From NCBI GenBank assembly GCA_020744425.1, contig JAGMUV010000005.1:2418001-2482000 (forward strand): a stretch of 64,000 nucleotides of DNA, read 5' to 3'. The first letter of the stretch is position 1, and each line of letters begins with the position of its first letter. Below, piece by piece: positions 1-64,000 of this stretch. A program made the position numbers and the translations under genes. This DNA is from Dactylonectria macrodidyma (Eukaryota; Ascomycota; Sordariomycetes; Hypocreales; Nectriaceae). The notes beneath the pieces were generated by a model that saw only the letters and a list, made by a program, of their open reading frames with translations, did no database searches and was not told the DNA's origin.

Positions 1-1
1 G

Positions 2-172
2 AGCCGCAAGTTGTGGCGTCGATGGGGTTTAGATTCATTTATAATTACCACGCTTGTGGTCTATTATGTTGTTGGAATTGTTTTCTACATCCTTCGATGG
101 AAGGCTTTGGCAAAAGATTTTGACTTGTCCTATCCCCTCGTGGCATTTTTCAGCTCGGTGCCAACAGTGTAG
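2..172 (+). CDS. 3' end of a membrane-protein gene (partial)
   Basis: The frame is open from the left edge to a TAG at 170-172, so only the last 56 residues are visible. They contain one strongly hydrophobic stretch of about 19 residues (FIITTLVVYYVVGIVFYIL), flanked upstream by basic residues (SRKLWRRW) and downstream by RWK. This is a typical C-terminal transmembrane helix with a short tail. Function cannot be assigned from this fragment. Many fungal CorA-like or ankyrin proteins end this way, and a similar C-terminal helix occurs in the decayed gene near 35.7 kb, but that link is only a guess. The fragment is too short to exclude a chance open frame. Confidence 0.4.
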   Translation, partial: SRKLWRRWGLDSFIITTLVVYYVVGIVFYILRWKALAKDFDLSYPLVAFFSSVPTV

Positions 173-382
173 GATTTTCCCTTCTTTCTTTTTCTTTGCT
201 ACCTGCTATGTATAGTATGATGTTTCTGTATTAGTTGACTGTGCTTTAACTTAGTTAATGGATGGTTTTTGATCTTACTGTATTTAGTCGTTTAAAGATG
301 TCATTTAAAGAGGGACAGTGCTAAGATTTTGAAAGCTCAAGAGCAATGGCGTCATAGGGTCTTAGACTTCTCTTAAAGCTGA

Positions 383-2850
383 CTACATATTTGGAGGATA
401 TAGGAGACAGTCTACGTCAATCTGCTCCGCCAATTCTAGAAGTTCTCGCGGGGAAAGCCCAGCCATTGCATTTGCGGCGAAGTGATCCCATCCAGTCTCA
501 TCAATAATCATATGTTCCTCATGCTCCTGCTGCTCAGGTATCTGGTGATGCCCTTTGTCTTCCACGTGGGGAATTTCTGGCAAGTCAGGTTGGTCACTGA
601 CTGGAGTGAAAGCAGACAGCTTCTGCTCAAGTTGGCTAAGTTCCACCTTCCGGAGAGGTGCGACTAAACTACCCTTCGATATCATTGTATCGAGGATATA
701 GTCGATGTCATCACGCCAAATTTCGTCATGGAGGAGATAAGGACAGATGACTGTAATCAAATGAAGTAGAAAGGCAGACGAAGAAGCATATTCGACTTGA
801 AACGGAAGGAATGATTCTAGAAGTAACTGTTAGTAAGTATGAAGTGGCTCAACGGGCTGTGGGAACCTGCCTAGTAAATCTTCATCCGCTAGCGCTCGAA
901 GGGTGCTTAGGATGGTTTGAGCCGAGTCAACACATGACTGTATAAGCGATGCGATAGGGAGAGAAAGATTGATCCCGCGCGAAACTTGCGTTGTGGCTTG
1001 TTCAATATGCATATGAAGAGCACACATGATTTGCGGCCTGGTCGTCAGAACTACACACTGAGTCGAGGTTAGAGTTTCGTAGTCATGGGAACGAGTCACG
1101 TTCACTCACATGGTGGTAGCCCAAGATTAGGCGTGTTGCAGTTTGTGACGCTTTGCTGATAGAGTCTTGAAAGTAGGTGCTAATAAGAGCATTGAGATCT
1201 CGAGACAGCTCTGCTAGATTTCTTAAAATCGACTGGGTGTCTGTGAGGAGAGTGCCATCAAAATTCTTCCCGACACCGTAGACAGCTAAAGATGTGATGA
1301 GCAACGTTTTCCGTAATTCGGGTGGCAAAACTCACTGGTCAATATTCGAGTTGTCAATCGGGACAAACGGACCTGAAGCGTCATTGTTAATGCGTCAAGG
1401 GAGTTGTCCATCTGGGATGGGAGCTTTGTGGTGATATCTTCGTCTCGAATTGAGCTTGTTGCACCGATGAGAGCCGCCCAATCCAAGTCCAGCATGTAGA
1501 CAATCCAAAATACAATGTGACACCGTTTAGAGTGCTCTAAACCAACTACATCCTCCCGCATATGCCGGTGCATTCCTGCAAGAACGCATATACGCAGAGC
1601 CTGACCAATCTATGCGAATGGCGGCGATCGCCGTGATCAGCATGCATACTGGAATAGGAATTCCGATTACACTTACATGTTGGAAAGCAGGAACCCTCAT
1701 ATCGACCGACTGGAAATAAATGGCCGCCAAAGTGAGCGCCTGGGCCGCAACAACTGGATCGTTGTCAATTTCTGCCAGATCCGGGAGCAATGACATGGCC
1801 CGAGAAGCATAATTGTAACCAGGCGGTTTATCGTTCTTTTTCCCGTTGCCTAGAAAGGCCTTCCCAAAAGCCAGCATGAGCAGGAACTGGGAGTACCAGT
1901 GCCTGCATCTCTTGGCCTTGGTAGGCGCATCTGCATACAGCTCCTTCATGTTGCGGAGGAATCGTTGCTCGTCGATAATCTTGGCCAGGGGACCGAGATA
2001 AAACGTGGCGGTCTTGACCAAAAAGAGAGCATAATCTGAAGGAGGCAAATTAGAAACATCAGGCGTTTCATCGGGGCCTAATGGTCGTCTTTGCATCTTA
2101 AAGGCAACACCATCAAGATGCCACGGAGCAGGTTCGCAATCGGCGTTGGGAAGATGCTTCCCGATAAGGGAGAGAACGCGGCGGCAGAATGCCCAGGACG
2201 AACAGGGACCCATGTACCCTAAGTATCGGTAATCAATGTCTGACATTAACCGGGGGACGACTAAACACTTACAGTATCTCCCGTTTGCTTGCGCAAATGT
2301 GTAGTCAGTGTCTACAAGAGGATTCTGCTGAAAGGCTGGCTCCACTCTGTCAAGAGATGGGTCAACGGCGCTTCCAGGACGAACATGTTCGGGTTCGTTC
2401 TCCTGAGATGTTCTAGGAGTCAAAGCTGGCGTGGATTAGTACAAAGGGTCTTGACTTGGCTGGACTGTCTTACCAGAGTCAACCATCTCGCCTTGGCCGG
2501 ATATCATCGAGCCCTCGCAAACATCGGCCACCGGAGCCCCGGCATCCGGCTTGCTAGAATGAAGATGCCGTCTTGGCCAAGTCTCACTCTCCAAGAGCGC
2601 ATTCGAGGAATTGCCTTCTTGTTGGCTTTCCAGTGCCCGAAGATAACTGGTAGTGGAGACGTGGGTCAGACTCATCCGGAAGCGGGGTGAAAGAATGACA
2701 AGAGAAGACATAGCACTCACCTCTCTGGGACCGACACCCGCTTGTCCGTAGCGGGAAATGCACATAGTACATGCTTTCTATCGCATCTTGCGCAAGGTTG
2801 AGAGCCTGAGCACTTGACCTTCATGGACCGACATCGATTGCAACTGTGGC
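383..2850 (-). CDS. Zn(II)2Cys6 fungal transcription factor (multi-exon)
   Basis: A likely nuclear regulator. Reverse-strand bases 2762-2850 encode a zinc binuclear cluster with exact spacing C-x2-C-x6-C-x5-C-x2-C-x6-C (starts CNRC, then RSMKVK between Cys 2 and 3). A GTGAGT intron follows at about 2665-2720, then a linker exon ending at a GTAAGA donor, then the large exon of about 1527-2410, which carries the usual helical fungal-TF middle region (WYSQFLLMLAFGKAFLG). Smaller exons run down to the stop at 383, and the tail is acidic and His/Gln-rich. The 3' splice site just before the cluster (CCACAG) implies one more short upstream exon. An ATG at 2925 is a candidate, but its frame did not join cleanly, so the start is unresolved. 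It lies 2.4 kb from the proline genes and could be their regulator, but nothing in the sequence proves it. Confidence 0.75.
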
Positions 2851-3515
2851 AGAGAGTGTCAGGACTGCAGAAACGCCACCAAAGTGGAGACGATGATAGC
2901 AGGAAATACGCACGCCTTTGGACATTTCTTGGCTACTCTGGAACGTGTGGTATTCGGCATGTCGGCGCAGCGTATAGGTGATTAGATGGGTAGTGGTCTT
3001 AGTACGTATCATCGGACAGTCTGCAGACAAGGTCGGGGGATGGTTCCGACTATAAGTAACATTCGGCCATGGAGATTGATAACGCTTATCTGCGGCCTGA
3101 TTTGTCACCCGGGTGCCGATGCCGACATCCACCAGTTCAGTGGTATCTAGTATGATACAAACACTCGCCGAACGAAATTCCCACTATCATCCGAGACAAG
3201 CTACCAGACTTGACGTATAATCGATTCATATATGCAGCACAAGCTTGTTTGTCGTCGATTGCGAACGTACCCTCAAAAGTACGTGAAAATCATCTCACTC
3301 ATCACTGCGCTTTGTCCTACCTGATGGTGCCGTCCCGCCTCCAGTTGATGAGGGCCATTAGAACTGGCGTGTCTGGTTCACTATTTTCTCTTAGGTATGG
3401 GCATGCGTAGTATTATAGGATTACATGAGTACTGACAATTTTCACACGTAGGCAAGAGAATGCGCTCTGTGGACGCACATTCGTTACACCAGGAACACTC
3501 CCCTCTTCTCTGAGA
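2851..3515. promoter_or_regulatory. Intergenic region between divergent TF and flavin-reductase genes
   Basis: About 660 bp between two divergently transcribed genes. It must hold both promoters and probably the first small exon of the regulator. No recognisable operator, repeat or RNA gene is seen. Short open frames here lack homology signals. Confidence 0.4.
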
Positions 3516-4433
3516 ATGAATTCTTCGGAATCAGCAGCGGCAGCTGTCGCTCCGTCAAACGCGGCGACCGGATACTCAATTGTGCAGCGGTTCGATCATT
3601 TTAATGAGGTTTCCTCTCAGCGACCCGATTTCGACCACTCCGACTCTCCAATTGAGGTGACCAAATCGCCCGACTCAACCTGGTCCTTCGGTGATGGTGT
3701 TCGGAACAACTCACCAACAACTACAGAGTCGACCGAAAAGGTTCACAGGGAAATCGATCCGTACTCTACAGATCGGTCTGTGGTTCAGAATTACAAGCTT
3801 TTAGTTTCGGGAATTGCCCCTCGCCCAGTTGGATTCATCAGTACGGTCTCCGCCGACGGCAAGACCAAGAACCTCGCGCCTTTCAGCTACTTCCAACTCG
3901 TTGACCATGACCCGCCGATGTTCATCGTCAGTTTCTCATCAAGGCTCGGCTCTGTCAAGGACACTTATCAAAACTTGAAAGACACTGGCGAATGTGTCAT
4001 CAATACTGTTTCGGAGAATATGATCGAGGCTGTTAGCGCATCCTCAATCGATGCACCCTACGGGCTCTCTGAGTGGAATGTCACTGGTCTTCACGAGGCA
4101 CCTACCACAACCGTGAAGCCGTCACGTGTTAAAGAGTCTGTTTTTTCCATTGAGGGCCAAGCTGTCGATATCAAGGAGTTTGCTCCCCATGCGGCCGGTA
4201 TGAGCAGTGCGGCTATAGTCCTGATTAAGGCAACACGGTTCTGGGTTCAAGAGGATGCGGCCAACCATGACTTTAGCCACATCCAGCTAGAAAAGTTGCG
4301 GCCCATCGCGCAATTAGGTGGTATGTCTTATGGTCGTATCACTTCGACATTTGAGTTGCCGCGGATGCGGTGGGTAGATGAGCAACCCAAAAGCGAGCTG
4401 CTTACGACGTTGGAAAGGGAGTCAGACGAATGA
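3516..4433 (+). CDS. Flavin reductase-like, FMN-binding split-barrel protein
   Basis: A single-exon gene of 305 residues. The first 90 or so residues are low in conserved features (Ser/Asp/Thr-rich, with a typical 'ITKSP..W..GDG' lead-in of this fungal family). From about residue 92 the flavin reductase/DIM6-NTAB split-barrel fold begins: YKLLVSGIAPRPVGFISTVS, then NLAPFSYFQLVDHDPPMF and the GECVIN segment. These regions bind FMN in the family. Members are cytosolic flavoproteins that reduce flavin or act as oxygenase partners; the substrate is unknown. The ATG at 3516 is the first in frame. The gene stands alone, convergent with proline dehydrogenase and divergent from the Zn2Cys6 gene. The family call is confident, the biochemical role is not. 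Confidence 0.88.
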   Translation: MNSSESAAAAVAPSNAATGYSIVQRFDHFNEVSSQRPDFDHSDSPIEVTKSPDSTWSFGDGVRNNSPTTTESTEKVHREIDPYSTDRSVVQNYKLLVSGIAPRPVGFISTVSADGKTKNLAPFSYFQLVDHDPPMFIVSFSSRLGSVKDTYQNLKDTGECVINTVSENMIEAVSASSIDAPYGLSEWNVTGLHEAPTTTVKPSRVKESVFSIEGQAVDIKEFAPHAAGMSSAAIVLIKATRFWVQEDAANHDFSHIQLEKLRPIAQLGGMSYGRITSTFELPRMRWVDEQPKSELLTTLERESDE

Positions 4434-5282
4434 TGCTGTTCATTCTTGCCTCTGGGATTTTTTTGAATTAAATAAATAGACTTCTGATCATTACATGAGA
4501 GTTATCATCTTAATGTAACGCCACTTGAATCGTAACTGAGTACTGCACACGTTCCCACCATGCGATGTGCGTCTTGGGACCCTCTACCTCAGGGATGATC
4601 TCAATATTTTCTCAATCACAACGAACAGACATGCGTATGCAGCCACAAGACGCTGAGCGATGATGTTTGGGGGGGGATCTCATCGATTTCTTTCACTCAA
4701 CGATCTTGCAGAGTTCAGGCTTGAATTTCTAGGCCTCACCGTCATTAACTATTCAGCTACATGAGCCAGGGAGTGGCCTCACCTCTTGAGAACAGATGTT
4801 ACCCATCTTTAGATTATTAGGCGGAAGACGATAGTCCTCCCACACTCGCCCTGATGTAACCACAGCAACCCATTCAGGCCCATGGGGAGCTGCCCACGTT
4901 CAACTCGGCAATCAGAGTCGTAGCTGTATGGCCTGCTTGATCGCATTGCTATCCTAGATGGGTTGGAAGAACACCTCCAAATGGCTGATGTGTGCGCGTG
5001 TAATGCCATTTCAGAGATGCAAAGGAGAGTGAATCACATATAAGAAGGTTGTTGCCAAAACCCCAGGCTTACCAAACCCCATGACATAATTGATGGCAGA
5101 TGTAGAGCCAACGACGGCAAATGCAAATGAACTTTGGCAGGCGCAACGTGTGGATTTTCGGTTATTGTGCCTACGTCTTCGCCTCAACTAAAAAAGAATA
5201 CCAACCGCAGCTTACTACTGGCATCACCTCCATCACCTCGGTAAGCTACAATGCGTCTCTAATCAAAAGCATTTTACTGGAT
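4434..5282. other. Intergenic, no gene seen
   Basis: 849 bp between two convergent genes. AT-rich trailer sequence follows the flavin-reductase stop. The rest shows only short unsupported frames and no repeat or RNA gene. Confidence 0.5.
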
Positions 5283-6714
5283 CTATCCAAAAACTCGCCG
5301 ACGAAGCTCCTGCCTCATCGCTTCCGCCATATGCTGAGTTCTCTCCACCGCCCCACGATTCTCTACTGCCCTGCGATAAAGGTAGCCCATGCATTCCCCA
5401 ACCGAGCCCCAGGGGATACACTTCAGTATCCGAGGTGACTTATCCCCGATCTTGGGATCAGCGACAGACTTTTCATAGTCTTGGAGAAGCTTGCAGCTCA
5501 ACTCATCTGCCATGCCTAAGATCTGACCGCACTCGAGAAATGTCAAAGAAAGACCCGCTCTCACTCTTTGCTTGTGAGTTTCGAGGCCCTTCTCCGCGCT
5601 TGCAGCATTGTGAGTCGCCAGAAACAGGGCAGCGTCGGGAAACTTCATATCCTTTGCTGCCTCTGGCATTCGCCGAGAGATAAACATGTCGACAATGTCA
5701 TTGTAAGAACGGTCTGTGTCTTCCTTCGTGTCGTGGATCAGAGACCGGATTTCGTTCTCGATGTAAGCACCTCGGACGAGCTTGACAGCTACAGTCCAAC
5801 CTTCCTGGGCAGCCAGCGTGATATGTCGCTCAGTATTAGCTCTAGCTCCCTTGAGGTAGCCTTGGATGGTGTTGTACATCAAAGCTTGTCCGTTGCGGTT
5901 ATGCTTTCGCATCAACACGATAGCCCACTCGTCGAGAACGGGTTGCAGAGCCTGCTGCTCAGCGTCCAGCCAAACTCGGCATCCCCTCTTTCTTGCCTTA
6001 TCGCAGATCTCATCTAGAGCTGTTTCGAGATACTCAGGCATTGGTTGGCCGTCTTGCATCGCATCTAAAGAGATCGGGCCAGCGCCAGTCAATCTGTAAT
6101 CAGGTTAGTTGAGCTTGTCGGCGGGGAAACTAGAGGACTCACTTCAACGCGATGAAATCCCCGTCGTTGAGCATTTCCAAAGTCTCTAAGTTTCCATTCT
6201 TCCATTCATCAACGACTTCGTAGTGTTTTGGCCCATAGGTGACATCTTGTGACTGGGCGTGGTCAAGTGCTTCCACTGGATCGAGGACGACCTCTTTGGC
6301 ATAGCCTAGAATAACACCATGATACCCCAACTTCCTGACCTCATCCACAGCCTTTGAGACTTCTCTTGAATTGGTTCCAGCGCAGAAATGGTTGTAAACT
6401 ACCCACCTAAGCACTCGATTCAGGACAGGGTTTTTGTCTGCGTTCAGGAGGGTGGAGTTTGAGTTGGTGAGAAGTCCCAGTATGGCTAGAGACGGTCGTA
6501 GTAGCCAACCCTTGGACATGACTGTAGTCAAAACAGCAGAACGCAGAAGCATCTTGAAAGGCAGCTTCGAGAGTGCTGATTGCTCCTCTGCTTCTACCCG
6601 AGTGGGCCTGATAGAGGCATGTGTGAGATACCGTCTCCCATGTTGCAGCCCAAAGACATGCGACAATAGGGGTAGCAGTGGTTTGTGAGCATGCCTTGGA
6701 TTGAAGAGTGACAT
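5283..6714 (-). CDS. prnD: Proline dehydrogenase, mitochondrial (PRODH)
   Basis: Oxidises L-proline to delta-1-pyrroline-5-carboxylate with FAD, on the matrix side of the inner mitochondrial membrane. Two exons, 6143-6714 and 5283-6093, separated by a 49-nt GTGAGT...TTACAG intron (6094-6142), give 460 residues. I chose the ATG at 6714 because it opens a basic, hydroxyl-rich mitochondrial presequence (MSLFNPRHAHKP...GRRYLTH); an in-frame ATG at 6780 would add 22 less likely residues. Signature motifs of the PRODH barrel are VKLVRGAYIENE, ATHNAASAEKG, GQILGMADELS and, near the C-terminus, GYLYRRAVENRG, whose two arginines bind the proline carboxylate in the family. It is transcribed divergently from P5C dehydrogenase, the next enzyme of the pathway. 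The symbol is by analogy with Aspergillus. Confidence 0.95.
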
Positions 6715-7283
6715 TTTGTGACGGAGAAATTTGTATGGTGGTTGTGTCCACCAGCAGTCATGATTAGAGGTGACCAGCAACGATGATATACTTCACCCAT
6801 CTCATCTGCCGAGCCTCATCTGTGCGACCCCTCATCACACAACACCAATACAGTTTCCGAGGATATGCGAGATATGACGGAATGAAACGCCGACACTGTT
6901 ATCATTGCTCGGCTTACACTAAAGTCACTGATCAGGCAAGGTGGCTGCGAGCGGGGAAAGCAGCGAGGTCACACGGACATGTGCATGCAGTGATGACGAT
7001 CTGGGTAACCATCAGATACGGATATGGGCCAATGGTTTGAGCAATTCTAGTGACTTTGTTGATACTTTGGATAGGCTACAATCGGTTCGACGAATGTGGG
7101 AGGCTGCATATGCCGACACAGTCGGAAGCGCGATACCGATTGTCGGATGCTGATCCCGATGCACCGCCAACTGGTTAGCATAAGAGCAACTGGTCGTCTA
7201 CAAAGAGACCAATTACTTCATGGACAGACATTTGATTCATCGCATCTGATTTGATTTTCGAGAACCTTTCAAATTTATCCATC
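6715..7283. promoter_or_regulatory. Shared bidirectional promoter of the proline catabolism pair
   Basis: 569 bp between the start codons of proline dehydrogenase (minus) and P5C dehydrogenase (plus). A CCAAT pentamer is present at 7029-7033. Co-regulation from this region is expected because the two enzymes act in sequence. In Aspergillus proline genes are controlled by a Zn2Cys6 activator, but I could not identify a convincing paired CGG/CCG operator here. Confidence 0.5.
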
Positions 7284-9113
7284 ATGTACAGGTCTCGCTT
7301 TGTTCGACGAGTTCAGTTGGCCGGCTTGCGCACTGTGAGCCGAACTAACAACTCAACCCCAGCTTACGACGATGCCTAAGCATTCGGCCTCCCAAGTTCG
7401 AGAATGAGAAATTTGTGCGAGCTTCTATGTACTTTGCCGGGCGTGTGGCTTGCACTAACTTCTATACTCTAGCTCGAGTATGCAAAAGGCTCGCCCGAGC
7501 GAGCACAGTTGACTGAGACACTGAAGAAACTGAAGAGCACTTTCCCTGTCAAAATCCCGATTTCTATCAGCGGTTCAACAGTAAGTAGTTTAGTTGACTC
7601 AGGTGAGCCCATCTAATTCATCAATAAGGTGAAATCCGAGCACACGCGGAAGCAGGAGAACCCGTCATCCCACAAAGAGATTATTGCGGAGTATGCAATC
7701 GCCACACCCGATCAGGTCAACGCAGCTATCGATGCAGCGCTCAAAGCGAAACCCGCTTGGGAGGCCATGCCTTTTGAGGACCGAGCTGCCATTTTCTTGC
7801 GCGCTTCGGAGTTGATCGCTGGCAAGTATCGCTCCGACATTGTCGCGGCTACGATGCTTGGTCAGGGTAAGAACATCTGGCAAGCCGAGATTGAGGCACC
7901 CACCGAGACCGTAGACTTTTTCAGATTTTATATCCAAGAGGCCTGGTCCTTGTTCGCACAGCAACCAAAGATTCAGCCCACAGGACAATGGAACAAGATG
8001 GAGTACCGGCCCCTAGAGGGCTTTGTCTACTCAATCTCGCCGTTCAACTTTACGGCACTCGGTGCTACGCTTATTGGGCCTGCTGCCCTGTTGGGCAACG
8101 TCGTGATTTGGAAGCCTTCCGACTCAGCCCTTCATGCTAGTTGGCTCCTTTACCAGATTCTGCTCGAGGCAGGTCTTCCGAAGGACGTCATCCAGTTCAT
8201 TCCTGGCGACGCCGAGGAGGTTACCAACACAGTCCTCAAAAGACCCGAGTTTGGCGCCTTATCCTTCATTGGATCCACTCAAGTATTCAAGGGCCTGCAA
8301 AAGAAGATTGGAAACGGCATCGGCGACGGCATCTACAACTCGTATCCTAGAGTCGTCGGCGAGACTGGCGGTAAGAACTGGGGGGTTGTCCATCCGTCTG
8401 CCGACGTAAAGAGCGCTGCTCTACACACTGTTCGGGCCGCTTTTGAATACCAGGGACAAAAGTGTTCTGCTAACTCACGCGTTTACGTTGCCGAATCTGT
8501 GTGGCCTGAGTTCAAGAAACATCTCCAGGAGCAAATTGCCGAGCTCAAAGTCGGAAATGTGGAGAACTACGAAAACTTCATCACGCCCGTGATCCATGAG
8601 AGATCTTTCGACAACCTCAACAAAGTTATTGAGGATGCCAAGACTGACCCAGAGCTGGAACTGGTCGCCGGTGGCAAGGCCTCAAAGGAAGAGGGCTACT
8701 TTGTACACCCAACCGTCTATCGAAGCACAAATCCACGTCACGACATAATGTCTCGAGAGCTCTTTGGGCCGGTTCTAGGAGTTTACGTCTTCCCCGACAG
8801 CAAATGGGAAGAAGCGCTCAAAACCGTTGACACCACTTCTCGATACGCTCTTACCGGCAGCGTTTTTGCTAACGATCCCTACGCCTCACGAATCGCACAA
8901 ACCACGCTGAGACATGCTGCTGGTATGCTGTATCTGAATTCCAAGTGCACCGGTTCCATGGTGGCTCAGCAGCCGTTCGGCGGTAGCCGTGACTCTGGCA
9001 CGAATGATAAGACTGGTACCATGGCACATCTTCAGCGATTCGTTAGTGTCAGGTCAATTAAGGAGGAATTTGTGCCACTGGATAAGGTTCAGTATCCCTC
9101 CAACGAGGTGTAA
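7284..9113 (+). CDS. prnC: Delta-1-pyrroline-5-carboxylate dehydrogenase, mitochondrial
   Basis: Oxidises glutamate semialdehyde/P5C to glutamate with NAD+, completing proline catabolism in the mitochondrial matrix. Proposed exons are 7284-7291, 7363-7414, 7473-7580 and 7629-9113, giving 550 residues in one open frame. The last three are well supported by GTGCGA...CTCTAG and GTAAGT...AATAAG introns and by the conserved lead-in PPKFENEKFLEYAKGSPER. The tiny first exon uses a weak GTCTCG donor, so the N-terminus is the least certain part; an unspliced reading of the same ATG gives a good presequence (MYRSRFVRRVQLAGLRT) but hits a stop. Aldehyde dehydrogenase motifs are intact: SPFNFTALG, the glutamate in VGETGGKN and the catalytic cysteine in YQGQKCSA. 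It sits head-to-head with proline dehydrogenase. Confidence 0.95.
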
Positions 9114-9139
9114 ATACTGATTGCAATATATGACTGGTT

Positions 9140-9515
9140 TTTGTTGACAATACCGGCTTCTTGCCCTCTGCGTTCATGTCCTGGCTCGTGTTTACTAAAT
9201 TGATAATTGCTGATACTTGAGGATACGCTAGATCTGGCCGTATCCTACCCCCTGACTCTCTACCCTCTAAACCTCAAGCTTGGGAGACACCCTAAATTCC
9301 TCGATGACATGCTCAATGCACACTTCAAATGACCCGAACTGATTTAAGAGCGGAAAAAGGCGAAGAAAGTCTCACGAGCTGAGTAATGTGGAGGTGATCA
9401 CTATCATCAAACCCACGTCGCATCGCCATGCGCGAATTCTTGCATTTGCATTAACCTTCGCAGAGATCTCACATTGACAAGGCGGCCAGTAACACTCCCA
9501 TATGAGCAAAGAGAG
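9140..9515. repeat. Diverged dispersed repeat, copy 1
   Basis: This stretch, starting about 26 bp after the P5C dehydrogenase stop, is recognisably similar to 24995-25405 in the same orientation. Shared blocks in the same order include TTCATGTC-TGGCTCG, TCTACCCT, TCAAATGA-CCGAAC, ATCGCCATGCGC, GCAGAGAT-TCAC and CATATGAG. No coding frame or clear terminal inverted repeat is visible. Possibly an old non-autonomous element or duplicated flank. Confidence 0.6.
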
Positions 9516-10439
9516 AAGCCCAATGTCTTTTAAATTAGCTTTCTTAATTTAGTATAAGTAGGCCATCCAATAGACACAGAGAGGTTCAAGGCTCCAAAGA
9601 TAGATAGATTAACCAGAGGATCAGCTGCGGGATTATAGCTACTAAAGAAGTCAATACTAAACTAGCAATTAAGGTTTGCGAGCTACGGAATGCTTCATAA
9701 TCTGAAACTGGATATCCTTAGATATAGATCGCCATGTATGGACACGCTCTAATATATAAACAAGCAAGCGCACGCTTAAGTGACTTAATTAACGAGAACT
9801 CAAACCTCGCTGACCCCTAGCGGCAGAGATTTCCTAAATCATATCCAAGCCATTGCATAGCGACGTACGAAACTGCTTCGAGAAGTTGCGGATCGAGTAG
9901 GCAATTAGTACGAGCAACGATGCCCGGCATGCACTGGACGAGCACAGGAAGGCGGAGGGATCGCTGAGGTAGATTTATGTTTCATCCACGAGCCGAGACG
10001 TCTGCGAGCTTTACCACAACGGCGCTATTGTCCGAGTCTTTGAACGTCCGTAGATCCTCGAGATGTTACATGACCAAGACTCTGCCGGTTTTCCAGCAAA
10101 CGATGGCAGCCCGAGGTCACGGGAATGTAAGATCTGCATCTTTCGAGAAAACATCAAAACGCCGGACAAAGCCACGAAGGCAGGATGGAATACTGAGGAG
10201 AGCATGTGGTCTACTAAATATGACGCAGAGGCCCAGAGGATGAAGGCCGCCTCCCACCCGACTGGACTTTCCTACTCATGTTGTCTGGTACTGTTGTGTT
10301 GTGCAGTGGTTTTTCTTTTCTTTTTCGCATTCTTGGTTGAGACAAGAAATACACCACCACAACCAAGCCGCTCCACTACTCGCCCCCTCTCGCAGGTTTG
10401 GGTATCTGGCTTGCCATCTCAATAACCATTCCCAGATTC
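9516..10439. other. Intergenic, AT-rich, no gene seen
   Basis: Stop-rich sequence in all frames. The only open stretches (for example 10063-10425) lack recognisable domains. Probably decayed sequence between the P5C dehydrogenase trailer and the ankyrin pseudogene. Confidence 0.4.
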
Positions 10440-11740
10440 ATTCTTCAATTTGTTGATTTGAGATCCATGCACTCAGCAGTTTCTGTGTTTCAACTTGGAG
10501 TCGTCCTAATCATGTCTATTGTCCACGCGGGTCTCAGGACACAGCACTTGGACGAGAGCCAAAATCATTTACGTGATCGACCTGATCAAGTCGAGAAGAA
10601 AATTTTGGGGGGAAGTCATACACGGCCTCGCCAAGTGTTTTTAAGAGAGTGGTCTCGGCACTTCCCAAGATGCCTACTCACTCATCATCCCGGCGCTGAG
10701 AAATCAATTCAACGCTAACCACGGAATGCATGCGACCATGTTGGAGCTGGATGAAGTACTGGCACATCCACTTCTCAAGAGACAGAACACTGGCGGATCT
10801 TGTCAATGAAGGGATCACATGGATTCAAGCCGCGATATAGACTGGTCAAGGCCACTTAGGCAAAGTTACTTCGCGAGACATCAACCTTTACCAGAGGGCC
10901 GTCGACCCCGAAAGGTCCCATCAGCTGCAGAGATGCTTAGAGCAGTATGCCAAAACTAACGAGAAAGATCTCTTTGGCTAATCATCCACACAAAAGGAGT
11001 CTTATCTGCCGATGAAACGACCGAACGGCGCTGTCCTATGCGACTTAGCAAGGCTAGGGAGAACTCGCTAGAGCAGCATAAGGGATTGATTCCATTGTGA
11101 ATTCAGGAGACAGCTGGGACCGGGCACCGCTCAGCTACACGGCTGAACACGGGCACGACTCTATCGTAGAGTTACTGATGGAGAGGCAAGCGTTCCCCAA
11201 TGTAGAGGACGTTTCTCTTCTTCGCACACCGATGTCTTACGCCGCTGCTAAAGGTCGTTTGGAAGTGATGGCGGCGCTAGTGACGGACGCCCGCGGGGAT
11301 GTCAACAGCAGGGACATGAACGGGTAGACGCCTTACATTGGGCTGCAATAAATGGGTATGAGGACATGGTTAGGCGGCTCCTCGAACCATATGTGAGAAA
11401 GTACAATGGCAATGAAAACGGCCACATTCCTTTGGCCGCGGCATTGCTGACCAGACAAACAGGCATTGCAGAAATACTCGTGGAAAGCAACGCGGACATG
11501 AGTACTTGAGTTGCCGACGAAGGTGAGGCCTAGGATTGGGCAGCTGAGCAAGGGGAGTGGGAATGCGCCAGCTTTCTAATGACGCACCCAAAACAGGAAG
11601 CCTCGGGCCTAAAGAGATCAGTCGTCGTGACTCTTTCATTGAGCTCATTCCAACACTTGCATTCCAATATAAGTCATTGGATAGAAAGAGGTGTAGCACG
11701 AGGTACCACGGCCAAGGTTTATTCTGAGCTGAACTTGCCT
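10440..11740 (+). pseudogene. Decayed ankyrin-repeat gene
   Basis: The clearest part is 11097-11327, which encodes two ankyrin-like units (APLSYTAEHGHDSIVELLME and TPMSYAAAKGRLEVMAALV). A TAG at about 11325 ends the frame. After a shift of frame the repeat continues with HWAAINGYEDMVRRLLEP and IPLAAALLTRQTGIAEILVE, again ending in TGA, and a further degenerate unit follows to about 11740. Upstream pieces (10467-10560, MHSAVSVFQLGVVLIM...; 10860-10975) look like remnants of the same gene, which in fungi often has a membrane or HeLo-like N-terminus before ankyrin repeats. Several stops and shifts make this a pseudogene. No function is inferred. Confidence 0.65.
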
Positions 11741-12072
11741 TATTAGCTCGAAATGGGAACGGTGCAATGTGCCGCCACCGGTGATGTTGGGCTTATGGGA
11801 AATCTTTGCACTTCAGGAGCAACGACTTCGTGTCGATCATTTTATTTCGACCCGCAATAATAAATGCCCAAAACAGTTAGCTTGTTATTGGATCAACTCC
11901 AAGGAGAAGCAATCACGGAAGACGTCATGAGAGCAGCTGCAAGAGATACCACTTACAGCGAGATAGTGATGAAACTCCTCTTGACTTGTAGCATTTCTAT
12001 GTATGAACTGTACAAGCAACCACATTGACGGCATGTCTTCTAAACAAAGAGTAACCAAAAATAAGTTTGGCT
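11741..12072. other. Intergenic, no gene seen
   Basis: 330 bp between the ankyrin remnant and the 3' end of the D-lactate dehydrogenase gene. Possible further decayed repeat sequence, but nothing that can be supported. Confidence 0.4.
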
Positions 12073-14029
12073 TCACGGGCCATCCACCTTTTTCGCTGGA
12101 TATGCCTTGGAGCCAGACGGAAGGTCAAAGACTTTACCAGGATTCATAATCCATCTGAAAATGGTGTTAACAGCTTCTATGGCCAGGTGAAGTGATATCA
12201 TGCACTTACTTGGGGTCTAACGCGTGTTTCACTCCCTTCATTACGTCAATGGTGTTGGGTCCCAGCTCGTCCACCAGGCATTGCTGTCATGATTAGCGTT
12301 CCATCGTAGCGTGTACGGTGATGTAAAGATCATAGGCCTACCATTTTCCCCATTCCAATAGCATGCTCGCCTGAAACAGTCCCTTCCATCTCCAAAGCGC
12401 GTGCCATCATGTTCTGGACAGCCCCCTTTACGGCAGATTGTTGTGCTGAGTTAGGGTCGTACATCAATGCCTCATGAAAATTTCCATCCCCGACGTGGCC
12501 AACGATGCTCGTGAAGACGCCAAGTTTCTCGCCCTCACATTTAGAGCTTTGGATGATTTCAGCAAGCCTCGAGATTGGTACTGCAACATCAGTAGACCAA
12601 ATAGAGTGTCCTTCTGGCTTGATCGATGTCATAGTCCATAGAGCTTCCTTTCTCGCAGCCCAAAGGTTAGTCTCCTCCTCTTTATTCTTGGCTATGACAA
12701 ATTTCTTCGGCTTCGAAACTGAGATCAAGTCCCTTACTTGTGAGATATCATGGTGCACGGCGCCTTTAGAAGGTCCTGAGAACTTTAGGAATAGAGCGGG
12801 AAGTTCATCCCATCCCATTCGTCGTACCTGCTCACTCCCATATTCGTTAACGATTTTCATCTGCACATCGTCCATCAACTCCATTGCTGCCAGTTGAACA
12901 CCAGAACGTATTAGTCTAGAAGCAGCTTTCGCAGCATCGGCGATCGTGTCGAACGAAACGACAGCGACGCTTGTCTCTTTGGGAATTACTGCCAGCTTGA
13001 GTGTGACCTCAGTAACGATTCCTAGAGTCCCTTCCGACCCTACAAAGAGGGACGTTAAGTTATACCCAGCAGAAGTCTTTCGAGGACGTCTCCTCGTCTT
13101 AATAACCTGGCCATCAGCGAGGACCACTGTAACGTTAATAACCCAATCCTTCATAGTTCCATATCTGAAGGCGTTTGTCCCACTACAGTTAGTTGAGACC
13201 ATGCCACCGATGGTTGCAGTTGGAGATGGATCTAAAGGTAAGAAGAGATTTTCTTCTTGGGTCTTCCTGTTGAGATCCATCCAATTCACACCAGGCTGTA
13301 CGACGACATCCATGTCGTCCGGGTGGAAAGCAACAATCTTATCCATATACCGAAGGTCGAAAACGATGCCTCCGTAGGGAGAGGCGAAGTTGCCTTCTAC
13401 AGATGACCCAGCCCCATAAGGAACTAGACGTTGTTAACGCTTGACCCCCATCAGAGTAGCGACGAGTTTGACCTGTTTACCTATTGGAACACGATACCGA
13501 TGGCAGATCTGGGCAGCAATCGAAACTTGATCGGTGCTTGTGGGGTAAACTACCGCTACAGCACGGCCTGTCGTGTTGACGCTGGACCAGTCGGAGAATC
13601 CATGTGCTTCGATGTCGTCTTCATCATAGCTTACGGCGTCCACGCCAAGGGCAATTTCGATCTCTTTCGCTGCCTGCATGTATGTCAATCAATATGATAT
13701 TCGGAGACGAAATGAAAAAATATAGGCAAAGCCCTGACCTTGAGCATGCCGTGCTTCTCAGCATACTGGATTGTAGGTAATTTTTCTGACGTGGGTGTAG
13801 AGGCACGATCGTAGCCGAGGCCGAACCCGAGGGCTGTACCACAAGCTGCCAATGTCAACGATGCATAGATCCACCGCGAGTTTATAGTGAGTCTTGTCGT
13901 GTTAGTTGCGACGGAATAATACTGGTGCGTCGCTCTTCGTCTGCACCAAGGCTCTGGCTCTGCTCGCCAAACGGGAGAAATGAGGCGACGCTGGACCTGC
14001 AGCGACCGGAGAGGACGACCAAGAAGCAT
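12073..14029 (-). CDS. D-lactate dehydrogenase (cytochrome), mitochondrial FAD enzyme
   Basis: Oxidises D-lactate (or a related D-2-hydroxyacid) to the 2-oxoacid, passing electrons to cytochrome c. Five exons (13739-14029, 13481-13673, 12342-13423, 12210-12283, 12073-12154) join to 573 residues. The N-terminus is Arg-rich with a following hydrophobic helix (WIYASLTLAACGTALGFGLG), as in inner-membrane DLD proteins. FAD-binding type 4 signatures are PYGAGSSVEGN, the ATIGGMVSTNCSGTNAFRYG region and FVGSEGTLGIVTEV. The C-terminal cap domain has HVGDGNFHEAL and GEHAIGMGK, which hold the active-site and metal ligands in the family. Its neighbour is an aspartate-aminotransferase-like gene, transcribed divergently. 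Substrate within the D-2-hydroxyacid group cannot be fixed from sequence. Confidence 0.93.
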
Positions 14030-14764
14030 GACGTTCAGACGTGACTAGGCGCTGTCGACTGACTGTCAAGAAGAGCAAGTCTGCAGTCGAGATCTCAGCT
14101 CGTCGTACTCCCTACCGAAGCACCGCGCAACTTATCTGGAAAGCCGGAGCGAGTACTGAAGGCCGAGTCTCCATTTCGGATATCCAGTCGGATGTGGCCC
14201 CTGTTTGCGGGAGGATTAATTAATGCCAAGTAAGTGGCGTTTCATCATAGCCCTCCCTGATGACGGCTTATCTAGGCTTAAGCGGCCGGCGGCTTCCAGA
14301 TTGTTTTGGTGGTTAATTTAAGCGACCGGCTATTTCTGTTCCCTGGTCGGACCATTCTTTAGGCCGTCGGTAATAGTCATCGACGCGCTGTGTTAGATGC
14401 TCGGCAAACCACTGTCGGTAAGAGTTCCAATGTATGAAGTCGTCTCCACCATTATCGCATGCCGAGTTTGCGTTGATGGCTTTTTATAGTAGTGAGTCGG
14501 ATTTGAGAGTTCACTTGCTATCTGCTCAATCCGGATTGGATCAATGTCTCTGACTCGAGGTGCCGGATTTGAGCCGTCCTGCTCTAAGAGCTTCGGCCCA
14601 GTTCATTTTAGTATCCGTTGGTGTAGCTAGATAAAACGGTCGAATTATGACACTTTTTTTTTTTAAAATAAAACAAATTGGCCGATATTGCCCCGGGTGT
14701 GCTTGCTCTCTTACGTCTTGAAAATAAATGAAACAACATCGGATACCTACCGTCTACCTGCTCA
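14030..14764. promoter_or_regulatory. Intergenic promoter region (D-LDH / aminotransferase)
   Basis: 735 bp between divergent genes. It contains a T/A homopolymer run near 14652-14672 and GGCCGGCGGC-rich sequence near 14281. No other structure is seen. Confidence 0.4.
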
Positions 14765-16110
14765 ATGGCTCTCAACGAGGACAATACTTCCCAATCATCG
14801 CGATTCTCTAAGCTGCGGCCTGCCCAGCCTGGAGGTCCGTTTGCCTTGGAAGCTGATTTCCGTGCTGATACAGACCCTCGGAAAGTAAATCTGATTATCG
14901 GCGCCTATAGAGATGATTCGGCACAGCCGTGGCAGCTGACGTCGGTCACCCAGGTATGCTTGACTCGCTCTTCAATGAGGCCATTGAGTATGCTTTTCTA
15001 TTGAAAATCGCTGACGAGTACCAACAGGCCAAGAAGCAACTCAACGTCGAAAGCTGTTTTCATGAATATTTGCCGCTACGAGGAAGTTCCAAATTCCTTG
15101 AAGGTGCAAGGCTTGTTCTCTTTGGCCCGGAACGGCTTCAAAAAGATGGGCAATCAATTGCTTCCATTCAGACAGTGTCGGGAACCGGAGCCAACAGCCT
15201 AATTGCCATGTTCCTACATCGGCACCTCCACCGCGCTAACGTTTGGCTTCCAGATCCCACGTGGGTCAATCACGTCGATATCTGGAAGATCAACGCACCT
15301 GGAGTTGGCTTGCGCTGGTACCCATACTATGACGAGGCAAATCGGTGTTTCGACTTCGATGCCATGCTGCAGACGTTATATTGCCATGCCCAGGAACATG
15401 ACGTCATCCTCCTTCATGCCTGTGCACACAATCCCACCGGTATGGACCCTACAAAGGAGCAATGGAGAGGGTTAGCTCGTCTCTGTGAAGAAAAGAAGCT
15501 TTTTGTGGTGTTTGACTCGGCCTACCAGGGCTTCGCTTCGGGAGATTTAGATCATGATGCTTGGGCTGTGAGACATTTCTCTTCTTACCCGACTATCGAG
15601 CTTGCCGTCTGTCAATCGTTTTCCAAAAACCTGGGTTTATATGGGGAGCGAACCGGGGCACTTCACGTCCTGGTGTCTCGAGCCGCATCGCATCCGATCC
15701 CCCTTGCCCCTATTGTTCAAGATAACCTTGTTGACCTTCATCGAGCGTCCGTTTCCATGGCACCGCTATTCGGCAGCCTCGTGGCAACACGGGTTTTGGG
15801 AAGCTCGGATCTTCGATCAATGTGGAAGGGAGATCTTTTGGTTATGAGCGGACGCATCAAAGCCATGCGAACGGCACTTTATGAGGAACTGGTGCGATTG
15901 CAGACACCAGGGAGTTGGAAGCATATTGTTGAGCAGACAGGCATGTTCTCCTACACAGGGTTGACCAAGGACCAAGTCAGCCTTCTGCAGAGTGAACATC
16001 ACGTCTACATGCTTCCTTCTGGGCGAGCTTCGATATGTGGCTTGACAAATGCAAATGTTTTGCACACCGCGCAGGCTATTCACGACGTTGTTGTACGGCT
16101 TCCTGCATGA
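14765..16110 (+). CDS. Aspartate aminotransferase-like enzyme (class I, PLP)
   Basis: Likely transfers an amino group between aspartate (or a related amino acid) and 2-oxoglutarate, using pyridoxal phosphate. Exons 14765-14953 and 15028-16110, separated by a 74-nt GTATGC...CAACAG intron, give 423 residues, the normal size. Family landmarks in order are ADTDPRKVNLIIGAYRDD, CFHEYLPLRG, SGTGANSL, DPTWVNH, HACAHNPTG, and SFSKNLGLYGER with the PLP-binding lysine. Some usually fixed residues differ (for example LIIGAY instead of LGVGAY), so it may be a paralogue with altered substrate. No mitochondrial presequence is apparent, so a cytosolic location is likely. It follows the proline pair and D-LDH, consistent with a loose carbon/nitrogen catabolism neighbourhood. 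Confidence 0.9.
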
Positions 16111-16807
16111 TGCATGAATTAATAGTCTAGGCATGCTACTAGATGGGGATGGGGGCTCTGTAGATACCAGTTTCTAGAAGTATCCAGTACCTATATACAT
16201 CTCCTTTTCGATGAGGCTTGTTAATGTACACCTAGGAGGCGAAGGAAACAGGCCAAGCTCATACCTTCCTAGTGATCTATTCTGGCGTGGGTAGTTCAAT
16301 GCTCGCGCTGAGTGCTTTCCAGATAGTTAAGTGACAACTTGGGGGGTGGCATGCTATATTTATCGGAAGCCTTGCGAGTTCTTGAAAACCTGTCCCAACC
16401 TTCCTTTGGGAGGAGTTAGATGCCACCTGTAGATTTCCCCTACCCCCCCCCCTCAACAAAAAAAAAAGAAAGGAAAAAGAAAAAAGAAACCAAATTTCTT
16501 CTTATGCCATCTTTTTGTATCGCATTCAATCGTATATTACAAAGGAAATCATAGAAAAGCTCTTAGTTTCTAACTATTTTATATGAAAAGGAAGGTCTTA
16601 ACATAGATAACATGACTGCTAGGAAATAGGGGATATTGTGCTGGCTAGAGCACGCAGCGGCGGTTGCCTGTGATGAATATCACGACTGCCTTGCAGAGAG
16701 GTTCAGTTGCCTAGAGAATATAATCCGTTTGATCGAATAAATCTCATAATGTCTTGTGTAATATTTAGTAACTAGGATTTTCAGTGTCATAAGTATTTTT
16801 AGGACCA
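16111..16807. other. Intergenic, low-complexity tract
   Basis: 697 bp between two convergent genes. It includes a C homopolymer followed by a purine-rich A/G tract at about 16440-16492. AT-rich otherwise, with no gene seen. Confidence 0.5.
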
Positions 16808-17994
16808 CTAGACCTCCAAACCAAGCAGCCATCCCAATCCAGCGACAGCATCCTGAACAAGCTTAGCACTAGCGCTATGTGCCGGATAGTTGTACCAGAA
16901 GATATGAGGTAGTCCCTGGTATACCACCGCCCTCGTTTTGACTCCATTCTCAAGCCGCAGCTCCCTTTCGTAAATCAAGGCCTCGTCCCTCAGTAAATCC
17001 GCTCCGCAGATTTGAAAGAAGGTCGGGGGCAAGTCCTTGTGACCTGTTGGCCAGAGCAGCGGACTCCAGAGTGGGGAGGTAAAGTCCGGTTCGACCGCCA
17101 TGTCATACAGCTCCGTCGACTTTGAGGTAAGCGTCATGCCATCCCTAAGCGCGTCTCGGCTGCGGTAGAAGGGCTTGTATCTCTCTATCAGTGCCTGCGG
17201 GGGGAGGGCTGGGGGCACGCTGTGATAAAGGCCAGTAATCGGGGGACTTAACCCTTCGTCTCGAGCTCTGTGGGCTAGTGGGATACTGATGTGCGAACCG
17301 GCCGAAGTTCCTCCAAAGATGAAGCCACGAGTGAGATCCACTGTCAACGTAGACGCATTTGCGATGATCTGTTAATTGCATGGTTAGATAGCGGCACCAG
17401 ATAGGATGAAAGGGGGTCACTTGGTACTCGCCCACTGCAATGCATCCCAGCAGTCCTCGTAAGCAACCGGAAACTTGACTTCGGGAGACAGGCGATACTC
17501 CAGGCTGATGGCAACACAGCCATATGACTGAACCACTTCAATACAGGTAGGCGTCTCCATCTCAGCGTTGCCTAGGATGAAGCCACCCCCATGAATGAGC
17601 ACAACCAGTGGTCGCCGATCCTCCGGCTGAGTATTCTCGGGGCGATAGACAAGTGCGCGGACCTTGTATCCATCCTGCACGGGGATGAAGATCTGCTCCT
17701 CGGAAACCTTGCCTGCAAATTGAGTGCGAATCTCGTCAGCATCTTGCTTGAAAAGAGCGGCGTATCTGGCTCGCTTTTCCGAAAGACTGAGGATGCTGCT
17801 GTCGCCCGTAAATCTAGGCTTCACGCCGCTATCGATCATCTACGCGACCGTCAACAGTGCCTCCCACAAAACGTGAATATCTCCTTGCGCAGCCCGAGAA
17901 TCTGCTGAGTACCGACCTCCTGTAATTCTTTGTCCGGGGTGGCAGCGAGGTGCCATGTTTCAGGGTTGTCAATTGCAAAGACTTGAGCCGCCAT
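16808..17994 (-). CDS. Alpha/beta-hydrolase fold-3 esterase (HSL family)
   Basis: A probable cytosolic carboxylesterase. Exons 17917-17994, 17432-17839 and 16808-17368 give 348 residues. Family motifs are LVVLIHGGGFILG (oxyanion hole HGGG), GTSAGSH with the nucleophilic serine (G-x-S-x-G), a DLLRDEALIY segment with the expected acid, and the GLPHIFWYNYP segment with the catalytic histidine. The first intron (17840-17916, GTCGGT...GCGTAG) joins ATPDKELQE to MIDSGVKPRF. The second intron (17369-17431) only keeps frame if the donor is GC (TGG|GCGAGT) with a TAACAG acceptor. That gives the family-like LQWIIANASTLTVDLTRGF, while no GT donor nearby restores the frame. It lies upstream of, and divergent from, a Zn2Cys6 regulator, and near a DUF1479 gene and a transporter. 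Confidence 0.87.
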
Positions 17995-18571
17995 GGTCCC
18001 TTGATTTAGCCTGTGAAGAGGCGGCACCAGGTGTCACAAGTGAGGATGAGAGTTGCTGTATATGTGCCCCGTTTGGGTCTTGAGCCTGTGGCCTGTTTGC
18101 ATTTGTTGCGCCCGGATCTCTCTTTCCTTTCCTCTTCGGCTCCCTCTCTCTCGTTTTCAAGCACAGATAAGAAACCCAAAAACAAGTCATGTTGACAAAC
18201 TTTACCGTCTGTCTCGCCTAGTTCATCTCCGTGGCCGGCAAATTGAGTACCCCGCCGCCAGTAGCTGCGGTTCTTAGCAAAATACCACTATTCCTGACCA
18301 GGCCATGGGCCTACTACCTACGGTGAAACACAAAGAGCGGCCACAGGAGCGGGGGTCGGCTGTAGAGAACGAGAGCGGCTATAGAGAGTGGGGGTCGGCT
18401 AAGTGACCTGAGAGCCTCTCCCTCTCTCGGCTATTTGAGGCTCACCCGCCTAAAGATTCACCATGGTTTCCTCCTTCAACAGCCCCAACAATGCAACCAT
18501 AGGTAATACCCTCGTCAGCATTGGAAGAACAGCCCCTCCACTTCAGTCACGATTAGCCGGCAACCCTTGCC
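17995..18571. promoter_or_regulatory. Divergent promoter, esterase / Zn2Cys6 regulator, with CGGCT repeats
   Basis: 577 bp between the esterase and regulator starts. CGGCT occurs at 18357, 18376, 18396 and 18428, two copies being followed by the near-identical RTAGAGA. The spacing is about 19-20 bp for the first three. CGG triplets are typical half-sites of Zn2Cys6 proteins, so autoregulation is possible but not shown. Confidence 0.45.
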
Positions 18572-20455
18572 ATGGCCTCGCTCAGCTCAGTCTCAAGTCC
18601 TGCGCCGTCGGCGGCAGGCCGTTGCTCGCCAACGGTCTCACAAGCCCCCCTATTCCCTAGTTCAGCAAGTCCAGCGAGCCGATCCTCATCCACCAGGGAG
18701 CCGAGTAGAGCCACGCGGACCCGTACTGGATGCCGAATGTGTCGGGAGAAGAAAGTCAAGTGTGATGAAGCACAGCCTCGGTGCCAGCGATGCGTTCGGT
18801 TGGGTCGGGAGTGCGACTATACTCAGCTCCTACGGAAAAAGTACACCAGGCGCACAACAGCAAGGACCACTACTTCTGATGTCTCTGAGCTAGCCCAAGA
18901 TGACAACGGCCCGACCGAGCTATCGCAAACATCTTCCGCTGATCCAGGTGCATATCCGCCTTGGCCCCATGGGTCTGGGGGTGATAGCCGCAACGTCGAG
19001 GGCCGGGCCATGTCTGGACTGGACCTGTCCGACTCCCATCCAGGCCAAGACGCGCCTACTTTGTCTGACTTGGGAACCACCGTAGACGTGTCGCCGGAAT
19101 GTGCGTCAATCTTATCCCCATTCGACTACTTGGCAATTCAGTGCTTCCGCTCGGTCCTTCCAGAGGAAGGGGACACCAAAGACCCTGAGTACAGCGGGCC
19201 AAGCATGGTTTGGATGCTGGCGCGCAAGAGCCCCGTGGTACTGCATATGGTCTGCGCCGTGGGCGGCCAAAAGTGGTGCGAACAGAACGCGTCCTCTCGA
19301 GAGGCTTGTGCTAGAAAGATGGAGGCGATAGAGCACTACGGAGCTGGACTGCGGCTTCTCGTTACAGTCACCGAGACCACCAATGACACGACGCATCTTG
19401 ACTCTATCCTGGCCACTCTCTGGCTCATGATCCTGTACGAGCTCAAGTTCGGCGACGGCTGTGGGGTCAACACGCACCTTCAAGGCGTTGCATCCATGAT
19501 TCAGGGTCGACTATACCCCATCCAATCGGAATTCGATCTGGCCGAGTTATCCGCCGACGGGGCTGAAGAAGACGTCTACCTCCAGCTATCTCCTACAGCG
19601 GAAAACGAGCGTCTTTCTCCCGTCTCGTGTAAGATCATCGTTTGGATGGCATTGCTGGATGGCGGAGCAGTAATCAACGGCTTCGGGGGAGCCTTTAACC
19701 ATCTCCTCGAGCAGGTTATTCCCGGGATATCCAAAAACCCAGCCCGATCCCGCCTCAAGTGTCTGCGTGCTCTCCAGCGACGCTCGAGTCTCGTTAACCA
19801 TCAAGTCTGGGGTCCGTCGTATCCCCAGCACCATCTAATAGATGACATGCAGAACATCCAAACAGCTTGTTTCTATGCTGAGGCGGGCCAATTGAGGTTT
19901 TTGCTGGGCAAGCTTGCTGCCACTGAATATCTCATCGGCAGCCCCGATCAGGACGGCAGAAAGTCAGTTGCACATGAGACTCGCCTTGTTGGGGCGAGGT
20001 ATTACGAGTTAATACACATGGCAAACCAATTGAAGCTGCCAGATCCTAAATCGCAGAGGCAATTTGTAGTCATGTTGCGTTTCATTGTTCCATTCTACCA
20101 CGCTGTTGTGCTCTGCTTTCTCCGCATCATCAACGGGCCCGCGCCTCTGACATTGAAGCAACGAGAGGCTCTGAAGCAAATCATGTCCCTAGCTTTCAAA
20201 ATCTTGAGAGATCAAGGCCAGAAAGCTACTACGCGTATAGCCTGGCCGCTCTTCGTAGCCGCGCTCGAGTCCGACGATATCGTTCATCGGACCTGGATTC
20301 TGGAGCGGTATGACCAGCTCATGCATCGAGGTGAAAACTATCGACGGGCCCGACAAGCTCTTCACATTGCCTTCAAGGAGCAGGGGCTGGACGAAAGAGA
20401 GATTGCGTATTCAGACCTCTTTCGTCGGGACGACGTTGAACTATTTATTATCTGA
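18572..20455 (+). CDS. Zn(II)2Cys6 fungal transcription factor
   Basis: A single-exon gene of 627 residues. The N-terminal 50 residues are Ser/Pro-rich. The binuclear zinc cluster uses Cys54, 57, 64, 71, 74 and 81 (C-x2-C-x6-C-x6-C-x2-C-x6-C) with the basic stretch REKKVK, which contacts CGG triplets in the family. From about residue 170 the sequence is the helical fungal-specific TF_2 type (PEYSGPSMVWMLARKSPVVLHMVCAVGG), used for activation and effector sensing. The protein should act in the nucleus, probably on neighbouring genes: an esterase upstream on the opposite strand, and a DUF1479 gene plus transporter downstream. The start at 18572 is the first ATG of the long frame. The target metabolite is unknown. 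Confidence 0.93.
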   Translation: MASLSSVSSPAPSAAGRCSPTVSQAPLFPSSASPASRSSSTREPSRATRTRTGCRMCREKKVKCDEAQPRCQRCVRLGRECDYTQLLRKKYTRRTTARTTTSDVSELAQDDNGPTELSQTSSADPGAYPPWPHGSGGDSRNVEGRAMSGLDLSDSHPGQDAPTLSDLGTTVDVSPECASILSPFDYLAIQCFRSVLPEEGDTKDPEYSGPSMVWMLARKSPVVLHMVCAVGGQKWCEQNASSREACARKMEAIEHYGAGLRLLVTVTETTNDTTHLDSILATLWLMILYELKFGDGCGVNTHLQGVASMIQGRLYPIQSEFDLAELSADGAEEDVYLQLSPTAENERLSPVSCKIIVWMALLDGGAVINGFGGAFNHLLEQVIPGISKNPARSRLKCLRALQRRSSLVNHQVWGPSYPQHHLIDDMQNIQTACFYAEAGQLRFLLGKLAATEYLIGSPDQDGRKSVAHETRLVGARYYELIHMANQLKLPDPKSQRQFVVMLRFIVPFYHAVVLCFLRIINGPAPLTLKQREALKQIMSLAFKILRDQGQKATTRIAWPLFVAALESDDIVHRTWILERYDQLMHRGENYRRARQALHIAFKEQGLDEREIAYSDLFRRDDVELFII

Positions 20456-20590
20456 TTATGCGCCGAAGGCTCCTACTTTCCCGGCTAGAAATGAGTAGTC
20501 ACTTGCTCGGTATGGGGTGGTGCATGGCTGGGACTTTTGTTCCAACTCATACACGCCCAGATTCGTTTCAAATGCCAATTTAACCCTTGC

Positions 20591-22127
20591 TCATAACCCT
20601 AACTTGGTATTCGCCATCTCTCGTACCGCTCTCTGGCCATCCGTCAATCCTCCCTCGTCCATGTCGAGTCTCTCCAGGCCCATGGCCTGAAGACCTGCTT
20701 TGCTGAGTACGTTTTCCACCTTGGCGCCGCAGTCATCGTGCTGATGCTCCCTCTCCCATGAGCCGTGCGATCTGGTGAAATCGGCTGGAACGTCTCCCTT
20801 TTCAAAGGCTTCTCTCGTGGCTATGAGCGAACCAATATTATAGGGAGTTAGAGGATTGCACGCATTGTATGATACGCTGGAGTCGGCTTGTCCTGGGTTC
20901 GTTGGGTCTACGCCGTGAACCAAGTCGCAATGCCAAAAGACATAATCTCCTGGACGGACCGGTGGAATTCCAACGATAGCCCGGTTAATGTCGAGATCTG
21001 GATGGTGCTCAACCGTGGGGAAGAACTGTGTTTTGCCTGGAGTAGACCCGGGGAATGTGGCCAGCGAGTCACAGAACTGCCCCGTGTGGAAAAGGGGCCG
21101 CAACATAATGTATGCCACCGACAGTTTTAAGCTGGGCAACACGCGCAGAGTTCCCTCGCCAGTATTGGTGTGGGACAGCGATAGCCAGCCTTGAAGGCTT
21201 CTCCAGACTGAACACGATGTTCCTGTCTGATAGAGGTCACTCTTAGCCTCAACTCGATGATCTGCCAACCACCCGTCCCAATCTTGCCAGTTGCCTTCAA
21301 AGATGGCTCGATAGTTTTCGCGGTTTTCTTCATCTTCCCACCGTTCAATTGCACCGCTGTCAAGATGAGGTGCCAATGGGAACTGTCCGGGGTCGTCGCT
21401 TGGGTAGCGGATACGGATCCGATCGGGATATATGACCTGGCTGTCCAGGTCGATGGGAGTCGCGGGGTTGGATACATGCCACAGCCTGGATACGCATCTC
21501 ATAGCTCCAAGAACTGCGGGGTGCGTGCGCATTTCCATTTGCGCCTGAGTCCAGAAGACGTTCCACGCGGCTGGCTTCTGTTTGGGATGCCCACCCACAC
21601 CTGGGTGGCGCTGAGTGTAGTCCTTGAGGGAGCTCTCCCAACTGACAGCCTGATCCTCGCCGACAACGTTCCGAAGTATTACGCAACCGCGTTCGCGCAC
21701 CAAATTGGCAAAGTCTTCCGGAAGGACTCCACCTAGCAGCTAGTCGTAAGTATGACGTTTTGGGTATCTGGTGGAGGGAGATGTGAGACTGGCAGAGCCT
21801 CGGGGGCAAATCCGGGCCATTGAGGGGAGCAGGTTGCAAGCATACCATTTTGGCGGACCAGGTTGAAGTCAATCTCGGGGATCAAAGCTGGGCCGAGCTT
21901 TTCAATATGATCCACCTCGGTTTTGAGTACCTTGATAAGCCTGTTGTATGATTCAATCACTTTTTCCTTGTTCTCAGGCTTGACCAGCGACTGTTTGAGG
22001 GCAGCAAATCTTTGGTCTAGGATCTCACACCTGCGGGAAGATAGTCAGCAAGCGGTTGATAGTCAACAATGCAAGATAGACAGGCGCCGTACGTCGAATG
22101 GAGCTGTTCAGTAGCTAAGGAACCCAT
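20591..22127 (-). CDS. DUF1479 protein, 2-oxoglutarate/Fe(II) dioxygenase-like
   Basis: A probable cytosolic non-heme iron oxygenase of the DUF1479 (YbiU-like, PhyH-related) group; its reaction is unknown. Exons 22093-22127, 21846-22030 and 20591-21732 sum to 453 residues. Introns are GTACGG...CCGCAG and GTATGC...TGCTAG; the second acceptor restores the family-like GGVLPEDFANLVRERGCVILR. A cupin-type metal site is visible: HLDSGAIERW (His-x-Asp) and, later, FWHCDLVHGVDP with the distal histidine. The conserved YPDRIRIRYPSD segment precedes it. Start at 22127 opens MGSLATEQLHS. It is convergent with the Zn2Cys6 gene and divergent from an MFS transporter, the arrangement of a small catabolic gene group. 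Confidence 0.88.
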
Positions 22128-22916
22128 GTCTATCAGAGGATGGGTCTGTATTTTCTAAGAGATAACTTGACTGAAGACCGAGTTGCGATGTGAAAGAGGT
22201 CAAAACAGCACCAGAGCAAGGTTCGATAGCAAGGATAGCTTGACGGCAGCCGTAGCGTAACACTGATTTGTGTAAAGAGCATTCTCGCGAGCATCGCGTT
22301 TAAATACGCTTTGGGCCAGTTCAGCAAGCATCAACTAGACGACTGCTTTGGGCCGGACCATCTCTGGGTGCCATGAGCCAGCGTGACGTCAGTTCGGCAT
22401 GAGATGAAGGTTTAGCCGATCGCTTAATTCGCCAGATTGCTGGAATTAGACGACGGGCTAGATCACTTCATACCATAGGGACAGGGATGATCTAGCAGGC
22501 CTAACTTCTCCGCAACCTCATCGAATGCCCAGTCTGGGGAAGTCCCGCAGATAACGAATACTTGCCTTGAAGCCGGTGGCTCGCTTTCCTCGCAGTGGAA
22601 GGGCTAGGTCTCTATCGGATAGTTTCCGTAGCGGATGCCTTCCCTATATCCTGCCCATGGCGTAGGCTGACACTTATCTAGTCCAGTCGGTAAGCGGGTG
22701 GCCAAAGAACGGAGCTGCCAATCTCCAACCAGACTCACTAGAACGCTGTCGATAGACGAGACAGTATTATCTATCGCAAGAATCGGAAAGGATATAAACT
22801 CCCACATTTCCCCTTCTAGACGCATCATTGGCAAACGAACATCTCTCCATCAGCACGATCCGGGGCTCATCTCTACTTTTTAGTTCTTGTACTACTCCCC
22901 TCGCCAATTCACCACG
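22128..22916. promoter_or_regulatory. Bidirectional promoter, DUF1479 / MFS transporter
   Basis: 789 bp between two divergent start codons. No repeat or RNA gene is visible. Co-expression of the two genes is plausible from the geometry alone. Confidence 0.45.
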
Positions 22917-24737
22917 ATGCATTGGTTTCCCGCCGGCATCATCGGGCCCCTGCAGCCCAAGTCAAGCAAAATGACTACCGTCCTCCTCATTGCAACTGCG
23001 GCCGTCTTTGCGACGACTTCTGGCTACGACTCCGGCCTCATGACGGGCATTAATATCATGCCATCTTACACCGAGTTTCTGCAGCTCACGACGGCTACCA
23101 GAGCGCTCAGCGTGTCGGCCAATTTTATCGGCTGGGGAATTGCATCCCTGACCATGGGTCCGCTTGTAGATAAAGTTGGCCGCAAGAACGCCGTGCTCAT
23201 CTCGCTCTTGGTCAAGTGCTTCAGTGTCGGACTCATTGCCGGTGCTCGCAACTTTGCCATGTTTATCTCGGGACGCATCCTGCTCGGCGTTGCCAAAGGT
23301 ACCTCCGGTATTGCAGGCTCGACGCAAGTATTTTCTCATCGTTCTTGTAATACCCCAACACTAACTCCTATGCCATCGTAGTTGGCTAGCCGAGACCCTC
23401 CCGCCCAAAATCCGAGGTCTCGGTCTAAGCATCACATTTTCCGTCTACTACATCGGTGCCTTGATTGCTGCTGGCGTCACATATCGGACTGCTCAGATCA
23501 GTGGAGAATGGTCTTGGCGAATCCCTTGCCTACTGCAGGTTGTCCCTAGCTTTGTTAGCGGATTTTGTCTGTTCTGTACTCCTGAGTCTCCAAGATGGCT
23601 TGCGTACCATGACCGGACCAACGAGGCTCTCCTCGTGGTGGCATCGGTTCGAGCCAATGGAGACCAGTCAGATACCGAGGTGATCCTTCAACACCAAGAA
23701 ATCATCACCGCGAGGGACTTTGAGCGCGAAGCAGGTAGGAAGGTGTCGTTTGTTGAGCTCTTCAAAACTCGCTCTTCGCGAAGGCGGGTCATGCTTGCAG
23801 TATCAGTTTCAGTCATTGCTATGGGAAGTGGTGAGTATCGAATCCTTTCTTGCATTTCCTGACGGCGATGTTGATGTGAATATGCAGGGAACAACATTGC
23901 CTCTTATTTTTTGGGCGACATGCTTGGCAATGCTGGTATTACTGATAAGAACACACAACTTGAGATTGTACGTACAACTCTGACTTACTCAGACTGTATT
24001 GTCAACTGACCATGCCATAGAACGTTGTCATGAATTCGTGGTGTCTCGTCTGCGCAGCGATCGGAACGTTGCTGATGGACAGAGTGGGCCGCAAAACTCT
24101 CTGCTTGTGCGCATGCACAGGAATGACGGTTATGATGTTTATCTTGGGCGGACTGACGAAAAGTATGTCGTCAATTCCCCCTTACGTTATAGTTCTAACC
24201 CGCCTGTTCAGCATTCAGTACCAGCGAAAATCTTTCAGGCATCTACGGCACCGTCGCTGCCATTTTCCTCTTCATGGGTAGCTACAGTATTGGCGTCACT
24301 CCTGTTACCAACTTGTATCCCCCAGAGGTTCTCAGTTACTCCATCCGAGCTAATGGCATGGCGCTCTGGGCTGGTGTCATCGCAGCGTTTGCGTACGTTA
24401 ATCACGGCACATTTTTGGTGTTGGTACTGACCTGGAATATAGCATTGGCACTACCCTTGTCTTTCCTATTGCACTTCAGGCCATTTCGTGGAGGTTGTAT
24501 TTTATTCTTGGTGCATGGGATTTCTTGGAATCCCTTTTCGTTCGCTTTTTCTGGGTTGAGACCAAAGGGTTGTCTCTCGAGGAAATTGACCAGCTGTTCA
24601 ATGGTGATAGGCTTTATGATCAGCCGAGCAGTGAGGCTTGCGGCGAGGACAACATAATTGATGGTCAGGGTATGAAGAGCGGCTCGATTATTAGCAGGAT
24701 TGAGGGGGTTGACACTGATAAGAAGCAGAATCTCTAG
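22917..24737 (+). CDS. MFS sugar-type transporter
   Basis: A plasma-membrane permease of the sugar porter family, substrate unknown. Six exons (22917-23323, 23382-23830, 23888-23967, 24021-24162, 24212-24392, 24443-24737) give 517 residues with about 12 predicted membrane helices. Signatures are GYDSGLMTGI near the N-terminus, DKVGRKNAVL between helices 2 and 3, PESPRWLAYHDR after helix 6, DRVGRKTL in the second half and FFWVETKGLSLEEIDQLF near the end. The first intron works only with a GC donor (AC|GCAAGT ... TCGTAG), which gives the expected GSTWLAETLPPKIRG; a GT donor three bases later breaks the frame. It is paired with DUF1479 through a shared promoter, and together with the esterase and regulator looks like uptake plus breakdown of one compound. 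Confidence 0.92.
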
Positions 24738-24994
24738 CTCTGCTACGTTTAGTATTAGTAACTTGATCTTATACTTTTAGATAATAACTGAAGTGTTATA
24801 GACTAAGAAGCCTTTAAATAATATTTTTAGAAAATAAATAACTTGACCTCTGGTCCACCTGTTCTTTTATTAAATGATACTTAAGTAAGTGAGATTGAGT
24901 AGTAGTAGTTGTCACGTACCTCAGAGGCAGCACCAGCTCGTGCCGGGCGAATCATGGGTTAGTGTAGATATTGAAAGAAAAGTGCTATTTTTAT
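24738..24994. other. Transporter trailer, AT-rich
   Basis: 3' flank of the transporter gene, rich in A/T with no gene. It leads into the second copy of the diverged repeat. Confidence 0.4.
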
Positions 24995-25405
24995 GTTTTA
25001 ACATTATTACTGGCTTCATCATACTTCTCGTTCATGTCTTGGCTCGGTTTTATGACGTGATGGCTGCTTCTGCTTGAAGAAACCCCCAAGTTTGCCACGT
25101 CTGTCTACCCTTTGAACCCCAAGCCTGTGAAACCCGCGCCTTAAATCTCTTGGTGGCATATTCCATTCACCCGTCAAATGATCCGAACAGATTATTTAGG
25201 ACACAAGAAAATTGGAGATAGAAATATTGGGCCAGACTAGACCAATGACCAATGATGGTAACAGTGGATACTTACGAGCCAGGAAGTGTGTGAGTAACCG
25301 CTGTTATCAGACCACGTCAAATCGCCATGCGCTCATCCTTAAAATCAATATTTGCAGAGATTTCACGTCTTAAACGGTCACTGTCACTCTCATATGAGGG
25401 AGGAG
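24995..25405. repeat. Diverged dispersed repeat, copy 2
   Basis: Same order of short conserved blocks as 9140-9515 and same orientation, again a short way downstream of a plus-strand gene. Key shared blocks are TTCATGTCTTGGCTCG, TCAAATGATCCGAAC, ATCGCCATGCGC, GCAGAGATTTCAC and CTCATATGAG. Many differences are transitions, which would fit old repeat-induced mutation, but I have not counted them. Confidence 0.6.
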
Positions 25406-27024
25406 GAAAGCCTAAACTCTGTTGCACGAATATAGAGTAGAAGCTGCGAAGAACGCAGGCAAGGCAGAAATTTGCGCGGCAGCCGTATATACCAGGTGGA
25501 AAAGAAGCTCAATTGGCCACCTTGGTAGATATTTATACAGGATTTGCTCCTTCGCAGCTGCCCGGTGTCTTTAAACATGTGCCTCCTCTTGGCATTTTGG
25601 TCCAGCATTCGAAATGCCCTTGAGCTACAGCCAAAAACTTGAACGAGGACACAATCCTAGCTGCTGTCTCACATCTAAGACTAGGAAGAAAGGCACAGAT
25701 AGTCGACTAGAAGTTCCGCAGAGGTCAGTGCCATGTCTACAAGCTCAGCTTTCTAGATCTAGGAGAGCCTAGCTATTCGCGTTCCGTACCATTGTACCTA
25801 GTGATTGGGCACAGGAGAGTGTCCGCAAGCATACGATAATTGAGGGGTACAAGGCAGTGAAGGACCTAAAAAAGAAGATCCCCATTTGACTAAATCATTA
25901 TACGTCATTTATACTTACACCTTGCTTAGTCAAATAACTGTACGAGATTTTGAAGGTCCTATGAGAAAGGCATTTCACTTCGATGCACCGGACCTAAGAA
26001 GGGAGTGACACTGTCTTTCACACTCGTAGACTATCTAGAGTTTCCGAAAATGATAAAGCATCGAGTTCCCTGCCGTTTACAAAAATATTTTTATTCATCT
26101 ATCTGAAGTCACTCAAGGGGTCGCTGAGCGCATATTTTTACTCATTGATGCCTCAACAAGCCAGCGCCCAGTACTAAAATACTTCTCTCTAACCAAATAT
26201 TGACTAACTATAAGTATGATCGTTGCAGGGTTGTGCCACCTACCTGTTGTGTAACCGTGTGCTAGTCCGCCTTAGAGCTACGGCGCTTCTTTGAGTGCTA
26301 GTAGATGCGAAACATTATTATGACACAGAACGATCCGTGTTACATTTGCCTTTGACGCTAGAATGGGTCTTACAGCGCCAACGAAATGCGTGGTGTCGTA
26401 TGACCCGGCAATGTACACCTTGTAGCAGCAAGGCAAACGTACCTCACATCAACTTCTTCGCCAAGTTTTCGTAGTTATTGAAGAAGGTGCAGGTGCCCTT
26501 AGTAGCACGCAGTCGGAGGGAGGACAAAGGCCGAAAGAGGAGAAAAGAAATTTGAAAACAAAAACAGTTTACAAAAGAAATATTCAAAACAGTATGATAG
26601 ACCAATAGCCCCAATAGACTAGAGTCTCCACCGAATCATCAGTTTTCGTACTCATACCCAGTGTAGCGAGAAGTGGTCTTTAGTATATGTCGGCCTGCAC
26701 AGCCTGGGTATCTTTGCCTCAAGTATTGGTTAGAATTGTCATTTGTTTTTTCGCCTGTTCTGGAATATCGCTTTTTTGGTGCTCAATATGTCTAGAGCTC
26801 GAAGCAAAGGTGTTGGCCAACTAGCAAATCCAGTATGTATAGGAGAAGGCCGATCAAATTGCAAAGTGGTGAGTGAGCAGAACTTTCATGTGACGCAAAC
26901 TCAAGGGTCCTGCAGAATCATTGGCAACGCAACAAGTGCGGTATTTGAAGACAGTACATCAGAGTGAACATCCGTTTAACATTGTAACTTTCCTCCCTTA
27001 TCCAGCTCTGCTTCAGACCTGCCA
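25406..27024. other. Gene-poor, AT-rich sequence
   Basis: 1.6 kb with stops in every frame. The longest frame (26743-26967) has no recognisable feature. No tRNA, rRNA or clear repeat was seen. Likely decayed transposon or neutral sequence. Confidence 0.45.
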
Positions 27025-27576
27025 TCAATGTCTCCAACCGTCCTCACAGTTTGTTTGATAATTTCTCCATATTCCAGAAAAGAGCTTCTCAATACTTGAG
27101 AGGGCTTTGCAAATCGACAAGAGCCAAGCTGTAGACAGGCTGACTACCACAAGAACTCGCAGAGGGAGCGACTCTTCGTTTGTGAGGGCGTAGATGTGGT
27201 CTTTCGTGCTTCGAGTGGGAGGGCAGGTATCGTCAAAGAAGGGTTTAATGTCGGTGTCGTAAAGCTGGTGGTCGTCTCCGAGATGGCTGTTCTGGGACGC
27301 CAGCGCACTGATTTCGAGGCTGAACAGATGGGCTGGCTTGACCCTCACGCGCTCGACATTGCAGTAAGCGCAGCGAGGTGTTTGACAAAAAGGACAGACA
27401 GGAATGTTGACCGACATTCCACTGTGCCCACAGACGCAACATGTCCACTGAGTGACTGTCTTTCGCTTCGGTGCAAGCTGTGTTGGGACTTTTCGATGGC
27501 GATATGCGAAGAACGCAGCGGCTCGGCAGCGAGAGGGGTGGCCCTGTCCGCCGGCCAGATAGCATCTTTGTAGCAT
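27025..27576 (-). CDS. Small zinc-ribbon hypothetical protein
   Basis: An open frame of 183 residues. Its centre carries cysteine knuckles WTCCVCGHSGM ... CPFCQTPRCAYC, the pattern of a fungal zinc-ribbon/RanBP2-like finger common in short proteins of unknown role. The C-terminal 40 residues include a hydrophobic stretch (VLVVVSLSTAWLLSI). An overlapping upstream frame to 27691 suggests either a 5' leader or an additional exon, so the start is uncertain. No neighbours give functional context. It could be a partial or decaying copy; the finger is the only supported element. Confidence 0.5.
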   Translation of the reverse strand: MLQRCYLAGGQGHPSRCRAAAFFAYRHRKVPTQLAPKRKTVTQWTCCVCGHSGMSVNIPVCPFCQTPRCAYCNVERVRVKPAHLFSLEISALASQNSHLGDDHQLYDTDIKPFFDDTCPPTRSTKDHIYALTNEESLPLRVLVVVSLSTAWLLSICKALSSIEKLFSGIWRNYQTNCEDGWRH

Positions 27577-27691
27577 AGGTATCGTCGTTCGTCAATAGTT
27601 CGAACATTGACACAGTACTGTTATTGAAAAGCTCAGCCTGGACACACGTGCGGGCTGGCCGGCGGACAGAGAGCCGGAACGAATATTGCAA

Positions 27692-28316
27692 AAGCCACCA
27701 AATGGTTGAACTGGTGGGGGGAGGGGCACTTTCTGTCTTATATCTGATGAATCTAGGGCAAATAAATACCCTGTAGCCAGGCCCTTGCCTAAACGAGCCA
27801 GATGCCTGTACCCAAGCTACCTTGGCCGGTCTAGATCGTCGGCCTTCATCACACGGAGCTGGATCGGTCGGCTTATCTAGGCATTAGACTAATCTGCCCC
27901 CTGCTTGTCCGACAAGAAGCCAGTAGCTCCCCCGGCTCGCCATTGGGCTTGGGAGTTCTGGCAGCACAAGAAGCCATGATTGCGGGCTGCTCCAAGGATA
28001 CGAGGGGACACAACCCGCCCTCACACAAGCAATTGAGTGGGTTTCTATTTCATGCCTGACCAGGAACTAGTACAGTTAACATTCATCTCGAAGGTGAGAA
28101 GATGTATACTGTTGCTAGGAGGGGGAGGGGGGCTGCTGAATTTGCTGTCCATTCGTTGCTACTGGCACAAAGTCAAAACAACACAGTTTTCTTCACCTGC
28201 TAGGAGCGGACACCCTTGAAGTCACCATTGCTCTTTGTAGCCGAGTCTCGGAGTTTGTACTTCATTGTGGCGATAGACAGGTCTTATGTGCCCACTCTGC
28301 CAGGTAACCTCTTGGT
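27692..28316. other. Intergenic, no gene seen
   Basis: Contains a short segment (about 28130-28195) with weak similarity to 32280-32350, sharing ACACAGTTTTCTTCAC. Otherwise no structure that I can support. Confidence 0.35.
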
Positions 28317-28377
28317 ATCGTGCATATGCTAGTAGACTACTCTTGAACTTAGAGCTCTCTACTAGCATATGCACGAT
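28317..28377. repeat. Perfect 20-bp inverted repeat (hairpin)
   Basis: Arms ATCGTGCATATGCTAGTAGA (28317-28336) and its exact reverse complement (28358-28377) enclose a 21-nt loop. No gene borders it closely. It could be a hairpin RNA, a recombination scar or the end of a small element. Confidence 0.85.
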
Positions 28378-31329
28378 GCGTTGTACATCAACTTGTGTGT
28401 GTCGGCAGTGCGGATTGTAGGCGGTGAAGCCTCAGCCGCAGTCGCTTTGACAAAGCGACACCGCGTCCAGGCTACGGCGTTTGCACAATGGTGAGGTCAA
28501 TTCGCCATTCTACGCATACAACATTGACGTCATATACGTGTCTGTACGGCACAATAATCAGATAGATCATATCACACTTCCCAACAGGCTTGGTGATCGT
28601 CAAAGTGATACTGTGCAGGTGTTGAAGAAACTTGGTTGATTGGACTGTGTTGGGGTCAACATCGCAACGGAAGGTACCAAGGATGACGTGTTAGGTGCTG
28701 GGAAGCTTACATCCACATAGTCTAGTTTGTGCATCCAGTGTTAATCACTACAACTCTGCAGGGGGCCGGGCTGTACCTCTGTTGCCACACACCGCCAGTC
28801 TCCAGGTTGTCACTAGATTGCGGCAGCACCTGACTTCAGACAGATACTTAATACTTGACGAAGTCGCCATGCTAATTCAGAATCGTCGATAATGGCGAGG
28901 AAGGTCGATATGCTACATAATGAACGCATTACGAAGGTAGCTGTAGCGAGATGAACACCGCTTGGGACTTCACCCGACAAGGTCTACATTGTCCAGACTT
29001 CCCGATCGTTTTGCTTTTTCTGTTCCGACCCTCCACTCTTTTTCGGAAGTAACAGGTTCCGAACGCACAGTGTATGACCCGTGCTTTTAATCTAATCTAC
29101 ACAGCAAATATGCAGCACGGAAGCGGCGCTATTTCGCTTCAGATGTGGCATGTGTAGACAGGGATATTCACGGGTGCAACCGCTCTGTGACACGGGCTTG
29201 AAACATTGAACAAGCATCCGCCATTCAATTACCAAGTGAATTGATTGAACGCGCTAACTTCTCCTTCTGATGGAGAGCAGTTCAGGCCAGCTTAATCATT
29301 CCGTCGAGTGCTAGCGTATTGGCATTCCATATTCCTGGTAATATTCATAGATCAAATCAGATCGAATGACCTTGTTTAAGTACTTCAAGTCCATTTCATG
29401 CATCTACACGTAAGATATAAGCCAAGTATAGCTGTCAGCTTAGCGTTCACCACCTTGAAAGAACAGAACTGTAAAGGTTATTGTACTTAACTTCAAACTT
29501 TAAATTTAGATTGCCCTCAAATGAAAACTGGCGATATTAACTTCGTGAATCCTTGCTTTGATCGTTGTAACTCGACAATCAATTATCCTATTGAATGTGG
29601 AAAGCCATATTGCACTTCATCCTAGGAAGAAATGTGTAGAAGAGGAAAGAAAGCCCAGCTTCCTACATGGTGTGAATGAAAGTTGAACCTCGGGAGTGCT
29701 GATATCTCGGCGGCACTACCTTGGATCGAGGATGGGGACACTGCCAGAGTGGCTGTTTAATCCCAATTTGTGACACAAGCTAAGACTACATGTGAATATA
29801 GCTTAGAGTGGAAGATGGGAAGTTATAGTAGTTGATTCCATCCATAGCTTGGCGAATAAGATGACCGAAACTCGTCCCATTCCGCCGATCCCTTCACTCA
29901 ATAATGCGCAATTTCGGGACTGACTGGAACCACATCTTCATATTGCATATTGAAAGCAGAAACCTCGTTTCCAGGATAGACGTGATGCAATGACCGTGAG
30001 GCATCTCTGGTGACATGACGTTAATGTATACACTATTGCGCGTACTGTTATACATGTTTACCTTCCAATAAATCTTGTTATGCTGTTTTGCTTGAGAATG
30101 ACGTCTAAATTCCACTTTCAAGTTGAATTAAGTCCAGGTGTCTGGTTCTTGCATTCGATGAAATGACGGGCTCAAATGATAGAAGAGTTGGCCGTTTTTA
30201 CCCGCATTTGCCCTTTCAAGTTCTCGAAATTGTTTTTAGTGATGGATGTTTTCCATGCATGTGAAGGCGCGCATCAGACTGGTGTGGTATGAACGAAATG
30301 TATTTTTGAAACTAGGCAACTGGGGAAGCATTCAGTTTTGAATATGCTTGAATTGTGAAGAAAACTATGTGTTGTTTATTATTTTGTGCCATCAGCATCT
30401 CGCCCTCGATGGAGCGGGCAGGATTATACGATTAGTGGTGAAACCACACATCTCTTGGTGCTGCCTATGATTCCAATGGTTGTGAGAGACTCGGGAAAAG
30501 GCCGAGGGTCTCACTGCATGAATTAGCCTTGAAGTTCAAAGCTCAAAGATGTGGTCAGACTACTTCACTTGAACGACAGCTAAAACAGTGCTGGCGAATT
30601 TTTACTGGCGGAAGCCAGTTATAGCAGCGTAATAGCATTGACTGGATAAAGTTCGTGTGGGAAAATGGAAGCGAAAGTGTACTTTTATTCTCCTTGTGAG
30701 AGGTTTCACCAAAAGAGGGATTGGAAGCGGTCATACTCCATAAACTATTATTTTTATGTATTACCGCTTCCCGATCAGCTTGCTGCCTTTCCGTCGTTGT
30801 TCAAGCAAGCGTCAATGTCGCCAGTTGCTTCCACTTCTCCGTCCTCGGTGACATATTAGAGTATTGCACGAGCTAGATACTACCGAAGCCAAGCGAGCCC
30901 ACTTATCGTAATCTTGTTCGTTGTTGCTAGTTCGAGGACGAAACTCAGAAGAGCCATTTTGGAGGGCTATTTTATTTTTGTGTTCTGAGAGGTCTCACCT
31001 GGAAAAAGCTTCTATTAACGATCCATTGGATTAGCTTCTGCTGACTCCATTCAAACCTGATCGACAATCCCGAGAAGAACTAAATCTTAGCGCTCATCTC
31101 CACATCCGAGCCATCTCTGTACTGATCCTACTAGATAACAGTCGTCGGCGTGGTGGGGTCAATTTCAATCACGGATATCAACGAGTCAGTCGAGCCTGTT
31201 TAGACACTGCGATCTTCATAATCCTCGATCCCAAAAAGCCTGCATCCAGGAAGCTCCCAACCATTTCTTGCCAACTCCATATGCACGCGCTTGCTGAAGA
31301 TCGACTCAATGTACAAGGTGTGAAATTTC
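28378..31329. other. Gene-poor stretch
   Basis: Almost 3 kb without a supportable gene. Short frames (28695-28892, 29894-30121, 30665-30859) have no motif. AT-rich in the middle. No RNA gene was recognised. Confidence 0.45.
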
Positions 31330-31845
31330 TCATTTATATTGCTTTGAAAGACTTACAAATTCGGTGTCGGCTGCGAATTCTGAGAAGCAAAGGATGCGAC
31401 GTAAGCTTTTAGTCTTTCTTGGCTGTCTATGAACGACGTTTTCCCCAGAGGAAACGCGGAAGACCAGCAGCTCTTGGGAGTTGAACGGTTCCAGAAAAGC
31501 CACAGTTGATAACAGTGCCACAATACTTGAGTTAGCCTAGTTAGTTTGGAGTCGGACAACGCAACCATATCTATCATACCAAAATGACATATAACCCAGC
31601 CGTGTATACTCTAATAAATGACATTATAGTCCTAATCCACCATGATGTTATCTGGCTTGATATCGCCGTGGTCTACAGCCACCTCCTTCTTATTGTGTCC
31701 TTTCTGGCCGGCGACAGCGAGGACACAAGGAAGCAGAGCCATTTGGTCATCATAGCGCTTCAGGGACAGACTCGGTATTTTACCCTGAAGAATATGATTA
31801 CGGCTATTCTTGACGACCTTTTAAAGACTGCCAAGCTTTAGCGCC
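31330..31845 (-). pseudogene. Protein-kinase-like fragment
   Basis: On the minus strand near 31645-31668 the frame reads HGDIKPDNIMVD, a catalytic-loop motif of the protein kinase fold (H-x-D-x-K-x-x-N). It is followed directly by a TAG and then another stop, so the frame is broken in the activation region. Frames before and after are open only in pieces (31353-31577 on the same strand may be the continuation). Kinase modules of this type often sit in fungal proteins with ankyrin or NLR-like parts. No complete gene can be built, so this is a relic. Confidence 0.45.
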
Positions 31846-33740
31846 TGATATAGGCCAGTAATCATCGCCAGATGTACTAAGCGAAAGGGGGATGTTGTGA
31901 TATACTATAATCGAGCGTGCACGCTATGAAGGACATTTGTATCATGGCCGATTGGTCAATAAATATTTCCCGTGTATGAAGCGGTCGGAAACTGTCACTC
32001 CAGCGGGCTTTAGAGACCTCAGCCCAAGACAAGACAAGGAAAGGGTGCCTAATCGGATTGTCAAAGGTCAGGCTGCACCTCAAGGGGCTGGGAGATCACG
32101 CGAACACTTTCCCCTGCAGTATTTGGGACATCTGCCATCGACATCACTATATAAAGAGGCAGCAAGGGTTCACTGGGAAACTGACAAAATGGCAAGTGGA
32201 GCAAGTCCTGTCCTCCCCCTCTCGCGCTATTCATTGTTCATGCCTATAACCGTTTCGGGAATATTGCCGTCACTTCTTCCAGGTTGGCTGTCCGCACCAC
32301 CAAGGGCGAGTTGCTTCTTTCACAAAGTAAAAAAAAACACAGTTTTCTTCACATTTCAAGCATTTTAAAACCCAACGCTTTCAAAGTTGCCTAAGATCAA
32401 GCGTTTCCAGCTCGTGCGAGCTAGGAAGCTTAAATCTTGATGAATATAATGCTGGCCGGCCCCAGGAGCCGAGCCCTGATTCTCTTTCCCTCCAGACCTT
32501 CTGCAATCAAAATAGCTGCGCCTATCCTAATAACCGTCATCGGCTCCACCACATATTGCCGTCACATCGCACTACCCGGCGACTTGCTTGCCACAATAGG
32601 ACAGCAAAAATCAATGATCACAGATGGCCTGTTTCACAGAGCGATCACATCATTGCTCTGTCCATGTCCTATGGTCACAGTCTACGCTTTCGGCAACCTG
32701 ATGCACTTTTGATAAAGAAGAACCCTGTTCATAAATGTAGAGGCGAATATCATTTTCTCCCGTTTGCTAGACGCCTTTTCAAGTACGTCCTTCCCAAGAC
32801 ATACCTGCAGTAGACTTCAGAAATAATCGTCTGCGAAATGCTCGCATCAAATGACTCTACGGGCACAGAAAGTTGGGGCGAGTTCAAGTTGATATGCAGC
32901 TACTTCCAATTGGAGCGTCGTTGGGCATGAATGGGCCAAGGGTCCTCGCCGGGTATGCGCGGAGTAGCATCGTTGCCTTTCGTGCCCCCTTGTCAAATAC
33001 TTCGCGGGCCTCATTGCCTTGCCTGTCTGCCGTATCTCCTTTGTGCTATCGTTCACCAACCATATGGCTGACATCTCCCGAAGTACAGATGTCTACATGG
33101 GACTTATTTCACAGCCACACCTCCGTTGGCCAAATTTCTTGCAACAGTCCGCTGGCTCTATAGCTGCCATCCTGCATATTGGTTTCTCGCAGCTTCGTTT
33201 TGAATTTCTTCGTAAAATCACAGCATGTCATCCGATCAGAATATGGCCAATCGCAATCTGTATCTCCAGTCCACTGAATATGAGCTCCTCACTGCCCCCC
33301 GCCTCACTTTTTTTGACGCATCTAATTTGACAGTAGAGCCCTATTAGATGGAAGCACCTAACTGCACAGAGATGCCTCTCGACAGCCCTCATGACGTGGT
33401 CAACCATCTACCACAAGCCATCGGCCTGGCCTATGACTTCCCGTCTCACACAACCCTCACGATGGCTAAGCCAACTCTCCGTCTTAGGCTCGCAGTCTTG
33501 GGCAGCCACAGGATGTCGAACATCGTTTCACAGTTCCATCGAGCTCGGTGTTGGTACTTTAGCGATGGTGAGGCCATAATTCAAGGAGACGGTATAAGAA
33601 CGCTATGCTGCTGCTTCTAGGGGAGGTTCCACACCATCCTGCTGTACGCCGAATACTCATTGCCAAGGTTCCTCTTCCTCTCAATACAGATGTGTTGCTC
33701 AACGCACTGTCGTGGTCTACATGACAGCGGACACAAAGCC
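31846..33740. other. Intergenic, fragmented frames only
   Basis: 1.9 kb with several overlapping short plus-strand frames (32058-32368, 32437-32813, 32873-33330, 33348-33620), none with a recognisable domain. Possibly decayed coding sequence or transposon. Confidence 0.35.
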
Positions 33741-35976
33741 ATGCCCTCAAACCAGACTTCAGTGACTCACCCTGGTGGTTACAATTGGAACCAACCCATC
33801 CTCAGTGCAGAGAGCGCGGTGAATGAATCAGTTATGTCACAGTGGGAGGATGAGCTGGATGGAACCATCCTCCAGATTTTCCAGCTAATCCCTGAAGGAT
33901 CCCCGAGATTGTATTATCAGGCAAAGGAACTTGAGGTCATTTGTCCCCCTCACGTTCTACAAGAATTGAATGAGGGTGGTATCGACATGTCATGTCAAGT
34001 CATCGCATGGCTCGACGACAGGTCCCGATCAGGGCTCAAAAGAGCAGGAGGCGGTTGGTTGACTCGTGCCGACTTGTACGCGGCATTGAGGGTAAAGGTA
34101 TTTCATATTTGTCCCATGAGTACAACCTCTACATTAAGAAGTACATAGAACCACAGCTTATTCTCATACAGCGTCTTCAAGCGAGCCCTCAGGACGAAGG
34201 AAACCCGCCCAGTGCAGACAGACGTCTCTTGTAAGACTTTTGATTCCACCATTGGCAGGCACATGAACAACTGAACATTTCTTAAGGTACTTGCCCAACC
34301 CCGATTGGCGAGGCCTATCACCAATCATCTTGACAGCATCAAGTCAACAGGCGCCTATCTTGAGCACGTTCCTGTGGAAACACATCACAGCGCACTGTTC
34401 CATTCAAGCATCCTTCCCAGTGAGTGCCCGTTGCTCAATCTTGAGAGTCAATCCGAATGTTGAAACTCAGAACGTATAATTGCAGATTTCTGGACGAAAC
34501 TTCACTCTGGAGTTCCACCTCCCCTTCTTCGTGTGGAAAAACCACACGAATGCAAAGACTGTGCTCCGCGACCAAAGAGTCAGATCAGACAACTCTCCTC
34601 TGAGGAAGTCAAGGGCACTCGCCTTCTTAAAGAAGTGTAAAGCCGATCTTGAAGAAGACGACGGGCTCGATTACTTGCACGAAAGCCAATGGTCCTGTGT
34701 TGTGACTGGCTTCAACAATTCGGTTTGGAGCGCCTACGGTTTCACGGACACATACTTCTATGAGGCAGACGATCAATTTGACAGGTCTAGTACCAACCAT
34801 TACGCAAGGTGCATGAAAGAAGAAGAGGTAGTATACTGGGATCCAATTATTGGGGCAGATGCCAATCTCCCAGTGATGGACCCTCGTGAGTATTTCGTTG
34901 CAACTCTCCGAAACTGCACGAAGGGGATAATTGAAGAATGGACGAACACCATCACCCGACTTGAGAGAAAAATGGGATACTATGTTAGTTCCCCTTCCTT
35001 TTCATATCTTCCCCATTGCTACATATTTTACAATTTCTGTTTCCATCAACGCTGGCTACAAACCTGAGTTGCATTTCAACATATCGTCAATGCAATACTG
35101 GTCTGTCTAATACCCATATCGGTATGTGCTAAATTTGTAGCAGATTGATGATGAAGACATCTTTTTAGAAGATGATAAGTTGGCTTTTAGGGCAGCTGAT
35201 GATCATTCTAAGGGGCTTCAAGAGGCTTACATATGGACCAAGCAGGTGTCCTATCTCCTGGATCCGCTCCGGAAATGGATTAGAAACCACAACAGAGCTT
35301 GGGAGTCGTTCAAAGACACAGATATGCATTACTTTTTTGAAAACGGCCAGCAAAGCGATGCTCCCAACCGCACAAGACATCTTCTTCATTCCAATGACAC
35401 GTCGATGGCAGAGCTCAAGACCTTGGAGGTCAGAATCGGGGACTTGGCCGACAAAAATGAAGGTTTTAGGAGATCGGTAAGCTTTCCGCGCAGTCACTGT
35501 CTCAAATTCTTGATTCCAGGAAGATATTAACACCGAGAAGCTTGAACTCTATCTTCAGGTTGAAAACAATCGTACCATTGTGTTACAACAGTTCAACATT
35601 AACTTTGTCAGTCAGCCCGCTCAAGATGAAAATGAATCCACTCACCAAGTTTTACTAGATCCAAATCATCTCTCCACCTGCATTAGCAGCAAGTATGATG
35701 CAAAGCAACGTTCTCCCTTGGAAGTCTGGCTTTGTGCCGTGGCTCATTATATCTGGGGTTCTTTGGGCTATAATGGCGGTCGTGAGGCCAGCGTTGGCTT
35801 GGTACCATCGAACTATCACCAAAAAGCCAAGGCCCAGTCTCACTACGCCACTCGTTCAAGGTGCAATGGTTGAAGACTTTCACTGGCAACCAGATGACAT
35901 GGCGTTCCCGCTGCCTACATTTGCACGGCATCGGACTGCTCCTTTCACCTTCGGGAACCGAGAATCATGGCCATAA
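33741..35976 (+). pseudogene. Uncharacterised multi-exon fungal membrane protein, probably decayed
   Basis: A run of plus-strand open pieces reads like one gene: 33741-34105 (SQWEDELDGTILQIFQLI, LTRADLYAAL), 34140-34231 (YIEPQLILIQRLQ...RRLL), 34290-34430, 34480-34985 (FTLEFHLPFFVWK, DPREYFVATL, GIIEEWTNTITRLE), 35144-35475 and 35520-35650 (LQVENNRTIVLQQFN), and a last piece with a membrane helix (FVPWLIISGVLWAIMAVV) to 35976. The layout resembles fungal CorA-like proteins with a C-terminal membrane hairpin. Clean splicing could not be found between the first two pieces, and the usual first membrane helix seems missing. I treat it as broken, although an intact but unusual gene is possible. 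Confidence 0.45.
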
Positions 35977-36746
35977 ATGGCATCAACTACGATGAGACGC
36001 CACTAATGAGCCTGTGATACTGATGGCAAGCCATGATGTCTTTTTCTTCACTTCATGTACTCAATTCTGGCATTTGGATCAAAGATCTTCAAAATTATTC
36101 CTTCAAGCGGCATCAACTTTTCGCTCGTTTTTATCTGGGATCTCGCGGCAAGGGATTCACACCTATCTTTCCATGCTTACTATGTTGGATGATGCGATGG
36201 CGTACGAATCCTTGATACCGGTATGCGGCGTGGCAGAACTTAATTGGTTAAAAGACGTCGAGGCGGCTCGCTTGCCAGCCTCATTTTCCTCTTAGAGAAC
36301 TCATTCGGCTGACAGCACATGCGGGGAGGCCGGGATGGTGTAGGCCTTAACGCTGTTTCAATCTCGATGGGCACACATTCCCTCACCCATCGTGATGGCT
36401 TAGATGCCAATTAATGAGTTCAATAAATGGCCAGCATACTTTACCGGTTGCCTTAGTTATCGAAACGCCCAGTTTTTGCCACGTATTTCGAGTAACACAT
36501 GGAGGGGGACGATGCATCATGCCGTCGTCAGATGTGCCTCGTGAGCATTCTTCCTAATATACCCGATATCAGCCCAACCACCAACCCGCGCCCAATGCGG
36601 CTCCCACCAGCAAACCAGAGATGCCCATTCAACTGTAGCCCAATTTCTTCCCAAATGCCGATACTCTATCAGCGCTACCGAATTTCTGCTCTTGCACACC
36701 ATCTTTGTTGAGAGATACTGCGCCTCCAACTTCCAACTGACTAGCC
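35977..36746. other. Intergenic before the ArgRS-like gene
   Basis: 770 bp with no supportable gene. The final 250 bp should hold the promoter of the downstream gene. Confidence 0.4.
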
Positions 36747-38750
36747 ATGGCATGCCTCACGAGCACGCCCAAGGGCCTCGAAGCTCTCCTTGAAGAACTT
36801 TCCCTAGATCCTTTGCCCCAGTATGGATCAAATGACGCCCTTACCAAGCCTGTTGAGATATGGAGGTCATATTTTGCAAGGTTTCTTTCCACGGTCCTGG
36901 ATTGCGACGAGGCTGTCATTCAGGAAGCCATCAGCTCCACAACCGAGACCTCCCTTGGTGATTTGGCTCTGATTCTGCCTCGCCTCAAGTTGAAGAATCT
37001 TGACAACAACGGCTTAAAGAGCCTAGCCTTTGAGCTTGGTGAACGGGTTGGTGCCGTCCCATGCCCCCCACATTCAAATCTATCCAGACTAACCTGTATT
37101 TACCAGCTCCCCTCTTCGCCACTTTTCTTGCAACCTTGGGTCGATGGCATCCATCTTCGGATGTTCTTTTCTCCAGATACTCTTCCCCGCCTTCTTCTGC
37201 CTTACATAGGCGACCGGAAATCGCTGTACGGTCACGATTTATCCCAGGGCATCCGGGATCCAGCATCACCAGAGCAAGGAAGGAAGAAGGTCATTGTGGA
37301 GTTCTCTTCTCCAAATGTTGCCACCGATTTTGATAGCAATCATCTTCGAAGCACCCTTCTTGGTGCATTTGTCGCCAACATTCATGAAGCCATGGGATGG
37401 GAAGTTGTACGCCTCAACTACCTCGGTGACTGGGGAAAGCAAATCGGGTTGCTCGCCGCGGGCTATGAGAGGTTCATTGAGAAGGAGAACCTGCAATTTG
37501 ATGGTATTCAACAGCTGAGAGATGTGTACGCAAAGATCAACGAGTTGTTCAAGCCAGAGCAAGATGCAAGAGACAAGGCAAAGCAGGAGAAACAAAACAC
37601 TGCGGATATCGAGGGAAAAGGTATCTTCGCCCAGAGAGATGCGTTTGTCAAAAAGCTCGAGGATGGTGATGAGGCAGCTCTTGCACTTTGGAAACGCTTC
37701 CGAGATATCACGATCGACGAACTCAATCTTGGGTATGGACGTCTTGGAGTGAAGTTCGACGAGTACTGGGGGGAGTCACAGGTGCAGCCCAGTACCATTG
37801 CTGAGGTTGAAAGCACCTTCAAAGAGAAGAGAGTCCTTGAAGAGAGTGATGGGTCGTGGATGATTGACTTCGTCAAGCATGCTGGGAGGAGGGGCCTCGG
37901 TACACAGATTGTTCGAGGCCGTGATGGGTCTACACGGTATTTCCTCCGAGACGTTGCTGGAGCGCTTGACCGCTCACGCAAGTTCACATTCGACAAGATG
38001 ATCTACGTTGTGTCTTCGAGGCAGGACAACCACTTCCAACAGTTGTTTGCGTCGCTCGAGTTGATGGGCCTTTCAGACCTAAGGGAAAAGCTCCAGCACG
38101 TCAATTTCGGAGCGATTCAAGGGCTCGACGGCAGCCTACTCTCCAACATTCTCGACCAGTGCGCAATTCGAATACATGATGCCCTGCGAGAAGAGCATGG
38201 CGACAGTGATATTGACAGCGACAGTGCTGGTGCCGTCAACGATGTGTCTCTGGTTAGCGGATTGCTCGCCCAGGACATGTCGGGTAAGAGAGGACACGGA
38301 TACGCCTTTGAGCCGAAGAAGATAGCGTCATCTACAACACATACCGGCTTGGTCCTACAGGCCTGTCACAAGGTGTTGAACGCCTCGGTTGAAAAGCTGA
38401 GTACCAATGATGTTGAGGTGGCTGAGGCAGACTACACCGCTCTGAGCGATGACGACTCAGCTGACTTGCTCCGGCTTATGGCACAATTCCCGGACGTCGT
38501 TGCAACGACATACAAGTCTTTGGAACCGCACACGCTCCTGAGTTACTTGTATAAACTTGTCAGTTCGTTGTCTATTCTCGGCGAAGGAGAAGAAGATGAC
38601 TTGGAAGGTGATGCCGAGGAAGCTGGCCCTAGTACGGCGCAAGAAACACCCAGTTTGGCAGTGAAGAAAGCGCAGCTTGTCCTATACCAGAATGCAAGGC
38701 AAGTGTTGGAGAATGGGATGAGACTGCTTGGATTTCCAGTTACTTCATAG
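36747..38750 (+). CDS. Arginyl-tRNA synthetase-like protein with lost catalytic motifs
   Basis: An intact single-exon gene of 667 residues, collinear with cytosolic ArgRS over its whole length: N-terminal Add-1-like domain (LGDLALILPRLKLK), Rossmann catalytic domain (VIVEFSSPN, LNYLGDWGKQIGLLAAGYERF, GSTRYFLRDVAGALDR, FDKMIYVVSSRQDNHFQQLF) and DALR anticodon domain (QFPDVV, LYQNARQVLENGMRLLGF). Yet the HIGH motif, normally F-H-A-G-H, reads FDSNH. The KMSKS-like loop, normally GMSTRKG after NFG-x-x-x, is shortened to NFGAIQGLDGSLLSNIL. The tRNA/ATP-site segment usually GDTGPYLQYAH reads THTGLVLQACH. The protein is therefore unlikely to charge tRNA. The open frame argues against simple decay. 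It may bind Arg or tRNA in another role. tRNA-Phe genes lie 0.5 kb downstream. Confidence 0.9.
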   Translation: MACLTSTPKGLEALLEELSLDPLPQYGSNDALTKPVEIWRSYFARFLSTVLDCDEAVIQEAISSTTETSLGDLALILPRLKLKNLDNNGLKSLAFELGERVGAVPCPPHSNLSRLTCIYQLPSSPLFLQPWVDGIHLRMFFSPDTLPRLLLPYIGDRKSLYGHDLSQGIRDPASPEQGRKKVIVEFSSPNVATDFDSNHLRSTLLGAFVANIHEAMGWEVVRLNYLGDWGKQIGLLAAGYERFIEKENLQFDGIQQLRDVYAKINELFKPEQDARDKAKQEKQNTADIEGKGIFAQRDAFVKKLEDGDEAALALWKRFRDITIDELNLGYGRLGVKFDEYWGESQVQPSTIAEVESTFKEKRVLEESDGSWMIDFVKHAGRRGLGTQIVRGRDGSTRYFLRDVAGALDRSRKFTFDKMIYVVSSRQDNHFQQLFASLELMGLSDLREKLQHVNFGAIQGLDGSLLSNILDQCAIRIHDALREEHGDSDIDSDSAGAVNDVSLVSGLLAQDMSGKRGHGYAFEPKKIASSTTHTGLVLQACHKVLNASVEKLSTNDVEVAEADYTALSDDDSADLLRLMAQFPDVVATTYKSLEPHTLLSYLYKLVSSLSILGEGEEDDLEGDAEEAGPSTAQETPSLAVKKAQLVLYQNARQVLENGMRLLGFPVTS

Positions 38751-39280
38751 TGCTTCTGTTCTGATATCGAGATTTATTGAAATTGTGTTGATGTCAGTTA
38801 ACTCTAGTGTTAGGAAGGAGTTAACTTCTGAGCAGCAAGCTCGGATATGCCCTTCAAAGCTTCGATGTTGACTTTTTACGTGATCATTTCCCACTGTGAG
38901 CCTTTGCGCGTGATCACCCCCTTAGGAGGCTAGTTGCCGAGTTTAGCAAGCAAGTCAGTTGAACTCTCTCAAAACTCTCTTCCTACAAGTTAGGGAGCAA
39001 CCAACCCTACTCTCATCCACCAGCACTAGGGTCTTCCTAGTGCCGACTCCTCCATCTATTGAGCTTGGCCTCGTCCTTATGGAATATGGGTCAGGCAAAC
39101 TGGGCCCCAGACGAAATTTTTGCTCCACCCACAAATCAACGAAACTTCAGGACAAAAATTCGGGACGGTTGGCAAACACAACGACACTAAGTCGAGGCTC
39201 AACACTCCGCGTTCGCCTGAACACTCACAATGTTGGCGTAGATGTTCATGCCATGACTCTTATCCTTAAGGAAGAGGCAC
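38751..39280. other. Intergenic between ArgRS-like gene and tRNA array
   Basis: 530 bp of trailer and spacer. A short frame at 38959-39321 has no motif and runs into the tRNA gene, so it is discarded. Confidence 0.5.
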
Positions 39281-39285
39281 AAAAA
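39281..39285 (-). terminator. Pol III terminator of tRNA-Phe copy 1
   Basis: A run of five T on the transcribed strand about ten bases after the tRNA 3' end, the usual RNA polymerase III stop. Copies 2 and 3 have runs of six T at 39497-39502 and 39714-39719. Confidence 0.8.
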
Positions 39286-39294
39286 GGAATAGAT

Positions 39295-39422
39295 TGCGGT
39301 TTATGTGGATCGAACACATGACCTTCAGATCTTCAGTCTGACGCTCTCTGTCAGTGAAGGTTAGTATTGTGGCTCGATGAATGTGAGAGTGTTGTAACGT
39401 ACCCCAACTGAGCTAAACCCGC
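39295..39422 (-). tRNA. tRNA-Phe(GAA), copy 1, with 55-nt D-loop insert
   Basis: Removing 39348-39402 leaves a 73-nt tRNA: acceptor GCGGGTT/AAACCGC (one 5-68 mismatch), D-stem GCTC/GAGC, anticodon stem TCAGA/TCTGA with loop CTGAAGA (anticodon GAA), T-stem ATGTG/CACAT with loop TTCGATC, and discriminator A. The A box (TAGCTCAGTTGG) and B box are intact. The anticodon loop has no intron at 37/38. Instead a 55-nt insert lies between positions 20 and 21. It begins GTACGT, contains ATACTAAC and ends CTGACAG, exactly the signals of a fungal spliceosomal intron. A T5 terminator follows. Confidence 0.9.
39348..39402 (-). other. Spliceosomal-type intron candidate in tRNA copy 1
   Basis: 55 nt, donor GTACGT, branch-like ACTAAC with its last base 14 nt before the end, acceptor CAG. 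Exact removal restores the D-arm (GTTGGG joined to AGAGC). Its length is within the 48-84 nt range of mRNA introns reconstructed in this window. Excision by the tRNA endonuclease instead is possible but would need a bulge-helix-bulge fold. Confidence 0.65.
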
Positions 39423-39437
39423 TTGGATGAATGAGGC

Positions 39438-39453
39438 AGTCCACATGTGGACT
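39438..39453. repeat. 16-bp palindrome upstream of tRNA copy 1
   Basis: AGTCCACATGTGGACT is a perfect palindrome 16 bp upstream of the tRNA 5' end. It recurs at 39655-39670 upstream of copy 2, as part of the 217-bp duplicated unit, and is absent before copy 3. Confidence 0.8.
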
Positions 39454-39511
39454 ATCTTGCCAGGGTGAAACACACGAGATGAGCAAAACGAAGGACAAAA
39501 AATGAATCGAT

Positions 39512-39639
39512 TGCGGTTTATGTGGATCGAACACATGACCTTCAGATCTTCAGTCTGACGCTCTCTGTCAGTGAAGGTTAGTATTGTGGCTCGATGAATG
39601 TGAGAGTGTTGTAACGTACCCCAACTGAGCTAAACCCGC
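39512..39639 (-). tRNA. tRNA-Phe(GAA), copy 2, with 55-nt D-loop insert
   Basis: Identical to copy 1 over all 128 nt, offset by exactly 217 bp. The insert is 39565-39619 with the same GTACGT, ACTAAC and CAG signals. A T6 terminator lies at 39497-39502. The 89-bp spacers on its two sides are also identical, so copies 1 and 2 arose by recent tandem duplication. Confidence 0.9.
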
Positions 39640-39728
39640 TTGGATGAATGAGGCAGTCCACATGTGGACTATCTTGCCAGGGTGAAACACACGAGATGAG
39701 CAAAACGAAGGACAAAAAATGAATCGAT

Positions 39729-39856
39729 TGCGGTTTATGTGGATCGAACACATGACCTTCAGATCTTCAGTCTGACGCTCTCTGCCAGTGAAGGTTAGTG
39801 ATTTGCTATGAGTGAGGGATTAATGTGATAACATACCCCAACTGAGCTAAACCCGC
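39729..39856 (-). tRNA. tRNA-Phe(GAA), copy 3, with diverged 55-nt D-loop insert
   Basis: The 73 tRNA positions are identical to copies 1 and 2, but the 55-nt insert (39782-39836) matches theirs at only about 35 positions. The matches cluster at the ends: donor GTATGT, branch-like CACTAACC and acceptor CTGGCAG. The middle is unrelated in sequence yet of equal length. The 5' flank also differs. A T6 terminator is at 39714-39719. Confidence 0.9.
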
Positions 39857-40282
39857 GTGTTCGGTGAAGAAGTTCGCCGAAAATTCGTACTATGGATAGT
39901 TTGAATGTACCCTATACCAAAGAACACAGGTCAGCCCTGCTGCTGGTAGAGGACATGAGTCTCCGGTATGCCTTTGAATATGAACATCGCCTGCTTCGGC
40001 TTTTTTTGTTCAACTTGAAAACTACTACGACTCTCCTTCGAAAAGTAATAAAGTGATACATGACAATTTTAAGGATACGCTTCTAGGCACATCTAAATTG
40101 AACATACCACAACGCCTAGTTATATTCTGTGCAACACCACTCTTCAAGCTGAGGGATTACGTAGATGGGCTTTTTATTCTTTTTTTTTTCTTAAAAACAA
40201 TCTTATTTTATTTCAATAGCACAAGCTGCTATCGGTCTTCAAATGAGATGAGTATTATACAAGATTAGGAGTTTGTCTAGTT
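39857..40282. other. Intergenic, no gene seen
   Basis: 426 bp between the tRNA array and the 3' end of the cytochrome b5 reductase gene, AT-rich with a T-run near 40181-40192. Confidence 0.5.
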
Positions 40283-41279
40283 CTAAAACTTGTGGATCTG
40301 ATCCTTCCTGTACCCAAGCTGACTGAGTATTCCAGGCGAGTTCCGCTTGCCCACAAGGGAGTCTTCCATTGCTGGAGGCCCACACACAAAGACCTTTGTG
40401 TCCTGTTTAGATGAAGGCACAACATCTTCCAGCAGCGCTTTCGTGACGTAGCCTTTCCGGAAGGGCGATGATTCGCTTGGATGGCTGACGGTGTAAATCG
40501 CTTTGAAGCGACCGGGGAAGTCTTTGGAGAATTGCTCAAACTCCTTCCTTAGTAGGACGTCCTCGTCACTATTGACACCAAAGACCAGAGTAATGGCTGT
40601 CTTATCATCGGGGTTGCGGAGAATACCCTGCGCGAGCTGGTAGATGGGAGTGATGCCAGCACCTCCTGCGATGAGAGTGATGTGCGGATGGGCGTTGGCC
40701 TTCCATTGGTATCCTTTTAGCGCAGCCGCGAAAAGCAGTTTTTGCCCTGGTTCTAGAGAGTGCAAGTGGGTACTGGCTTTGCCGTTGGGATATTTCTTGA
40801 CAAGAAGCTCAAGATACCCCGGTTCATCTGAAAGTCAAAGTATGAGCTGGGGATTGGAAAGTGTAGGACCATGTGGTAATGACGTACCTGAAGCGCTCAC
40901 AGGAGTGTAGGGACGGGGAACAGGTAGCCACCTTCCTTCAGGAAATGATAGAGTGAGCAACGCGGCTATCAAATTTTAGTTCAGGTATCCTTAGTTTCCA
41001 GCAAATTTACCTACAGGTGAGTGCGAGTCCGCTTACTACATCTTGCTGAGGTAACTTGAATCGAAGGCGCTTGGTGTTGTGATTGACGGCCTCAGAACTC
41101 TCGAGCGGTAGAGACACGAATGCGGGACCGCCCTTGAAGACCTTTTGGGGACCATTTGACTCAGCATGGGCGGTGCTCATCATGAGTTTAGACAAGATTC
41201 CAAGACCGATACCACCGGCGGCAAGGGTTGCGATGATAGGTACTGGTCGCACTCGACGAATCTGAATTGCCCAAGACAT
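40283..41279 (-). CDS. MCR1: NADH-cytochrome b5 reductase, mitochondrial type
   Basis: Transfers electrons from NADH via FAD to cytochrome b5-like acceptors; the MCR1 type sits in the outer membrane and intermembrane space of mitochondria. Exons 41015-41279, 40888-40965 and 40283-40827 give 295 residues. The N-terminus has a basic start and a hydrophobic anchor ([15 protein letters not shown]). FAD motif RPYTPVS, NADH motifs [11 protein letters not shown] and VCGPPAM are present, with CBR-type [12 protein letters not shown] between them. The first intron (40966-41014) uses donor GTAGGT, which restores [17 protein letters not shown]; a GTAAAT four bases on would shift frame. The C-terminus ends near the usual GY-x-x-x-QI-x-KF. 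Confidence 0.95.
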
Positions 41280-41656
41280 GGTGAAAAGGAAGTGAGATGG
41301 GTTATAATAATTCGTATTCAGCCCGAAAATCTAGGAGATCCTTTATATACATTTTTAATTTGCAGCTGGAATGTCGGAAACGACGGTAAGTGCGCGCCTG
41401 ATTCTATCGGTGTCCGGACATTTTCCACATCTCCGGGACCGAAAATCCGCTACGGCAGCGAGCGTACCCGCAATCCTAGCAAAAAATCTAATTGAATCAC
41501 GCCACGGGACCGACGAACCAAAGCTTAACAGGCTTTTGACGGCAATTATGTTGATTAAATCCTTTTACGCCGGGATTTTATCGTGCAAGAATAACCAGGG
41601 CGTGATGAATAGCTTGCCGGCCATGGTGACGTAGTTCGAGACGAATCCATCTATTT
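41280..41656. promoter_or_regulatory. Promoter region of the b5 reductase gene
   Basis: 377 bp between the reductase start and the stop of the upstream transporter gene. Nothing further is seen. Confidence 0.4.
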
Positions 41657-43246
41657 TTAGGCACATCCAAGCTGCCTCATTATTAGGCCACCACTAGAAT
41701 GCTGTTTGTCAGACTTCTTTTCTCTCTCCTCGTACCTCTTCTCTATCTCTTCAAGGCTGAGTCCTTTTGTCTCAAACATGAAGAAACAGACTGAAAGAGT
41801 GCAGACAAGACTGGAGAAGGCGAAGAGATAATACGCCCCGAATGTCGACTTGGCGAGAAGCACCGGAGTGACCAAAGCCACGATGTAGTTTGCGCACTAG
41901 ATATGGTATTTAGCAAGTATCCATCTGTTGTATTCTTAGATAGGCAACTTACCCAGTTGGAACACTGCGCAAGGCTCGAAGCACTACTCCTCGTCTTCCT
42001 CGGCATGCTCTCCACAACCCAAGTGCGGAATCCAATGGCCCAGGTGAAGCTGAACGAAATTGCAAAAAGATAAATCGACACAATGACGACCCATCTTCCG
42101 GCTCCATGGTCTGCATGTACTTTCCCAGCAGCATAAAGCGAGCCCATCACCAGCATCAGCGACACGATTAGCACCCCACCGAGGATTCCTGATGTGCGGC
42201 GCCCCCAACGGTCGGCGAACAGAGTCGCAGGGATAGTAGCTCCCATGATTGCCAACGCAGAAACGCCAGAGGCTAGGAAGGATGCTCGCTCACTGCTGAG
42301 TCCTGCCTGGGTGAACAAGATCGGGGCGTAATACAGCACGCCATCGATGCCACTAAATTGCTGCATGCCCATGATGAAACAAGCAAATGCGGTCCTGGAT
42401 CGATATGGTGCCGAGAATGCGTGCGCAAACTCTTTAAAAGTGTGGATAATGCTTTGCCAGAAACTCAGGTCTGGGTCTAGAGACTCATCCGGGGGTAGGG
42501 ATTGCGAGAGGAGCTCCTTTTGTTCCGACTCATCCAGCCCGAGTTGAGCTACAACGACACGAGCCTCATCGATTCTTCCTCTGGACAGCAGCCACCGTGG
42601 CGATGGTGGCGTGACAAAGTAAATTGTTGACAAGACAAGGCCGAGGAACGACGCGATGGCTGGAGGTAATCGCCACGTGATGGAAGTAGCCGAATCCCCA
42701 AGACGTGCCGTGCCATAGCAGACAAAGTATCCGGTGACGAGGCCCGAGACAATCAGGAACTGGGGCAAAGCCGTCATGATACCCCGAACACGAAAGGGGG
42801 ATATTTCCGAGACCTGAACATAGACGTTGCTGAGGAAGAGGCCTTCCCCAATACCCTTGATGAGTCGTCCTAGTACAAAAACTCCTAGAATTGGAGAGCC
42901 ACATTCGATACCCGCCCCGATGCCATATGTGACGGATCCAAGGGCAATAAGGCTGGTGTGACCGAAGCGATGTGCGAGGGCACCAGCGATGAGGGCTGTC
43001 AAAGCGCCTGGAATCAGAGACGACGAGACGATCAATCCGTGAACGGTTGCCGAGAACTCGCCAAAGGTCTCTCTAAACGCAGGCATCGTCGTGACAGAGC
43101 CGACACTGCCAGTGTCGTACCTAAGAGCCATCAGCAAATTCGAACCCGGTAGTAATAGTCAAACAGCAGTAACCGTACCCAAAGAGAAATGCCACGCATG
43201 ATGTGAGAATACTTGCAGTCACATAGAAAGGTATTTTGAAAGCCAT
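41657..43246 (-). CDS. MFS sugar porter
   Basis: A plasma-membrane permease of the sugar porter family, about 12 helices, 491 residues from exons 43179-43246, 41953-43120 and 41657-41896. Motifs in order are FLFGYDTGSVGSV at helix 1, GRLIKGIGEGLFLSNVYVQVSE, PPSPRWLLSRGR after helix 6, QQFSGIDGVLYYAPILF at helix 7 (the sugar-contact region), DRWGRR, and FETKGLSLEEIEKRYEER at the end. The usual PESPRW reads PPSPRW. The first intron splits the codon inside GYDTG, a common intron site in this family. It stands alone between the reductase and the histidine kinase gene. Substrate not predictable. Confidence 0.93.
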
Positions 43247-44425
43247 AGTCACGAAGATGTTAGATGAAGCTATGTTCCTCACAAGTTTGCCAGGAGAGGT
43301 CGCGATCCTGAGATGGTGCAAACTCTTGTCAGATGTGTGTGACTTATCTAAAGTGGACTCGCTGCAAAACGCTAGAGTGATTAGTTTGCCCTCAGAAAAC
43401 GATAAGCTTATGGTATTCGCAGACACGACTATGAGGTGTGGACCAGTCGCCACTCCTCAGCTCTCTACCCGACCCAACCACATCCTTCATGCGGACCACG
43501 ACATTTTATTTCCGTAAGGGTTTTCATTCAAAACTCGCTAGATGGGTTTATGGAACGTTAGGTATCAGGGCAGAGTGGATCATGCTACCCAAGATAAACG
43601 AGGATGAACTGGGTCCTTGGTCGTGGTGGGTCAGATGAGATGCGGTGAGGTCGAAAGAGGAGACTCCGCAGAGTCTTCGTATTCTGACCCTGACTTTCTA
43701 AGATACTACCATTAGATTAGACTATGCATGTGCAGATTTGAGACTCATTTGGCAGGGTGAGAAGTTATAGAGGGAATCATGTTTTCTGGAAGGTGTCCGG
43801 CACATGTGCAAGTTAATGCATCACGAGTGGCTGTTGTGATGAAGTATTGGTTGATACTCATCATAATTCACGTTTTATCTCTTCATAGACATTAACCGGC
43901 AAGCTATCAAATCATACATGTGAAATTTCATCAACAAAAACTCTTTCCACGTTCCTCGCCTCTGAAGACACCCGCTATCCACGCTAAAGCGCAGAACGGC
44001 GCTGATCCACGATTTCCATGCACCATAGTACCCCCCACTCGATTGGAAATAAGCGGCTAAGCCTTCCTAGAGCGGAAAAGCGAACTTTTAAGCACCAGGC
44101 ACACGGAACTAAATCAAGGGGCCTTGGTACTTGGTACGCTAATGCAAAGTCCAGAGGAACCGGTCGGTGTAGCCAAAAATGGGTTGGTGTTTTGAGTCGG
44201 TGATGCTGGAATGTCCGATTGTCCATGATGTGCACAAATTCGATTAAATGAACCGAGGATCATTGGATTCTGCAGTGCTGTTTTGGAATAGATATATAAG
44301 TCCCATGTGCTGCATGATGATTCATTAGTACAGCATGAAGTCGAGAAAAATGTAATTTCCGGCCCAACTTATTACTCTGGACGAGATATATGTTGTTTCT
44401 TAACCTTAACCAAACTTCCACGTTC
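43247..44425. other. Intergenic, no gene seen
   Basis: 1.2 kb holding the promoter of the transporter gene and the trailer of the histidine kinase gene. Short frames lack motifs. Confidence 0.45.
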
Positions 44426-47400
44426 TTATAATTCCTTCAATATACCCTTCACTTTGAGAATCGCACCCAGTTCCTTTAACCTGACCGGCTTCGTGAGAAA
44501 TAGGTCCACTCCGCTGTTAAATGCATCCTTTTGCGCGTCCTCGGAAGCCAATCCAGAGAGTGCCAGGATGAGCGTCGGCTTCAGATGGTGTTTGCATTCC
44601 ATAGCTCGAATACGCCGCGTGGCTTCAAACCCGTCCATGATGGGCATCGATATGTCCATGAGGATACACTTGAATTGTCCTATCTTTTCTTGGCAGGCGT
44701 TGACTGCTTCTTGCCCATTGGTCGCAGTGTTGTACGGGCGGCCGATTTTGTGTATGTATGCGGCCAAGACTTTCAAATTGATCGGATTGTCATCCACCAG
44801 CAGAAATTCTGGACAGACAAAATAGCCCCCGGAATCAATCCCATCATCCATCGGGGTGCGAGACCGCGGTGGTTTGGAAGGCGTTATAACGGTCAAGGAC
44901 CCAAGTCCATCCGTCACGTTCTTGACAAGGCCCACATCCATCACGATTGGACCGACCTGGGCCTCTGTCCAAGATTTTATGGCCAGTGAGATTGTCTTGG
45001 CGAGTTTGACAGGGCAGATGCTGCGTATTGTTAGCTGAGCGTCTAATCCACCTTGAGAAGCCACTTACGGCTGTGAGATGAACTTGGCCGTTCCAAGTCG
45101 TCCCGCCCTGTGGGAGCCAGTAGTGTGCTGATACGCGATGAGCTCATTTGGGCATATCACAACACTGGGTAGTTCAGCAAGCGCCTCAGTGGGGTTCGAC
45201 GTCTTCGGCAACGCATCCTCGGACCAGATCGCTACATCTGGTGCCAACAATTGGGTACTTAAGTTTGTCTTGTTTTGCATTTTGAGCCAGTTGTGACAAA
45301 TTTGTTCAACGAGAAGTGGAGCTTGAAGACCGGGTGCATCTGTTGGCAAAGTCTCCTCGGAAGCAGGCTTCTTGTTGAAACCAACCAACTGAAATCTTAG
45401 ACCGTGGAGCTCCCTCTTTAGTGCCTGGATAGTGTCGTCAGTCATCAAGGGATCAAGCGACATATCATGGCTGGCCATAACGGGTGTTAGCCGTAGCAAG
45501 ACAGAGACCGTTGTGCCAACCCCCACTTGGCTTTTGACAGAAATGCTGCCATCAAGTTGATCCACGATCTGCTTAACAAGGCTCAAACCAAGGCCAGTTC
45601 CCGGCGCCAGGCTATTCTCTTGCGAAAAGGCCTTGAATAAATTATTTTGGAGAAAGGCATCGCTGATTCCCACCCCTGTATCGGCAACGGTCAATTTGAC
45701 CAAGCGTCCTTCGTGACTAGACTCAGATGCCGCATAGTCCAGCGATACCTTGATAACCCCTCGGCGGGTATACTTCAGCGCATTCCCAAAGAGATTCATG
45801 ACAATACGGCGAATAGCCCCTGGCTGCGTGTGGAATTTCCACGAGAGACATGGATCAACCATCAGTACGATCGTAACCTCCCCAAACTGGACTTGGAATT
45901 CTCCCTTTTTGGTCAGGATGGGACCAAGGTCTTCCATAGCTCTTGCTGAATCAAGGCGCCTCATTGCAGTGTTGTCAGTATGCGGGAGACGAGTTGCTCG
46001 TTTTCTTGACAATTGAGTGATGGATAGATGCTGGAAGTTGAAGCCTGCGTAGACGCTTTCCATAACTTCTTCGACAAGAGTGTCGAGCCGTGTGTCCACC
46101 TCAAGGGCCTGCATGCCAGCCTCAATGGATGGATCGCTGTCGACTCCCAGTCCTCTAGCCGCACTCCCTCTGCGCAGTGCTCTCTCTTTGTCCATGAAGT
46201 TGTTGATTTTAGAGTAGTCAAGGAGGTGGTCGACGGTGTCAGCGAGGGTACGACAACAAGTCTCAACCATATGTGTCAAGTTCTCCTGGACAACGCTGAG
46301 GGTTGTGTCATTCAAGAGCTCGACTCCAAGTATAATGCCATGAAGTGGAGAGCGAAGTTCGTGCGACAGCGAGCCAAGTGCATCAGCTTTAGCCTTGTCG
46401 GCCATGACCGTTTCAAGCCTCAGCTTTTCGGTAGTTGCGAGCATGCCAAAAGCCCTCAGATAGTTCAAGTCGCCCTCCACGGTGAAAATCCGAGTCGGAG
46501 TAGATGTGTAGGCAAACGCGCCGATGGTCCATCTTTCTCTTTTGGGATCCCATATCGGGACAAAGGCGATGCTTCGAGCATCTGGAAATGTTTCGAGTAG
46601 AATACGGCCCTCGTCTTTTCGTGTGCATGGTGGATCCTGATGATCACCTGATTCGCCACTGCAAGCAAGTTTCTTGCTGGCATTCGAATGGAGCAATTCC
46701 GGTAGGTTCTCATTTGAAGAATCTCGCCGTTGCAATGTGTTTTTCGCGTCAAAATTAAATATGTGGCCATTTGGATAGCGATGCAGGAGCCTTGAGAGAA
46801 ATTTCTGTTGCAAAGGCCTGGGTAGCGAGAAAGACGATGTCTTACAAGTTTCGGCAGACCTGGAAGCCCCAAGTACCCGGCACGGAAGGAAGGACCAATC
46901 TGATGAAGGCCCTCCCCCATCGTCGTCATCGTCGATGCCGCCACTGTCCAATCCATGTGCAGAACCGTTTCGGTTAGGAGTTGCGCTGCCTGGCGTTTGA
47001 GAACCCGCGTCAACGAACAAGCACCCTTCTATCTCAATGGACTCGCTGATGATATTTGCAGCCTTTGAGAACATAGATTCGGGGGGGCTATGATCTGTAT
47101 CATGGTATGCACTTGAGGGGGATGGTTCCTCGCGACGCTTGGCATCGCGAGTTTTGTCGTGCGGTACATCGGGCGTTGCCGGTATAAAAGTTTCGGTTGG
47201 CTGGGATTCTAGCTCAATGTTGTCCTCGACGACAGGTTGATGTCGGCGTGGTTCGGAGAGTCCATTGTCGTGTTCCTGAACAGTTTCCTGGCTCGTATGC
47301 GGAGCTGCAGCGGTACCTGGGTTGAGATCAGGTGATGATGATGGCGATATTGATGACGTTGGCTTGCCTTCAAGAAAAAAGCCAAGCCCACGGGTTATCC

Positions 47401-48052
47401 GTTCGCTGCGTGCTTGTACGCTCTTCAGTCGACTAGCTTCGAGGTGTCCCATGACGATTCGCGATAGATTCTTCATCAGGTCCGACTGTCGATCGGTCCA
47501 ATTGGTGACGGGCTCGGTATGTATGACACAGATGACGCCAATGTTGATGCCCCGGCGAGTTCTGATGGGTGTGGCAGCGTAAAACCTCGCGGGGCTTCCC
47601 GGCTGGCAATAGGGCTTCGTCATGAAGCGCGAGTCTGCGGTGAGATCTTCGACTATTACCATGGGTAGTTCCTCGGAGGTACTGGGTTCGTCGAATTGGC
47701 TTGGCTCATCGATGCAGAGAGTATAATCGCACACTCCATGAGCGCGAGGAATGGCTGTGCCGCACAGCCATAGCGTCTCGTCATGGCCACTCTGTGACAA
47801 ACTAGGAATCAACGGCAGCGAAGGAGTTGCCTCGGTGATGATGTACTGGTGCGTACGGTCAAAGAGGGAGATGAGCGATCTGCTTGTCCCCGTCTGGCAT
47901 GCGGCAAGCTGGGCGAGGGCGGTGAGGGTTCCATCAGAGCAGGTAACTAGCTGGGCGCTAGGGATGGGTTGGCCGTCATCATTGAACCTCGCCGAGGTCA
48001 ACAAGGATCCATCATATCTACAGCGTTGGTCAGACTCAGGCAACTGTTGCAA
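44426..48052 (-). CDS. Hybrid histidine kinase with GAF domain and receiver
   Basis: A signalling kinase of the fungal hybrid type, about 1192 residues from two exons (45069-48052 and 44426-45020, intron GTAAGT...ACGCAG of 48 nt). Residues about 30-220 form a GAF sensor (TALAQLAACQTGTSRSLISLFD ... YAATPIRTRRGINIGVICVI). A long disordered Ser/Pro-rich linker follows. The H-box LSHELRSPLHG (phospho-His near 565), N-box NLFGNALKYT, G1 DTGVGI and G2 GTGLGLSL make a complete kinase core. The C-terminal receiver has VDDNP, the acceptor Asp in LMDISMP and LTKPV. All key residues are intact. The true start may be in an upstream exon, because CTGTAG|ATATGATGG near 48020 looks like an acceptor. The sensed signal is unknown. 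Confidence 0.92.
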
Positions 48053-49752
48053 ATGAAGATTGGAGGAAGACTAAAGAGGGGTTTGCTTGTAGAAGTCGGT
48101 GGTAAAGAGGCAGTGAATGGGGACGGGTACAAAATCAGCGCTTCACCAGTCGTTTCGCACTCACTTGAACGTCTCGCGCTCGCGTGTGGTCTCGCAAATT
48201 GCCCTTGTTGGTGTTTTGGGCCTGTCCGTCATCGCTGGTACGGGGCAGTGGAAGCGGTGCCAATGTCACCACTCACCCAGTCACCGGGATGTGATGGTCC
48301 GAGTGTCGGGATGCGCACGACAATTGCCTACCTCAGCTAGGTAAGGCCTCAGCTAGGGGTACCCAGGTAGCCAGCCAGCATAAACCAAATGATCTCCTGC
48401 AACAGCAGTGGGCCAAAGATTGCGTTGCGAGAGGTTGAGTGAGTGCAGAGGAGACAGGGGCTGAAGGAGGGGCTGAAGAGAGGGGCTGAAGGGAGGGGCT
48501 GAGGAGGGGGCTGAACAGACAGCAACTGAAGGGAGCCTGAGGAGGCGGGAACGGAACGCCTACCACGAACAAAATGTCAAAAGTCAGAGGCGGAGGCGGG
48601 ACAGCCACCTGGTTCATGTGGTATTTTATTCCCAATCACGCCTCAAGCAGCCTTACCAATAAAAAAAGAACCCAGTCACTTGCTTCTGCCCATGGTCCCA
48701 TGGAGAAGGCGAGAAGCAGAAGCCGGGGCCCGGACCTGTTGTTCCGCCTAGGAGTGTTTCCTACCATTACTTAGGTAGGTAAAGGTACCTGGGTCAGGTT
48801 CAAGATAACGAGCATTGGTGGGTTGTTTCCTAGGATCCTACGGAATCTAATTGTTGGGCCAATCGCAAGGAGAGGAAGCAGGTGGCGAACTCCTGCAGGC
48901 CATCTTGGTCTAGATCCATCCCTAAGCACGGATGGGTAGCCAGGAGGAGGGATCAGCGTCGTGAGGGCATCAATACGCCAGAGGTTCCAGAGGCACCCAT
49001 TTAAGTCGAAATTTTTCCTCAATCGCCTCCTTCTCGCCGCCACCCGCCTGTTCAGGCAAGGAAGACAAATATCTCGACTCTTCGAATACTGGAGCAGGTG
49101 AAAGACGCAGTGACGTCATCATGCACCCTCTCGATTGACCTAGCACACGCCGTCACCACAGATCGGGGTCCACGAACATCTATGTGTACTTGAGAAATAC
49201 TTTGCCACCTCAGTTCTCCTACCTTTCCACGTATGAGCTGCGGATACTCAGATGTACCTCTGCTTGGTCTACTTGGGTCGGGAAAGCATGGAAAATGTTC
49301 CCAATTGGAGGCTGCGACGGTCAACGGGAGGTCCCCAGGGGTCTCATAGGCAAATAGGCCCAAAATGGGGCTATTTTTGCAGCACTCACTCCAACCAAGG
49401 CATAAAGAATAACCAATGGCATTTCAGCCCAGGCATCGTCCCGAACTCCACCTACACATGCCTTCGAAAACAGTACAAGCAACTCAAGTCAAGCGTCAAA
49501 TAATGGCGTTCGATTGTGCGCATTCTATGATACCTTATCCAGCATTATTCATACTCCCTGCATTCCAGATGTGCAAATTGCAACAATGCGATGATGCAAG
49601 GGGTGGTTAGTCACGTGCTTCATTTGCAATTTCAGGATTGGTTCCTTTGACACTGGGCTGTTTTCCCCTCGCCACCAACTAGTCATGAATCCATCGGTAG
49701 GCCCAACACTCAGACGACACTCTCAGAGTCACGATAGCGTCTCAGACCTAAC
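48053..49752. promoter_or_regulatory. Long divergent promoter region, kinase / HET gene
   Basis: 1.7 kb between the histidine kinase and HET gene starts. It contains the G-rich short repeat at 48457-48514 and many unsupported frames. Promoters of both genes lie here, with no further element recognised. Confidence 0.4.
48457..48514. repeat. Degenerate short tandem repeat (GGGGCTGA)
   Basis: GGGGCTGA occurs at 48457, 48469, 48482, 48495 and 48507, a period of 12-13 bp. Purine-rich strand, non-coding. Confidence 0.7.
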
Positions 49753-51608
49753 ATGCGTCTTTTGCATATCAAAACTTTGCAGCTGCAATCTTTTCACGAC
49801 GCCAACTTACCAAGATACGCCATCTTGTCCCATACATGGGGAGACGAGGAGATCCTTTTCGACGACGTTCAGAATAGACCTGTTCGCAACTGGCGCAAAA
49901 AGCATGCATTTTATAAGTTAGAGGGATTTTGTAGGAAAGCTAGCCAGAATGGTTACGAGTATGTTTGGATCGATACGTGCTGCATCGATCAGGGCAGCAG
50001 CGCCGAGCTGTCTGAGGCGATCAACTCCATGTTTCAGTGGTACAACCAAGCCGAAGTCTGCTACGTATATCTCGAAGATACCGCTCCAGATCCATCCCTT
50101 CACGGGTGTCGATGGTTCACTCGCGGATGGACTCTACAAGAGCTGATTGCCCCCACAGATGTCAGGTTTTTTGACAAGAATTGGACCTTCATCAATGATC
50201 GATTCTCGCTAGCTCCTCTTCTCGCAAAGATTACAGGCATCAAGGAAATAGTGCTTCGACATGGACATGAATCGTATCCTTCACGCTGGGAAGACCACAA
50301 GTCGGACAATGCATTTATCGCGTATTGCTTGTCATGTGGGTGCCGATGGTGGTCCTCGATTTACGATGATGGGATAGCACAGTTTAGTATTGCCCAGCGG
50401 ATGTCATGGGCCGCAAAACGAGCGACGACACGGGAAGAGGATCTCGGATACTGCCTCTTTGGTCTATTTGACGTCAACCTGCCTTTGCTTTACGGTGAAG
50501 GCGCGAGGGCGTTTACCCGACTGCAAGAGGAAATTGTCCAGAGAAACGATGATCAATCGATCCTGGCTTTCAACCAAGGATGGGGGACCATTCTTGCGAG
50601 CAGCCCGGAATGCTTCGGTGTAAGCGACATATATCCGAAATGGGCTCTTGACAGCGATATTGAGTTCTTAAGCAACCGCCAATCCAAGCTTTACCTCGCC
50701 AACGGTGGGCTGAGCGTTGAGGTCTTGATATGTCCCTTGAGAGACTTTAGGCCTCTAGATTCAGACGAGTATTTCATCGGCATACTAGACTGTGCAATGG
50801 GTTCAGACTTGCTGTCTAGGCCTGCCATTCTCCTGAAACCAGTTCATCTGCCTGAGCACACGTTCCGAAGATTTCTGCCTGGTATCTTGTGCTGCGTGGA
50901 CCAGCCAGGACACGGACGTCTGATTGGAAGTCCGGACAGTGACTTGACGCATTGTAAGAGACTTCTGGCGATTCTTAGAGCGGTGACTAACTCAAGACCT
51001 TAGTCGATTTCGACATTGACGACGCGCAGATTCAGAGGATCACGATCGTTCCCGAATACGATCTGCGCAAGGATCCTGTCGTCCAAGGGACTCCATTGCG
51101 AATAAAGCCCATAATTGATTGCGACCCTGGAAAATACACCGTGGAGGATACCTTCCCAGAAAGACTCAATGAAATGATGCTGACTTCTTGCCGATATACA
51201 CCGCGAGGCATCATCATGTTCCACAAGCCTTCATATCCAAGGTTTTGCGTTGTATGGGAAACACGGAGAGCGAAGCCCCCCTTTCGTAATCGGCAGGAAC
51301 AGTTCCTCTCGATGTGGTGCAAAGTATGGCCCCTTGATGATTTGAAGCAAGGGCATGTGGCTGCTAAGGATGATGCAGCGTTTGCTCGGGAGGTTGTGAA
51401 GAACACTCGTATGCGTGATCGATCCTTTGATTCAGTGTACAACTTCGATGAGAATAAAAAGGCTCATGTCAGTTCTGCACTGTTGAGAGGCTTTGAGCAG
51501 CGGATAGTCACTGCGAAACTCAGCGCAGCAGCCTTCCTTGGGCGGACAATAGTCGAGCTCGAGGTCCGCATTTCCAAAGTCGATGGTGCTCCCGTATTCG
51601 TATCTTGA
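49753..51608 (+). CDS. HET-domain (heterokaryon incompatibility) protein
   Basis: Predicted role in allorecognition and programmed cell death after hyphal fusion, acting in the cytosol. Exons 49753-50953 and 51004-51608 (50-nt intron GTAAGA ... CTAAC ... CTTAG) give 601 residues. The HET domain is N-terminal: MRLLHIKTLQLQ, YAILSHTWGDEEI, the YVWIDTCCIDQ block, AEVCYVYLED, RWFTRGWTLQELIAP and, further on, RMSWAAKRATTREEDLGYCL FGLFDVNLPLLYGEG. About 280 residues of unassigned C-terminal region follow. All three HET blocks are intact. There is no NACHT, ankyrin or WD part. No partner gene is adjacent, so its trigger is unknown. Confidence 0.93.
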
Positions 51609-51681
51609 GTTGACACGCGGGCGGGAGTTTTGAGTGGAGTTAACGATTTTTTCTTGATATTCTATTTATACCACCTAGCTT

Positions 51682-52565
51682 TCAAGTAGCGTTGCATGTA
51701 ATTTGCAGAATTCTTCCCTCTAGCAAACTGTAAACATTGACAAGTGATAGGGCATTCTGATGAACGGTGGCAGGAGTTGAAGTAATATCGTCATAATCCC
51801 CAGAGCAGAAGTAGTACCAGCCAATACCCCCACCGACGAGAGTTTGGGCATAGCTCGTCAACAGTAAAGCGTCTGCACCTTTGCCCTCCAAGTCTTCACC
51901 GGTAAACTTGTTGACTATGATGGCTGCTTGATGCTCGTACCGCTGGGAACGTTGGTCGTGACCGTTTCTTGGCTCTGGTACTGAGGAAGCCCTTCACAGT
52001 CGAGGCAGCTCTCGAAAGCGACGACGATGTCACAGATGTCGTAGTATTCTTCGGCAGCTTTGGTGCCAAAGTTACAGACGGCAGTGATTGATTGGTTAAA
52101 AGCTTCGCGGGCGTACGTGATGGCCTCGTTGAGATAGTCGAAATCAGCTTCGGACTTGTCGAAAAAGATGCCGTGGATCGAGATGTCCGCCTTGCAGTAC
52201 GAAGCCCAGCTCGCATAGTTGGTGATATTGGCCTTGAGCTCATCCATCGGCGCCTTTGCGTAGTTGGTCCGGACGTAGCCAACTGTCTTGACGTTTAGAT
52301 GGGCATTGAGCTGCGACACACCGCTGACGAAGCTCACATCGTCGTCCGCCGGTTTGCCCGACAAGCCGGGGCCGTTGTTAGGGTTCACAACGATCGTCCA
52401 ATCAAGTTGACCATGGGCCTCGACAGCCTCGATAACAGGCTTCCAGTTGGCCGCGTTATCATCCCACTCGGCAGCGGGATAGACGTAAAGGGGAAGTAAA
52501 ATCCCGGTGGCAGAAACAGAGGTGATCAGGCTACCTAGTGCACTGAACGAAATGAATGGACGCAT
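51682..52565 (-). pseudogene. Spherulin-4 / GH135-like secreted protein, frameshifted
   Basis: The frame from 52565 opens a signal peptide (MRPFISFSALGSLITSVSA) and a spherulation-specific family 4 domain: GILLPLYVYPAAEWD, WTIVVNPNNGPG, GYVRTNYA, IHGIFFDKSEADFDYL, ITAVCNFGT. In Aspergillus, Sph3 of this GH135 family cleaves galactosaminogalactan. The frame ends early at 51915. The next expected residues (AAIIVNKFTGEDLEG ... SYAQTLVGGGIGWYYFCSGDYDDIT) continue in another frame to 51682. A single missing base near 51925-51930 explains this; no intron fits. Either the gene lost its last 75 or so residues or the sequence has an error. The in-frame ATGs at 52574 and 52655 are less likely starts. 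Confidence 0.8.
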
Positions 52566-53897
52566 GGCTAACATGCTAAGATATTTGAAGGAGTGAAAAG
52601 AAGGAGAGAATCTGAAAAGGGTATACACAATGATGAAAAGGCTACATTTGACCACACATTACAATGGCCAGCCGATTCCAGCACTTATATAGCATGGTTC
52701 ATAGGGGGCAAAGTGGCCCAGGTATACCGATTAATCCAGTCTCGCAGAATTACTCATGTCAAGAGTCAAGCCACGCGAATCCCTCGTCGCATGGTCCCAA
52801 GCATCGGCTGACTTGATTCATCCTACGGCATGAAAGTCGAAACAGCTACAAGAAGGCGCAGATTGAAACGCGATTGAGATAAATGGATTGGCTTTGGCTT
52901 AGAGCATCCGGGGTAAACGGATCATCCGGTCTCGGTTCGTGTGGGGACGACAGCGTTGTGGCATCTTGCTTCGTGACCGTCGAGTCGGATTCCATGATGT
53001 TAGCTTATCATGGCTGCAAATTCATACACTAGACAAACAATACGAGATTACAGGTAGGTGGCAGCAAATTTAGTGAGAAATTAGTGTAAATGATTGATGA
53101 AGGATGCAAAAGGGACGCTGTGTCGAAATCCCTTTCGGCTCCTGCGGCACGGCTGATTCATTTCTCCAATGCAAAATAAATGCGCCCATTTAGTACATGC
53201 CATTATGCGCCATTAGTACCCTGGTCCACCTAGTCTCATCGCGTCCTACCAAATATTTGGTGGCTCGAACACCACTTTCTACCCTGCATCGCACGCATCC
53301 AGGCTGTACATGAAGTATAATAGCAAAAAATGGCGCCTTCACAATTCAAAAATTCTCTAAATCAGTGTAAAATGGTCCTGCAGTGTTTGGGACACTGTTA
53401 ATAAGACTATTGCCCTAAGCATCTAATCATCAGCTTCGAACTGGTTTGATTAGACGAGACACAGGCGTTCAAATTTACCTACATTATTGACACTCGATTC
53501 GCATTGCCATAAAAATTCAGTTTGAAGAGCGCCGGGAATAAGAATAAAAACATACCTTCTTCGACTACCGCAATGGCCCAAGGTATGCACTCACTTGGGC
53601 TTGTTGACTTCGCGTTTGGACTGTGGGATCTATTACTACAATGAAGAAATCCAGACCCTTGCCGGCCAGACTATGCACCCACCAAGGATGCTGTAGGACA
53701 GCCATCCATAGGGGGACGCAAAGAACCCAGTCTAGGGTTAAAGCAAGTACCGGACTAAGTCACTAGCTACGTTACGAAATCATGTTCTGCAAGGTTGGGG
53801 GGTTGCCTTCATTCAGCACTATGTAAGACTATTCTGACAGAAGGATTGAACGCGCCATGTAGAGTATATTACGATGCTGCTTAGATGTCTAGTAGAA
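52566..53897. other. Intergenic, no gene seen
   Basis: 1.3 kb: promoter of the spherulin-like gene and trailer of the UstYa gene. Stops in all frames, no repeat recognised. Confidence 0.5.
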
Positions 53898-54816
53898 TTA
53901 TTCCTCATCCCCGAATACCACGGCATTCTGGAAAGCCCAATCTCGGATACTTTCAAAGTTCCGGCATGTGTGTAACGTGCTAAAGTCAGGCCAATGACCT
54001 TCATATCCCTCATAATACTTGAAAGTGAACACACCAGTATCGCTCTGGCACATCAATGCTATTCGCAGGATTTCAAGGCAATGATCTTGTCAACAATTAG
54101 CGCGTTGTAATCTAAACGTTATCGCATACACTTACCAAGATGGCCTCGCAGGTCTTCGGGCTGCACCTCGATGTCTCCTCCGTGGTGAGAGTAATAGTCT
54201 CTGTAGCTGTCTTGCCTGAGTAGATTGAGGCAGTGCAATTGATGAAAGGCCTGAATACCAACACGGTAGCCCTCTTCACCTGTCCTGGGGTTTTTGATCT
54301 TGAGTGAGGCAGGATCAAGACCAAGGCGATCGAGCTCGTCTTGGGTAATCATCTGGTCACCGACATCATAGGTAATGTGATCCCAGGCCTTGTCAACTGC
54401 TGCTCCGTATCCGATGTAGTCAGAGTCTTTAATGGCAGGTGTAATATTATATCGAACGGTCTGGTACTCGACAACCGATTCTGCCGGAGCTATGAAATGT
54501 CAGAACATCCCTCATTTTGAAAACTTTTAACCAACTCACAGTAAGGCGAAATGTGTCCAGTGCAGGCTGCTACCGAAGGCTTGCCAAAACGTAGACAGAA
54601 TGCAGCCGCAAACAGTGTGAATGAAACGGTCAAGAGCATGCCGTGCAGTATCCAAATCAGATGAGGCGAACGTTCTGCATTTTGGACAAGTGACTTGGGA
54701 AATGAAATTCGCCTCTCTAACCGCAACAAAAGGCTTTCCTTCTCGGATGTCTGTTGCTCCTCGTCAAGAGGGACAGCCTCGTAGATGGTCTCCATTGCAG
54801 GATCCGGCCTGAACAT
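53898..54816 (-). CDS. UstYa-family oxidase (DUF3328)
   Basis: A putative peptide-modifying oxidase of the UstYa/UstYb family, which cyclises dikaritin RiPP precursors and modifies other fungal products. Exons 54540-54816, 54136-54489 and 53898-54085, each joined by a 50-nt GTGAGT or GTAAGT intron, give 272 residues. Residues about 50-75 are a single membrane anchor (LIWILHGMLLTVSFTLFAAAF). The lumenal domain starts with the usual Y-S-P-A and carries both hallmark metal-site motifs: HQLHCL and, after the second intron, HLDHCLEILR. A C-terminal HTCRNFESIRDWA segment is also typical. It is transcribed divergently from a Kex2-repeat precursor 1.26 kb away, the layout expected for a RiPP locus. 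Confidence 0.93.
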
Positions 54817-56074
54817 AGCGAAAATAATTACAGAAAGAAGTGAAAGCGCATCAAGCGATTAGAATGATAGTTGGAAAAGAAAACGTGGGAAAGGAAACGG
54901 GAAACTATGCCAAGAGGAACGAAAGTGATTGACAGGATATTTCTGAGGCTGGACGAAGCCACCAAAGCGAGCCCGGATATTATTGGCAGGAAATAATGAG
55001 AAACAGCCACCGCGATCGAGACGAGGGCTAGGCTGATGTGACGATCCTGAGGCGATTAGTGAACGAAAATGCTCCCTCAAACGGGGAGAGCGCCAGGCCA
55101 GAGCCAAACGAAGCGCAAAATACGACGCGATCGACAAAATTTCGGGGTATAACTTGTAGGAACTAACCAAGTAACCGCCAAACGAGGGTTAGTGTGATTA
55201 CTGATGTCGCACAGCAACTGGAGTGCAACACCGCTTCAAACAAGAATAGAGGGCCCGAGACGCTGTCCCTGCCCAATGAAATACAGAGGGGCCGGAGATT
55301 TTCAGCACGGGGTTGGTGCTTTTTGGCCTGTTAGGGATTGTTTTGGAACCTGAAGCACTCGTGGGGCTTGACTCCATACGGGGCATGCCAGAACTCGCCT
55401 ATCGCCCTTGGCAGACTCTCAAACAGGGGTAGCTATTAGCCGCTATCAACCTCCACCAATGGGACACGACGCCGAAAACATGTCCATCTCCCTAGTCTTG
55501 CCTGCCATGACACTTGTCAGAAGTGATGCATAGGTTTCTCGGCCGGCGCTAACTTGCTATTGGGCGAGTTCCCGCGGCAATGCTACTGTCATTGGTTCCC
55601 CAGGGCCTGAAGTCGGCTAGTACGGCTTCGACCTGCAGTTTGATGAACACATCAAGGAGTCTTCATTAGCGAAGAAAAACGGCTAAACGGCATCGTGGGA
55701 ACATCGTTCATGACTAGATTGGAAATGTTGGCGTTTCTTGTGGAGGAGGCTCTCCGGCAGATTGGCTCTGTCTCTGAGGGAATTTTACCAGAGCGTCACT
55801 GACAGTTCTAACTTCAGATGGCAGCTAGGCTCTACTCCCTAGTTACCCATGTGTCAGTCATGATATAAAGGTTCTCAAACCTGCTCAGTCGAAATGGCCT
55901 GATTCTCATCATCACTTCACTACACAGCTTCATCTCAAGCATCTTCTATTCAATAATCCTTGCAGTGGTTCAGGCTTAGCCCTCTGCTCTTTGATTCTAT
56001 TCCATTCTTTTTGACTGCCGGCCAGTCTTTCATTTATAACTTTTTCTAACTTTACAACCTTTTCAACCGCCATC
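54817..56074. promoter_or_regulatory. Divergent promoter region, UstYa oxidase / repeat precursor
   Basis: 1.26 kb between the two start codons. Small frames (54859-55170, 55198-55386) have no motif. A shared regulatory region for the precursor and its modifying enzyme is the simplest reading. Confidence 0.5.
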
Positions 56075-57061
56075 ATGAAGTCCTCCGTTATTTCTGCCGC
56101 TGCCTTTGCCCATCTGGCTCTGGCCTTTGGCCTCACTCCTTCCAGTGTCGTCACTCATGTGGTATGTGGTTGATGAAGACGAGTTGACAGAGTTGATCTA
56201 ACATGGTGCACAGGCTCCCTTAGCTCTCATGGCTATGCCAGCTTCCGGTCTGCCCATCTTCGGCACTCTTGATATCAGAATGGTGAGTTGAACTGTCTTG
56301 CATCTCTGACAACACATATTAATCAAATCCAGCCCCATCATCAGGGACAGCAAGCCAACAATGGCAACAACGCCGCCAACGCCAACAATGCCAATGCCAA
56401 CAACAATGCTGCCAACGCCAACGCCAATGCCAATGCAAATGGCTGCAACGCTAAGCGTGATGATGAACTGCTTGAGGCACGACACCACCAGGGAGGACAG
56501 GCTAACAACGCCAATGCTTGTAACAACAAGCGAGACGAGGAACTTGAAGCCCGCCACCACCAGGGGCAACAAGCCAACAACGGCAACAACGCCAATGCCA
56601 ACAACGCCAATGCCAATGCCAACAATGCTGCCGCCAATGGCTGCAACGCCAAGCGTGATGAAGAGCTTGAGGCTCGTCATCACCAAGGACAGCAGGCTAA
56701 CAATGGCAACAATGCTGCCAACGCCAACGATAACGCCAATGCCAACAATGCTGCTGCGAATGGTTGCAACGCCAAGCGAGACGAGGAGCTCGAGGCACGA
56801 CACCATCAGGGACAGCAGGCCAACAACGGCAACAACGCGAACGCTAACAATGCCAACGCCAATGCCAACAACGCCAACGCAAATGCCAACAACGCCAACG
56901 CAAATGCCAACAACGCCAACGCAAATGCCAACAACGCTGCCGCGAACGCCAACGGCTGCAATGCTAAGCGACACCACCAGGGCCAGCAGGCCAACAACAA
57001 CAATGCTAACAATGCCAATGCCAACGCAAACGCTAACAACGCTGCTGCGACCTGCAACTAA
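56075..57061 (+). CDS. Secreted Kex2-site repeat precursor, candidate RiPP precursor
   Basis: Exons 56075-56161, 56214-56282 and 56333-57061 (introns GTATGT...GCACAG and GTGAGT...ATCCAG) give 294 residues. An N-terminal signal peptide (MKSSVISAAAFAHLALAFG) is followed by a short leader and then six imperfect repeats. Each starts with HHQGQQANN (one HHQGGQ), runs through an Asn/Ala-rich stretch and, in all but one inner unit and the last, ends GCNA before Lys-Arg. Five KR sites are present; four are followed by D-(D/E)-E-L-(L)-EAR before the next HHQG. KR suits Kex2 cleavage and the acidic spacer resembles dipeptidyl-peptidase-trimmed spacers. The partner is the UstYa oxidase. It could instead be a structural Kex2-processed secreted protein. 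Confidence 0.85.
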
Positions 57062-60000
57062 AACTCCTTTTTAAAATTCAAAATCCAGCTGGCTGGGAGG
57101 ATTTCTCTAATGTGAGCCCAGACAAGGGCTGTTAGGGGGGTGGGAAGGCAACTCTAGTGGACTGGGCCGTTCACAAGGGTGGATACTAGAGTGTAGCAAG
57201 ACCATGCAAATATTATGTACAACATTTTGATCAATCATCAATGACTTGCCTATTCGAGTGAGTGAATTCTTGTTTTAAATATGAACGGACGCAACGTTCG
57301 TTGGTTAGACACATTGAATAGAACTGTTTCTGTCCATGAAACGGTTTCATCCGTCCCCATGGGGTGATAGCTCCATGCTCCTCTTGCGGCCTACGTCCGC
57401 ATTGGGTGAGATTGAAGCTCAAGTAATCATCTAAAAAGTCAATAAACTGGAGTCTGATACCTGCGTTCACCAGTGTCTATGATCACTCGTATTCCTCACG
57501 TCGACAAGCCATAGGTCAACTTCTTCATGCGTCCACCCCAAACCATGCGTGATTAATGCCAGTTTTAAAAACGAGAGCTCGCTAAATAAGTTTTCCGCAG
57601 CTCAAACGCCAAGTTCCTTGGACTTGGGCTCTGCAGGGCAGCTACAGATCGGCCACTTGCACTACTTCTCTCACACGTCAGCGAATCCCCGACCCGCCAT
57701 CATCAGCTTCAGTTTCACGAACTTGTCCAAGCTTCGTTCTAGATGGGTCTTGGCGTTCGCTTCCCTCACCAGGTTGCTCGGTCTGTAAATAGCTTGATTT
57801 TTGGTGACAGTTTCATCGCCGCAGGCCAGGGGATGCTCTGCGTGGACGGTTTCGATCAACCTACCAGGGGCCAAGTGCTGAAACCAAGCTCGCCCCAGTC
57901 GGAGGAAGAACCGACAAGGAAGCGAAGATAATGAGAATAAGTTCAGATGATTGGCCATGCGTCCATACTTCAAGCGTTGGCACTTCGTCTAGGTATCAAT
58001 CATGAATGTCATAACAGGTCGCACGCTGCAAGGGGCTCGCAGTACTGGATGCGTATTGGCACGCATGCTCTTGAATTTCAACTTGGGGAGACCCAAACGC
58101 TAGTTACACGACCGGCACCCAAAACACGCTTCAGTGGTTTCTCGACACCGGCTGGACACGTGAAGAGTTTGTTGTCGAAGGTCATGAGGCACAAGTGATG
58201 CTGGAGATCTAAGTGGCTAAGACGTGTTGGAAATATGCACCTCACGACCATAGAAGAGAGACTACCTGGAAGAAAAAGATTCTCGCCAAGCCATCCGTTT
58301 TCCAAATCGTCGTCTGGTAGTTGGTAGGCTTCACGGACGAAACCATGAAAGCAGTACACCCTTCCTTGTGAAGCGTGACATGTTTTGACCGTTTTCTATG
58401 CAACACTTGGCAATGCTTGAAGCAGGAGATGCTGTGCTGCCTAAGGGGGCTGCGGTATCTACGCATGCGCCATGTGGAAGCCGAAGTACTAACAATAGGA
58501 AGGCGCTCACATTGCCTCGGGTAGAGGCATTTTCTGCTATCCAGCCTACTACTATTCATATTACACATCACCATTCGCCCTGAAACCTGGTCCTTGATCT
58601 GTCCGAGAAGGTTTCTTAACGCCAGTTAGCATGTAACGATGTAAAGTAGGTGCTCTAGCGTAAGTGCTATCAACTGGCCCCTAATTTCACAACCGGTCTT
58701 GTGCAATGTCGATTTGAACGAGAAAGATATATGCAGATTTACCCTCCTGCTTTGGAAAGTCCATTTGGACAATCTCAAAGCCGATCAATTAAGACTTCGT
58801 ATCCAGGAGAGTTAAAGACGCAGGACGGTCGTCTCTACAACTACGAAAACCCGAGAACACAAGGTATCGAATATCAGTCAAATGGACAAGATGTTCTTAC
58901 TTTAGGATATGTTAGAGCTACTTCTCACTCATCAGAATGGGTTGAATGGAATTTTGCGAAGTTACTGAAGATGTGGACTCGTTAGTGTGTCTAGGGAAGT
59001 CGTGGCAGCAGCAACTCGCCCTTGATGGAGGGGACGGCCTCTTATACTGCTCTTTACTAGTCCAGGAAGATTGTTCGTCGAATCCATGATCTAGACCATA
59101 ACTGACAAAGACGATGCTAAATCTATGCCCATGATAAAAGACCATATTGCACGTCTACCAAGCTACTCAAGCTCTCAAACGAAATATGGACTTCTTTTTT
59201 AAGTAATCACAAACGTCGAAGGCAGCTGGCCCTACGTAATCCTGACTGGTCCTGTTTGAAAGGGACGACAGGTGCGAACAGAATGACGGTGCTGCTGAAG
59301 ATCAAAGTTTTCAGTTTGAAATTGAGGGTTATTGTTTGACTGGTTGTGTACTGCATTAATCGTAGAAGCCTTGGGTAGTTTGGTACTGGTGTGACTGTCC
59401 GCGTACAATTTCGCACTGAGTTTCATCGAAAAGACCAGGTGGGGCAATCCAGGGGAATCTCAGTGGAACCTGCAGGGAACGGTACAGGGGGATCGTCGGA
59501 CCATGATCTCATCGCAGCTGCCTCAGGGCCGATTGGGATCTCGCCACTGGCAGAAGATTGTGGCATTGCCCAGTACCGTGTTTTTCTGAGGGTGTCATGA
59601 TGATATTTTTCAGTGCTCTCATCGAAGTTGTCGCTAGGTTTGCAACGGGCGTGGGCATGGTCAATGGTCACAGGGGTCAGGGTCGCTGAGGGGTTCGTTG
59701 ATGGCGCTATTTTTAGGGGCTGCAGGTAGCGCTGGAAAAGGACTAGGCCAGCTCCCATGTTTTGGTCGCAGCGCTGGATGAAATTTCGACACCTGCAGAA
59801 CTCAGTCGCAGAATCGTCTTGGATGCCTCTTCTTATTTTAGTTACAATGGCCTTGCTTCCCTCGTGGCTAGATAGACTCTAGCAATCAGAACAGAGAAAC
59901 CTTTTTGAGCGTTTTAGGACCCGGGCAAAGCCATGGACGTTTCAGTGTCAACCAAGAACCTGCGCTGGAATTCAATGCCAAGGCTTTAGATTGGTGGTGG

Positions 60001-60650
60001 GGGCCGCTACAGGTCTCGCTGCTCAGATTCTTAACTGAAGTAAGCTTTTTCAGGGTGGCCCCTTGCCCTCTGGCCTCCCTTTGCACTGTATCTCCAACTC
60101 CACACACAGTCGATGGATAACGCGCTTGACATTCTCAAATTTCGGTAGTACAAGAGTCTTCATGCCAGTATCTGAGTCAAATCGCATAGCTGAAAGGGGG
60201 GCGAGTGGATGGAGAATAATAGGGGGCTCAGATGGTCGATTGTCGCGGCTGCATGTGGCACCTTTGTTTCGTTACAATGGTGACACATGTCATGGTTGGG
60301 CGCATCGACGAGGACCCATTCACGTGTGTCGATCGTCATACGAAAGCAGGATAATCCTCCCGACCCAGTGCTGGTCATTGAAATATTCCGTGCGAATTAT
60401 TCCATATACCGTGTGGTTCTACCTGATCATCGCTGAGCCTCTCCGTCTCATCTCCTCGGCAGGCGGTGACGTAAGGCAACCCAGGTACCGGGAATGTCAC
60501 TCGAGAGTCGAATGGAACCGACCACCTCTCCTCCCCACAGAACGTGCTTTGTCTTCTTCCACTTGAGGATAGACATGCTTCCTCTTCCTCTCCTTGTTCC
60601 TTCATCTTCTTGAGCGACATCTCCCATCGCCCTCGGTAAAGCATTTCGCC
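57062..60650. other. Long stretch without supportable genes
   Basis: 3.6 kb. Minus-strand frames at 58078-58359 (with a segment DDDLENGWLGENLF) and 57671-57973, and plus-strand 58701-58985 and 60063-60566, are open but carry no known motif and do not join by introns I could find. Possibly decayed genes or long 5' and 3' regions. Confidence 0.4.
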
Positions 60651-62039
60651 ATGCTCTCCGCCTCCGGCCCAGCGCGCACGCCGCGCGTCCTCTTCATTTC
60701 GGTCGTAGCCGCTGTCATTCTTTTGCTAGCTCTCTTTTCCTTTTCCGAGTCGTTCTCGAGTCGCGCCGTCGACTATGCACACAAGGCGAAAGAGTATTGG
60801 AAGTACGTAGGCGAAATTGTTCTGGCTGTCACCCTCGGGCAGACTCCATGAAGCACAAGAATTCGTACTAACTCTCCAATCAATAGGCAGGCTTCCTCGA
60901 CCAGTGTGTACAATTGCGAGGACCCGTATCGTCGTCCTGGCTACCTCTACATCGACCCAGAGGACTACAAGAACACGCGCTGGATACCGTACACGGATGA
61001 CTTCCTCGATGCCGATGTTCCTAGCTACGCAGAGTATCCGAGGTTGGACGGCGGAGATTTGTTCTTCAACCGTACCGCCGTCGACGCCGACGTTCTCGAT
61101 TCCACGTCAAACCCTCGCCAATGGATGCAATTGGCCGTCGCCGAAGACCAGCGTCGCCTTGCCGCCGTGACTGTTGAGAAGGGCAAGCAAAAGGCGGAGG
61201 ATTTCGTCGACATGAAGGACGACGGCGACCTCGGCTGGCTTTGGGGCCGGCGCGTCCTGATCTTCGGCGACTCGGTCGACAGGTTCATGATGCAATTTTT
61301 CTGTGAGGAATTCGGACGACCCTTGCGGCAACCAGCGCCACATACGACGGCTACTTGTTCCATTCCGACACTCAACCTTACGTTTACTCACTGGCACCAT
61401 GCGGGATCCTGGACCAACCGGCCTGAGTGGTGGTGGATGAAGGACATGAAGGAGATTCCCTTCGAGGAGCGCTGGGATAAGTTCTGGGCGCCGACTCTGG
61501 ACAAGACGGTCCGCGGGCCGACAGGACAGCCAGACTTGCTGCTCTGGCAGAGCGGCCTGTGGGAGCAGCGAGCCATGTGGGAATCTGCGGAAGCGCACCA
61601 CGACGCCGACCACCCCATGGCCCAGCGCGAGAGGCAGCTGGTGTGGCAGGAAATTCGCTTCGTCGCGGCGCGCATGAAGAAGTTCATCCAGCGCGTCGAC
61701 GAAGAGTTCCCCGGCGTGCCCACCATGTTCCGGACCCTCACGATCCATCGCAACAGTAACGCGACCGACGCCAACATCTACGAGTTGGACCGCATCTCGA
61801 GAGCCCTCGCCGAGCAGGCCGGCCACGAGGTGTTCGAATGGGGCCGCATCCTCACCGCCTTCTCCATGCTATACAAGGACAAGACGCACACCGGAAAGGG
61901 GCCTGGGAGCTGGCTCTGGGGCAACATGGTCCTGGAGTACCTGGCGCGGAGTGCTGGGATCCAAGACGAGGCAAGGTCGCCCTATTTCGACGGGTGGGAT
62001 GCCTGTCATTCGCATCTAGCGACCTGGGGAGGACGGTGA
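60651..62039 (+). CDS. Type II membrane protein with SGNH/PC-esterase-like domain
   Basis: Exons 60651-60802 and 60887-62039 (84-nt intron GTACGT...CAATAG) give 434 residues. A short basic cytosolic tail (SGPARTPR) precedes one membrane anchor (VLFISVVAAVILLLALFSF), so the bulk should be lumenal in the Golgi or outside the cell. The domain has a G-D-S motif in VLIFGDSVDRFMMQFFCEEFG, followed by a WHHAGSW segment and LLWQSGLWEQ, as in PC-esterase/PMR5-like SGNH proteins that acylate or deacylate glycans. A candidate His/Asp pair near the C-terminus (YFDGWDACHSHL) is plausible but unproven. The name is tentative. A frame open just past the stop (to 62107) might indicate an alternative end. Confidence 0.65.
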
Positions 62040-62417
62040 AACGTCCATGGTCTAACGAGGAATTGGTGGATGCGGCCTGGAAATGCCACCCCAACTCCTA
62101 TTGCTAGCTCTTGTATCTTCCCCGACGAGATTCTTAGACCTGTAATTCGCATCGCGCAAGGCTGGGATTTATTTATCATTAATTCCAAGTGTATCCCATC
62201 CTCTACCGTACCAATTTCGTGTCCATGGGTAGGAGAATAATATTTCGAAACGCTCTCAATTGGCCTCTGGCCACCACTTGCCTCACCTTTGTTTCCATGC
62301 AAAGAACAAATGGGACTGACGGCGGGTAGTGCTGAGATAGTATTTTAGAATTGAAGTCTCAAACCAAAAGCCATCGCCATCTCAATCTTGAGCTCAAGCA
62401 ATCCCTAACCATAACCA
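62040..62417. other. Intergenic between convergent genes
   Basis: 378 bp of trailer sequence for two convergent genes, no other feature seen. Confidence 0.5.
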
Positions 62418-63660
62418 CTAGAGAGGAACCTCCTCGCCCCTGTCAATAGCAGCCCAGGCCTCAGTCAAGAATTCTTCAGGCTGGGTAAACTTGTAGTCTG
62501 GCAGTAACTTGTTCCACGCATCGGAGACGTCAAAGTTGCCAGCCGAGTATCCCAACAAGAGGCCAGACACCGCCATGCCAGCAAACGCCTCGCGGGATTC
62601 AAGAGGAATGGACTGGTGAGTGACCGACGGCACCCACGAAGATTTGATCACTCCAGCTTTGAGGTCTTCCGTCTTGAGCTTTTCCACTGCAAAGGGTTCG
62701 CCTTGATTGGCGGTCAGTATCAGACAGTTGAGCGAGCATGGCATGACGTACCGCGAATCTTTTCACCGAGCGCAATTAGTTCACTAATGGTGACTTGTGC
62801 GCCTCTTATGCCACCAAAAATAGGCCACTCTCCCTCGTACTCAATAGCTAGGGCCACGACTTTACCCGTGTCCTTAGCCGTAGTGAGAGTGATGATGTCG
62901 CCTTCGCCGCCCTCTCGAACGAGGGCTCGTCGCTGATGGAAGTTGACGAGGGTTTCGAAGAGATCAACATGCTTGGACGACCTGAATGGGTAGGTCATGT
63001 AGTTGGTGAACAGCCCGGGCTGGAAGAAGGTATACTCGAGGACCTGTACCATCGCTTTAGTAGAGTATCGGGCAGGTTTTATGAAGAAGAGCCTTACCTT
63101 TTTCTCCTTGTTAATCTCGGCGAGGTACTCGCGGGCTTCCTGCTTGTAGCTGTACCAAGGCATATACGCGAAGCCGAAACTGCAGAGACGTCAGAGGTAA
63201 GTTCATGGCCGAAGACAGGGAAATTACTCACGTCGCCCATTCGCTCGGGGCAAAGCGCCTCACGCCAGCCTGCACCGCAGCGTCAATCAGGTTGCGCTGC
63301 GTCGCGGCGGCCGAATTGTCCATGAAAGACAGCACAGTCTCCACGCCATCGAGAATATTGGCCAGCTCCGCGACGTCTTCGTACGTCGTCTTGACCCAGG
63401 TGACTCCCGATGGGAGCTCTCCATTAGGGGCGTCCTATTCGATGGGGTGTCAGTTGACACAGGCTAGGCGATGTTTGAAGCTTTGGGAGGAAACCTTTCG
63501 GGATAAAAGCCGGATCTCGTGCTTGTTCCTGGCTACGAGAGCATGGAGGATCTCTTGGCCGACATCTTGAAAGCTATTAGACTCGGAATCTTGTAAGTGC
63601 AATTGACCGGACATTGTGACACGTACTTCCAGACCCGCCAGCAATTGCAATTTTGACCAT
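62418..63660 (-). CDS. NmrA-like NAD(P)-binding family protein
   Basis: An atypical short-chain reductase of the NmrA/isoflavone-reductase-like group, cytosolic; members are either redox sensors or reductases. Exon 1 (63627-63660) encodes MVKIAIAGGSG, the start of the dinucleotide motif. An intron with acceptor TTTCAAG completes it as GGSGNVGQEILHALV, and the next intron ends before DAPNGELPSGV. Further exons give TVLSFMDN, GVRRFAPSEWA, then YMPWYSYKQEAREYL, LEYTFFQPGLFTNYM and the C-terminal SDAWNKLLPDYKF. The GxxGxxG loop reads GGSGNVG, so NAD(P) binding looks intact. The start at 63660 is fixed by the motif at residues 8-14. Exon borders in the middle are approximate. Confidence 0.88.
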
Positions 63661-64000
63661 TGTCTTTGGTGTGAGAGGTTGTACCGGGAACTAGGAAGGA
63701 TAGTAGAAGAATATTGATAGTATGTTGATGATGGAAATCGAGTTTATTGTCTGCACTCCTGGATAGAATACTAGTAAATGCAGGGAGTCGACCAGACTAC
63801 TTATACATGGAGACTTGCACTGCGAACGATGACATCCTCCGGTTGATCGGACATTTTGGTAGCGACTCGTATAGTTAAGCTTATGGTCCATGGTAACAAT
63901 ACTGATACTACGAGTTAAGAACCGGGATTTGCGCAATGACCAATGAGGCTCACAGAAAAGAAATGGTGGTTCGACCGCCGATGTACCGGCTGGAATGTCA
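63661..64000. other. Right edge, no gene seen
   Basis: 340 bp upstream of the NmrA-like gene, presumably its promoter. No start of another gene can be supported before the window ends. Confidence 0.4.

Follow-up and report, generated by a model that had tools for sequence, protein, structure and literature searches.

Introduction

According to the established description of nuclear tRNA splicing, the tRNA endonuclease cuts the intron out and a ligase rejoins the exons. U6 snRNA is a product of RNA polymerase III (Pol III), the fission yeast U6 gene has its B box placed in an intron, and spliceosomal introns in fungal U6 snRNA genes were reportedly described by Canzler and colleagues in 2016. 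Passages of a 2017 paper on fungal U3 snoRNA introns (PMC5832005) state that, of the small structured RNAs, just U3 and U6 were known to contain an intron frequently. For tRNA introns at ectopic sites, passages of PMC3978253 describe introns with bulge-helix-bulge motifs and endonuclease cutting in Cyanidioschyzon merolae, and state that many of the introns in the Guillardia theta nucleomorph form no defined motif.

The window discussed here, by which we mean the whole stretch of 64,000 nucleotides that was analysed, comes from a 4,419,252-base contig of the fungus Dactylonectria macrodidyma (Nectriaceae). It holds an array of three of the seven tRNA-Phe(GAA) genes that we found in this genome, all of which carry a GT-AG intron of 53-55 nt with a branch motif in the D-loop. 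We consider it highly probable, judging from the sequence comparisons below, that these introns are removed by the spliceosome and not by the tRNA endonuclease.

The tRNA-Phe array in the window

The three genes lie in tandem on the minus strand, and in each of them a 55-nt insert separates exon 1, of 20 nt, from exon 2, of 53 nt. The features read from the sequence are as follows (A and B boxes are judged by their usual consensus).

39729..39856, minus strand: tRNA-Phe(GAA) gene 1, interrupted; called tRNA-Phe(gaa) by ARAGORN only after excision
39837..39856, minus strand: exon 1 of gene 1, tRNA positions 1-20
39782..39836, minus strand: intron of gene 1, 55 nt, GTATGT...CACTAAC...GGCAG; sequence, and ARAGORN after excision
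39729..39781, minus strand: exon 2 of gene 1, positions 21-73
39838..39849, minus strand: A box of gene 1, TAGCTCAGTTGG, intact, its 3' end one base short of the intron
39740..39750, minus strand: B box of gene 1, TGTTCGATCCA, intact
39714..39719, minus strand: T6 run of gene 1, a Pol III-type terminator
39512..39639, minus strand: tRNA-Phe(GAA) gene 2, interrupted; ARAGORN after excision
39565..39619, minus strand: intron of gene 2, 55 nt, GTACGT...TACTAAC...GACAG; sequence, and ARAGORN after excision
39497..39502, minus strand: T6 run of gene 2, a Pol III-type terminator; downstream sequence the same as for gene 1
39295..39422, minus strand: tRNA-Phe(GAA) gene 3, interrupted; ARAGORN after excision
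39348..39402, minus strand: intron of gene 3, 55 nt, without differences from the gene 2 intron; sequence, and ARAGORN after excision
39281..39285, minus strand: T5 run of gene 3, a Pol III-type terminator

Sequence and ARAGORN thus bear out the preliminary description of this DNA, which had reported three tandem tRNA-Phe(GAA) genes with a 55-nt insert between tRNA positions 20 and 21, beginning GTACGT or GTATGT and ending CAG; the donor is GTACGT in two introns and GTATGT in one, and the acceptor is CAG in all three. The distance given there from the last base of ACTAAC to the end of the insert, 14 nt, has to be corrected, since 12 nt follow that base. The same description stated that exact removal leaves a standard 73-nt tRNA with all four stems, which is nearly right. 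The 73-nt tRNA is indeed recognised by ARAGORN, but the acceptor stem contains a G5-A68 mismatch, which recurs in all seven Phe genes of the genome, including a diverged copy on contig C11. The tRNA may tolerate this mismatch, the mismatch may be corrected, or it may serve as an identity feature.

The T run starts 10 nt downstream of each of the three genes. In the Phe genes the A box lies 5' of the intron and the B box 3' of it, in exon 2, and both are intact by the usual consensus. A run of at least four Ts is likewise found at +6 to +36 after every Phe gene, every initiator tRNA-Met (iMet) gene, every examined Asn gene and the interrupted Cys gene, in a tally in which window genes 1 and 2, with their shared downstream sequence, were entered once. 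An arginyl-tRNA synthetase gene (window 36747-38750) ends about 0.5 kb from the array; a further paralogue of this synthetase, P0112, with 43% identity, is annotated on a contig as long as that of the window.

Interrupted tRNA genes across the genome

The D. macrodidyma genome (77.3 Mb, 77 contigs) was searched with exon patterns allowing up to three mismatches. Seven tRNA-Phe genes were found on four contigs; their 73-nt exons are identical, and all seven have an insert of 53-55 nt at 20/21. A pattern that spans the anticodon and T arms and is indifferent to the insert matched these seven genes and three tRNA-Cys genes. The uninterrupted Phe D-arm had no match in the genome with up to three mismatches, and a search for additional Phe 3' halves, as expected of a gene with a 37/38 intron, returned only the same seven Phe genes and one tRNA-Cys. 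The normal set of tRNA-Phe genes elsewhere that the preliminary description had named among the grounds for considering the array non-functional was looked for genome-wide and not found within three mismatches. These searches used three exon patterns, two of them overlapping, and a strongly diverged gene could escape them. Since the searches yielded no uninterrupted Phe gene, the decoding of Phe codons in the cytosol would require splicing.

In the predicted fold of five of the six distinct Phe precursors, the end of the intron (around ACCTTCACTGAC) pairs with exon 2 near the anticodon arm over 12 bp with a bulge. This pairing is predicted for the window introns at 39348-39402, 39565-39619 and 39782-39836 and for the Phe loci on C1 and C10 and the second one on C45; the diverged C11 copy is without it.

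At least 15 tRNA genes are interrupted in this manner: seven Phe, five iMet, two Asn and one Cys. All totals of interrupted genes are lower bounds, and the tRNA candidates that were scored are the best 63 of 2246. The interrupted genes lie on large contigs (C1, 7.2 Mb; C10, 1.5 Mb; C11, 1.5 Mb; C12, 5.7 Mb; C13, 1.4 Mb; C45, 4.4 Mb; C77, 2.3 Mb). By exon pattern, five of six iMet genes have an intron of 52-57 nt between positions 26 and 27, GTATGT...CTAAC...AG. Two of the five tRNA-Asn genes examined are interrupted at 20a/21, the other three being intact; the second interrupted gene is at the same locus as the first and has the branch site TATAAC. One of the five tRNA-Cys genes examined contains an intron, GTATGT...GACTAAC...TAG, between 24 and 25. 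The Asn and Cys fractions refer to examined genes only, and the iMet, Asn and Cys introns were first met through motif patterns or beside such matches, which makes this sample partly motif-ascertained.

The intact paralogues provide an empty-site test. Once spliced, four of the five iMet sequences match the intact gene exactly and the remaining one deviates from it at one base, while both spliced Asn sequences equal the intact gene of their own isodecoder; six of the seven products are thus exact and one is a single base off. Two of the iMet introns (L079, minus strand, 192-246; L082, plus strand, 1519-1575) hold the B-box-like stretches GGTTCGAAATC and AGTTCGAAAAC directly before the branch site, which might be extra promoter elements or might be due to chance.

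Two U6 snRNA genes were found, and in each of them two GT-AG introns, which contain CTAAC and measure 51-54 nt, interrupt the sequence.

L067, 1356-1560 (contig C34): U6 gene 1
L068, 1358-1560 (contig C56): U6 gene 2

The first intron separates GATAC from AGAGAAGAT and the second separates AGAGAAGAT from TAGCATGG, and the spliced product reads ...GATACAGAGAAGATTAGCATGGCCCC... in this region. U6 intron 1 holds a B-box-like GGTTCGAACC, which in the second U6 gene is TGTTCGAACC; fission yeast U6 has its B box in such a position.

Signals and conservation of the introns

The 15 tRNA introns are 51-57 nt long. Their donors all read GTANGT, with GTRWGT in 12 and GTACGT in three. The branch site is CTAAC in 14 and TATAAC in one (in the longer form ACTAAC in 11, TCTAAC in three and TATAAC in one), and its A lies 10-13 nt from the 3' end, as counted by eye for the Cys and the second Asn intron. 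The acceptor is CAG in ten introns, TAG in one and AAG in four. Section 3.2 of PMC5832005 gives the consensus of fungal U3 introns as GTRWGT, RCTRAC and YAG with a branch distance of 6-36 nt, and states that this consensus conforms to fungal introns generally. The tRNA introns fit the U3 donor in 12 of 15 cases and the branch site, as RCTRAY, at 6-36 nt; the departures from consensus are the three GTACGT donors, the four AAG acceptors and the one TATAAC branch site.

Between gene copies the introns diverge, while GTANGT, CTAAC and AG stay constant. Among the six distinct Phe introns all 12 motif columns are invariant versus 6 of the 43 other columns, and among the five iMet introns the figures are 12 of 12 versus 5 of 45. 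A naive hypergeometric calculation gives 4e-8 for Phe and 9e-9 for iMet, values that are indicative only, the copies being related.

Six annotated mRNA introns of D. macrodidyma, taken from two annotated proteins, are all GT-AG and 48-147 nt long, five of them 48-65 nt. They are looser than the tRNA introns: the donor is GTRWGT in three of the six, and CTRAY occurs at a distance of 9-27 nt from the end in four. The likeness between the tRNA introns and the mRNA introns of the host, as far as these sequences go, is general and not close. Self-splicing introns of group I or II, whose catalytic core takes hundreds of bases, were considered as well and do not fit the length of 51-57 nt; no Rfam family reached its threshold in the window.

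Recovery by excision and controls

The preliminary description had predicted that standard searches would overlook these genes. This is true for ARAGORN, which called none of the Phe genes before excision, whether introns were allowed or not. Exact excision yielded the right tRNA in all 13 interrupted genes that were run through the program; the interrupted Cys gene was recovered as a tRNA in the excise-and-test scan described below, and the second Asn gene was verified by exact match only. When the eight interrupted iMet, Asn and Cys genes were submitted unspliced, two remained uncalled and six were named as another tRNA (loci L032 2690-2819, L079, L085 and L045): one Asn gene became Cys(aca), four of the five iMet genes became Phe(aaa), Val or Asn(att), and Cys became Val(cac), to which the program assigned a 183-nt intron. 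In genomes of this kind, tRNA annotations made automatically may contain wrong calls.

The excise-and-test scan removed GT...branch...AG segments from 96 sequences and applied ARAGORN across the junction. It turned 138 of 773 candidates into tRNAs, figures that include overlapping loci and alternative AGs, compared to 0 of 889 in the reversed sequences. After de-duplication the 138 matches comprise all the introns described above for Phe, iMet and Cys and the one Asn intron that has CTAAC, together with longer variants of some of these that end at a later AG. Three further matches, located where ordinary Thr genes have their 3' end, are spurious. The scan required CTRAY and hence did not pick up the Asn intron with TATAAC.

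A scan for an A box followed by a donor found eight matches for the TAGC form (control four), namely the seven Phe genes and one unrelated sequence, and nine for the TGGC form (control six), namely five iMet genes and four unrelated sequences. Scans for a branch motif before a B box, counted on both strands, did not on the whole rise above noise. With the B box GTTCGA..CC there were 31 matches versus 45 in the backward-pattern control; by eye these are six tRNA-Gln, eleven tRNA-Glu, one U6, one interrupted Asn and 12 unrelated sequences. In the tRNA-Gln genes CTAAC belongs to the exon, and the tRNA-Glu genes have an exonic CTAAC and a normal anticodon-loop intron (two copies checked). Before GTTCAA..CC there were 44 matches versus 40 in the control, none of them tRNA-like by eye. 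B boxes without the preceding G gave 40 matches versus 174, in which the tRNAs were the seven Phe genes and one Cys gene, with one U6 in addition. Such generic B-box scans gauge the spread to other isotypes poorly, and they miss introns that lack CTAAC, as in one Asn gene. A de novo count of mRNA-type intron motifs in the window was at noise level, with seven on both strands, including the three Phe introns, compared to one and four when the two strands were reversed and to 2.8 on average for a shuffled strand. Related sequence was sought in viral contigs and prokaryote genomes, and none was found there.

How are the introns removed?

The preliminary description had left the choice between the spliceosome and endonuclease cutting at an ectopic site; the conserved signals, the empty sites and the like introns in three more tRNAs and in U6 favour the spliceosome. 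The endonuclease has a parallel in C. merolae, for which passages of PMC3978253 report D-loop introns and junctions at 20/21. Six of the seven Phe genes also allow a 4-bp central helix between the end of exon 1 and the end of the intron, in one bulge-helix-bulge register, with two or three of its pairs being G-U, and the C11 Phe intron and an Asn intron reach three of four central and three of four inner pairs. However, when two Phe, two iMet, one Asn and one Cys sequence were scored for the full motif, the outer helix had zero or one of four pairs in all six, in a scoring whose sole positive control, a Glu intron at 37/38, also failed under strict conditions and which is by itself weak evidence against the endonuclease. 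Moreover, conservation sits on the donor, branch site and acceptor, which the enzyme is not known to need, and the insertion sites vary among the tRNAs (20/21, 20a/21, 24/25 and 26/27) and differ from the canonical TSEN site at 37/38. Removal of the inserts by the tRNA endonuclease at ectopic sites thus appears improbable to us. The ordinary tRNA-splicing pathway seems to be alive in D. macrodidyma: ARAGORN, which seeks introns only in the anticodon loop, finds them there in Lys, Glu and Ala genes.

One could also assume that the interrupted genes are non-functional and that diverged, uninterrupted genes missed by the searches supply the tRNAs. The G5-A68 acceptor mismatch in every Phe copy would fit this assumption, as would the search tolerance of three mismatches and the fact that the counts are lower bounds. 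However, the seven Phe genes, spread over four contigs, share the same exons although the introns have diverged, T-runs lie downstream of the genes, three exon patterns uncovered no further Phe gene, and iMet is interrupted in five of six genes whose exons equal those of the intact gene or are one base off. We therefore regard this explanation as very improbable, and we give just as little credence to a third, undescribed nuclear RNA-processing route for short GT-AG inserts in tRNA precursors. In favour of the latter one could cite the AAG acceptors of four of the 15 introns, which deviate from the fungal YAG, but the inserts bear the signals typical of spliceosomal introns in fungi, and the U6 genes of the same genome carry the same kind of intron; extra machinery is unneeded. 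That the interrupted genes reflect an assembly artefact or contamination is extremely improbable: nothing was found that speaks for it, they are spread over several large contigs, and proteins encoded in the window match annotated D. macrodidyma proteins at 100% and 99%.

The spliceosomal reading draws on four observations: donor, branch site and acceptor remain constant in introns whose other parts differ strongly from copy to copy; intact iMet and Asn paralogues show the exact empty site; both U6 genes carry two introns of the same kind; and the signals fit the consensus given for fungal U3 introns in section 3.2 of PMC5832005. Under this reading Pol III would transcribe the interrupted precursor, U1, U2 and the spliceosome would cut out the intron as a lariat, and the joined exons would fold and mature as usual. 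A short transcript that has no cap and a first exon of just 20-25 nt would be an unusual substrate for splicing, although U6 is a precedent. The introns may have been gained separately at 20/21, 24/25 and 26/27. Perhaps they entered the tRNA by reverse splicing, with reverse transcription or gene conversion as the next step, and afterwards spread by gene duplication. Such a route has also been proposed for the U6 introns.

Production of tRNA-Phe and of three other tRNAs likely depends on the mRNA-splicing machinery. On a broader view, it is probable that the nuclear tRNA genes of this fungus have been colonised by spliceosomal introns, which are still being gained and lost, and that the spliceosome acts as a second, parallel tRNA-splicing machine, on which all cytosolic Phe decoding and the majority of the initiator tRNA genes rely. 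As two introns of this kind also interrupt U6, there would be a loop of mutual dependence between splicing, translation initiation and decoding.

Comparison with known systems

If the spliceosome does remove these introns, tRNA splicing and mRNA splicing are not strictly separate processes. The spliceosome would then accept short Pol III transcripts without a cap as normal substrates, and an entire family of essential tRNAs would depend on it. Paralogues with and without the intron, with exact boundaries between them, offer a system in which to watch the gain and loss of spliceosomal introns, a long-standing open question. The failure of a tRNA finder to call these genes, or to name them correctly, suggests that tRNAs "missing" from other fungal genomes merit a second look.

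Like the canonical nuclear tRNA introns, which are located at 37/38 and processed by TSEN and Trl1, the Dactylonectria introns are intervening sequences in nuclear tRNA genes; unlike them, they lie at 20/21, 24/25 or 26/27, carry GT...CTAAC...AG signals and measure 51-57 nt. The ectopic tRNA introns of C. merolae and the Guillardia theta nucleomorph are, in the passages of PMC3978253 that describe them, also located outside the anticodon loop, including in the D-loop. The Dactylonectria introns differ in having spliceosomal signals, and no full bulge-helix-bulge, the motif described for C. merolae, was found in them by a scoring that also failed its positive control. A spliceosomal intron in a nuclear tRNA gene was sought in the literature, and among the matches listed none is described.

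The fungal U6 introns, such as those of S. pombe, are alike in being short GT-AG introns with a branch site in an essential Pol III RNA, whereas the hosts here are tRNAs of at least four isotypes, a class with its own intron pathway. Fungal U3 snoRNA introns have a like donor, branch site and acceptor, and passages of PMC5832005 report that in some genomes intron-bearing and intronless paralogues coexist, as they do here; U3, however, is not a tRNA. What appears to be new in D. macrodidyma is that spliceosomal introns, known from small-RNA genes, would now also be present in tRNAs.
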